A stretch of 38,611 bases of DNA, from positions 1 to 38,611 of the forward strand of contig JAGBYI010000025.1 of NCBI GenBank assembly GCA_017628845.1, given 5' to 3'. Both the position numbers and the translations under genes were made by a program. Under the pieces are notes generated by a model. The model worked only from the letters and a program-made list of their open reading frames with translations, was not told the DNA's origin and searched no databases. Below are positions 1 through 38,611 of this stretch, one piece after another; position 1 is the first letter of the stretch; every line of letters starts with the position of its first letter. The stretch comes from Bacteroidaceae bacterium. Lineage in GTDB: Bacteria > Bacteroidota > Bacteroidia > Bacteroidales > Bacteroidaceae.

Positions 1-2
1 AT

Positions 3-50
3 CTGAGCGAAAGTGTCAACAACAACAGCATGGAATCAAGGATACCGTAA
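3..50 (+). CDS. Possible C-terminal tail of a truncated upstream gene
   Basis: The first bases can be read as the end of a gene that starts before the window. One frame gives LSESVNNNSMESRIP and stops at 48-50; its codons (CTG, AGC, GTC, AAC) match the usage of the genes that follow. A second frame stays open to a TAA at 80-82 but uses rarer codons. Neither piece is long enough to name a family, and both could be chance. Confidence 0.3.
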   Translation: MSESVNNNSMESRIP

Positions 51-134
51 ACATCAACAGTATGGATAGAGAAAAGGTGTAAATCTTTTCAGCTAATGAA
101 GCAAAAAAACGTCTACTGAAATCAGGAAAAGACA

Positions 135-282
135 GTCCTCCTGAGGACCTGGACGAGACGTCCCGACGTCAAAGGCTTGTCCTCCCGAGGACCGAGGCGA
201 GAGTTCCCGGTTCTTTCGGGTCGGTCCTCCCGAGGACCAAAACAAGGCTTTAATAGGCCAACACAAGGCCTCTTGAGGACTT
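135..282. repeat. Cluster of 6-2-6 palindromes; dispersed repeat, left copy
   Basis: Five short palindromes with a two-base centre follow each other: GTCCTC-CT-GAGGAC (135-148), GACGTC-CC-GACGTC (157-170), GTCCTC-CC-GAGGAC (179-192), GGTCCTC-CC-GAGGACC (223-238) and AAGGCCTC-TT-GAGGACTT (265-282, one mismatch). Bases 181-218 recur with one mismatch at 38232-38269. The stretch lies between a gene end and the cdd promoter and has no convincing ORF. It is probably a dispersed intergenic palindromic repeat of this genome; the wider copy number cannot be seen here. Confidence 0.75.
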
Positions 283-400
283 GCCCTCTCTCGCTGTTTT
301 ATTTTGCTTCTACTGCTTACATTTGGGGTATTCCACAATGACTCATTCGTACGATAAGCGTATGAGGTTAGGCATTCTTGTTCGGAAATAGCAGAATAAA

Positions 401-432
401 TTTGCTTATTCTCCCAGTTATTCGTACCTTTG
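401..432 (+). promoter_or_regulatory. Bacteroidetes-type promoter of cdd
   Basis: TTTG at 401-404 and TACCTTTG at 425-432 are 20 bp apart, which fits the -33/-7 consensus used by the main sigma factor of Bacteroidetes. The cdd ATG follows 22 bp after the -7 box, so the leader is short. Confidence 0.8.
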
Positions 433-454
433 CATAGCAAAACCATATCATGCC

Positions 455-937
455 ATGAAGCAATACGAGATTCGTACACATGTGAATGTGCTGGGAATGG
501 AAGAATTGAGCGCACAGGAGCGCGAACTGGTGGAGGCGGCCAAGAAGGCAACGGAAACCAGTTATTCTCCCTACAGCCATTTTCAAGTGGGCGCTGCCTT
601 GCGCTTATACAGTGGAGAGATAATCACGGGTAGCAATCAGGAGAATGCAGCATACCCCGTGGGCAGTTGCGCAGAACGTACTGCACTGTTCTGGTGCGGA
701 GCCAACAGGCCTGGAGAAAACATAACCTCCATAGCCATAGCGGCACAGACAGGCGGACGCTTCACAAAAGACCCTATAGCACCATGCGGAATGTGCCGCC
801 AGGCACTGCTGGAGGTGGAACACAAGCAAGGTGCGCCCATCAGGGTGCTGCTATATGGCGAAGAAGGCACGCACTGCATAGAAAGCGTGGAGGCACTGAT
901 GCCCTTGACCTTCAACGCGGAAAGCATGGACATATAG
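455..937 (+). CDS. cdd: Cytidine deaminase
   Basis: This 160-residue protein is a zinc-dependent cytidine deaminase, which converts cytidine and deoxycytidine to uridine forms in pyrimidine salvage in the cytoplasm. The NQEN substrate-binding segment is at residues 61-64, the zinc/catalytic C-A-E motif at 72-74 (Cys72, Glu74), and the second zinc motif P-C-G-M-C at 110-114. Three cysteine ligands and about 160 residues are typical of the small tetrameric class. The ATG at 455 is preceded by a good promoter; an upstream out-of-phase ATG near 450 is ignored. The next gene begins 52 bp downstream, and no terminator is seen between them. Confidence 0.95.
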   Translation: MKQYEIRTHVNVLGMEELSAQERELVEAAKKATETSYSPYSHFQVGAALRLYSGEIITGSNQENAAYPVGSCAERTALFWCGANRPGENITSIAIAAQTGGRFTKDPIAPCGMCRQALLEVEHKQGAPIRVLLYGEEGTHCIESVEALMPLTFNAESMDI

Positions 938-974
938 CCATGTTTTTAAGGTAAAATTGTTTAAGGATAACTGA

Positions 975-2606
<1,632 letters not shown>

Positions 2607-2657
2607 AACTGACAGAACTACACATTATATATAATATAAGAGTGCCTAAATGACATG

Positions 2658-2690
2658 AAACGTGCCAAAACCGACAATGGCACGTTTTGT
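2658..2690 (+). terminator. Intrinsic terminator after the ABC-F gene
   Basis: AAACGTGCC (2658-2666) pairs with GGCACGTTT (2679-2687) over a 12-base loop and is followed by TTGT. It lies inside the longest possible grpE reading frame (ATG at 2655), which argues that grpE really starts at the later ATG at 2730. Confidence 0.7.
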
Positions 2691-2729
2691 GCGATAAATG
2701 AGGCAGAAACAAAACAAAGAAAAGACAGC

Positions 2730-3329
2730 ATGGCAACAGAAGAGAAAATCAATAGCGAAGAGCAGTTGCAGGAGGAAAACATAACCGCCCAGACAGAGGA
2801 GACACAGCAGGCTTCAGAACAGCAGGATGCCGCCAAGAACAGCGCAGAGGATGCCGCCGGGACACCCGAGGTGGAAATTGACCCTCTGGAGGCTGCTCAG
2901 GCAGAGATAGCCGAACTGAAGAAGCAGATTCTGTACAAGGTGGCAGAGTTCGACAACTACCGCAAGCGCGTAATCAAGGAAAAGGCCGACCTGATACTGA
3001 ACGGCGGCGAAAAGGTGATTACCGCCATACTGCCCGTCGTAGACGATATGGAGCGTGCCCTGGAGCAGATGCGCAAGGCCGAGGACGTACAGGCCGTTGT
3101 GGAGGGTGTGGAACTTATCCAGAAGAAGTTCATTGGCATACTGGAAAAGCAGGGCGTAAAGCCCATCGAGACCAAGGACGCCGACTTCGACGTGGAGGTT
3201 CACGAGGCCATTGCACAGTTCCCCGCTCCATCCGACGAACTGAAAAACAAGGTGGTGGACTGCACCCTGAAGGGCTACAAGCTGAACGAGAAGGTCATCC
3301 GCCACGCACAGGTTGTCGTGGGCATCTGA
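2730..3329 (+). CDS. grpE: GrpE nucleotide-exchange factor
   Basis: This 199-residue protein is the nucleotide-exchange factor of the DnaK chaperone cycle, acting as a cytoplasmic dimer. The first about 55 residues are acidic, Gln/Glu-rich and low in complexity, as usual. A long helix follows with the conserved region KVAEFDNYRKRVIKEK, and the C-terminal beta domain carries the family pattern ending in LIRHAQVVV-like residues (KVIRHAQVVVGI). The ATG at 2730 was chosen because the upstream 25-codon extension overlaps a terminator hairpin. dnaJ follows 56 bp downstream on the same strand. No CIRCE element is seen upstream. Confidence 0.93.
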   Translation: MATEEKINSEEQLQEENITAQTEETQQASEQQDAAKNSAEDAAGTPEVEIDPLEAAQAEIAELKKQILYKVAEFDNYRKRVIKEKADLILNGGEKVITAILPVVDDMERALEQMRKAEDVQAVVEGVELIQKKFIGILEKQGVKPIETKDADFDVEVHEAIAQFPAPSDELKNKVVDCTLKGYKLNEKVIRHAQVVVGI

Positions 3330-3385
3330 TTACAAGGCAGAAAGGCATATTTGGATTACATACCACTCCATAACCAATAAAGAAC

Positions 3386-4561
3386 ATGGCAGAAAAGAGA
3401 GACTACTACGAGGTGCTTGGCGTACAGAAAGGCGCTTCGGAAGACGAGATAAAGAAGGCCTACAAGAAAATGGCCATCAAATACCACCCCGACCGCAATC
3501 CGGGCGACAAGGAAGCCGAGGAGAAGTTCAAAGAGGCTGCCGAGGCCTACGACGTTCTCCGCGACCCCGACAAGCGTGCACGCTACGACCAGTTCGGCCA
3601 TGCCGGCATGGGTGGTGCAGGCGGTTTCGGAGGCCAGGGCTTTGACATGAACGACATCTTCTCCATGTTTGGCGACATCTTCGGTGGCCACATGGGTGGT
3701 GGCGGAGGCTTTGGCGGCTTTGGCGGTTTCGGCGGCTTTGGCGGCGGAGGCAGCCGTGGTGCACAGAAGCATCAGGGCAGCGACCTTCGCCTGAAGGTAA
3801 AACTCACGCTGGAAGAAGTGGCAAAGGGTGCCACCAAGAAGTTCAAGGTAAAGAAGGACGTAACCTGCACGCATTGCCATGGTTCGGGTTCCCAGGACGG
3901 CAAGACCGAGTCCTGCGGCACATGCCACGGCACCGGCTACGTTACGCGCCAGGTGAACACCATGTTCGGACGCATGCAGCAGCAGAGCGTGTGCTCTACC
4001 TGCGGTGGCCAGGGCACGGTAATCAAGAACAAGTGTTCGCACTGCTCGGGCACTGGTGTAACAAGCGGCGAAGAGGTCGTTGAGGTACAGATACCCGCTG
4101 GTGTTCAGGACGGCATGATACTGACCGTCCAGGGCAAGGGCAATGCTGGCCGCAACAATGGCTATGCCGGCGACATACAGGTATATGTGGAGGTTGAGCC
4201 CCATGCCGAACTGAGCCGCCGCGACAACGACCTTGTCTACAATCTGCTCCTTGACCTGCCCACGGCAGTACTGGGCGGACCCGTGGAGATACCTACCATA
4301 GACGGCCGTGTGAAGATAAAGATAGAGCCCGGCACACAGCCCGGCAAGACCGTGCGCCTGCGTGGCAAGGGTCTGCCTGCTTTGCAGGGATATGGCTATG
4401 GTTATGGCGACCTGATAGTGAACATCTCCATCTACATCCCCGAGACACTGACCAAGGAGGAGCACTCCGCCTTCGAGAAGATGAAGGAGAGCGATAGTTT
4501 CAAACCCTCGCAGACAACCAAGAACTCCTTCTTCCAGAAGTTCAAGAACCTGTTCAGTTAA
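3386..4561 (+). CDS. dnaJ: Chaperone protein DnaJ
   Basis: This 391-residue type I J-protein stimulates the ATPase of DnaK and binds unfolded clients. The J domain is at residues 1-70 with HPD at 34-36. A Gly/Phe-rich region at about 74-124 includes a run of four FGG units coded by a near-tandem DNA repeat around 3708-3747. Four zinc-finger motifs of the C-x-x-C-x-G-x-G type lie at 161-168, 177-184, 203-210 and 217-224, followed by the two C-terminal client-binding beta domains. All key residues are present and the length is normal. It is co-oriented with grpE and probably cotranscribed. dnaK is not in the window. Confidence 0.96.
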
Positions 4562-4597
4562 GCACTGGTAAAGCACTATTTTACAGAAACTTTGACT

Positions 4598-5827
4598 ATG
4601 ACATATAGCGAAGCAACAGAATACCTGTTCACCTCAGCCCCGTTGTTCCAAAACATCGGGGCTGGTGCATACAAGGAGGGACTGAGCAACACAGAGGCCC
4701 TGGATGCACACCACGGACACCCTCACAGAAAGTACCTGACCATACACGTTGCCGGAACCAACGGCAAGGGCAGCACCAGCCACACGCTGGCAGCCATTCT
4801 GCAAAGTGCCGGCTACAGGGTGGGCCTGTACACCAGCCCGCATCTTGTGGACTTCCGCGAGCGCATCCGTGTGAACGGCGAGATGATACCCGAGGAAAGG
4901 GTTGTGCGCTTTGTGGAAGAGGAGCGCGGGTTCTTCGAACCCCTCCACCCCTCGTTCTTTGAACTGGCCACGGCACTTGCCTTCAAGTACTTTGAGGAGG
5001 CCGGCGTGGACATTGCCGTCATAGAGACCGGACTAGGCGGACGCCTGGATTGCACCAACATCATACGTCCCATCCTGAGCATCATCACCAACATCAGTTT
5101 CGACCACGTGCAGTTCCTGGGCAACACGCTTCCTGCCATTGCCAGGGAAAAGGCAGGCATCATCAAGCCTGGCATCCCTGTGGTCGTGGGCGAAACGGGT
5201 GGCAATGCCGAAGTCAGGGAAGTGTTTGCCACAAAGGCACTGGAGACCCGCTCCCCCATCTGCTTTGCCGACGAGGCGGAGCATCCACACAGAGAGACCC
5301 AACTGAAGGGCTTCTGCCAAGAGAAGAACACCAGCACCATACTCAGCGCCCTGGAATTCCTGAAGGAAAGGCTTGACCTGAGCGACTCTGCCATTGACCG
5401 CGGCTTCATGAACGTGTGTGAACTCACTGGGCTGATGGGCCGATGGCAGATACTGAAGAGCAAGCCGCTGACGGTGTGCGACACTGGACACAACGTAGGC
5501 GGCTGGGAGTATCTGAGCAAGCAGTTGGAAGAGACGCCCGGCAAATTGCATATCGTCATCGGCATGGTTGGCGACAAGGACGTGCGGAAGGTCGTGTCCA
5601 TGCTGCCCAAGAGAGCCAGATACTACTTCACCCAGGCCAGCGTGGCACGCGCCATGCCCGTCGGAGATTTTGCTGAAATAGCACGGGAGTTTGGCCTCGA
5701 TGGCAAGAGTTATGACAACGTAATGCAGGCCTACAGCGAGGCAAGCAGGAATGCCACGGCCGAGGACAGCATTTTCATCGGCGGCAGCACCTTTGTGGTG
5801 GCAGACCTGCTGGCAAACACGCTCTGA
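4598..5827 (+). CDS. folC: Bifunctional folylpolyglutamate synthase/dihydrofolate synthase
   Basis: This 409-residue member of the Mur-ligase-like FolC family adds glutamate to dihydropteroate and to reduced folates using ATP, in the cytoplasm. The P-loop VAGTNGKGS lies near residues 51-59. ETGLGGRLDCTN (the family's GxGGRxDxTN segment), ISFDH, and the C-terminal domain with DTGHN and GMVGDKD follow in the expected order. The ATG at 4598 is preferred over an in-frame TTG at 4592. It starts 36 bp after dnaJ and may be read through from it. Single-copy FolC is usually bifunctional in Bacteroidetes; that part is inference. Confidence 0.92.
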   Translation: MTYSEATEYLFTSAPLFQNIGAGAYKEGLSNTEALDAHHGHPHRKYLTIHVAGTNGKGSTSHTLAAILQSAGYRVGLYTSPHLVDFRERIRVNGEMIPEERVVRFVEEERGFFEPLHPSFFELATALAFKYFEEAGVDIAVIETGLGGRLDCTNIIRPILSIITNISFDHVQFLGNTLPAIAREKAGIIKPGIPVVVGETGGNAEVREVFATKALETRSPICFADEAEHPHRETQLKGFCQEKNTSTILSALEFLKERLDLSDSAIDRGFMNVCELTGLMGRWQILKSKPLTVCDTGHNVGGWEYLSKQLEETPGKLHIVIGMVGDKDVRKVVSMLPKRARYYFTQASVARAMPVGDFAEIAREFGLDGKSYDNVMQAYSEASRNATAEDSIFIGGSTFVVADLLANTL

Positions 5828-5882
5828 GGGCACGGTTTGGCCACATAGGCAGGCTTTCGCCAACTTTTTCCATTGCCAAGTA

Positions 5883-5913
5883 TTGGTGGAATTAGGATTA
5901 TTTTGTATATTTG
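5883..5913 (+). promoter_or_regulatory. Promoter of the galactose operon
   Basis: TTGG at 5883-5886 and TATATTTG at 5906-5913 match the Bacteroidetes -33/-7 pair. The galM ATG lies 33 bp after the -7 box. No obvious operator was recognised around it. Confidence 0.75.
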
Positions 5914-5946
5914 CAACGAAAGACTACACTTTAAACACTAATTCCC

Positions 5947-7026
5947 ATGGAAAAGAAGTTGATTTCCGGCTTGAAGCGCGAAGACTTTCAGGCCGTGGTA
6001 CAGGGCAAGGAGACAGACCTGTACACTCTGACCAATGCTCAGGGCATGGAAGTAAGCATAACCAATTACGGCGGTTCGCTGGTATCCATCATGGTCCCCG
6101 ACCGTGACGGCAACATGGCCAACGTTATCCAGGGCCATGACTGCATCCAGGATTGCCTGAGCAGCCCCGAACCCTTCCTCTCTACCCTTGTGGGCAGATA
6201 TGGCAACCGCATCTGCCGTGGCAAGTTCACCATGAACGGCAAGGAGTACAGCCTGACCATCAACAACGGTCCCAACCACCTTCATGGCGGTCCCACCGGA
6301 TGCCATGCACGTGTATGGGATGCCGAGCAGATTAACGAGCAGGAACTGGTTCTGCGCTACACCTTTGCATACTACGAGGAGGGCTTCCCCGGCGAGGTTA
6401 GCATGACCGTGAAGTACTCGCTGACCAATGACAATGAACTGGTCATCGACTATCGCGGCACTACCAACAAGAAGACCGTAGTTAACATGACCAGCCACGG
6501 CTTCTTCTCTCTCACTGGTATTGGCACTCCCACCCCCACACAGTTGGATACCATCCTGACCATCAATGCCGACTTCTACGTTCCCATCGACGAGAACAGC
6601 ATCCCCACGGGCGAAATCCGCAAGGTAGAGGGCACTCCCTTTGACTTCCGCACTCCCAAGCCCGTTGGCCGCGACATCGCCGCCGATGACGAGCAGATAA
6701 AGAACGGCACTGGCTATGACCACTGCTACGTGCTGAACAAGCGCGAACCCGGCGAACTCACCCTGGCTGCCTCTATGGTAGAACCCTCTACAGGCCGTAC
6801 CATGGAGTGCTGGACCACAGAACCCGGCGTACAGTTCTATAGCGACAACTGGGCAGACGGCTACAAGGGCCAGCATGGCGCCACCTTCGGCAAGCACTCT
6901 GGCCTCTGCTTTGAGGCACAGCACTTCCCCGACTCTCCCAACCGTGCACACTTCCCCAGCACTCAGTTGAAGCCTGGCGAGGTTTATGTGCAGAAGACCG
7001 TCTACAAGTTCGGTACCGACAAGTAA
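5947..7026 (+). CDS. galM: Aldose 1-epimerase (galactose mutarotase)
   Basis: This 359-residue galactose mutarotase interconverts the alpha and beta anomers of galactose so that galactokinase receives the alpha form. The substrate motif NHLHGG is at 110-115, the proton-donor histidine in MTSHGFFSL (His184), the sugar-binding Asp in GYDHCYVLN (Asp258), and the catalytic base in CFEAQHFPDSPN (Glu323). It has no signal peptide, so it acts in the cytoplasm. It is the first gene of galM-MFS-galK, all on one strand, behind a clear promoter. Confidence 0.94.
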   Translation: MEKKLISGLKREDFQAVVQGKETDLYTLTNAQGMEVSITNYGGSLVSIMVPDRDGNMANVIQGHDCIQDCLSSPEPFLSTLVGRYGNRICRGKFTMNGKEYSLTINNGPNHLHGGPTGCHARVWDAEQINEQELVLRYTFAYYEEGFPGEVSMTVKYSLTNDNELVIDYRGTTNKKTVVNMTSHGFFSLTGIGTPTPTQLDTILTINADFYVPIDENSIPTGEIRKVEGTPFDFRTPKPVGRDIAADDEQIKNGTGYDHCYVLNKREPGELTLAASMVEPSTGRTMECWTTEPGVQFYSDNWADGYKGQHGATFGKHSGLCFEAQHFPDSPNRAHFPSTQLKPGEVYVQKTVYKFGTDK

Positions 7027-7039
7027 GGAATACACACCA

Positions 7040-7075
7040 AGGCCGCTCTTTCCCCACCACGGGAAGGGGTGGCCT
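7040..7075 (+). other. Intercistronic hairpin between galM and the permease gene
   Basis: AGGCC (7040-7044) pairs with GGCCT (7071-7075), and inside it TTCCC (about 7049-7053) with GGGAA. There is no T-run directly after it. It may be an mRNA-stabilising or partly terminating stem within the gal operon; the function is a guess. Confidence 0.4.
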
Positions 7076-7129
7076 ACACTGATTATATTCATTTATTTAT
7101 TAATAACTTAAACAAATCAAATTAAACTA

Positions 7130-8404
7130 ATGGCTCAAAAAACAAAACAATGGGGCGCTATTATCGTGATGATTGCGCTCTTCGCTATGATTGCCTTTGT
7201 GACAAACCTGTGTACACCCATGGCAACCATCATCAAGAACCAGGGTGAGATTTCTAACGTTCTTGCACAGATTGGCAACTTAGGTAACTTCTTTGCCTAT
7301 CTCTTCATGGGTATTCCTGCTGGTATGCTGATTGCCAAGTTCGGTTACAAGAAGACTGCTCTCATCGGTCTGGTTGTAGGTAGTACAGGTATCCTTATCC
7401 AGTGGTTGAGCGGTCAGTTCGACCCCCAGGAGAACCTTGGCCTTGTATTCACCATCTATCTTATCGGTGCTTTCATCGCCGGTCTCTGCATGGCTATCCT
7501 GAACTGCGTGGTTAACCCCATGCTGAACCTGCTGGGCGGTGGCGGCAACTCTGGTAACCAACTCATCCAGATTGGCGGTGTATTCAACTCTTCTGCTGCT
7601 GTGGCATGCTACATCCTGATGGGTGCTCTGATTGCCGACGCATCAAAGGCTAAGATTGCCGACGCTACTCCCGCTCTTTTCATTGCTCTGGCTATCTTCG
7701 TGATTGCATTCATCGTTATCCTCTTCACCAAGATTGAAGAACCCGAGCAGGCACCTGTTCGTGTTGACCTTATCAAGGGTGCTATGAGCCACAGCCACTT
7801 CGCTCTCGGTGCATTGGCTATCTTCCTATATATGGGTATTGAGGTAGGTGTGCCCAACGCTGTTCAGCAGATGCTGACTTCAGCCCCTTACTCAATCCCC
7901 GCAGGTACCGTTGGCATGATTGTTGCTGTTTACTGGGCAATGATGCTCGTAGGCCGTCTGGTAGGTGCTTCTATCGGCGCTAAAGTAAGTGCACGCGCAA
8001 TGATTACCACCGTATCTATCGCCACTCTGGCACTGGTAATCTTCGGTATGTATGCTCCATCTGACGTGCTTGTTAACTTCCCTGGTGTTGACTGGGGCAA
8101 ACTGCAGCTCATCTGGCAGCCAGTCCCCCTGGGTATCTTCTCATTCCTGCTGGTTGGTTTGTGCACCTCTGTAATGTGGGGCGCTATCTTCAACATGGCT
8201 GTTGAGGGTCTTGGCAAGTACACCGCTATCGCTTCTGGTATTTTCATGACCATGGTATTTGGTTGCGCCGTAATGATGTGGATTCAGGCATGGGTTGCAG
8301 ACTTGACCGACTACATGACCAGCTTCTGGGTAGTTGCATTCTGCGCCGCTTACCTGTTGTTCTACGCCCTGGTTGGCAGCCGCGTGACAAAGCGTTCTGA
8401 GTAA
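7130..8404 (+). CDS. MFS sugar permease (galactose/glucose type)
   Basis: This 424-residue inner-membrane protein of the major facilitator superfamily has about twelve hydrophobic segments. The loop motif GMLIAKFGYKKTALIGL after TM2 and its counterpart GRLVGASIGAKVS in the second half are typical of the family. It resembles the FucP/GluP-type sugar:proton symporters of Bacteroidetes. Its place between galM and galK implies galactose (possibly also glucose) as substrate; this is inferred from context, not from residues. An A/T-rich leader without a Shine-Dalgarno sequence precedes the ATG. It uses T-ending codons such as GCT and GGT more than its neighbours, which may reflect high expression. 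Confidence 0.88.
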   Translation: MAQKTKQWGAIIVMIALFAMIAFVTNLCTPMATIIKNQGEISNVLAQIGNLGNFFAYLFMGIPAGMLIAKFGYKKTALIGLVVGSTGILIQWLSGQFDPQENLGLVFTIYLIGAFIAGLCMAILNCVVNPMLNLLGGGGNSGNQLIQIGGVFNSSAAVACYILMGALIADASKAKIADATPALFIALAIFVIAFIVILFTKIEEPEQAPVRVDLIKGAMSHSHFALGALAIFLYMGIEVGVPNAVQQMLTSAPYSIPAGTVGMIVAVYWAMMLVGRLVGASIGAKVSARAMITTVSIATLALVIFGMYAPSDVLVNFPGVDWGKLQLIWQPVPLGIFSFLLVGLCTSVMWGAIFNMAVEGLGKYTAIASGIFMTMVFGCAVMMWIQAWVADLTDYMTSFWVVAFCAAYLLFYALVGSRVTKRSE

Positions 8405-8483
8405 TAATATAATGTATGGCAGGCAACATCAAAAGTTGCTTGCCAACTACATAAAATCAAACTTTATAAAACCTAAATAAACT

Positions 8484-9644
8484 ATGAGACTTACAATTGA
8501 CGACGTAAGAAGTCGCTTCATCAAGCACTTCGATGGTACTACAGGCAGTGTCTACGCTTCTCCCGGCCGTATCAACCTGATTGGCGAGCACACTGACTAC
8601 AACAACGGTTTCGTATTCCCCGGTGCAGTACAGCAGGGCATGATTGCCGAGATCAAGCCCAACGGCACTCGCAACGTCAATGCATATTCTATCGACCTGA
8701 AGGACAAGGTTACCTTCTCTCTGGACGATCCCGAAGGCCCCAAGGCTACCTGGGCTCGCTACATCTACGGTGTTTGCCGCGAGATGATGGCTCTGGGCGT
8801 TCCCGTTGAGGGTTTCAACACCGCTTTCGCTGGTGATGTGCCCCTGGGTGCCGGCATGAGTTCTTCTGCTGCCCTGGAGAGCACTTTCGCTTTCGCTTGC
8901 AACGACCTGTGGGGCGACAACAAGATCGAGAAGATGGAGTTGGCACGCGTGGGTCAGCGCACCGAGCACAAGTACATCGGCTGCAACTGCGGTATCATGG
9001 ACCAGTTTGCCAGCGTACACGGCAAGGCAGGCAGCCTGATGCGCCTGGACTGCCGCAGCGGCGAGTATGCATACTTCCCCTGGAACCCCGAGGGCTACAA
9101 GCTGGTTCTGGTAAACAGCTGCGTTAAGCACGAGTTGGCAGGCAGCCCCTACAACGAGCGCCGTCTCTCTTGCGAGCGCGTTGCCGCCGTTATCAACAAG
9201 CACCACCCCGAGGTTGAGACCCTGCGCGATGCCAACATGGCTCTGCTGGACGAGGTTAAGGCTGAGGTTAGCGAAGAGGACTACAAGCGTGCACGCTACG
9301 TCATCGGCGAGGTAGACCGCGTACTGGCAGTCTGCGACGCTCTGGAGCGCGGCGACTACGAGACCGTAGGTCAGAAGATGTACGAGACCCACTATGGCCT
9401 GAGCCAGGAGTACGAGGTATCCTGCGAGGAGTTGGACTTCCTGAACGACATTGCCAAGGAGGCAGGCGTTACCGGCAGCCGCATCATGGGTGGCGGTTTC
9501 GGTGGCTGCACCATCAACCTGGTTGCCGACGAGCTGTACGACAACTTCGTGAAGGTTGTTAAGGAGAAGTTCGCCGCCAAGTACGGCAAGGCTCCCATCG
9601 TTATCGACGTTGTCATCGGCGACGGCTCTCGCAAGCTCTGCTAA
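8484..9644 (+). CDS. galK: Galactokinase
   Basis: This 386-residue GHMP-family kinase phosphorylates alpha-D-galactose to galactose 1-phosphate with ATP, the first committed step of the Leloir pathway. The galactokinase signature GRINLIGEHTDYNNG lies near residues 28-42. The GHMP phosphate-binding loop PLGAGMSSSAALES is near 120, the catalytic-Asp segment CGIMDQFAS near 172, and motif 3 MGGGFGGCTINL near 334. It ends the galM-permease-galK operon and is followed by a strong terminator. galT and galE are not in the window, so the rest of the pathway must be elsewhere. Confidence 0.96.
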   Translation: MRLTIDDVRSRFIKHFDGTTGSVYASPGRINLIGEHTDYNNGFVFPGAVQQGMIAEIKPNGTRNVNAYSIDLKDKVTFSLDDPEGPKATWARYIYGVCREMMALGVPVEGFNTAFAGDVPLGAGMSSSAALESTFAFACNDLWGDNKIEKMELARVGQRTEHKYIGCNCGIMDQFASVHGKAGSLMRLDCRSGEYAYFPWNPEGYKLVLVNSCVKHELAGSPYNERRLSCERVAAVINKHHPEVETLRDANMALLDEVKAEVSEEDYKRARYVIGEVDRVLAVCDALERGDYETVGQKMYETHYGLSQEYEVSCEELDFLNDIAKEAGVTGSRIMGGGFGGCTINLVADELYDNFVKVVKEKFAAKYGKAPIVIDVVIGDGSRKLC

Positions 9645-9679
9645 GCCCGTCCGCTATTACAGACACACATAACACACAG

Positions 9680-9724
9680 CATCCCTGCCCCCCTATCGAG
9701 GAGCAGGGATGTTTCTTATTTTTT
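9680..9724 (+). terminator. Intrinsic terminator of the gal operon
   Basis: CATCCCTGC (9680-9688) pairs with GCAGGGATG (9703-9711), followed by TTTCTTATTTTTT. This is a classic rho-independent terminator 35 bp after galK. Confidence 0.9.
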
Positions 9725-9807
9725 ACTATTAAAGCGAACGAGTTCACCAGAGAATTGCCTTATTGTCAATCTATGCTCCATTAGGGGCGCAGATACTAAA
9801 GCAGATA

Positions 9808-10284
9808 CTACCACCAAAGTTCCACCACCAGCATACACACAACAGCAATGCCATAAAAGAATTTTAGTCCTGTGGTGAGAATAAAAGCAAGGAAAGAGTA
9901 CAAGGCAATATTCAAGGCCTTACGAATGGGTGTCTTGGCAATAAGTTCGCCAAGCAAAGCCCCGACGAAGGGACCGACTATCATTCCCACAGGTCCACAG
10001 AACATTCCCACGAGCAGACCTGCCGTAGCACCTCGCATAGCATGCTTGGAACCTCCACCTATTTTAGTCAGCCAGACGGGAGCAAGATAATCAACAATGG
10101 TTAGCACCAACATCAGTACGCCCATCACCCATAGTGTTGTAGACGAGACACTATCCTTGTCATACAAATACAGCATCCACAATGCGACATAACTGACCGG
10201 AGGACCCGGCAACATGGGCAACAAGGCTCCTATCAACCCGACCAGAGCACTGACTATAGCCAAAGTGAACCACAAGTATTCCAT
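9808..10284 (-). CDS. DUF456 family membrane protein
   Basis: This 158-residue protein has four to five hydrophobic segments and the DUF456 pattern. An N-terminal segment with GLIGALLPMLPGPP is followed by DYLAPVWLTKIGGGSKHAMRGA and the glycine-rich GMFCGPVGMIVGPFVGALLGEL. The family has no established function. The frame is open a further 29 codons upstream, but the ATG at 10284 starts directly before the first membrane helix, and a matching promoter lies at 10376-10406. It is transcribed divergently from padR. Confidence 0.85.
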   Translation of the reverse strand: MEYLWFTLAIVSALVGLIGALLPMLPGPPVSYVALWMLYLYDKDSVSSTTLWVMGVLMLVLTIVDYLAPVWLTKIGGGSKHAMRGATAGLLVGMFCGPVGMIVGPFVGALLGELIAKTPIRKALNIALYSFLAFILTTGLKFFYGIAVVCMLVVELWW

Positions 10285-10375
10285 AATCTCTGTGTATACT
10301 TTATATATAAAACAATATGGCATGTGCTGGAAAAGAACACTAACTTCTTGGCACTCATGCCCAATCTTCATAATG

Positions 10376-10406
10376 CAAAGATAAGGGTTTCTGTTTTCAT
10401 GGACAA
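10376..10406 (-). promoter_or_regulatory. Promoter of the DUF456 gene
   Basis: Read on the minus strand, TTG (10406-10404) and TATCTTTG (10383-10376) are 20 bp apart. The implied leader is about 85 nt, up to the ATG at 10284. This supports the shorter DUF456 start only weakly, since the longer start at 10371 would leave almost no leader. Confidence 0.65.
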
Positions 10407-10447
10407 GGAAACATGTGTTAAATATATGTTAATTATAGTACCTTGTA

Positions 10448-10478
10448 TTGCATAGTACCAATATTATGCATACCTTTG
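10448..10478 (+). promoter_or_regulatory. Promoter of padR-pspC
   Basis: TTG near 10448-10450 and TACCTTTG at 10471-10478 are about 20 bp apart. The padR ATG is 49 bp downstream. Confidence 0.75.
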
Positions 10479-10526
10479 CATCGAGAAAAGAAATTAACCG
10501 ACGTTTATACCTAAAACAAAGAACGT

Positions 10527-10862
10527 ATGAATGTAGAAAACACCAAGGCACAAATGCGCAAAGGCATGCTGGAATACTGCATCATGCTGCTGCTGAGGAA
10601 CAGGTCGTGCTATGCCAACGACATCATATCGCAACTGAAGTATGCGGATATGATAGTGGTGGAAGGCACATTGTATCCTCTGCTGAACCGCTTGCTAAAG
10701 GACAAGATCCTGAAGTACGAATGGCAAGAGAGCACACAAGGACCGCCCAGAAAGTACTATTCCCTGACGATGGACGGCGAAGAGGCTCTAAACCAATTGA
10801 ACCAGAGTTGGAACGAACTGGCCGGCACTGTAAATAAACTGAAAACGGAAAACTGCGAGTAA
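10527..10862 (+). CDS. PadR-family transcriptional regulator
   Basis: This 111-residue PadR-type winged-helix regulator is a small cytoplasmic DNA-binding protein that usually represses its own operon. An N-terminal helix (QMRKGMLEYCIMLLL) leads into the helix-turn-helix with the family motif VVEGTLYPLLNRLLKDKIL (near residues 44-62). The wing segment GPPRKYYSLT follows, then a C-terminal dimerisation helix. It precedes a PspC-domain gene, a common pairing in Bacteroidetes, and probably controls that gene. The last four codons and stop appear to have been rewritten by a small insertion (see 10836-10951). Confidence 0.92.
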   Translation: MNVENTKAQMRKGMLEYCIMLLLRNRSCYANDIISQLKYADMIVVEGTLYPLLNRLLKDKILKYEWQESTQGPPRKYYSLTMDGEEALNQLNQSWNELAGTVNKLKTENCE

Positions 10863-10951
10863 GCGAGAGCAAAATCAAAGTTCACTTTGCTTTTGCCGAG
10901 CGTGAGCAGATTAAAGACCGCAAAGCGGGATTAAAACTGAAAACGGAAAAC
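10836..10951. repeat. Small hairpin insertion flanked by an 18-bp direct repeat
   Basis: The 18 bases AAACTGAAAACGGAAAAC occur at 10836-10853 and again at 10934-10951. Between them lies an 80-bp piece with a stem of GCAAAATCAAAG (10869-10880) and CTTTGCTTTTGC (10885-10896, one mismatch, 4-base loop). If one repeat and the 80-bp piece are removed in thought, padR still reads in frame through the repeat and stops at ATG-TAA. This suggests an insertion with duplication at the padR end. It may be a small non-coding mobile or dispersed repeat. Confidence 0.6.
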
Positions 10952-10968
10952 ATGTAAAACATACTACT

Positions 10969-12693
10969 ATGAAAAAGAACATTACCATAAACCTGTTCGG
11001 CACCTTATATAATATAGACGAGGATGCATATCAACTGCTGGACAACTATCTGCAGAGCATGAAGCGCTACTTCGGCACCAAGGACGGTGGCGAAGAAATA
11101 GCTGACGACATAGAACACCGTGTGGCAGAACTCCTATGGGAGAAGAAGGAACAGGGCATAGATGCCATCAGCATAGAAATAATAAAGGAAATCATAGGCA
11201 AGATAGGCAATGCCGAGGAGATTGCCGGAGAGGAGGAAACGGAAAGCGGAGAACGAAACACGGAAAATGCAGGGCAGAGCGTAGAAAGCGGTAACACATA
11301 CACCGAAGAGGACAACTTCGACCCCAGCACGGCATCCATGTGGGAGCGCATACGCCATCACTTCAAGAACCGCCGCCTGTTCCGCGACCCCGACAACATG
11401 CTGCTGGGCGGTGTGTGCTCGGGCGTGGCCAACTACATAGGTTTCGGCGACCCCATCCTGTGGCGCCTGCTCCTGCTGGCACTCTTCTTTGTGGAGGGAG
11501 TGGGCCTGCTCACCTACCTGATTCTGTGGCTCATCATACCCCTGGCACGCACTCCGGAGGACAAACTGCTGATGAAGGGCAAGAAACTGACTCCTAACAA
11601 TATTAACGAACAAATCATCCAGGATCATAGCACACAGACGAATCAGGGGGCATCGTGCAACCGCAACAACGGTTCGGGTTGTCTGAAGGTGCTGTTCGCC
11701 CTGCTTATCCTCGGTCCTCTGGGCGTATTCATACTGGCAGTAATTGCACTGATTACCGGATGGTTCGGTATAATCGGAGGTATGGGCAGCATGATCCTTT
11801 CACAGACAGAAGCACGTTTCATGAGCGCTATAACAGAATCTACCGGCACCTTGTTCACCTCTGGCGTAGTGTGCATACTGATTATCCTGGCCGTATTGTT
11901 CGTCCTGTTGCTGAGGTGGATTTTCGGTTCCGGCAAACCCATGGCAGGTTGGCTGAAGACCCTCATTGCCCTGCTGATGCTGGGTTGTCTGATTTGGGGT
12001 GTGTTCTCCATCTCGCGTTCGATAACCAAAGGCTTTGAGGTGGCCAAACAGATTAACAATGACGAGTGGAGAAACAGAAGGATGCGCACCCCCATTCCCA
12101 CCTTCAAGCCACAGCCACATCTGGACATACCGTATCTGGACGAAACAGGATTTACCATCATTACCAACACCTGCAACCGTTGCACATGGGCAGGTGACTA
12201 CCCCACCGGCGATAAAGAAAAGCGCTATCTGGATGCATGCGATTATGATGAACTGATATTCACGGCCGAGAAGACAGACACCGTTGCTCCTGGCACATAC
12301 ACCCTTTCGGCACTGGTAAGGGCTGAGGGTGACGGAGCATACCTCTTTGCTAACGTGGGCGACACGGAGAACATGCAATACATCCCTGCATACGACAACA
12401 AGGGGGGCAACCTTTGGAAATGGGCGTGCGGCAACGGCACCTTATCAGGAGTAAAGAACATCTATACTCACTTTGCCAACGACAGCATACGCAATCTTCT
12501 GGCCATGGCCAATGGTGGAGAAGGTTTCGGATGGGCACTACTGAGCATAGAGGGCATAAAGGTGAAAAAGGGTGAAACCATTACATACGGCATAACCACC
12601 GACCCTGCCATTACGAATGATAACCCAGAATGTGACTGGGTTTCCGCCACCGACTTCATACTGACCAGAACAGACAAGAAGGCTAAGAAATAA
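10969..12693 (+). CDS. PspC-domain membrane protein
   Basis: This 574-residue inner-membrane protein has several parts. The N-terminal cytoplasmic region (about 1-90) begins KKNITINLFGTLYNIDEDAYQLL, as in Bacteroidetes PspC proteins. An acidic Glu/Ser/Asn-rich linker (about 85-115) follows. The PspC domain (about 125-195) has RDPDNMLLGGVCSGVANYIG and a hydrophobic pair ending in LTYLILWLIIPLA. Three more membrane segments (about 235-355) and a large extracytoplasmic C-terminal domain of about 200 residues complete it. PspC proteins take part in envelope-stress responses in other bacteria; here that is inference. It follows padR and ends at a strong terminator. Confidence 0.87.
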   Translation: MKKNITINLFGTLYNIDEDAYQLLDNYLQSMKRYFGTKDGGEEIADDIEHRVAELLWEKKEQGIDAISIEIIKEIIGKIGNAEEIAGEEETESGERNTENAGQSVESGNTYTEEDNFDPSTASMWERIRHHFKNRRLFRDPDNMLLGGVCSGVANYIGFGDPILWRLLLLALFFVEGVGLLTYLILWLIIPLARTPEDKLLMKGKKLTPNNINEQIIQDHSTQTNQGASCNRNNGSGCLKVLFALLILGPLGVFILAVIALITGWFGIIGGMGSMILSQTEARFMSAITESTGTLFTSGVVCILIILAVLFVLLLRWIFGSGKPMAGWLKTLIALLMLGCLIWGVFSISRSITKGFEVAKQINNDEWRNRRMRTPIPTFKPQPHLDIPYLDETGFTIITNTCNRCTWAGDYPTGDKEKRYLDACDYDELIFTAEKTDTVAPGTYTLSALVRAEGDGAYLFANVGDTENMQYIPAYDNKGGNLWKWACGNGTLSGVKNIYTHFANDSIRNLLAMANGGEGFGWALLSIEGIKVKKGETITYGITTDPAITNDNPECDWVSATDFILTRTDKKAKK

Positions 12694-12716
12694 TAATTAG
12701 GTTTCAAATATTCAGA

Positions 12717-12761
12717 AATCCGGCAACCATTGGCATAACGCTACGGTTGCCGGATTATTTA
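12717..12761 (+). terminator. Intrinsic terminator after pspC gene
   Basis: AATCCGGCAACC (12717-12728) pairs perfectly with GGTTGCCGGATT (12745-12756), followed by ATTTAT. Confidence 0.85.
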
Positions 12762-12779
12762 TCTCCCCCCCCTAGCGCA

Positions 12780-12809
12780 TTGTATTTACAGAATAATGTC
12801 GTACATTTG
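12780..12809 (+). promoter_or_regulatory. Promoter of the Mpv17-like gene
   Basis: TTG (12780-12782) and TACATTTG (12802-12809) are 19 bp apart. The ATG at 12843 follows 33 bp later. The promoter lies within the long version of the reading frame, which supports the later start. Confidence 0.75.
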
Positions 12810-12842
12810 CGACAGAATTATATAATCACACATAAACACAAT

Positions 12843-13535
12843 ATGAAAAGAACAGACATATACTTTGCGCTGGCAATGTTGGCCATATTCCTGCCCTTTG
12901 CCCTGTGTACACCTCTCTACGAGTGGTACAAGGCTTTCAATGCCGCACACGGCATGGTGATGAGTTTCCTGAAGTTCGCCATCCTTTCCACCATGGGCGA
13001 GATGCTGGGATGCAGGATTTCCACTGGCCGGTACGTTACACCTACCTTCGGTGTGATGCCTCGCATGATGGTATGGGGAGTGCTGGGCATGGGAATAAAC
13101 ATGGCCATGATAATCTTCTCCAAGGGAACGCCAATGTTCATGGAATACATGGGCATGACCAGTGCGGTGGAAAGTTTTACGGCAGAGTCCTTCTCCATAG
13201 ACAAACTTTGGGTAGCCCTTGCCGTGTCCGTAGCAATGAATACTATCTTTGCACCTGTGTTCATGACCCTGCACAAGATCACCGATGCACACATCGCCGC
13301 CAATGGCGGAAGCATCAGAGCGCTTGTCACACCCATACCCATGGCACAACGCTTTGCCGGCATAAACTGGGAGGCACAATGGGGTTTCGTGTTCAAGAAG
13401 ACCATCCCCTTCTTCTGGTACCCTGCACACACCGTCACCTTTCTGCTCCCATCTGAACAACGCGTGCTCTTTGCCGCCCTCTTAGGCATAGCCCTGGGCG
13501 TACTGCTTGCCCTCTCGGCTAAGAAGGGAAAATAA
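12843..13535 (+). CDS. Mpv17/PMP22-like integral membrane protein
   Basis: This 230-residue membrane protein has about five hydrophobic stretches. Its last 45 residues carry the pattern W-x-P, then F, then L-P, then R-V-L-F with a final hydrophobic helix and Lys-rich end (FFWYPAHTVTFLLP, QRVLFAALLGIALG). This matches the C-terminal signature of Mpv17/PMP22 proteins, better known from mitochondria and peroxisomes. The link rests on this pattern only; the function is unknown. It has its own promoter and terminator and so is a single-gene unit. Confidence 0.72.
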   Translation: MKRTDIYFALAMLAIFLPFALCTPLYEWYKAFNAAHGMVMSFLKFAILSTMGEMLGCRISTGRYVTPTFGVMPRMMVWGVLGMGINMAMIIFSKGTPMFMEYMGMTSAVESFTAESFSIDKLWVALAVSVAMNTIFAPVFMTLHKITDAHIAANGGSIRALVTPIPMAQRFAGINWEAQWGFVFKKTIPFFWYPAHTVTFLLPSEQRVLFAALLGIALGVLLALSAKKGK

Positions 13536-13573
13536 GTGACAGACTTCAATCGATTTTGGGTTCAAGAATAAAA

Positions 13574-13606
13574 CCCCTCGTTCCAAAACTGGATGAGGGG
13601 CTTTTT
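13574..13606 (+). terminator. Intrinsic terminator after the Mpv17-like gene
   Basis: CCCCTC (13574-13579) pairs with GAGGGG (13595-13600), extended by A-T pairs, and is followed by CTTTTT. Confidence 0.8.
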
Positions 13607-13664
13607 CGTAGCGGACGAAAGCTGGATGGCATTTTTCACGTCTGTGCAGATTCTGCAGAGGGAC

Positions 13665-14612
13665 TCATGGAAGCAGAAACTGCCTCACCATCCCGGTGTA
13701 CTCGTCGGGATAATAGCGATAAGAATGGGCATGGTCCACTCCCTCGGTGAGCCAGAGCTGCTTCTGCCCTTGATGGGCCTCGTGCAGAGGGTGCACCATC
13801 CATGTGGGTACGAAATCGTCGGCATCGCCATGGATGAAGAGCATGGGTCTGGGGCACTTTGCCACTTGCCTGAGGGCACTTGCCTCGGTAAAGTTCCATC
13901 CATACATGGCGTCGCAAAGCAGGGATGTAAGGTGCAGCAATGGGAAGGCAGGAAGCGAGAACTGGCTGGAAAGTTCACCCCGGAACTCGTCCCATGCACT
14001 GGTGTAACCACAATCCTCTACGAAGTGTGTTATGTTCGTGGGCAGGTTCTCTTCGCCCGAAAGCATCATAGTGGTAGCAGCACCCATGGATATGCCGTGC
14101 ACCACCATAGGTGTATGGAAGAGTGTGTCTGCCAGCTTGCACCATCGCAAGGCATCAAGGCGGTCTTTCCACCCCATCTGTATGCTCTCGCCATCGCTCT
14201 GGCCATGCGCATGGAGGTCGGGTAACACGATGTTGCAACCCATGGAGTGGTGGTACATATAACCCAAGTGCATCATATCAATGGCACAATTGCGATAGCC
14301 ATGTATCAACAGTGCGGTGCGAGCAACGCTAACGGTATCATGCTTGGGATGACGAGGCAGATAGTAGCCATGCAGCCTGCGGCCATCCTCAGCCACAATG
14401 AAGGTATCCTTCAACACCCCGTTGGCACGAATGGAATCCATCCACTCCATTGTCCAGGGATAGTATTCCTCCACCCTCTGCCAGGCTTTCTCCTCCGTCC
14501 ACGTGGTGTGCCTGCGTGCCAGGGCATAATCCACCATATAGAACGATGCAGCCGCCAGCAACACCACCAACAGGCAGATGCATATCAAACAGGATATCAG
14601 TATCTTCTTCAT
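13665..14612 (-). CDS. Membrane-anchored alpha/beta hydrolase
   Basis: This 315-residue protein starts with a hydrophobic segment (KKILISCLICICLLVVLLAA) that would export or anchor it. The alpha/beta hydrolase core follows, with oxyanion region LLIHGYRN, nucleophile elbow GISMG (VHGISMGAATTM), acid Asp in FIHGDADDFVP and His in GVDHAHSY. It is close to the BAAT/S9-like serine hydrolases common in Bacteroidetes; the substrate is unknown. The frame is open 73 codons further upstream but without hydrolase character, so the ATG at 14612 is chosen. It lies 11 bp after the end of the acyltransferase remnant and was probably once cotranscribed with it. Confidence 0.87.
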   Translation of the reverse strand: MKKILISCLICICLLVVLLAAASFYMVDYALARRHTTWTEEKAWQRVEEYYPWTMEWMDSIRANGVLKDTFIVAEDGRRLHGYYLPRHPKHDTVSVARTALLIHGYRNCAIDMMHLGYMYHHSMGCNIVLPDLHAHGQSDGESIQMGWKDRLDALRWCKLADTLFHTPMVVHGISMGAATTMMLSGEENLPTNITHFVEDCGYTSAWDEFRGELSSQFSLPAFPLLHLTSLLCDAMYGWNFTEASALRQVAKCPRPMLFIHGDADDFVPTWMVHPLHEAHQGQKQLWLTEGVDHAHSYRYYPDEYTGMVRQFLLP

Positions 14613-14623
14613 TGCCTTTTTAT

Positions 14624-15022
14624 TTAGATTTTTACAAACACACGGGCCTTGTACATCGCCCTGAGGATAAGGAATATAATCAGGTAATTGCCAAAGGCAA
14701 GCCACACGTTGTACCAGTCGCCGAGATAGGGCTGTAGGCCATAACTGAGTGATTGTACTATGCTGCGGAAGTTGACCACCTCGCCAAGCATATATGCCAC
14801 AATGGAGTTTGTGCCATAAATCTTGAGCCAACCAAGTCCCCTACTCCACCCCTTCACATCCACAAGCCAGTAGAACAGGGCCATCAGTGCCCAGCACCAG
14901 CCTCCAGATATAAGGGTCATGCTGGTTGTCCACAGGTGCTTATTGACAGGTGTGTGCATGCTGTGCACATAGCCCACAAATGCAGACCTTCCCAATTGGT
15001 ATGGTAAAATATTATATAAACC
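14624..15022 (-). pseudogene. C-terminal remnant of a DUF5009/HGSNAT-like acyltransferase
   Basis: This frame encodes about 120-130 residues that look like the end of a multi-pass acyltransferase of the DUF5009/heparan-glucosaminide N-acetyltransferase-like type. It has PVNKHLWTTSMTLISGG, LFYWLVDVKGW, WLKIYGTNSIVAYMLGEV and a last hydrophobic helix. Full proteins are usually about 370-400 residues. Here the frame is closed by TAA at 15025-15023, there is no ATG, and the first two thirds of the gene are missing: the carB terminator follows at once. I read it as a 5'-deleted gene. Without start or promoter it is unlikely to make a working enzyme. Confidence 0.75.
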
Positions 15023-15041
15023 TTATAGTCTTTAAGAACAC

Positions 15042-15068
15042 AGAATGCCCGGCATTACCGGGCATTCT
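15042..15068 (-). terminator. Terminator hairpin downstream of carB
   Basis: AGAATGCCCGG (15042-15052) and CCGGGCATTCT (15058-15068) form a perfect 11-bp stem with a 5-base loop, 29 bp after the carB stop. The flanks are A/T-rich but have no clean T-run. It probably ends carB transcription. Confidence 0.75.
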
Positions 15069-15096
15069 ATTCTATTGATGATTGTTTATTTCCGGC

Positions 15097-18000
15097 TTAC
15101 TCATACTCCTGCCAAGCCTTTGTCTGTATGTCAGCCAGAGGCAGACGGCAGAATGCCTCGATGAAGGCACTTGCCAGACGGGCGTTGGTGATGAGGGGGA
15201 TGTTGTGGTCGATGGCACCACGACGGATACGATAGCCGTTGGTCTTCTCGCGCTTGGTATGGTCCTTGGGCACGTTGACGATGAGGTCGAACTTATGCTG
15301 GGCAATCAAGTCCATTATGTTGAGCATGTCGGTCTTTGTACCCACCTCGTCGGGATAGCATACGGGGATGGCCTTGGCATTGTTCTCGTTGAGGAAACGT
15401 GCAGTACCCTCGGTGGCATAGATAGTGTAGCCAGCCTTGCAGAGAGCCTGTGCGGCGTCGAGCAGAGAAGCCTTCTCCTTGGTGCCACCGCTGGAGAGCA
15501 TAACGCCCTTGTCCTTAGAAGGAATCTTGTAGCCGGTGGAAATCATGGCATTGAGCAGAGCCTCCTCGAAGCTGTCGCCCAGGCAACCTACCTCACCGGT
15601 AGAACTCATGTCCACGCCCAGGATTGGGTCGGCAGGAGCAAGACGGTTGAAGGAGAACTGGCTAGCCTTCACACCGATGCGGTCGATGTCGAAGACGCTG
15701 CTATCGGGCTTGCGGTAGGGTGCGTCGAGCATGATGCGTGTAGCGGTCTCGATGAAGTTGCGCTTGAGCACCTTGCTGACGAAGGGGAACGAACGGCTGG
15801 CACGGAGGTTACACTCGATAACCTTCACGTCGCGACCCTTAGCAAGATACTGGATATTGAAGGGACCAGAGATGTTCAGTTCCTTGGCAATGGCACGTGA
15901 GATGCGCTTGATCTGACGTGTGGTGGCAAATGAAATCTGCTGGGCAGGGAAGCACATGGTGGCGTCACCGCTATGTACACCGGCGAACTCAACGTGCTCG
16001 GAGATAGCGTACTCTACAATCTCGCCGTTCTGTGCAACACCGTCGAACTCTATCTCGTTGGTCTCGGTCATGAACTCAGAGATAACCACAGGGAATTCCT
16101 TGCTCACCTGGGCGGCCTCGGCAAGGAAGCGCTCCAGTTCCTCGTCGTTGTGGCAGACGTTCATGGCAGCACCAGAGAGGACGTAAGAGGGACGGACGAG
16201 CACGGGGTAACCTACCTCGTCGATGAACTTCTTAACGTCGTCCATGCTGGTGAGTGCGCTCCAACGTGGCTGGTCGATGCCAAGCTGGTCGAGCATGGCG
16301 CTGAACTTGCCACGGTTCTCGGCACGGTCAATGCTGACGGGGTTGGTGCCCAGAACAGGAACTGCTTGACGGAAGAGTTTCATGGCCAGGTTGTTGGGAA
16401 TCTGTCCGCCCACGCTGACAATAACACCGCTGGGGCTTTCCAGGTCGATGACATCCAGTACGCGCTCAAAACTCAACTCGTCGAAGTAGAGGCGGTCGCA
16501 CATGTCATAGTCGGTGGATACGGTCTCGGGGTTGTAGTTTATCATTATGCTCTTGTAGCCGAGCTTGCGTGCTGTCTGTATGGCATTGACAGAGCACCAG
16601 TCGAACTCTACGCTGGAACCGATGCGGTAAGCACCTGAACCAAGGACGATTACACTCTTTGAGTTCTTGTAGTAGTTTACATCATAGCCCTCACAAGCGT
16701 AGGTCATGTAGAGGTAGTTGGTGAGGTCGGGATGCTCGCTTGCCACGGTGGGGATGCGCTTTACGGCAGGCAGAATGCCAACCTTCTTACGGAAGTCGCG
16801 CACCTTGAGCACCTGACGCTCCATGCCTCCCTCGCTGCCCTTGAACACGCAGCGTGCTATCTGGAAATCGCTGAAGCCCATGGCCTTTGCCTTGCGGAGC
16901 TCGTCAACAGGAACCTCCTCAACAGAGTTATACTTCTGCAGGTTGTGCTTCATGTCAACGATGTTCTTCAGACGTGACAGGAACCAGGGATCAATCTTGG
17001 TGAGTTCCTCAATGCGCTCCACGGTGTAACCATCCTCCAATGCCTGTGCTATGGCGAAGATGCGCATGTCGGTGGGATTGGCAAGTTCCTCGTCGAGGTC
17101 ATCGAAATGTATATTGTCATTGCAAACGAAACCATGCATGCCCTGACCAATCATGCGGAGACCCTTCTGGATAATTTCCTCGAAGGAGCGGCCGATGCTC
17201 ATGATCTCGCCAACGGACTTCATGCTGGAACCAATCTTACGGCTGACACCAGCAAACTTGGTGAGGTCCCAACGGGGTATCTTGGCAATAATGTAATCCA
17301 ACTGGGGAGCAACGTATGCGCTGTTTGTGGTGCCCATCTCGCCAATCTGGTCAAGGGTGTAACCCAGGGCAATCTTGGCGGCAACGAAAGCCAAGGGATA
17401 ACCGGTGGCCTTTGAAGCAAGAGCAGAAGAGCGGCTCAAGCGGGCATTGATCTCGATGATACGATAGTCGTTTGTCTCGGCATTGAATGCGTACTGGATG
17501 TTACACTCGCCCACGATGTTGAGATGGCGCACACACTTGACAGCAATGTCCTGAAGCATGGCAACCTGATCCTCGCGCAGGGTGCAGGTTGATGCCACAA
17601 CGATGCTCTCGCCGGTGTGGATGCCCAGGGGATCGAAGTTCTCCATGCCTGCCACGGTGAAGCAGTGGTCGTTAGCATCGCGGATAACCTCGAACTCTAT
17701 CTCCTTCCAGCCCTTCAGGCTCTCCTCTACGAGCACCTGGGGAGCGAAGGTGAATGCACTCTCGGCAATCTCCTTGAACATCTCCTCGTCCTTGCAGACA
17801 CCGCTACCCAAACCACCAAGGGCATAGGCACTACGGATCATCACGGGATAACCAATGCGACGAGCTGTGGCAATGGCATCCTCGATGTTGTTGCATGCCT
17901 GGCTAACGGGAGACTTCATGTTTATCTTGTTCAGCTCCTTAACAAAAAGGTCGCGGTCCTCGGTGTTCATGATGGCCTCCACGCTGGTGCCAAGAACCTC

Positions 18001-18333
18001 CACGCCGTACTCCTTGAGAGTGCCGTTGAGGTAGAGTTCGGTACCGCAGTTCAGGGCTGTCTGTCCGCCGAATGCCAACAGGATGCCGTCGGGGCGCTCC
18101 TTCTTGATAACCTCGGTTACGAAGTGTGCATCAACGGGCTGGAAGTAAACCTTGTCGGCAATGCCTTCGCTTGTCTGGATGGTAGCCACGTTGGGGTTAA
18201 TAAGCACTGAGTAGATGCCCTCCTCGCGCAGAGCCTTCAATGCCTGTGAACCACTATAGTCAAACTCGCCGGCCTGACCAATCTTCAAAGCGCCACTTCC
18301 CAATACGAGAACTTTCTTGAGTTGCTTTTTCAT
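15097..18333 (-). CDS. carB: Carbamoyl-phosphate synthase large subunit
   Basis: This 1078-residue synthetase makes carbamoyl phosphate from bicarbonate, ATP and ammonia supplied by CarA, for pyrimidine and arginine synthesis. Two homologous halves are visible: the first begins VLGSGALKIGQAGEFDYSGS, the second VLGSGAYRIGSSVEFDWCS, each with an ATP-grasp core (GYPVMIRSAYALGGLGSG; GYPVLVRPSYVLSGAAM). The last about 140 residues form the MGS-like allosteric domain (GVMLSSGGTKEKASLL to the end). The wording of the first half is closer to eukaryotic CAD/CPS1 than to the E. coli form (GPIVIGQ). The ATG at 18333 begins the conserved domain; the 26-codon extension overlaps the leader. carA is not in the window. 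The leader holds a candidate attenuator. Confidence 0.95.
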   Translation of the reverse strand: MKKQLKKVLVLGSGALKIGQAGEFDYSGSQALKALREEGIYSVLINPNVATIQTSEGIADKVYFQPVDAHFVTEVIKKERPDGILLAFGGQTALNCGTELYLNGTLKEYGVEVLGTSVEAIMNTEDRDLFVKELNKINMKSPVSQACNNIEDAIATARRIGYPVMIRSAYALGGLGSGVCKDEEMFKEIAESAFTFAPQVLVEESLKGWKEIEFEVIRDANDHCFTVAGMENFDPLGIHTGESIVVASTCTLREDQVAMLQDIAVKCVRHLNIVGECNIQYAFNAETNDYRIIEINARLSRSSALASKATGYPLAFVAAKIALGYTLDQIGEMGTTNSAYVAPQLDYIIAKIPRWDLTKFAGVSRKIGSSMKSVGEIMSIGRSFEEIIQKGLRMIGQGMHGFVCNDNIHFDDLDEELANPTDMRIFAIAQALEDGYTVERIEELTKIDPWFLSRLKNIVDMKHNLQKYNSVEEVPVDELRKAKAMGFSDFQIARCVFKGSEGGMERQVLKVRDFRKKVGILPAVKRIPTVASEHPDLTNYLYMTYACEGYDVNYYKNSKSVIVLGSGAYRIGSSVEFDWCSVNAIQTARKLGYKSIMINYNPETVSTDYDMCDRLYFDELSFERVLDVIDLESPSGVIVSVGGQIPNNLAMKLFRQAVPVLGTNPVSIDRAENRGKFSAMLDQLGIDQPRWSALTSMDDVKKFIDEVGYPVLVRPSYVLSGAAMNVCHNDEELERFLAEAAQVSKEFPVVISEFMTETNEIEFDGVAQNGEIVEYAISEHVEFAGVHSGDATMCFPAQQISFATTRQIKRISRAIAKELNISGPFNIQYLAKGRDVKVIECNLRASRSFPFVSKVLKRNFIETATRIMLDAPYRKPDSSVFDIDRIGVKASQFSFNRLAPADPILGVDMSSTGEVGCLGDSFEEALLNAMISTGYKIPSKDKGVMLSSGGTKEKASLLDAAQALCKAGYTIYATEGTARFLNENNAKAIPVCYPDEVGTKTDMLNIMDLIAQHKFDLIVNVPKDHTKREKTNGYRIRRGAIDHNIPLITNARLASAFIEAFCRLPLADIQTKAWQEYE

Positions 18334-18395
18334 CGTTGTATGTTGTATTATTTCTTTTCTGTCTCTGCAATATCCATGCCCTAAAACTACGGATT

Positions 18396-18446
18396 CTAAA
18401 AGAAAAGCCACTCTGACCGGCGTTTTATCACCGGATAGAATGGCTT
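18396..18446 (-). terminator. Terminator-like hairpin in the carB leader (candidate attenuator)
   Basis: On the minus strand AAGCCATTCTATCCGG (18446-18431) pairs with CCGGTCAGAGTGGCTT (18420-18405), 14 of 16 positions including one G-T, over a 10-base loop, and is followed by TTTTCTTTTAG. No minus-strand gene lies upstream (the TonB gene is divergent), so it cannot end another transcript. It stands 60 bp before the carB ATG and looks like a regulated terminator. Confidence 0.7.
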
Positions 18447-18454
18447 GTCCTGTG

Positions 18455-18511
18455 CTATTCTCTAACCTCTGGCAAGAGGTCGGCTATTTGCTTGTTCTTT
18501 CGTTTGAACAT
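18455..18511 (-). CDS. Candidate carB leader peptide (18 residues)
   Basis: A small ORF MFKRKNKQIADLLPEVRE starts 24 nt after the carB -7 box, with AGGA about 7 nt before its ATG, and stops with TAG 9 nt before the leader terminator. It contains two Arg codons (CGA, AGA) and four Lys codons. A smaller stem, ACCTCT/AGAGGT (18465-18480), lies inside it. The layout of short ORF then terminator then biosynthetic gene is that of translation-coupled attenuation. Chance cannot be excluded for an ORF this short. Confidence 0.4.
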   Translation of the reverse strand: MFKRKNKQIADLLPEVRE

Positions 18512-18534
18512 GGAGCGTTCCTATTTATCGGTTA

Positions 18535-18542
18535 CAAAGGTA
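18535..18542 (-). promoter_or_regulatory. -7 box of the carB promoter
   Basis: TACCTTTG on the minus strand fits the -7 consensus. The nearest TTTG for a -33 box is at 18570-18567, 24 bp away, longer than the usual 19-21, so the promoter may be weak or activated. It gives a leader of almost 200 nt. Confidence 0.55.
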
Positions 18543-18659
18543 GTACTTTTTTCTTGATGGAGGAAACAAAACCACGTCTTTTTTCCCATTAACATCCAAA
18601 TATGCCCCCTATGGCAAACCACCAGAGCGTGAAAAGCGTTACACCTTTACAATAAAATG

Positions 18660-18763
18660 CGTTGCAACAAGCATCGCATCACGAAGCGAAGAAGATCGCA
18701 ACGTGTTCCGAAGGCCATCGTATCACGATGCGAAAAATCCTCGTCACAAAGAGCCGTTGCAAC
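18660..18763. repeat. Repeated palindromic motifs upstream of the TonB receptor gene
   Basis: CGTTGCAAC, containing the palindrome GTTGCAAC, occurs at 18660-18668 and 18755-18763. Between them CATCGNATCACGANGCGAA occurs at 18672-18690 and 18716-18734 (two mismatches, 44-bp period); the second copy contains the palindrome CATCGT-ATC-ACGATG. This lies 100-200 bp before the receptor gene in the divergent carB/TonB intergenic region. It may be a regulator-binding array or a small dispersed repeat. Confidence 0.55.
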
Positions 18764-18818
18764 CTCCATCGGCGCAACCAGATTTGCCTTTTGCTTTTCA
18801 CTTGCAAAAAGATTTGCA

Positions 18819-18826
18819 TACTTTTG
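18819..18826 (+). promoter_or_regulatory. -7 box of the TonB receptor gene
   Basis: TACTTTTG matches TAnnTTTG and lies 36 bp before the first ATG. The -33 region is only T-rich (TTTTC), without a clear TTG, which would fit a promoter that needs an activator. Confidence 0.5.
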
Positions 18827-18862
18827 TCGCCGATAATATAAAAAGAACACATTATTTTATAT

Positions 18863-21121
18863 ATGCACATGAAAAGAACAGTATGTATGCTGGCTATTGG
18901 AATGATTGCACTCGTTGCCATGGCACAGGCAGAAGGCAAAGTCGTTGACGAGCATGGTGAGCCACTTGTAGGTGCCACCGTACGCTGGGAAGGGACAAAC
19001 GTAGCAACCACCACAGACATCAACGGCAAGTTCCGTCTAAAAAAGAATGGCCATATGCACGAGATAGTAACCAGCATGATGGGGTTTCAAAACGATACCA
19101 CATGCACACATAGTGCCAAGTTTCTAATCATACGCCTGCGAGAGGTTTCAACCGAAATGCACGAGACAGAGATCATAGGACGCAAGCAGACAAGCCTGAA
19201 AATGTGGCATACGGCAGAGAACAGCGAGCTGATTACAGCCGCAGGCCTGAAGCATGCGGCATGCTGCAACCTGGGCGAAAGTTTCGTTAGCACGGCAGCC
19301 GTGGACGTGAACTACACCGATGCCTCCACCGGCGCAAAGCAAATCAAGTTGCTGGGATTGAGCGGCACATACGTGCAGATGCTCACCGAGAACATCCCCA
19401 ACTTCCGCACCGTGGCAGCACCTTTCGGACTTGGCTATGTGCCAGGTCCTTGGATGCAGTCAATACAGGTAAGCAAGGGCATAACCAGCGTCAAGCAGGG
19501 CTACGAAGCCATGACCGGACAGATAAACATCGAATACCGCAAGCCTCAGATGCTTGAGGCCGACTGGATAAACCTGAACCTGTACGGCAACAGCAAGGGG
19601 CGAATTGAAGGCAATGCCGATGCCACGTTCAAGATGAAAGACCCTCGCTGGGGCACTACAATATTGGTACACTACGACAAGGACCTGACTTCTCACGACG
19701 AAAACAAGGACGGTTTCCAGGACATGCCCAAGGCAGAGCAGGTGAACGTGATGAACCGCTGGACATTCCTGTCAGATACCTACGAGTTCCAGATAGGAGC
19801 ACGCTACCTGAACGAGAACAGGCATAGCGGCCAGTTGGAAGCAAAGGTACAGAACCCATACCTGATTAATCTGGAGACCAACCGCGTAGAGGGATTCATG
19901 AAGAACGGATTCATGTGGAACGATTCCAGAGAGAGCAGCCTGGCGCTTATACTCTCTGGTTCCTACCATTGCCAGAACAACTACTTCGGACAGAAACACT
20001 ACGATGTTGACCAAAGTACAGCATATGCATCGTTGATATACGAAGGACAATGGACACAGAGCCACAAACTTTCCGTGGGCCTTTCCATGAACTACGACGG
20101 ATACAAGCGCCAACCCAACGATCATTTACAAAATACATTTGATCTGTCCATGCTGCACCCCTCGTGCCACGAGATAACCGGAGGCGGATATGCACAATAC
20201 ACTTTCACCATTTTTGACGACCACGGTCACGAAGCCAAGTTCCTCGTACAACCGGGCATACGTGTTGACTACAGCAACCTGTGGGGCACCTTTGCCACCC
20301 CACGAATACACCTGAGATGGACACCAACGGAATGGGTGAACATACGCGCATCTGCCGGCAAGGGATACAGGACCTCCTTCACCCTGGACGAGAACAACTA
20401 CCTGTTGTCAAGTTCAAGACGAGTGCACATGGACAGCGAGACACAACGCGAGGAAAACTGGAATGTGGGTGCATCCGTGATGCTCAATCCCACCGTGTTC
20501 GGCAAGGAACTTAACTTCACCGCCGAGTACTACTACACCGACTTCCAGAAGCAAGCGGTCATAGACATGGACCGCGACCCTCATGCCGTGTACATCTACC
20601 AACTGGATGGCAAAAGCCGTTCGCATGTATTCCAACTGGAGGCAAGTTACCCCTTCTTCAAGGGCTTCAATGCCACACTGGCTTATCGTTACACTGACTC
20701 CAAGACTACCTACGTTGATGCCTTAGGTAACAAATCCTTGCGTGAACGTCCCTTGACATCGCGCTACAAGGCACTATGTTCTCTGCAATACAAAACTCCG
20801 AAGGAGAAGTTCCAGTTCGATGCAACCATAGCCTTGAACGGTCCAGGACGCATGCCAGACCCCTACAAGAAGGCGGACGGAACCATGTCGTGGGAGAAGG
20901 ACTACAAGGCATTCCCCCAACTCAATGCACAGGTAACATACAATATCCGCAAGAATTTCTCGTTATATGTAGGTGGAGAGAATCTCACCAACTTCACACA
21001 GAAGAACCCCATCATAGCAGCCGACCAGCCTTGGGGTAACGATTTCGACCCCACCATGACATGGGGACCCATAGACGGATGGATGCTGTATGCTGGTCTG
21101 AGGTTCAATCTGCCTAGATAA
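18863..21121 (+). CDS. TonB-dependent outer-membrane receptor
   Basis: This 752-residue outer-membrane receptor starts with a signal peptide (KRTVCMLAIGMIALVAMAQA). A carboxypeptidase-regulatory-like domain (about 24-100, VDEHGEPLVGATVRWEGTNV) follows, then a plug domain (about 115-235) and a 22-strand type barrel ending in Arg. The plug segment TGAKQIKLLGLSGTYVQMLTEN and GYEAMTGQINIEYRKPQ resemble receptors found beside heavy-metal transport genes in Bacteroidetes, so a metal or metallophore substrate is possible, but no metal gene lies here. No SusD partner is present, which speaks against glycan uptake. A second ATG at 18869 is an equally good start. A secreted esterase gene follows on the same strand. 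Confidence 0.88.
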   Translation: MHMKRTVCMLAIGMIALVAMAQAEGKVVDEHGEPLVGATVRWEGTNVATTTDINGKFRLKKNGHMHEIVTSMMGFQNDTTCTHSAKFLIIRLREVSTEMHETEIIGRKQTSLKMWHTAENSELITAAGLKHAACCNLGESFVSTAAVDVNYTDASTGAKQIKLLGLSGTYVQMLTENIPNFRTVAAPFGLGYVPGPWMQSIQVSKGITSVKQGYEAMTGQINIEYRKPQMLEADWINLNLYGNSKGRIEGNADATFKMKDPRWGTTILVHYDKDLTSHDENKDGFQDMPKAEQVNVMNRWTFLSDTYEFQIGARYLNENRHSGQLEAKVQNPYLINLETNRVEGFMKNGFMWNDSRESSLALILSGSYHCQNNYFGQKHYDVDQSTAYASLIYEGQWTQSHKLSVGLSMNYDGYKRQPNDHLQNTFDLSMLHPSCHEITGGGYAQYTFTIFDDHGHEAKFLVQPGIRVDYSNLWGTFATPRIHLRWTPTEWVNIRASAGKGYRTSFTLDENNYLLSSSRRVHMDSETQREENWNVGASVMLNPTVFGKELNFTAEYYYTDFQKQAVIDMDRDPHAVYIYQLDGKSRSHVFQLEASYPFFKGFNATLAYRYTDSKTTYVDALGNKSLRERPLTSRYKALCSLQYKTPKEKFQFDATIALNGPGRMPDPYKKADGTMSWEKDYKAFPQLNAQVTYNIRKNFSLYVGGENLTNFTQKNPIIAADQPWGNDFDPTMTWGPIDGWMLYAGLRFNLPR

Positions 21122-21172
21122 CCTGATTATACCTTATATATAATATAAGGCCGTATACATTGCAAACTAGTA

Positions 21173-22261
21173 ATGACAAACACCAGAAAACACCAATACT
21201 TCTACATAATGCGCATACTTGTAGCACTATGTCTGATTACGTGCCTCCCAATCAACGGATTAGGGCAACAGCTTCATGCGTACAAGAATCTGGCATCAGA
21301 AGGATATCATTTCTGGTTCTATTCGCCAGAACCTCCTCCACCAACCCTTGTTCCACTACTCCCTGATGACATAGAATTGCGGAAACGAATGGAACTGGAA
21401 CAACTCTTCCATGCCAAACCTGTGGAATGGAAACATTGGAAGGAAAGGGAGGAGGCAAAACGGATAGAGAAACTGAAACCGCTTGTCATCTTCCTGCATG
21501 GTGCAAGCCTATGCGGAAATAATCTGAAGCAGGTCCTCAATTATGGTACACTGGATGCCATGGACAGAGGTTTAGAGATTGACGCCTACGTTCTTGCACC
21601 TCAGAATCCTGGTGGGGCATGGGACCCAGACAAACTGATGAAACTGGCCGAATGGGCATCACGCACACATCCTGGCATAGACACCACACGAATCTACGTG
21701 CTGGGCATGAGCCTGGGCGGATATGGTGCTCTGGACCTACCTGCCGCCTACCCAGACCGCATTGCCGCATCCATGTCTATCTGCGGAGGAGCGACAAGCA
21801 AGACAATAAGTAATCTGAACCAAGTCCCCCTATGGATTCTGCACGGCACGGCCGATGTGGCAGTTCCCGTAAATTGCAGCGATCGAGTAGTTGCTGCTAT
21901 GCGACGCGACTCCATCCCCCAACGTCTCATTTACTCCCGTCTGAAGGGCTATAACCATAGCCAGCCATGCCGACTGTTCTACATGTACGAGACCTACGAC
22001 TGGCTATTCTCCCACAGGACAACAGACACTGACCGGCCACTGAACAAAGAGATATACATCGGTCCACGTAACATACCTGAGGCATACCGCCGTATGGGAA
22101 GAAAAGGACAGTTGAAACCCTCTGGCAACAGAGAAGTCTACGGACATAGCCATCTGGAGGCCATAGAGTTTGCCCTGTTACAGGACAGCATTGCAAGGGC
22201 TGATAGTATTGCTCAGGTACGAAAACTAACTTACAAGACCACACCTACATTGATAAAATAG
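21173..22261 (+). CDS. Secreted alpha/beta hydrolase (esterase-like)
   Basis: This protein of 362 residues (350 from the ATG at 21209) has an N-terminal signal peptide (MRILVALCLITCLPINGLG). The alpha/beta hydrolase fold resembles PHB-depolymerase/dienelactone-type esterases: LVIFLHGASLCGNN for the oxyanion region, nucleophile elbow GMSLGGYGALDL, Asp in ILHGTADVAVP and His in GYNHSQPC. About 85 residues after the catalytic His (from about 280) have no recognised domain; they end with repeats DSIARADSIA. It lies 51 bp after the TonB receptor gene and may be cotranscribed. The substrate is unknown. Confidence 0.84.
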   Translation: MTNTRKHQYFYIMRILVALCLITCLPINGLGQQLHAYKNLASEGYHFWFYSPEPPPPTLVPLLPDDIELRKRMELEQLFHAKPVEWKHWKEREEAKRIEKLKPLVIFLHGASLCGNNLKQVLNYGTLDAMDRGLEIDAYVLAPQNPGGAWDPDKLMKLAEWASRTHPGIDTTRIYVLGMSLGGYGALDLPAAYPDRIAASMSICGGATSKTISNLNQVPLWILHGTADVAVPVNCSDRVVAAMRRDSIPQRLIYSRLKGYNHSQPCRLFYMYETYDWLFSHRTTDTDRPLNKEIYIGPRNIPEAYRRMGRKGQLKPSGNREVYGHSHLEAIEFALLQDSIARADSIAQVRKLTYKTTPTLIK

Positions 22262-22357
22262 CTGTACAAACATCTTTTGTCCGAATACTGGCATCCCCCA
22301 CAAGTTCCCTAAAGCAATGCAAATTAGCAGTTGATGGGAACTTTTTTCTTTCTTCCC

Positions 22358-22388
22358 TTGGTCAATTGACCTAAATTGAATAATTTTG
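22358..22388 (+). promoter_or_regulatory. FprA promoter with a palindromic operator over the -33 box
   Basis: TTGG (22358-22361) and TAATTTTG (22381-22388) form a promoter with a 19-bp spacer. The perfect palindrome GGTCAATTGACC (22360-22371) covers the -33 box, and a further CAATTG lies at 22391-22396 just after the -7 box. Such placement suits a repressor that blocks sigma binding, likely sensing oxygen or NO given the gene; that part is inference. Confidence 0.65.
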
Positions 22389-22420
22389 TCCAATTGAAAA
22401 TATAATCATTTAAATATTAT

Positions 22421-23593
22421 ATGACTAACGAATATTCTTCAAGCATACGCTACATCGGTGTGGACGACCTGGACATCGACCTTTTCGAAAGCCAGTACGT
22501 AGTACCGGAGGGCATGAGTTACAACAGTTGGGTAATTCTGGACGAAAAAGTGGCCATCATGGACACCGCCGACGGTCGCAAGGAAAAGGAGTGGACTTCC
22601 AACCTCGTTGCCGCCATGGACGGACGCACGCCCGACTATCTTGTATGCCAGCACATGGAACCCGACCACTCTGCCATCATAGGCAAGACCATGCAGGAAT
22701 ACCCCACCCTAACCCTCGTATGTTCACAACAGACGGTGAAGATGCTGGGATTCTACTTTGATTTGGCTTCATTTGCTGAACGCATCATGGTAGTCAAAGA
22801 GGGCGACACCTTGCCATTGGGCACACACACCCTGAACTTCATTGCCGCCCCCATGGTGCACTGGCCCGAGGTAATAATGACATACGAGTCTACCGAAAAG
22901 ATTCTCTTTGCTGCCGACGGTTTCGGCAAGTTCGGTGCGCTTTGCAACGAGACTGACGACTGGGCATGCGAAGCACGCCGCTACTATTTCAACATCTGCG
23001 GTAAGTATGGCATGCAGGTGCAGAACGTACTGAAAAAGGCCTCCACTTTGGAAATCAACGCCATCATGCCTCTTCACGGTCCCATGCTCCAAGGCGAAGC
23101 CATGGCAGAAGCCATCCGCCTTTACGACCTGTGGAGCCGCTACGAACCAGAGAGCGATGGTATCCTGGTAGCATTTGCCAGCATACACGGCAATACAGCC
23201 AAGGCGGCACACCATCTGGCAGAGGTGCTAAAGCAGAAAGGTGCCACTAAGGTGGTGGTAAGCGACTTGAGCCGCGATGACATGGCAGAGGTAATTGAGG
23301 ATGCTTTCCGCTATCCAAAGCTCGTCTGCCTTGCCTCATCCTACGATGCCGGAGTATTCCCTCCCATGCACGATTTTCTGCACCACCTGCAAATAAAGGC
23401 ATTCCAGCGTCGCCGCTTCGGTTTGGTGGAAAACGGCACATGGGCACCAACCGCCGCCAAAGTTATGCGTCATATGATAGAGAGCATGAAGCAGTGCGAA
23501 ATAGTGGAACCCACCGTTACCATCTGGGGCAAACTGAAGGAAATCGACAAGCCTGCTCTTGAAGCTCTAGCAGATGCCATGCTTGCCGAGTAA
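22421..23593 (+). CDS. Flavodiiron protein (FprA-type, A-class)
   Basis: This 390-residue flavodiiron protein reduces oxygen to water and/or NO to N2O in anaerobes, using electrons from rubredoxin or a similar donor in the cytoplasm. The metallo-beta-lactamase-like domain (about 1-245) shows the diiron ligands in QHMEPDHS (His78, Glu80, Asp82), His147, Asp166 in AADGFGKFG and His219 in LHGPML. The C-terminal flavodoxin domain (about 250-390) starts FASIHGNTAKAA and has the SSYDAGVFPPM FMN loop. No rubredoxin domain is fused, and no partner reductase gene lies beside it. It stands alone between a well-formed promoter and a terminator. Confidence 0.94.
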   Translation: MTNEYSSSIRYIGVDDLDIDLFESQYVVPEGMSYNSWVILDEKVAIMDTADGRKEKEWTSNLVAAMDGRTPDYLVCQHMEPDHSAIIGKTMQEYPTLTLVCSQQTVKMLGFYFDLASFAERIMVVKEGDTLPLGTHTLNFIAAPMVHWPEVIMTYESTEKILFAADGFGKFGALCNETDDWACEARRYYFNICGKYGMQVQNVLKKASTLEINAIMPLHGPMLQGEAMAEAIRLYDLWSRYEPESDGILVAFASIHGNTAKAAHHLAEVLKQKGATKVVVSDLSRDDMAEVIEDAFRYPKLVCLASSYDAGVFPPMHDFLHHLQIKAFQRRRFGLVENGTWAPTAAKVMRHMIESMKQCEIVEPTVTIWGKLKEIDKPALEALADAMLAE

Positions 23594-23650
23594 AGAGAGA
23601 TATCTTTTTGCGACAAACGGGCAAAGCAAGCAAACGGGGCGACAAGCTCC

Positions 23651-23695
23651 CAAATAGCGAGGTACACACAGCAAGGTCTTGTGCCTCGCTATTTG
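23651..23695. terminator. Bidirectional terminator between the FprA and phosphotransferase genes
   Basis: CAAATAGCGAGG (23651-23662) pairs perfectly with CCTCGCTATTTG (23684-23695) between two convergent genes, and is followed on the plus strand by TTATTATG. Confidence 0.8.
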
Positions 23696-23750
23696 TTATT
23701 ATGAGGATAAACTACACTGGACAGAAACCGGCAAACTCACCGATTGCCAA

Positions 23751-25022
23751 TCAGTTCCGAAATTTACGCTCCAGGCGTTCACGAAGGTTCTTGCGTTCCT
23801 TCAGGCTAAATTCTGGAGCATCAAGACGATATGTCAGACGTTGCCACCATTCCTTGGAAGCCAAATGGGTCTTGGGAGAGAAGTTGCGCATCCACTTAGC
23901 CATACGGCTATTGGAAAACTTTTCGTGCTCAAGAAAATAATAAGTCCCCCACACAAGAATGGCAGCAAAGAGTATGACAGTATACAATTGACAATGCAAA
24001 GGAGCACCCAATCTGGCCGACAGGTACCAAATTGCTACGACAGTGATGTTTATCATTATCTCGGAAAGGGACGTTATACTATGACTTACGCCCATAGAAA
24101 CAAATGCGTGATGGAGATGAGTCTTGTCTGGACTAAACGGACTTCTGCCGTGCAATATACGCATGGTCATTACACGCAAGGTGTCGGCTACAGGAACAGA
24201 CAGGATGGAGAGAACGATGGCTATAATACTGTAACTGTTTTCATAGGATGCAAAATGCGTGTCGCTACGCATCGCACTTATTACAAACCAGGTCATTAGC
24301 ATACCCATAAACATGGTTCCTGCATCACCGATGAACATACGGCTTGTATCCCCGAAAACATTATGTATGAAAAACGGAAAAAGGGACGAAACCATGGTAA
24401 ATGCCAATACAGCATTGGCAATATCACCAACGGAAAGGAAAGCAAAACCAAAGATCAGACAACATATCATGCACAGTCCGGAGGACAAGCCATTGACTCC
24501 GTCTATCATGTTCACTGAATTTATTATTCCCACACCAGTCAGTACTGTTAGCGGTACAGCATAATACCAGGATATAGCATATATCCCCCACAGTCCATGG
24601 AAAGAGTCAATACACCCTCCAGTGACAAAAACTATACCCAGAATGGTGAGTATTTCTATAACGAAACGCGCTTTGGGCGTAAGACCCAAAATGTCATCCA
24701 TAGTTCCCGTATATAGCATAACTACCATAGCCAGTATAAGCGACAACAACTCGTTGGCAGCAACACCTGCCGTGTATGCTGGCATATCCCGATGGATGGC
24801 ATAGTAAACGGCCATACTTGCAAGCAGACCAAAGACAATGCCGAAAAAGACTGCTATTCCGCCAACAACAGGAACTGGAGACTTCTGTAATTTCCTGCCA
24901 TCAGGGTTATCAACGAGATTCTTAACCTTGGCTATCTTCAGTACCTTAAAATATATCCATTGTACTGCAAAAAATGAGGTCAGTATTGAAGAGGCTATAA
25001 TCCAAATAGAATAATCAGGCAT
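23751..25022 (-). CDS. WecA/TagO-type undecaprenyl-phosphate sugar-1-phosphate transferase
   Basis: This 423-residue protein with about eleven hydrophobic segments belongs to glycosyltransferase family 4 (MraY/WecA/TagO). It transfers a sugar-1-phosphate (commonly GlcNAc-1-P) to undecaprenyl phosphate to start O-antigen, capsule or other surface-glycan synthesis on the inner membrane. Visible motifs are PVPVVGGIAVF near the start, YTGTMDDILGL (the Mg-binding Asp pair), NSVNMIDGVNGLSSG, FIGDAGTMFMG and the cytoplasmic His loop SPDKTHLHH. The nucleotide sugar cannot be told from sequence. About 70 basic residues follow the last helix, which is longer than in WecA. No other glycan genes adjoin it. 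Confidence 0.9.
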   Translation of the reverse strand: MPDYSIWIIASSILTSFFAVQWIYFKVLKIAKVKNLVDNPDGRKLQKSPVPVVGGIAVFFGIVFGLLASMAVYYAIHRDMPAYTAGVAANELLSLILAMVVMLYTGTMDDILGLTPKARFVIEILTILGIVFVTGGCIDSFHGLWGIYAISWYYAVPLTVLTGVGIINSVNMIDGVNGLSSGLCMICCLIFGFAFLSVGDIANAVLAFTMVSSLFPFFIHNVFGDTSRMFIGDAGTMFMGMLMTWFVISAMRSDTHFASYENSYSIIAIVLSILSVPVADTLRVMTMRILHGRSPFSPDKTHLHHAFVSMGVSHSITSLSEIMINITVVAIWYLSARLGAPLHCQLYTVILFAAILVWGTYYFLEHEKFSNSRMAKWMRNFSPKTHLASKEWWQRLTYRLDAPEFSLKERKNLRERLERKFRN

Positions 25023-25067
25023 ATTCTTCTTGCTTTATTACGATAAGTTTATAACTAAGAAGTAGAA

Positions 25068-25097
25068 CAAAGTTACAAATTATATTGTATAGAGCAA
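25068..25097 (-). promoter_or_regulatory. Promoter of the phosphotransferase gene
   Basis: On the minus strand TTG (25097-25095) and TAACTTTG (25075-25068) are 19 bp apart, about 45 bp before the ATG. The rest of the 350-bp gap (25023-25372) holds only the upstream cluster's terminator; I see no gene there. Confidence 0.7.
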
Positions 25098-25295
25098 GAG
25101 AAAAAACGTAAAAACTATCTGGACAACCATTTTTTCTTGTTTTATCATGCACCGGATTATGTAATTCTACATAAAAAGGCATATTAAGACAACTTTTTGA
25201 AAGCAATTGAACCTTGGACAGACAGACTTGCGTAACCATAGTAACATTCAAGTATGAAATCTCAAAGCAAGAATATAAACAAAGGACAAATAAAG

Positions 25296-25331
25296 ACGTT
25301 GACGATATTCCTGTAGGACAATCGTCAACGT
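25296..25331 (-). terminator. Terminator of the polyene-type cluster
   Basis: ACGTTGACGAT (25296-25306) pairs perfectly with ATCGTCAACGT (25321-25331) over a 14-base loop. On the minus strand it is followed by CTTTATTTGT. It lies 41 bp after the stop of the last cluster gene. Confidence 0.85.
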
Positions 25332-25372
25332 AGATGTAAAGAAAAACGACACTAGCAAGGTCGTTAAAACAG

Positions 25373-25789
25373 TTACTTAAGCCACTTTGTTTTCCATTCC
25401 TCCACAAAGTCCGGAAGTTGAAGCATCAACTCACCGTTGGGTTCTATGAACAATTGCGTGGTTTCTCCTTCGCAACAGAGCACACCATCACTCTCACGGA
25501 ATATCTTGTATTTATAATCCAATCTTGCACCACGGCGGGGAATAAATGTGGTATGCACCACAGCAACATCTCCCATCTGCAATGACGCATAGTGACGGGA
25601 ATGAACGTCATAGATAGGGGCATAGATACCGGTTGCCTGCATTACATCATAACCCATACCAGGATAATGACGGCCAAATGACTCACGACCGTCCTCGAAA
25701 TACACCACGTAATTGCCATGCCAGACAATACGCATGGAATCTATTTCACTGAACTTGACCGGCACCCGGCAAATGTCTGTTATCTCCAC
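25373..25789 (-). CDS. Hotdog-fold acyl thioesterase (4HBT/YbgC type)
   Basis: This single-domain 4HBT thioesterase of about 138 residues has the family's active-site pattern near the start: F-S-E-I-D-S-M-R-I-V-W-H-G-N-Y, with Asp17 as catalytic acid and His24. It would release or transfer an acyl chain from CoA or the ACP, like the thioesterase of aryl-polyene clusters. There is no ATG before the catalytic Asp: translation must start at GTG (25789) or TTG (25792), a few bases after the stop of the LolA-like gene, which suggests coupling. It is the last gene before the cluster terminator. Confidence 0.88.
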   Translation of the reverse strand: MEITDICRVPVKFSEIDSMRIVWHGNYVVYFEDGRESFGRHYPGMGYDVMQATGIYAPIYDVHSRHYASLQMGDVAVVHTTFIPRRGARLDYKYKIFRESDGVLCCEGETTQLFIEPNGELMLQLPDFVEEWKTKWLK

Positions 25790-25800
25790 CAATACTGACT

Positions 25801-26385
25801 TTATTGCTTGAACTCAAAGCTACTGAAAGAATATTCTGTGTAATTCTTGCCACGACCATTCATACGCAAAGTACGAAACTCTCCCTTTTTGGAATCTAAC
25901 GTTATCTTGAAAGAGGAGAACAGCATCCTTTTCTTTTTGTCCTCGCCAATAGACGGGTCCATCTTTATGGTAATGATATCGGCCTCCTGGGTAAGCGTGA
26001 CACCAGGTATTTCGTGCAGTTTACTGCCATCGGCATTTATAATGGCCTTCAACACGGCCTGAAAAGCGACGAACTGATTGTCCTTCTTGCTACTGGTCTT
26101 GTGCTCGCGTCCACGCATAACCATAGTAAATTCGTCACCAGTCATATCCAATTGCTCCTTGCCGTCGGCCACACTTATATTCATCTTATCGGGAGCAACA
26201 ATGGTCATTGTGCCTATAAACTTCTCATCGTTGGCAACAGCTGCCTTATGATCAACACGTGTAGCAACGGCTACAACACTGCTCATCCCCTTGAACTTTC
26301 TCACCGCTTTTTGGAAATCCACTGCTTGTGCATACATGCCAACACACAAAATAGAAAGCAATAACAAGGAAAATATCTTCTTCAT
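25801..26385 (-). CDS. LolA-like periplasmic lipoprotein carrier protein
   Basis: This 194-residue exported protein has a signal peptide (KKIFSLLLLSILCVGMYAQ). The rest reads like the LolA/LolB-fold outer-membrane lipoprotein carrier family: a short helix (FQKAVRKFKGMSS), then repeated amphipathic strands ending with F-R-T-L-R-M-N. Such a protein is a regular member of aryl-polyene clusters, where it is thought to carry the lipid across the periplasm. It is not the housekeeping LolA by context. A 106-bp gap separates it from the FabG-like gene upstream, and no promoter was recognised there. Confidence 0.8.
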   Translation of the reverse strand: MKKIFSLLLLSILCVGMYAQAVDFQKAVRKFKGMSSVVAVATRVDHKAAVANDEKFIGTMTIVAPDKMNISVADGKEQLDMTGDEFTMVMRGREHKTSSKKDNQFVAFQAVLKAIINADGSKLHEIPGVTLTQEADIITIKMDPSIGEDKKKRMLFSSFKITLDSKKGEFRTLRMNGRGKNYTEYSFSSFEFKQ

Positions 26386-26491
26386 ATAATCAATTTATAT
26401 ATAAGATAATAATAATTGACATCAAACACTATGCCGTATAATGCTCCAAAGGCATTGCATACATTCCAACAATAACTTTGGCACGATTAAC

Positions 26492-27226
26492 TTAAGTGTA
26501 AAGGCCGCCGTTTATAGAAATGACATTGCCTGTAATGTATCCTGCCTGGGGGCTGCAAAGGAAAGCCACGCATTCTGCAACCTCCTCAGGTGTTCCAAAA
26601 CGATTTGCAGGTATGGTTTTCTTCAAAGCAGCCTCATCAAGACCTTCCACCATATCTGTTTTGATAAAACCGGGAGCAATAGCATTGCATGTGACATTCT
26701 TCTTGGCAACTTCCTTTGCCAATGCCTTGGTGGCGGCAATCAAACCGCCCTTGGCGGCGGAGTAGTTTGTCTGTCCCTGCATACCCATAATACCGCTCAC
26801 ACTGGCCATATTAATAATACGGCCGAACTTATGGAACTGCATGGGCATAAGTAACGGTTGAGTAACATTGTAGAAACCATTGAGACTTACTCCAAGTACA
26901 CTGATCCAATCCTCGCAAGGCATAAGACCCATAATATTGTCCTTGCGAATACCGGCATTGTTAACAAGGACCTCTATGTATTCGTCCTGGTCCTCGTGAG
27001 CCTTCTGCCATGTCTCTATGGCCATGCGGGTTTCTTCTGCATTGCTCACATCAAACTTCATAAGTTCTCCATCTGTTCCTGCATCGCGGACAAGACGCAA
27101 GGTCTCGTCTGCTGCCGCGGTATTGCCAGCATAGTTAATGAGTACATTATACCCCATCTGGGCCAATTTAACACATACGGCACGTCCGATACCACGGCTG
27201 CCACCTGTTACAAGTGCATATTTCAT
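26492..27226 (-). CDS. 3-oxoacyl-ACP reductase (FabG-like SDR)
   Basis: This 244-residue short-chain dehydrogenase reduces a 3-oxoacyl-ACP to the 3-hydroxyacyl form with NADPH. The nucleotide motif TGGSRGIG is at 7-14, NNAG at 89-92, and the catalytic Ser142, Tyr155 and Lys159 (ASVSG, NYSAAKGG). The C-terminal FLCSPQAGYITGNVISINGG is the usual FabG ending. In this cluster it would serve chain extension together with the two dehydratases and the ketosynthase. The neighbours upstream and downstream are on the same strand, 25 and 106 bp away. It is probably a cluster-specific paralogue rather than the housekeeping fabG. Confidence 0.92.
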   Translation of the reverse strand: MKYALVTGGSRGIGRAVCVKLAQMGYNVLINYAGNTAAADETLRLVRDAGTDGELMKFDVSNAEETRMAIETWQKAHEDQDEYIEVLVNNAGIRKDNIMGLMPCEDWISVLGVSLNGFYNVTQPLLMPMQFHKFGRIINMASVSGIMGMQGQTNYSAAKGGLIAATKALAKEVAKKNVTCNAIAPGFIKTDMVEGLDEAALKKTIPANRFGTPEEVAECVAFLCSPQAGYITGNVISINGGLYT

Positions 27227-27251
27227 ATTGTCTATTATAATAAAGTTTACA

Positions 27252-29966
27252 TTAGAATGACGCTTGGAAAGCGAAACGCAGACCCCAAGTCTGTGTTCCA
27301 GGACGATTATATGTCAAACGATGATAATAATCCACACTGAAGAACTTCCAGATATTGTGCAGACCTACATTCACCTCGACATATGGCAACCAACTATTCA
27401 TTACAGGTTCCCATGGCTTTTCTCCTCGACTAAGGGGAACATACTCAGCAATTCCATTTTTAGTAACCCATTCGCCTGGCATCTTATACAGGAAATCATA
27501 ACCAGGATCTGCCATCTTACTTGCAGCATCCGGATAACGCGAAGTATCATAGAACCTATTAGGATTATTCTTGTCTGTCAGATAACCCCACATCATATTG
27601 AAACCGATACATTCACGCCACTTTAACTTTTTGATAAGTGGAATACGATTAAGCAGTTTTCCGTTCAAATCCCAACGATACATCATAGTGAACGTACGGT
27701 CGTTCAGGAATTCCAAATTGCGTAGCAGAGAGAACGTATTGTCGCTTCTGACATAACTTAGGTTAGTACGGGGAATACACAACAGCTGATATGGAACAGT
27801 ATTCCACTGGAAAGCCGCACAATGGAATGCATCTATACTACCCCATGATTTAAGCCAAAAACGTTTCTTCAGCGTGAACTCGGTGTAATTGTAATTATAG
27901 TTACAGCCCAAGAAACCTTTTATACCGACGGTATGCTGTATGCCATAAATTGGAGCCTCACGGTTAGCAAGGTATCTCTTGGTCTTGGTATTCAGATACT
28001 TCACACCGGGCTGGAATTCGGCGCCTATCTGGAATTCGGTATAACATACTTTATTGGACTGAAGAACTTCATTCAACGGCACATAAGCATTGGTATTCTT
28101 CAGTACATCAGCCTGTATCTCTTCGGCCTCGTCCCACTCACGAACAGTATTGAAATACAAATCACCGGTTCCCTTATTGGTTTCACGAACAAAGGCTGCA
28201 TTAATGCGAAGTCCATTATTGAACTCCCAATCGTATTTCAGTTTGAAACGCTCATAGTATGACTGGAACCTGTTTGTAGTCCATGCGATAGCCATAAAAG
28301 CATTGTCTTTGTCGAACTGCAGGTATTTATCTGCAGGACTCTGGATGTCATTTGCGTATGACAGAGACAATGTACGGATAGGATATGCTATAACCTCCTT
28401 CTCTTTTTCATTAAAAGAGTATGTCAGTTCAAAGAAACCTTTGGGTCGACGGTCCTTGAAACCATATTTCACCCAACCCGACATAAACCAGTGCTTGTTG
28501 AAAGCACCTGTGGTCTGCGCACCTAAACGAAGATGGAAACCCTCTGCCCAATTGGAACCAAGCATGGAGAAGAAAGGTCCGATAAGAACCTTGCTGGGTT
28601 TGTTGGGATCCGTACTTGTTTCCAGATAGTTATCCAAAATCACTCGCATACCATAGATTATTGCCTTGACTGCGGGGCGGTCAACAAAACGCCGTTTCAT
28701 TTCTGCCACATTAGCCTGGGCATAACTTAATGTATCGGGACGCGATTGAACCCAGTAATTATTGTCACGGTTTTTCGCATCCTTTTCGTAACGTTCCTCA
28801 CCCATAAACTCTATTTCTGAATCAGGAATAGGATCAAAGGACCAGTCGCTGTATTGGACGTTATAGTCTACGAGAATCTTACTCAAATATGATGTCAACT
28901 TCAATTGCAACATCATCCTGTTCTTGCTGCATATCTGCTCTCCGCTTGCCAAGGATACATATTCCTGGTCAACATCCATGGCCTGAACGAAATTTATACC
29001 ACTGGCCACCGGAACTCCAAATTTGGCACGACGCACACGATAAGTACTGTCTGCCATTATATACAGATAACCACTGAATCCGAAATCCTGAGGGTTAGCA
29101 GGAGAGAACGCAACCTTAATGCATCGTTCTCCATCAAGGTCTACTGTATCACCAAGGGCATAGTGATAGAAGCGTATTGCCGAATTACCTCCAATAGGAC
29201 TGATGAAGTTGTGTTCCAGCAGAACCATTTCATCCTTATATATATCAACATCCTTAAGATTGTTCTTGAACTTTGTCTCTATGAACTCGCCTGCTGCCAA
29301 TACGTCCAAAAGACTCTCTGCATGATGTCCATGTACAATACTCTTACTCTTGTCATCACTCTTGCGATAAAGTTCGGTAGATTTTTTTTCTTCTATAGAA
29401 ATGGGAACTATAGTCTTGCCGGTTTCAGGAAAAACCTCTGCATAATTCTTCAGGAACGATTTGGTCTTAAGATTATCATTTTCCTCCAAAGTTTCTGCAG
29501 AAAACTCGTTCAAAGCAAGCATCGTTCGTGCATACTTCTCAAACGTAACATAATCGTTGGTACGCATGTCACGTGATTTCTTGGCAGCTATAACCTTCTC
29601 CATAAGCAGGACTGCAGGGTTGTTCTTACGGCTGTATTTCTTCTTCTCAGCCTTGATTACAACCTCAGACATTTCCAACGATGTTGGTTTCATCCTTACA
29701 TTTACTTGATTGTTTCGGGTGACCTCTACCTTATAGTCATTAAATCCGAAACAGTGGAAAATAAGCGTACCCTTACGGAAACGGATTCTGTATTGTCCAT
29801 CTTCTCCTACACGAACCTTTGATGCAGGATTAGATTCATACCATACAGTAGCACCTACCAATGGCATGCCGTCATCATCCGCGATAACCTTACCAGTAAG
29901 GTACTGTGCGTGCAAAGGTATAAGAACAAACAATGAAATAATGAATAGGATTTTACGCTTTATCAT
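27252..29966 (-). CDS. DUF5686 / carboxypeptidase-regulatory-like outer-membrane protein
   Basis: This 904-residue exported protein begins with a signal peptide (KRKILFIISLFVLIPLHAQ). A carboxypeptidase-regulatory-like beta-sandwich (about 20-105, GKVIADDDGMPLVGATVWYES) follows, then a long region typical of DUF5686. It ends in aromatic-rich strands closing on Phe, as outer-membrane barrels do. DUF5686 proteins have no proven function. In this operon it is the natural candidate for the outer-membrane partner of the MMPL exporter and LolA-like carrier; that role is inferred. The ATG at 29966 is used; the longer frame would overlap the FAD enzyme gene. Confidence 0.85.
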   Translation of the reverse strand: MIKRKILFIISLFVLIPLHAQYLTGKVIADDDGMPLVGATVWYESNPASKVRVGEDGQYRIRFRKGTLIFHCFGFNDYKVEVTRNNQVNVRMKPTSLEMSEVVIKAEKKKYSRKNNPAVLLMEKVIAAKKSRDMRTNDYVTFEKYARTMLALNEFSAETLEENDNLKTKSFLKNYAEVFPETGKTIVPISIEEKKSTELYRKSDDKSKSIVHGHHAESLLDVLAAGEFIETKFKNNLKDVDIYKDEMVLLEHNFISPIGGNSAIRFYHYALGDTVDLDGERCIKVAFSPANPQDFGFSGYLYIMADSTYRVRRAKFGVPVASGINFVQAMDVDQEYVSLASGEQICSKNRMMLQLKLTSYLSKILVDYNVQYSDWSFDPIPDSEIEFMGEERYEKDAKNRDNNYWVQSRPDTLSYAQANVAEMKRRFVDRPAVKAIIYGMRVILDNYLETSTDPNKPSKVLIGPFFSMLGSNWAEGFHLRLGAQTTGAFNKHWFMSGWVKYGFKDRRPKGFFELTYSFNEKEKEVIAYPIRTLSLSYANDIQSPADKYLQFDKDNAFMAIAWTTNRFQSYYERFKLKYDWEFNNGLRINAAFVRETNKGTGDLYFNTVREWDEAEEIQADVLKNTNAYVPLNEVLQSNKVCYTEFQIGAEFQPGVKYLNTKTKRYLANREAPIYGIQHTVGIKGFLGCNYNYNYTEFTLKKRFWLKSWGSIDAFHCAAFQWNTVPYQLLCIPRTNLSYVRSDNTFSLLRNLEFLNDRTFTMMYRWDLNGKLLNRIPLIKKLKWRECIGFNMMWGYLTDKNNPNRFYDTSRYPDAASKMADPGYDFLYKMPGEWVTKNGIAEYVPLSRGEKPWEPVMNSWLPYVEVNVGLHNIWKFFSVDYYHRLTYNRPGTQTWGLRFAFQASF

Positions 29967-29977
29967 ATCGTTCTTAG

Positions 29978-31399
29978 TTATTCTGGAATAATACACTTTT
30001 TGATTTCCTGACATGTATACATTGCTGTCATGGTAACTCCATGCAGACCATGCAACATAAGGCTTTGTCCTGTCATAAAAAGATTTGGTATCTGTGTCTT
30101 TGGCGAAACAATGGTCATCATCGGGTTAGTGTAATCCTTACGGAATCCGAACGCACTACCTTCAGGGGTAAGATTGTAGTCACGGTATGTAAGGGGTGTA
30201 CTGCTCCATGTATTGACAACCATAGCGCTTAGATTGGGGATAACGGTTTCTGCCAAAGTAATGCACTGGCGTTGAACCTCTAACTTCATTCTATTGTAAG
30301 AGTCTGGCCGATGGAAGAGTTTACTGTCCTCAAATTCGGCAACGGCTTCCCATTGCATTGGAGTAAGAATGTCGATATTGGTAACATCGACGCCGTCCTT
30401 AGGAATTCTTGCACTGACCATTATTCCCTTTACGACATGTTCCTTACCAACCGCCATATTCCAGCAGTCCGGTTCAGTGAAGACAAGCTTATTGTGATTG
30501 AAATAAGGCAAAGAACCTTCCCTAAGTTGCAGATGAACAGTAAACATGCCAAAAGTATTGGGTTGCATGGACATTCGTCTACGGAACATGTTCTTCATGG
30601 TTGTATTACTGGAAACCAAGGAACATGTTACTGCTGGATGTGCATTGCTGACAAAGCAATCTGCATAGTAAGATGTGCCATCACTGCATAAAGCCTGCGT
30701 AATACGTCCGTTATCTTCTTTCAGGGAAACTACCTCCTTATCTGTCAAAACCTCGCCACCATTGGCACGTATCTGTTCAATCAAACGCTGTACCAGCATG
30801 TTGCCGTCACCCTTTAGTCTCCAACTACTTTGTATAAAGGGGGTTGTGCCGTGAATAAAGGTAAACAAGGGAAGGGTTTCACGAATCAGTTCCATCTTAC
30901 ATGTAGCTGGTGCAGAAAGAACCTGTATCAGCAAGGGATCTGATATTATTGAATTCAGATATTCCCATGCATTCGTGTTCTGCATCCACAACTCGTCGGT
31001 ACACCTTAGAATTTCAGCATATGCCTCAAGTCCCTTCTCTTCATGAGGGAAATAGGATTTCATGGCCTTGATGAAATTTCCAGTACCTTGTGACCATGAA
31101 TATGCACGCCCCCCAATATGAACCTCCTCGAAACAATTTTCATCCATTCGTTCCCAAGGCAGGTTCATCAGTCCCAAACTATCAAAAGCATTGTACAGCT
31201 GACCTCCGGTTTCAAGCCCACCGACATAATGCAGACCGGTATCTAAGTGCAGATTTCCACGGCGATAGCTCTGCATACAACCACCAGGCTGATGCTGACG
31301 CTCCAGGACAAGCACCTTCTTGCCCTCCTTGCTCATCATCAAGGCAACTTCCAGACCACCAAGTCCGCTACCTATTATAATAATATCAGGTCTTGTCAT
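29978..31399 (-). CDS. Phytoene desaturase/retinol saturase-like FAD oxidoreductase
   Basis: This 473-residue flavoprotein of the CrtI/RetSat (phytoene dehydrogenase-related) family has the FAD-binding Rossmann motif at the N terminus (IIIGSGLGGLEVALMMSKEG, with the acidic end VLERQHQPGG). The C-terminal FAD motif is NLFMTGQSLMLHGLHGVTMTA. Enzymes of this family add or remove double bonds in long conjugated chains. Beside a ketosynthase, dehydratases and reductase, it may modify the polyene made by the cluster. No carotenoid genes are near. It starts only 3 bp after the MMPL gene. Confidence 0.88.
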   Translation of the reverse strand: MTRPDIIIIGSGLGGLEVALMMSKEGKKVLVLERQHQPGGCMQSYRRGNLHLDTGLHYVGGLETGGQLYNAFDSLGLMNLPWERMDENCFEEVHIGGRAYSWSQGTGNFIKAMKSYFPHEEKGLEAYAEILRCTDELWMQNTNAWEYLNSIISDPLLIQVLSAPATCKMELIRETLPLFTFIHGTTPFIQSSWRLKGDGNMLVQRLIEQIRANGGEVLTDKEVVSLKEDNGRITQALCSDGTSYYADCFVSNAHPAVTCSLVSSNTTMKNMFRRRMSMQPNTFGMFTVHLQLREGSLPYFNHNKLVFTEPDCWNMAVGKEHVVKGIMVSARIPKDGVDVTNIDILTPMQWEAVAEFEDSKLFHRPDSYNRMKLEVQRQCITLAETVIPNLSAMVVNTWSSTPLTYRDYNLTPEGSAFGFRKDYTNPMMTIVSPKTQIPNLFMTGQSLMLHGLHGVTMTAMYTCQEIKKCIIPE

Positions 31400-31402
31400 T
31401 CT

Positions 31403-33901
31403 TTACTTTGTCCTGTTCCTTTTCATCCAGTTGAAGACTGCCGGTTGGCAGACATAACTGAGAACTACTGCGCTAATCATGCCAACAAGTGTGGCAAAAC
31501 CTACACTTTTTATGGCAGGATGATTAGCAAATAACATGCTCGTCACCGTTACTATCAGTATCACTGCACTGAAAACGATAGCAGTCTTGTGGAATCGTAA
31601 CATGTCATTGGCAGCAGATTCCCTGTTTGTATCCTCAATAAGACCATTCATTACAAAGATACTGTAATCTACCCCAATACCAAAGATGAACGTGGATATG
31701 ATTATATTTATCAGGTTGAACTTCATATCAAATAAAGCCATAGCACCCAGCACTATTAACCAACTCAAAAGAATAGGTGCAAAGCCCAACATAGTATGGC
31801 GCAGGTTGAAACGGAAACTAACCAAAAGTACGAGGAAAACAAATGCCATGCTCATCCATTGAAGTACATTAAAGTCATTGTTCAACGTATCAAGTGAGTC
31901 ACGGGTATAATAAGAGGTATCCAGTATGAGCAGCTCTGGCTCCTCTGTAATAGCGTTACATATAGCCAAGAAATCGCTTCCCTCACCATAATGACGTTCT
32001 CCTCTATATTGCACATTGGTAAAACACAGGTACTTGCCGTCCCAAGTCTGTTCAATCATAGTGGAAAGATAACCTTCTGGTATAATCCCATCCTCATATA
32101 ACGGTGCAGGAGCGTATTCTGCACTTGCCATATCAAAGAATGGTTCAAAACCTTCAGGAGCAAGTCCTGCCTTAGGAGCGGTTAAAGCTATCAAAGAACG
32201 CACCTTTTCCAAACGCTCTTCTGTCCAATAATCATACCACGCATCTATCCTCTCCTGCTGCACTTGCAAGGGGATAAGTATCTGGTTAGTATGGGTATAG
32301 TGCTTAATCAGCCCCTTTTCCTTCAAAGAATCCAGTTTTGTCTCCAGTATAGAGAAGTTCTCCAGTGCCTCTTCTGCCGTATTTCCCTGTGAAGCCATGG
32401 GAACTGTATTATTACCAGTGGCTGTTTTCTGAAGATACATCTTTTCTGCATAGGCAACTTCTTCGTTGATATAGCCAAGATTGTTCATGTTGGAATCAAA
32501 CATTGTTCCCTTTACCAGATAAGCGCCTACACAGATTATGCTGACAACAGCAATAACGCCCAATAGCCATTTCTTTTCGTGAAATCTGTATGAATTGAAA
32601 GCATCTATCAGCCTGAAGGCCGTACGGTTAACCCTATTCTTCTCCATTTCCATGAGATGAGGAAGGTAAACTAAGGCAAATACAGTTGTACCTACAATAG
32701 CCAAGGCTGCAAACAGTCCGAAATCCTGCAACAGGTCGGTCTTCACAAAAAGCAGACCGATAAAGGAACCTATCGTTGTAACACATCCCAGCAACACCGG
32801 TTTCGTCTCGTCACGTAATACCTGTACTGGATCGGAAGTGTATTTATAATGCACCAGAATATGAAGGACATAACTCATGGCTACACCGAGCACAATGGCA
32901 CCAATACCAAGTGCCATCAATGAGAACTGCCCCTTAATGAAGTACATGACAGCCAATCCGAAGAATGTACCAAAGGCAACTGGAAGGAACAGCAACGGTA
33001 TGGTATTCCAGTTGCGCATACATAGGAACAAAAGTATCAGCACAAGTATTTCACTCCATGCAACTGTCCCAACAAGGTCGTCCTTTATTGTCGTTGAATT
33101 ATAATAGCCATATGCCGGTGTTCCATTGTAGCAAATGTGTATGTTCGGATACTTGTCTTTGAAAATACTTATCTGTTCGTTGATTATGTCGAACATCAAA
33201 TTTCCTTGTCCCGTATTGGTCGATGAGAACTGAGGTGAAACGAAAGCAATACAAACAGTAGAGTCAGGAACAAAGAAGTGTCTGTCTATTGTTGCTATCC
33301 CGCCAACACCATCTCCCATAAGTCCTGACATTGTACTGGCAAGAACATTACGCATACCTATAGGGTCCATCTCCAGAAGTTCGGGAAACATGGAACCAAA
33401 ATCAGTATCGAAGTCCTCAGCATTCTGTTGCATTTGTCGCAACATATGTTCCTCTGTCAGCAATGTGTCCAGAGAAGAGTATATGGATGTATCAATATAT
33501 GCAGGTATATGCTGACTCAGATAATCAATGGCATTGGGCATTACATCTTCATCCAACTGATAGAAGATATCTGAAAATACCATGTTGCTATCAAGAGCCT
33601 CATTCCGTGTTAACAGAGAGTCCACGAACTCGTCACAACACAGAATCATGTCTTTGGTGGTGGCACCATCCTTTGCTTCAAAGAAAAGGAAGGTCTTATC
33701 CTTAATTCTGAGATTGGAGAACGCCATTTTGATTGTGCCGTCTTCATTTTTAGACGAAGGCATCAACTTGTCTAAGTTCTCCTCCAAATGTATCTGTGCG
33801 GCAAACCAACCGCATACTACAAACAAAAGAACCATCGAGCACCACATCAAGGCCCGATGCTTCCTAAAATAATGATATATACTAATAAATAATCTTGTCA
33901 T
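31403..33901 (-). CDS. MMPL/RND-superfamily exporter
   Basis: This 832-residue inner-membrane transporter has the RND/MMPL layout. TM1 near residues 15-35 is followed by a large periplasmic loop to about 250, then five helices (through about 415), a short link, TM7, a second large loop (to about 665) and five last helices. The segments ALGIGAIVLGVAMSYVLH and FIFGIGVDYSIFVMNGL match the two TM4-type helices; the Asp-Tyr of the second is usual for proton-coupled MMPL proteins. In aryl-polyene clusters such an exporter is thought to move the lipid product outward. Its ATG overlaps the dehydratase stop (ATGA). Confidence 0.9.
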   Translation of the reverse strand: MTRLFISIYHYFRKHRALMWCSMVLLFVVCGWFAAQIHLEENLDKLMPSSKNEDGTIKMAFSNLRIKDKTFLFFEAKDGATTKDMILCCDEFVDSLLTRNEALDSNMVFSDIFYQLDEDVMPNAIDYLSQHIPAYIDTSIYSSLDTLLTEEHMLRQMQQNAEDFDTDFGSMFPELLEMDPIGMRNVLASTMSGLMGDGVGGIATIDRHFFVPDSTVCIAFVSPQFSSTNTGQGNLMFDIINEQISIFKDKYPNIHICYNGTPAYGYYNSTTIKDDLVGTVAWSEILVLILLFLCMRNWNTIPLLFLPVAFGTFFGLAVMYFIKGQFSLMALGIGAIVLGVAMSYVLHILVHYKYTSDPVQVLRDETKPVLLGCVTTIGSFIGLLFVKTDLLQDFGLFAALAIVGTTVFALVYLPHLMEMEKNRVNRTAFRLIDAFNSYRFHEKKWLLGVIAVVSIICVGAYLVKGTMFDSNMNNLGYINEEVAYAEKMYLQKTATGNNTVPMASQGNTAEEALENFSILETKLDSLKEKGLIKHYTHTNQILIPLQVQQERIDAWYDYWTEERLEKVRSLIALTAPKAGLAPEGFEPFFDMASAEYAPAPLYEDGIIPEGYLSTMIEQTWDGKYLCFTNVQYRGERHYGEGSDFLAICNAITEEPELLILDTSYYTRDSLDTLNNDFNVLQWMSMAFVFLVLLVSFRFNLRHTMLGFAPILLSWLIVLGAMALFDMKFNLINIIISTFIFGIGVDYSIFVMNGLIEDTNRESAANDMLRFHKTAIVFSAVILIVTVTSMLFANHPAIKSVGFATLVGMISAVVLSYVCQPAVFNWMKRNRTK

Positions 33902-34269
33902 GCCTTATCCAATTGTCCTTTCAGAATCATATATGTCTGCTTTTCGTCTGAAATAGTTGCCTGAACTCCATATCCATTAGCTGCGGGAGATAATACTATC
34001 TGCACATCTACTTCTGGGCATACCGTAGGAGTTGCCAGGGCGGTAAGACGGCACTGGCGGATGGCAGAATACCTCAACTGTTCGCCCGCAAGTAAAATGG
34101 CACATTCCTTTATTGTTTCTATATTGCAAACACCAGGACAAACCGGATCTCCGGGAAAGTGACCGTTATAGACGGTACACTCCGGTAGTATGGCCAAATG
34201 GAACTTTGCAGAAAGCCCTTCTGCACGTTCTTCGGACAATACCTGATAAAATTTATTTTCTAATAGCAT
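33898..34269 (-). CDS. FabZ-like 3-hydroxyacyl-ACP dehydratase (hotdog fold)
   Basis: This 123-residue hotdog protein has the FabZ/FabA active-site pattern N-G-H-F-P-G-D-P-V-C-P-G-V followed by an acidic residue. His37 and Glu51 are the expected catalytic pair. It would remove water from 3-hydroxyacyl-ACP to give the trans double bond. The ATG at 34269 is chosen; the open frame extends 14 codons but lacks conservation. It overlaps the MMPL gene by 4 bp (ATGA), a sign of translational coupling. This is the canonical one of two dehydratases in the cluster. Confidence 0.88.
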   Translation of the reverse strand: MLLENKFYQVLSEERAEGLSAKFHLAILPECTVYNGHFPGDPVCPGVCNIETIKECAILLAGEQLRYSAIRQCRLTALATPTVCPEVDVQIVLSPAANGYGVQATISDEKQTYMILKGQLDKA

Positions 34270-34294
34270 TAATATATATATAATGTATACGTTA

Positions 34295-34729
34295 TCAGTC
34301 TTCACGGACAAAGATTTTCATCTGTGTCTCTGCTATGGTCTCCTGTCCGGCAAGTGTGGTGCCTGTAATGATGGTCACTCCACCTACTGTGGCGCCCATA
34401 CAGATTGTGGTATCAAGTACATCCCCCAACCTAGGACGGCGATTTAGGCGAAAGTTCTTCACTTCCCCAATATACCCTACCGGAGGTTCTGTCGCTCCAT
34501 CCGCAACAGCGCGATAACCAGCAAAAGCAGATGCGCTCTGGGCAATGTGCTCTATCACGCCAGGTTCAGCCATCATGCCATCCTCTTCAAGAAAGAAATT
34601 ATCCTCCCTAACAACAAGACGGCATGTGCACTCGTCACCCACAACCTCCAGCAGCTCGTCCACCATCATGATGGGCGAGCGCTGTGGTATGAGTTCTTCA
34701 ATCTTACTGATGGCTCTCGATGTAGTCAT
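34295..34729 (-). CDS. ApeP-like hotdog dehydratase without the HFPG motif
   Basis: This 144-residue hotdog protein has the opening typical of acyl dehydratases of polyene/flexirubin clusters (ELIPQRSPIMMVDELLEV) and the helix EPGVIEHIAQSASAFAGY. Where FabZ has G-H-F-P-x-x-P this protein reads EEDGMMAEPG, so the usual catalytic His is missing; Glu60 and His61 lie on the central helix. It may act as a non-classical dehydratase or as a partner of the FabZ-like protein. The ATG at 34729 gives a 26-bp overlap with the ACP gene in another frame. Confidence 0.83.
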   Translation of the reverse strand: MTTSRAISKIEELIPQRSPIMMVDELLEVVGDECTCRLVVREDNFFLEEDGMMAEPGVIEHIAQSASAFAGYRAVADGATEPPVGYIGEVKNFRLNRRPRLGDVLDTTICMGATVGGVTIITGTTLAGQETIAETQMKIFVRED

Positions 34730-34943
34730 ACAGGTCATTGAAAGTTTTAACACTGGGCAGGTCAGACACGGGGATCTTAACCTTGAAAGTGTACTGTACA
34801 ACAGCCACCAGGTCAACCAGACTGAGGCTGTCCAACTGCAAAGTGTCGTAGATAACTGCATCGGGGGTGATAACCTCCTGCTCAACCTCAAACTCCTCAG
34901 AGAGGGTGGTTGCTACTTTCTCAATGATTTCTTCTCTTGTCAT
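34704..34943 (-). CDS. Acyl carrier protein
   Basis: This 79-residue acidic ACP has the phosphopantetheine attachment site in L-Q-L-D-S-L-S (Ser39). It carries the growing acyl chain as a thioester. The length and four-helix pattern are normal. The ATG at 34943 is preferred over a TTG two codons earlier. It sits between the ketosynthase gene (65 bp upstream) and the dehydratase gene (overlapping its end), so it belongs to the cluster rather than to primary fatty-acid synthesis. Confidence 0.9.
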   Translation of the reverse strand: MTREEIIEKVATTLSEEFEVEQEVITPDAVIYDTLQLDSLSLVDLVAVVQYTFKVKIPVSDLPSVKTFNDLYDYIESHQ

Positions 34944-35008
34944 AATCAATTAAAATTGGTTATAAAGTTAATAAATATTGGGGTATCTTGTTATTGGTGT
35001 AAAGACTT

Positions 35009-36229
35009 TTAGAGGTTCTTTACAATCAGGGTGCTGTTTGTGCCACCGAAACCGAAACTATTGCTCAGGAACATATCGAAGTGCTTCTCTGTAGTTTCCG
35101 GAATAACATTCACGCATGCTGTTTCCTCGTCCGGCTCTTCAAAGTTAATGTTGCCGGCGATAAATCCGTTCTTCATCATCAACATGCTATATACACACTC
35201 TGCGGCACCGGCAGCCCACATCTCGTGTCCTGTCTGCGATTTTGTAGAAGTAACAGGGATGGCATAGTCTCCGAATATCTGCTTGATGGCCATGGCTTCA
35301 CGACCGTCACCGGCATGTGTGCTGGTAGCGTGAGCGTTAAGGTATCCGATTTCGGTGGGATTTATGCCGCCATTGCGCAAGGCCAGTTCTAGAGAACGTG
35401 CCGGACCTGCAACATTAGGGGTGGAGATATGGTCTCCGTTTCCGCTGAAGCCCCATCCTACTATCTCAGCCAAAATAGGAGCACCACGTTTCACTGCATG
35501 CTCATAACTCTCCAGAATAATGGTTGCTGCACCACCGCCAGGAACCAGACCGTCACGGTTCTTGTCGAAGGGACGACAAGCCTTGGCAGGTTCATCCTCA
35601 CGGGTAGAGAACGCCTGAATGCCATCGAAACTTGCAACACAATACATGTTGGCTTCCTGTGCACCACCTGTAATGATACAGTCAGAAAGTCCATTCTTGA
35701 TAAGAAGGTATGCATTGCCTATAGCCAATGAAGAACTGGCACATGCTGCACTGCTTGTTAGATTGATGCCACGAAGGCGGAAGAGGCATGCCAGATTCAT
35801 GGTCACAGTACTGTTCATGCTCTGGAAAATGGCACCGCTGCCACAGGCACTGGTCTCCTTGAACTCGCGGAAACGGTCCAGAGCAACCATTGTAGCCTCT
35901 GCTACACTGTCATTTCCATAGATAATGCCTACCTCATGAGAATCAATATAGTCCTGATCCAGACGAGCATGCTCCAAGGCATCCTTTGTTGCCATATATG
36001 CGTACTGGGCCTCCTCTGGCATAAACTGGCGCATTGTACGGCTTACCAGTTTCTTGAGATCGGGTGTGGGCACATCAGCACAAAGTCCGCTACGAAATCC
36101 CATGTCCTTTCTTTCCTGAGAAAAGATAATACCACTTTTTCCATCGTACAGGCTCTGGCGCACTTCGTCCAGGGTCTGACCCAAGCAGGACCAGATTCCC
36201 ATACCTGTAATAACAACTCTGTTGCTCAT
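35009..36229 (-). CDS. Beta-ketoacyl-ACP synthase (KAS I/II type)
   Basis: This 406-residue condensing enzyme joins a malonyl unit to an acyl-ACP. The thiolase-fold triad is complete: Cys163 in TSSAACASSSLAIG, His300 in NAHATSTHAGD and His335 in KSQTGHEMWAAGA, plus the ending SNSFGFGGTNSTLIV. It is thus a catalytic ketosynthase, not a chain-length factor. It is the first of the ten packed genes of the cluster. In aryl-polyene systems a catalytic ketosynthase usually pairs with an inactive partner; none is present here. A GNAT gene ends 80 bp upstream, without a recognised promoter between. Confidence 0.92.
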   Translation of the reverse strand: MSNRVVITGMGIWSCLGQTLDEVRQSLYDGKSGIIFSQERKDMGFRSGLCADVPTPDLKKLVSRTMRQFMPEEAQYAYMATKDALEHARLDQDYIDSHEVGIIYGNDSVAEATMVALDRFREFKETSACGSGAIFQSMNSTVTMNLACLFRLRGINLTSSAACASSSLAIGNAYLLIKNGLSDCIITGGAQEANMYCVASFDGIQAFSTREDEPAKACRPFDKNRDGLVPGGGAATIILESYEHAVKRGAPILAEIVGWGFSGNGDHISTPNVAGPARSLELALRNGGINPTEIGYLNAHATSTHAGDGREAMAIKQIFGDYAIPVTSTKSQTGHEMWAAGAAECVYSMLMMKNGFIAGNINFEEPDEETACVNVIPETTEKHFDMFLSNSFGFGGTNSTLIVKNL

Positions 36230-36309
36230 AATAATATTATTTGATTTTTCTTTTAGTCTTTATTTCGTTTTATCTTTAGCACTAATACTTTTACATGAAC
36301 CACCTATGC

Positions 36310-37443
36310 CTAATCGATTTTCTTTCCGTAGCAACGTCTACGCTTGATTGTTTCCGGATTCATGGGTTTCCACTGGCTTAATTCTTTCACGTTATCTTCA
36401 AGTTGCGGACCGGTTTCTGCATACTTGAACCCTTTCTTATTGTAAATTGGTATAAGGTCATCAAATATAAGCGCGTTAACACCCAGACCTTGCATGTCCG
36501 GACGAACAGCAATAAGCATCATATTAGCTGTTTCTTCATGCTTAATCTTCATTGCCTTGAGAATATGCCACCATCCGAACGGAAACAACCTGCCTTTGGA
36601 TTTCTGCAATGCTTCGGACATGCTCGCCATGGTTACGGCAGCAGCCACGAGTTCGCCTTTCTCATTCTCCACAAACGGTATCAGGTCCATATCAGCAAGC
36701 GGAAGATACATCTTCAGGAAAAAGTCTATCTGACGAGGCGTAAAGGAACTGTAACCAAACAGAGGAGCATAAGCCTGATTCATTAGATCAAAGAGTCTAT
36801 GACCCTCTCCTTGATACGCCTCCTTAAGAGTAACCTTCTTCACTGTCAGTCCGTACATCTCCTTGCTCAAGCGAGCCACACGGGCATATCTGGCAGGAAC
36901 TTCCTTAGGTATTTCCACCCTTATCTGCAACCAATCCGTCACTTTCGCATATCCATGAGCCTCCAAATGCTTGGGATAATAAGGATAATTGTAGATATCT
37001 ATCATGGTACCCATACGGTCAAAATCTTCAACAAGCATACCTTCCTTATCAAAGTCCGTAATGCCCAAAGGTCCCTGAACCTCATCCATACCACGCTCCC
37101 TACCCCATTCTTCAACGGCATCAAGCATAGCCTTGCTTACCTCTAAATCATCAATAAAATCAATATATCCGAAGCGAACAACATTGGTTTTCCACTTCTT
37201 ATTGGCGCGACTATTGATAATTCCTGCAATACGGCCTACCACAACACCGTCCTTTTCTGCAACAAACGCCTGGACTTCCGTAAAGGACAAACCATGGTTC
37301 TTGTCAGGATTGAAACTGCCACGAACATCACTGGCCATTTCAGGAACGAACTGTTTGTTCCCAGCATACAGTCTTAAAGGAAAGTCTACAAAAGCATCCA
37401 GTTCCTTCTTTGTCGTTACCTTTTTAACACTGACATTTCCCAT
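36310..37443 (-). CDS. YghO-like GNAT-family N-acetyltransferase
   Basis: This 377-residue protein resembles the YghO group of GNAT-related proteins. The N-terminal part contains LRLYAGNKQFVPEM, FVAEKDGVVVGRIAGIIN and QGPLGITDFDKEGMLVEDF. The C-terminal part has a GNAT-like acetyl-CoA segment (MLIAVRPDMQGLGVNALIFDDL) and ends in basic residues. The substrate is unknown. It has a clear promoter and is on the same strand as the polyene-type cluster, so its transcript may continue into the ketosynthase gene. It is not a usual cluster member, and its link to the pathway is only positional. Confidence 0.85.
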   Translation of the reverse strand: MGNVSVKKVTTKKELDAFVDFPLRLYAGNKQFVPEMASDVRGSFNPDKNHGLSFTEVQAFVAEKDGVVVGRIAGIINSRANKKWKTNVVRFGYIDFIDDLEVSKAMLDAVEEWGRERGMDEVQGPLGITDFDKEGMLVEDFDRMGTMIDIYNYPYYPKHLEAHGYAKVTDWLQIRVEIPKEVPARYARVARLSKEMYGLTVKKVTLKEAYQGEGHRLFDLMNQAYAPLFGYSSFTPRQIDFFLKMYLPLADMDLIPFVENEKGELVAAAVTMASMSEALQKSKGRLFPFGWWHILKAMKIKHEETANMMLIAVRPDMQGLGVNALIFDDLIPIYNKKGFKYAETGPQLEDNVKELSQWKPMNPETIKRRRCYGKKID

Positions 37444-37501
37444 TTTCGTTCAATTATTATTTCATAGGCGCACACAATATGCGCATAATACTTCATGGGC
37501 G

Positions 37502-37531
37502 CAAAGATACAAAAAATCGGCGACACGGCAA
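37502..37531 (-). promoter_or_regulatory. Promoter of the GNAT gene and perhaps of the whole cluster
   Basis: On the minus strand TTG (37531-37529) and TATCTTTG (37509-37502) have a 19-bp spacer, about 60 bp before the GNAT ATG. No other clear promoter was seen before the ketosynthase or ACP genes, so this may drive all eleven genes. Confidence 0.75.
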
Positions 37532-37599
37532 AGACTTTGCCACACTTTATAGCACCATACACACTATTTGAAGAATTTCAGAACACTTTCCATGTGGAA

Positions 37600-38150
37600 A
37601 GATACGTTACAAAGACCTAAAACAACATAAGCACAAAACATATTGAATGTGCGTTATCCAGCATAACCAATGACATCAAGAAACAATCCACAAGTCTACA
37701 CCCACGACACCCATATCACCATCATTCTATGTCGTTTTTATTCAATATCTTAAAGTATATCTATTAAAGCAACTATACATCATATAAACAAACCAAATCA
37801 AATAACGCTAACAACAAATACTCATTTATACATAAGCACCATATAATTGATATACAATGAATACATAAGTCTTTTATAAACATTTACTTGAATATCACAT
37901 AACCCATAAGCATTCTCCTATTCCAAATCCAAAACCTACAGAAGGGACAAGCAAACACCCACAAAAAGTAAAGATATTATCATACAGACAGCACTTTAAA
38001 CTAAGAAAACAAACACCTAAAACAATCACTCTAACAGCATCCATAGCGCCATATCCACAAGGACACAATAGTCCCATAAGCATCAAAATCTCCCTTGACA
38101 CAAACTATATATTAACACCAACTCCTCTTCGTCCTCAATATAACAACAAA
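37600..38150. other. G-poor, A/C-rich non-coding stretch
   Basis: No ORF here looks like a gene. By my hand count over 37621-38100 the plus strand has about 39 G against about 118 C in 480 bases, a very strong strand skew compared with the coding DNA nearby. Read on the minus strand it is G/T-rich and C-poor. It lies between the GNAT promoter and the right-edge repeat. Confidence 0.6.
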
Positions 38151-38228
38151 AATAATTAGGCACACACACCGGGGCACTTCTTGAACCGCCCGGCATGGCA
38201 AAAACAAGACCTTCCGTGGACGGACGTC

Positions 38229-38289
38229 TGCCCTCCCGAGGACCGAGGCGAGAGTTCCCGGTACTTTCGCCTCGGTCCTCGGGAGGGCA
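38229..38289. repeat. Long perfect hairpin; dispersed repeat, right copy
   Basis: Bases 38229-38251 are the exact reverse complement of 38267-38289, a 23-bp stem that can be lengthened by about four pairs (one G-T) to a 7-base loop. Bases 38232-38269 match 181-218 with one change. TTTTCTG follows, so it could also stop transcription. Confidence 0.8.
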
Positions 38290-38420
38290 TTTTCTGTGCT
38301 CCTGAAACCTTCTAATCGTAATGCCGAACATTGATATCCGATAAAAAACATTCAACACAGGCAATACGGACGGAAGCGGTATCTTCGTGACAAAAAAAGA
38401 GGGTGTGCGAACATGATATG

Positions 38421-38454
38421 AACCCCGAAAGTTAGACAAAAAACTTTCGGGGTT
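38421..38454 (+). terminator. Hairpin just inside the IS left end
   Basis: AACCCCGAAAGTT (38421-38433) pairs perfectly with AACTTTCGGGGTT (38442-38454) over 8 bases and is followed by TTATTATG, where ATG is the orfA start. It has the form of a terminator and may shield the transposase from outside transcription. Confidence 0.65.
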
Positions 38455-38459
38455 TTATT

Positions 38460-38611
38460 ATGAACATCAAGAAACGCAAACAACATTCTATACGTGACGT
38501 ACTTTCTTACATGCACATGTTGGAAGACGGAATGTCGTTTTCATTTATCCATAAGAAATATGGAGTCAATGAGGAACAATTGAAGGTCTTATGGTCTCGC
38601 TTTCAAGAAAA
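38460..38611 (+). CDS. IS3-family transposase OrfA, N-terminal part
   Basis: The reading frame from the ATG at 38460 is open for 50 codons to the end of the window. It starts MNIKKRKQHSIRDVLSYMHM and continues with a helix-turn-helix-like segment containing FIHKKYGVNEEQLKVLWSRF. This is the form of the small DNA-binding OrfA of IS3-type elements (order: basic N terminus, HTH, then leucine zipper, the last not reached). The position just inside an IS-like terminus supports this. Normally orfA and orfB are joined by frameshifting; that part is outside the window. Confidence 0.65.
   Translation, partial: MNIKKRKQHSIRDVLSYMHMLEDGMSFSFIHKKYGVNEEQLKVLWSRFQE

What the first reader, a model, noticed from the sequence alone, without database searches (positions are those of the whole stretch)
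25373..36229. Compact single-ketosynthase aryl-polyene/flexirubin-like gene cluster
Seen directly: ten consecutive minus-strand genes with tiny gaps or overlaps encode ketosynthase, ACP, two hotdog dehydratases, MMPL exporter, CrtI/RetSat-like FAD enzyme, DUF5686 protein, FabG-like reductase, LolA-like carrier and thioesterase, ended by a terminator. Known: ketosynthases, ACP, dehydratases, ketoreductase, thioesterase, LolA-like carrier and MMPL exporter are the shared core of aryl-polyene and flexirubin clusters. Unusual here: only one ketosynthase, no chain-length partner, no aromatic starter ligase or ammonia-lyase, no acyl- or glycosyltransferase, and a desaturase-like FAD enzyme in the middle. 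The product could be a non-aryl polyenoic or oxidised acyl lipid placed in the envelope.
Basis: partly seen in the sequence, partly recalled or inferred. Interest (0 to 1): 0.72.

Follow-up and report, generated by a model that had tools for sequence, protein, structure and literature searches.

The report
Stand-alone polyene fatty-acid gene cluster
A gut-type bacterium carries one half of a known pigment-making gene cluster as a compact set of genes of its own, without the parts that add the aromatic end, which suggests that related gut bacteria make a non-aromatic polyene lipid that we did not find described.

Summary
The ten minus-strand genes are intact and end at a hairpin terminator. An eleventh, a GNAT acyltransferase just upstream, belongs with them. 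The ketosynthase is neither primary FabF nor the ApeO/ApeC type: it is 59-63% identical to the FabB-like ketosynthase ('FlxC type', named by gene order) of flexirubin clusters, whose neighbouring ACP, KR, DH1 and TE it also matches. The FAD enzyme is shared with many Bacteroidota flexirubin clusters. So this is the FlxC/ApeR half of such a cluster without the aryl half. The layout is conserved in Bacteroidales. In 14 of 23 compact-cluster genomes searched, FabF and one such ketosynthase are the only ketosynthases. In four others, one a congener, a second multi-ketosynthase set exists, but the only FlxC-type ketosynthase and FAD enzyme are in the compact cluster. Most likely it builds a short, non-aryl conjugated polyenoic acyl chain on a primary acyl-ACP, modifies it with the FAD enzyme and sends it to the envelope. 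The product is inferred, and with 84.6% of this genome at hand a missing aryl half cannot be excluded. New variant of a known kind.

The parts
36310..37443 (-). GNAT-family acyltransferase (377 aa), first gene of the unit, 80 nt upstream of the KS
   Evidence: PF00583 23.3 bits; 27 of 27 aligned members match that family at E <= 0.01; linked in 43 of 64 loci
35009..36229 (-). FabB-like ketosynthase of the FlxC/ApeR type; C163, H300, H335 present
   Evidence: 59-63% identical to the KS of multi-KS clusters in G177, G262, G345
34704..34943 (-). acyl carrier protein, of the type that sits beside the FlxC-type KS
   Evidence: PF00550; 53% to that ACP in G177; 29% to the genome's own AcpP, 14-28% to ApeE-type ACPs
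34295..34729 (-). hotdog dehydratase DH1 (ApeP-like; Glu motif, no FabZ-type His by eye)
33898..34269 (-). hotdog dehydratase DH2 (ApeI-like; GHFPG His motif)
   Evidence: PF07977 over cut-off, PF22818 below cut-off
31403..33901 (-). MMPL/RND-type lipid exporter
   Evidence: PF03176; weak HpnN likeness; 30% to the MMPL of the G177 cluster
29978..31399 (-). FAD oxidoreductase of the CrtI/CrtD/carotenoid-isomerase superfamily
   Evidence: compact-locus FAD enzymes split from those of multi-KS clusters
27252..29966 (-). DUF5686 protein with CarboxypepD_reg-like domain and signal-peptide-like N terminus (by eye); probably outer-membrane; start codon not certain (30014 also possible)
   Evidence: PF18939, PF13715
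26492..27226 (-). ketoreductase, FlxB equivalog
   Evidence: NF053542 385.5 bits, over the cut-off of 340
25801..26385 (-). LolA2-like periplasmic carrier (weak match)
   Evidence: NF053544 24.4 bits, below the cut-off of 125; counterparts 107 and 135.5 bits
25373..25792 (-). hotdog thioesterase (4HBT/YbgC; ApeK-like)
   Evidence: PF13279; 42% to the TE of the G177 cluster
25296..25331 (-). hairpin terminator, 11-bp stem, T-rich tail
   Evidence: -27 kcal/mol for the folded stretch, z -5.5

Best explanation
The unit is a stand-alone FlxC/ApeR module of the flexirubin/aryl-polyene family. Shown by sequence: the KS, ACP, KR, DH1 and TE are counterparts of the module around the FabB-like KS in flexirubin clusters; the KS-CLF pair, starter ACP, aryl ligase and ammonia-lyase are not in the cluster, and no third ketosynthase, FlxY over cut-off or FlxA match was found in the genome as held. 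Inferred mechanism: the KS takes a non-aryl acyl-ACP (probably from primary fatty-acid synthesis) and extends it a few times with malonyl units on the cluster ACP. The FlxB-type KR and the DH1/DH2 pair turn each keto group into a trans double bond; the cluster encodes no enoyl reductase, so conjugated double bonds build up (about four or five, by analogy with ApeR in vitro). The carotenoid-desaturase-like FAD enzyme isomerises or further desaturates this chain. TE edits or releases it, GNAT transfers it to an acceptor, and MMPL, LolA and perhaps DUF5686 place the lipid in the envelope.
For: KS tree: window KS in a 34-row clade (100/100) with the FabB-like KS of multi-KS clusters (G177, G262), next to E. 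coli FabB and then ApeR; own FabF groups with E. coli FabF, ApeO types are apart. Identities to the G177 cluster: KR 62, KS 59, ACP 53, TE 42, DH1 39, FAD 33, MMPL 30, DH2 27.5%. G262, with FlxA 900 bits (cut-off 700) and FlxY 734.5 (cut-off 520), has KR-KS-ACP-(weak ApeJ-like)-FAD in a row. Best hits among E. coli APE proteins: ApeR, ApeF, ApeP, ApeI, ApeQ, ApeK, ApeM. In 14 of 23 genomes FabF and one FlxC-type KS are the only KSs. In G180, G050, G088 and G152 the only FlxC-type KS and the only strong FAD match lie in the compact cluster. The Tyr135 that stacks the aryl group in A. baumannii ApeR is Ile134 here; the Phe118 position is Leu. ApeR makes short polyenes in vitro, with bands presumed to be five double bonds (PMC8358021 passages). 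E. coli apeR and apeF deletions still make aryl polyene acid (PMC8253772 passages).
Against: No product is known. Ile in place of Tyr135 also occurs in FlxC-type KSs of clusters that carry aryl genes, and Phe202 is kept (Phe201), so the substrate is not settled. The KS is nearer to FabB (41%) than to ApeR (35%), and the ACP is no closer to ApeF (28%) than to E. coli AcpP (32%), so ApeR is an analogy. [quoted passage not shown] Six relatives (L041, L045, L089, L091, L098, L100) show no DH, KR, TE, MMPL or LolA in the cluster. MMPL is unmatched genome-wide in 2 of 12 genomes and leaves only weak RND hits in 6 more. The FAD enzyme is absent from 2 of 7 FlxY stretches fetched outside the family, one cut by a contig end, and the words FAD, phytoene and desaturase do not occur in the main text of PMC3992019.
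Confidence: 0.6

Rival explanations
1. Half of a split flexirubin pathway: the aryl half lies elsewhere in the real genome and was lost in assembly, so the compact genes serve an aryl polyene made in trans.
For: G180, same genus (FAD 75%), has a separate locus with FlxA, FlxJ-type methyltransferase, ApeO-type KS, CLF-like protein, ApeE-type ACP and FlxY, and no hit there for a FlxC-type KS, its ACP, KR, TE or FAD. G050 is similar but its aryl locus keeps a KR; G088's runs into a contig end; G152's was not fetched. The window's genome is only 84.6% complete.
Against: No FlxA match (no positive control), no FlxY over cut-off, no third KS. The genome of L102 (KS 98.8% identical; completeness not told) has two KS matches, as does P. 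plebeius DSM 17135, and ten genomes at least 98% complete.
Confidence: 0.12
2. The module makes a non-polyene special acyl chain (saturated, hydroxylated or mono-unsaturated), because primary enoyl reductase acts on its intermediates; GNAT acylates an envelope amine with it, and the FAD enzyme does other chemistry.
For: GNAT linkage in 43 of 64 loci; a minimal form with KS, ACP, FAD, GNAT and DUF5686 only, where in G166 a KR (58%) lies on another contig.
Against: KR, dehydratases and exporter are those of polyene clusters; the FAD enzyme belongs to the superfamily that acts on carotenoid polyenes.
Confidence: 0.2
3. A decaying remnant of a flexirubin cluster with no function.
For: Parts are missing relative to the full cluster.
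Against: All frames intact; the same set recurs across Bacteroidales; a 100/100 branch separates compact FAD enzymes from those of multi-KS clusters.
Confidence: 0.03
4. A second primary fatty-acid synthesis operon (FabB-like).
For: KS scores highest with FabB in the PDB and in NCBIfam, though below the NCBIfam cut-off (372.9 against 630).
Against: 41% to FabB against 59-63% to the KS of flexirubin clusters; primary FabF and its ACP lie elsewhere; the KR passes the FlxB cut-off.
Confidence: 0.03

Closest known systems
Flexirubin cluster of Bacteroidota (FlxA-FlxY; Chitinophaga pinensis, Flavobacterium johnsoniae; PMC3992019, section 4 part 1 read)
   Same: FlxB-type KR over cut-off; FabB-like KS, its ACP, DH1, DH2, TE, MMPL, LolA-like carrier and, in many such clusters, an FAD enzyme have counterparts. 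Compared with clusters found by FlxY/FlxA models (G177, G262, G345), not with the two named organisms
   Different: no TAL (FlxA), ligase (FlxY), ApeO-type KS, CLF, starter ACP, glycosyltransferase or methyltransferase; has GNAT and DUF5686
Aryl polyene (APE) cluster of E. coli CFT073 (Ape letters assigned by recalled gene order)
   Same: best hits ApeR, ApeF, ApeP, ApeI, ApeQ, ApeK, ApeM
   Different: no counterparts of ApeO, ApeC, ApeE, ApeH, ApeB, ApeD, ApeJ in the compact cluster; has an FAD enzyme that this APE cluster lacks
ApeR, the second FabB-like ketosynthase of APE clusters (PMC8358021, passages read)
   Same: KAS I-like class; in vitro makes short polyenes
   Different: Tyr135 and Phe118, tied to aryl binding, are Ile and Leu here; no ApeO-ApeC partner here; only 35% identical to E. 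coli ApeR
KS-CLF polyene synthases such as ishigamide (named in PMC8358021)
   Same: reducing type II polyene logic with KR and DH
   Different: no chain-length factor here
CrtI/CrtD/carotenoid isomerase family
   Same: N- and C-terminal stretches match the profiles
   Different: far below the curated cut-offs; no phytoene/squalene synthase (PF00494) match in the genome

Membership tests
Flexirubin / aryl polyene cluster | KS-CLF heterodimer (ApeO-ApeC type) | tested here: not met
   only the FabB-like KS and FabF in the genome as held; one KS in the fetched stretch of 64 of 64 compact loci (loci selected by a FlxC-type KS and FAD)
Flexirubin / aryl polyene cluster | aryl starter supply and activation (FlxA ammonia-lyase, FlxY/ApeH ligase) | tested here: not met
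   no FlxA match (no positive control); best FlxY match about 220 bits against cut-off 520; genome 84.6% complete
Flexirubin / aryl polyene cluster | starter-loading ACP (ApeE type) | tested here: not met
   the cluster's single ACP is 51-53% to the FlxC-partner ACP of G177 and 14-28% to ApeE types; the rest of the genome was not searched for it
Flexirubin / aryl polyene cluster | FabB-like second KS (FlxC/ApeR type) | tested here: met
   nearer to flexirubin-cluster KSs than to E. coli ApeR
Flexirubin / aryl polyene cluster | dedicated KR and dehydratase pair | tested here: met
   FlxB 385.5 bits over 340; DH1/DH2 best hits ApeP/ApeI and flexirubin-cluster DHs
Flexirubin / aryl polyene cluster | MMPL exporter and LolA-type carrier | tested here: met
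   LolA weak in this copy; over 64 loci LolA was called only where MMPL was (32 of 36 versus 0 of 28)
Flexirubin / aryl polyene cluster | glycosyl/acyltransferases (ApeJ, ApeD, GT2-DUF2062) | tested here: not met
   none in the cluster; GNAT instead
Flexirubin / aryl polyene cluster | aryl polyene product | not testable with these tools
   needs lipid chemistry
Primary type II fatty acid synthesis | KS groups with primary FabF | tested here: not met
   own FabF groups with E. coli FabF and is 33% identical to this KS
Carotenoid pathway | phytoene/squalene synthase | tested here: not met
   PF00494: none in own genome as held, while 7 of 14 controls ring
Bacterial ceramide synthase (idea for the GNAT gene) | sequence match to bCerS or linkage to serine palmitoyltransferase | not tested
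   no bCerS sequence was at hand; GNAT has no NCBIfam match and no significant PDB match

The most novel reading that the evidence does not exclude
Gut and rumen Bacteroidales make an undescribed class of non-aryl conjugated-polyene envelope lipids with a stand-alone KS-ACP-FAD core, in which a carotenoid-desaturase relative works on a fatty-acyl polyene. The full flexirubin cluster would then be this lipid module joined to a second, aryl module.
Probability: 0.4. Interest if true: 0.75.

Novelty: new variant of a known kind. Interest (0 to 1): 0.6.

Why it matters
PMC8358021 states that the role of the two ketosynthases in aryl-polyene biosynthesis is unclear (abstract). Here evolution has separated them: one half stands alone in many gut-type Bacteroidales, and in a few genomes the two sets sit at different places. 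That makes the role of the FlxC/ApeR ketosynthase, its ACP and the FAD enzyme directly testable, also in a named strain, Phocaeicola plebeius DSM 17135, which has the compact cluster and two ketosynthases. If the product is a non-aryl polyene lipid, an envelope lipid of gut Bacteroidales has been overlooked, perhaps because cluster finders ask for two ketosynthases (recalled, not tested here).

Tried and rejected
Primary fatty-acid operon: rejected by the KS tree and the FlxB-type KR. Carotenoid pathway: no phytoene synthase. FAD enzyme as an insertion unique to this locus: rejected, since multi-KS flexirubin-type clusters have one too. Recent decay of a flexirubin cluster: disfavoured. GNAT as bacterial ceramide synthase: idea not tested; passages read gave no sequence, and PDB searches gave nothing significant. 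A missing start codon for DH1 was suspected and resolved (ATG at 34729).

Limits of the counts; of 121 loci, 57 were set aside (34 without the compact core, 21 with short flanks, 2 without FAD); the 64 kept were selected by a FlxC-type KS of at least 600 bits and an FAD match, and flanks are about 10 kb, so 'one KS' holds for those stretches and is partly a result of the selection; the genome-wide test is. L035 and L080 are the same contig, so at most 63 are distinct. The overlap filter dropped hits seen (ACP in the window, L100, L114, L130; LolA in L104), so ACP (59) and LolA (32) are lower bounds; 23 genomes chosen from 33 with an FAD match of at least 300 bits (my count from its table); nine of the ten left out are under 90% complete. 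In G053 the second KS is on a different contig from the FAD gene, whose contig ends there. That four second loci (G038, G194, G118, G168) have an own FlxC-type KS is judged from PF00109 scores only; for G182 it is confirmed.

Literature: of ten searches, eight bore on this cluster and two on ceramide synthase. No listed title or abstract describes a single-ketosynthase flexirubin-like cluster. Passages do report APE-like clusters in Bacteroidetes and a flexirubin homologue in Prevotella oralis (PMC6469967) and 268 flexirubin-type clusters in 252 Bacteroidetes strains (PMC9248904); surveys of rumen genomes also mention arylpolyene (listing only). Compact clusters may have been counted in such surveys. 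Only open-licence papers are held.
Full report
Observation. The window carries ten contiguous, intact minus-strand genes from 36229 down to 25373, with small gaps or overlaps, followed by an 11-bp hairpin terminator. Their families are ketosynthase, ACP, two hotdog proteins, MMPL, CrtI-like FAD enzyme, DUF5686, KR, a weakly LolA-like protein and a hotdog thioesterase. The KR passes the NCBIfam cut-off for FlxB of flexirubin synthesis (385.5 against 340 bits). A GNAT gene 80 nt upstream on the same strand (36310-37443) belongs to the unit by synteny. The genes of the rest of the window that I scanned are housekeeping or ordinary; no tRNA and no Rfam family was found.

One ketosynthase in the genome. 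PF00109 finds two ketosynthases in this 2.67-Mb, 84.6% complete genome: FabF, beside a primary-type ACP, and this one. There is no FlxA match (which had no positive control), no FlxY over its cut-off (two weaker matches at about 203 and 220 bits) and no phytoene/squalene synthase.

Conservation. In 251 genomes of the family, 98 have some FAD match; by my count 33 have one of at least 300 bits, the level seen in compact clusters. I fetched 40 neighbourhoods, and a named-genome scan gave 80 loci, the best of 436: Prevotella-type and other Bacteroidales MAGs, many from rumen or gut by their titles, with Phocaeicola plebeius DSM 17135, Bacteroides sp. An322, Tannerella, Paludibacteraceae and Salinivirgaceae. 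With the window that makes 121 loci; 64 had the compact core and enough flank. In their stretches all 64 have one ketosynthase and no FlxY-family gene in the operon (partly a result of selection, see Tried and rejected). GNAT is linked in 43 of 64, a PlsC-like acyltransferase in 12 of 64 (identified). LolA was called only where MMPL was (32 of 36 against 0 of 28), which fits a shared export role. The loci are related by descent, so the Fisher values overstate independence. In 12 genomes searched for MMPL, two have no match and six have only weak RND hits, so the exporter can be absent from the whole genome.

What the parts are. The KS tree puts the window KS in a 34-row clade (100/100) that includes the FabB-like KS of multi-KS clusters in G177 and G262; E. 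coli FabB and then ApeR branch next to it (both on long branches), while own FabF pairs with E. coli FabF and ApeO-type KSs lie apart. I call this KS 'FlxC type' from its place after FlxA and FlxB in G262 and the flexirubin gene names in PMC3992019; the C. pinensis protein itself was not compared. Identities are 59-63% to the KSs of G177, G262 and G345, 41% to FabB, 35% to ApeR and 33% to own FabF. The ACP is 51-53% identical to the ACP next to that KS in G177, 29% to own AcpP, 32% to E. coli AcpP, 28% to ApeF and 14-28% to ApeE types. KR 62%, TE 42%, DH1 39%, FAD 33%, MMPL 30% and DH2 27.5% complete the match to G177; GNAT, DUF5686 and LolA gave no BLAST match there, although a profile finds a LolA-like gene. 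G262, whose cluster has FlxA at 900 bits (cut-off 700) and FlxY at 734.5 (cut-off 520), has the row KR-KS-ACP-(weakly ApeJ-like protein)-FAD. The FAD enzyme was seen in 5 of 7 FlxY stretches fetched outside the family. Against E. coli CFT073 APE, best hits are ApeR, ApeF, ApeP, ApeI, ApeQ, ApeK and ApeM (Ape letters assigned to the locus tags from memory). That APE cluster has no FAD match.

A natural separation of two sets. In 23 compact-bearing genomes, 14 have exactly two ketosynthase matches (ten of them at least 98% complete) and nine have four to six (several of these are fragments of one KS or CLF). All 28 genomes (27 with FlxY over cut-off, plus G152) have a FlxC-type KS of at least 570 bits. 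In 24 it lies within the multi-KS cluster (in G114 on another contig than FlxY; G182 has a second, compact copy). In G180, G050, G088 and G152 the only copy is the compact cluster's, on another contig or, in G088, about 110 kb from FlxY; and their only strong FAD match is the compact one too. The G180 aryl locus, read whole, has FlxA, a methyltransferase, an acyltransferase, DH1, ApeO-type KS, a CLF-like protein, ApeE-type ACP, LolA, DH2, GT, FlxY and MMPL, with no hit for the FlxC-type KS, its ACP, KR, TE or FAD: parts that the compact cluster has. G050's keeps a KR; G088's runs into a contig end; G152's was not fetched and has no FlxY over cut-off. So KS and FAD travel together. One 100/100 branch separates 18 FAD enzymes of compact-type loci from 14 of multi-KS clusters, which speaks against recent decay. 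Among genomes reached through named loci, that of L102 (KS 98.8% identical), P. plebeius DSM 17135 and Bacteroides sp. An322 have two ketosynthase matches; L108 has five, L118 four, L073 one; L149 was not held. An322 has the same coordinates as G140 and is not independent of it.

Mechanism. Type II polyene logic (KS, KR, DH, no enoyl reductase) gives conjugated double bonds, as known for APE. ApeR is reported to make polyenes of up to four double bonds, and bands presumed to be five in PMC8358021 (passages). The A. baumannii residue Tyr135, which stacks the aryl group, is Ile134 in the window KS, and the Phe118 position is Leu, while Phe202 is kept; numbering was checked on chain 7f27. FlxC-type KSs of clusters with aryl genes also have Ile, so this is support, not proof. 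In E. coli, apeR and apeF deletions still make aryl polyene acid (PMC8253772, passages), which frees these genes for another chain; against this, the same paper says that ApeR was required for initiation in vitro, and that the apeR mutant keeps the main lipid peak. I recall, without having seen the text here, that the Xenorhabdus APE lipid contains a second, non-aryl conjugated acyl chain (preprint 10.1101/2020.12.19.423268; only its title was seen, in a reference list). That would be a natural product of an ApeR-type module. The steps after chain building (FAD chemistry, acceptor, export) are inference.

Limits. No chemistry is available. The genome is incomplete and in 223 contigs. The literature library is partial, and surveys may have counted such clusters under aryl polyene or flexirubin.

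Verdict. A real, conserved, stand-alone FlxC/ApeR-type module; most likely a non-aryl polyenoic lipid pathway. New variant of a known kind; interest 0.6.

Noticed in passing
L041, L045, L089, L091, L098, L100 (GNAT-KS-ACP-FAD-DUF5686): A minimal form of the cluster without hits for dehydratases, KR, TE, MMPL or LolA; in G166 (L045) a KR 58% identical lies on another contig. KS, ACP and FAD look like the irreducible core.
   Followed up: partly
G000:C13:6736-7887 (L159): A second copy of the GNAT family (46% identical) sits next to genes that look like parE and coaD in the same genome (names by eye).
   Followed up: no
L036, L037, L077, L084, L086, L087 downstream of the cluster: LPG_synthase_TM (PF03706) and CDP-alcohol phosphatidyltransferase (PF01066) families recur near DUF5686, with and without MMPL and LolA in the cluster; possibly a lipid head-group or transport route (one member of each scanned).
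   Followed up: no
L079, L084, L087, L094, L101, L103, L113, L150 upstream of GNAT: A gene of one family, AraC-type regulator in the member scanned (L079), precedes the cluster in eight loci.
   Followed up: no
L069, L070, L072 and second loci of G194 and G118: Multi-KS clusters with two FAD enzymes in tandem instead of one.
   Followed up: no
window 34704-34729: ACP and DH1 overlap by 26 nt; many relatives show an overlapping ATGA or a few bases between the genes, a sign of translational coupling.
   Followed up: yes
L053 and L115 (same genome, Bacteroides sp. An322): DUF5686 appears as two separate frames beside the compact cluster.
   Followed up: no
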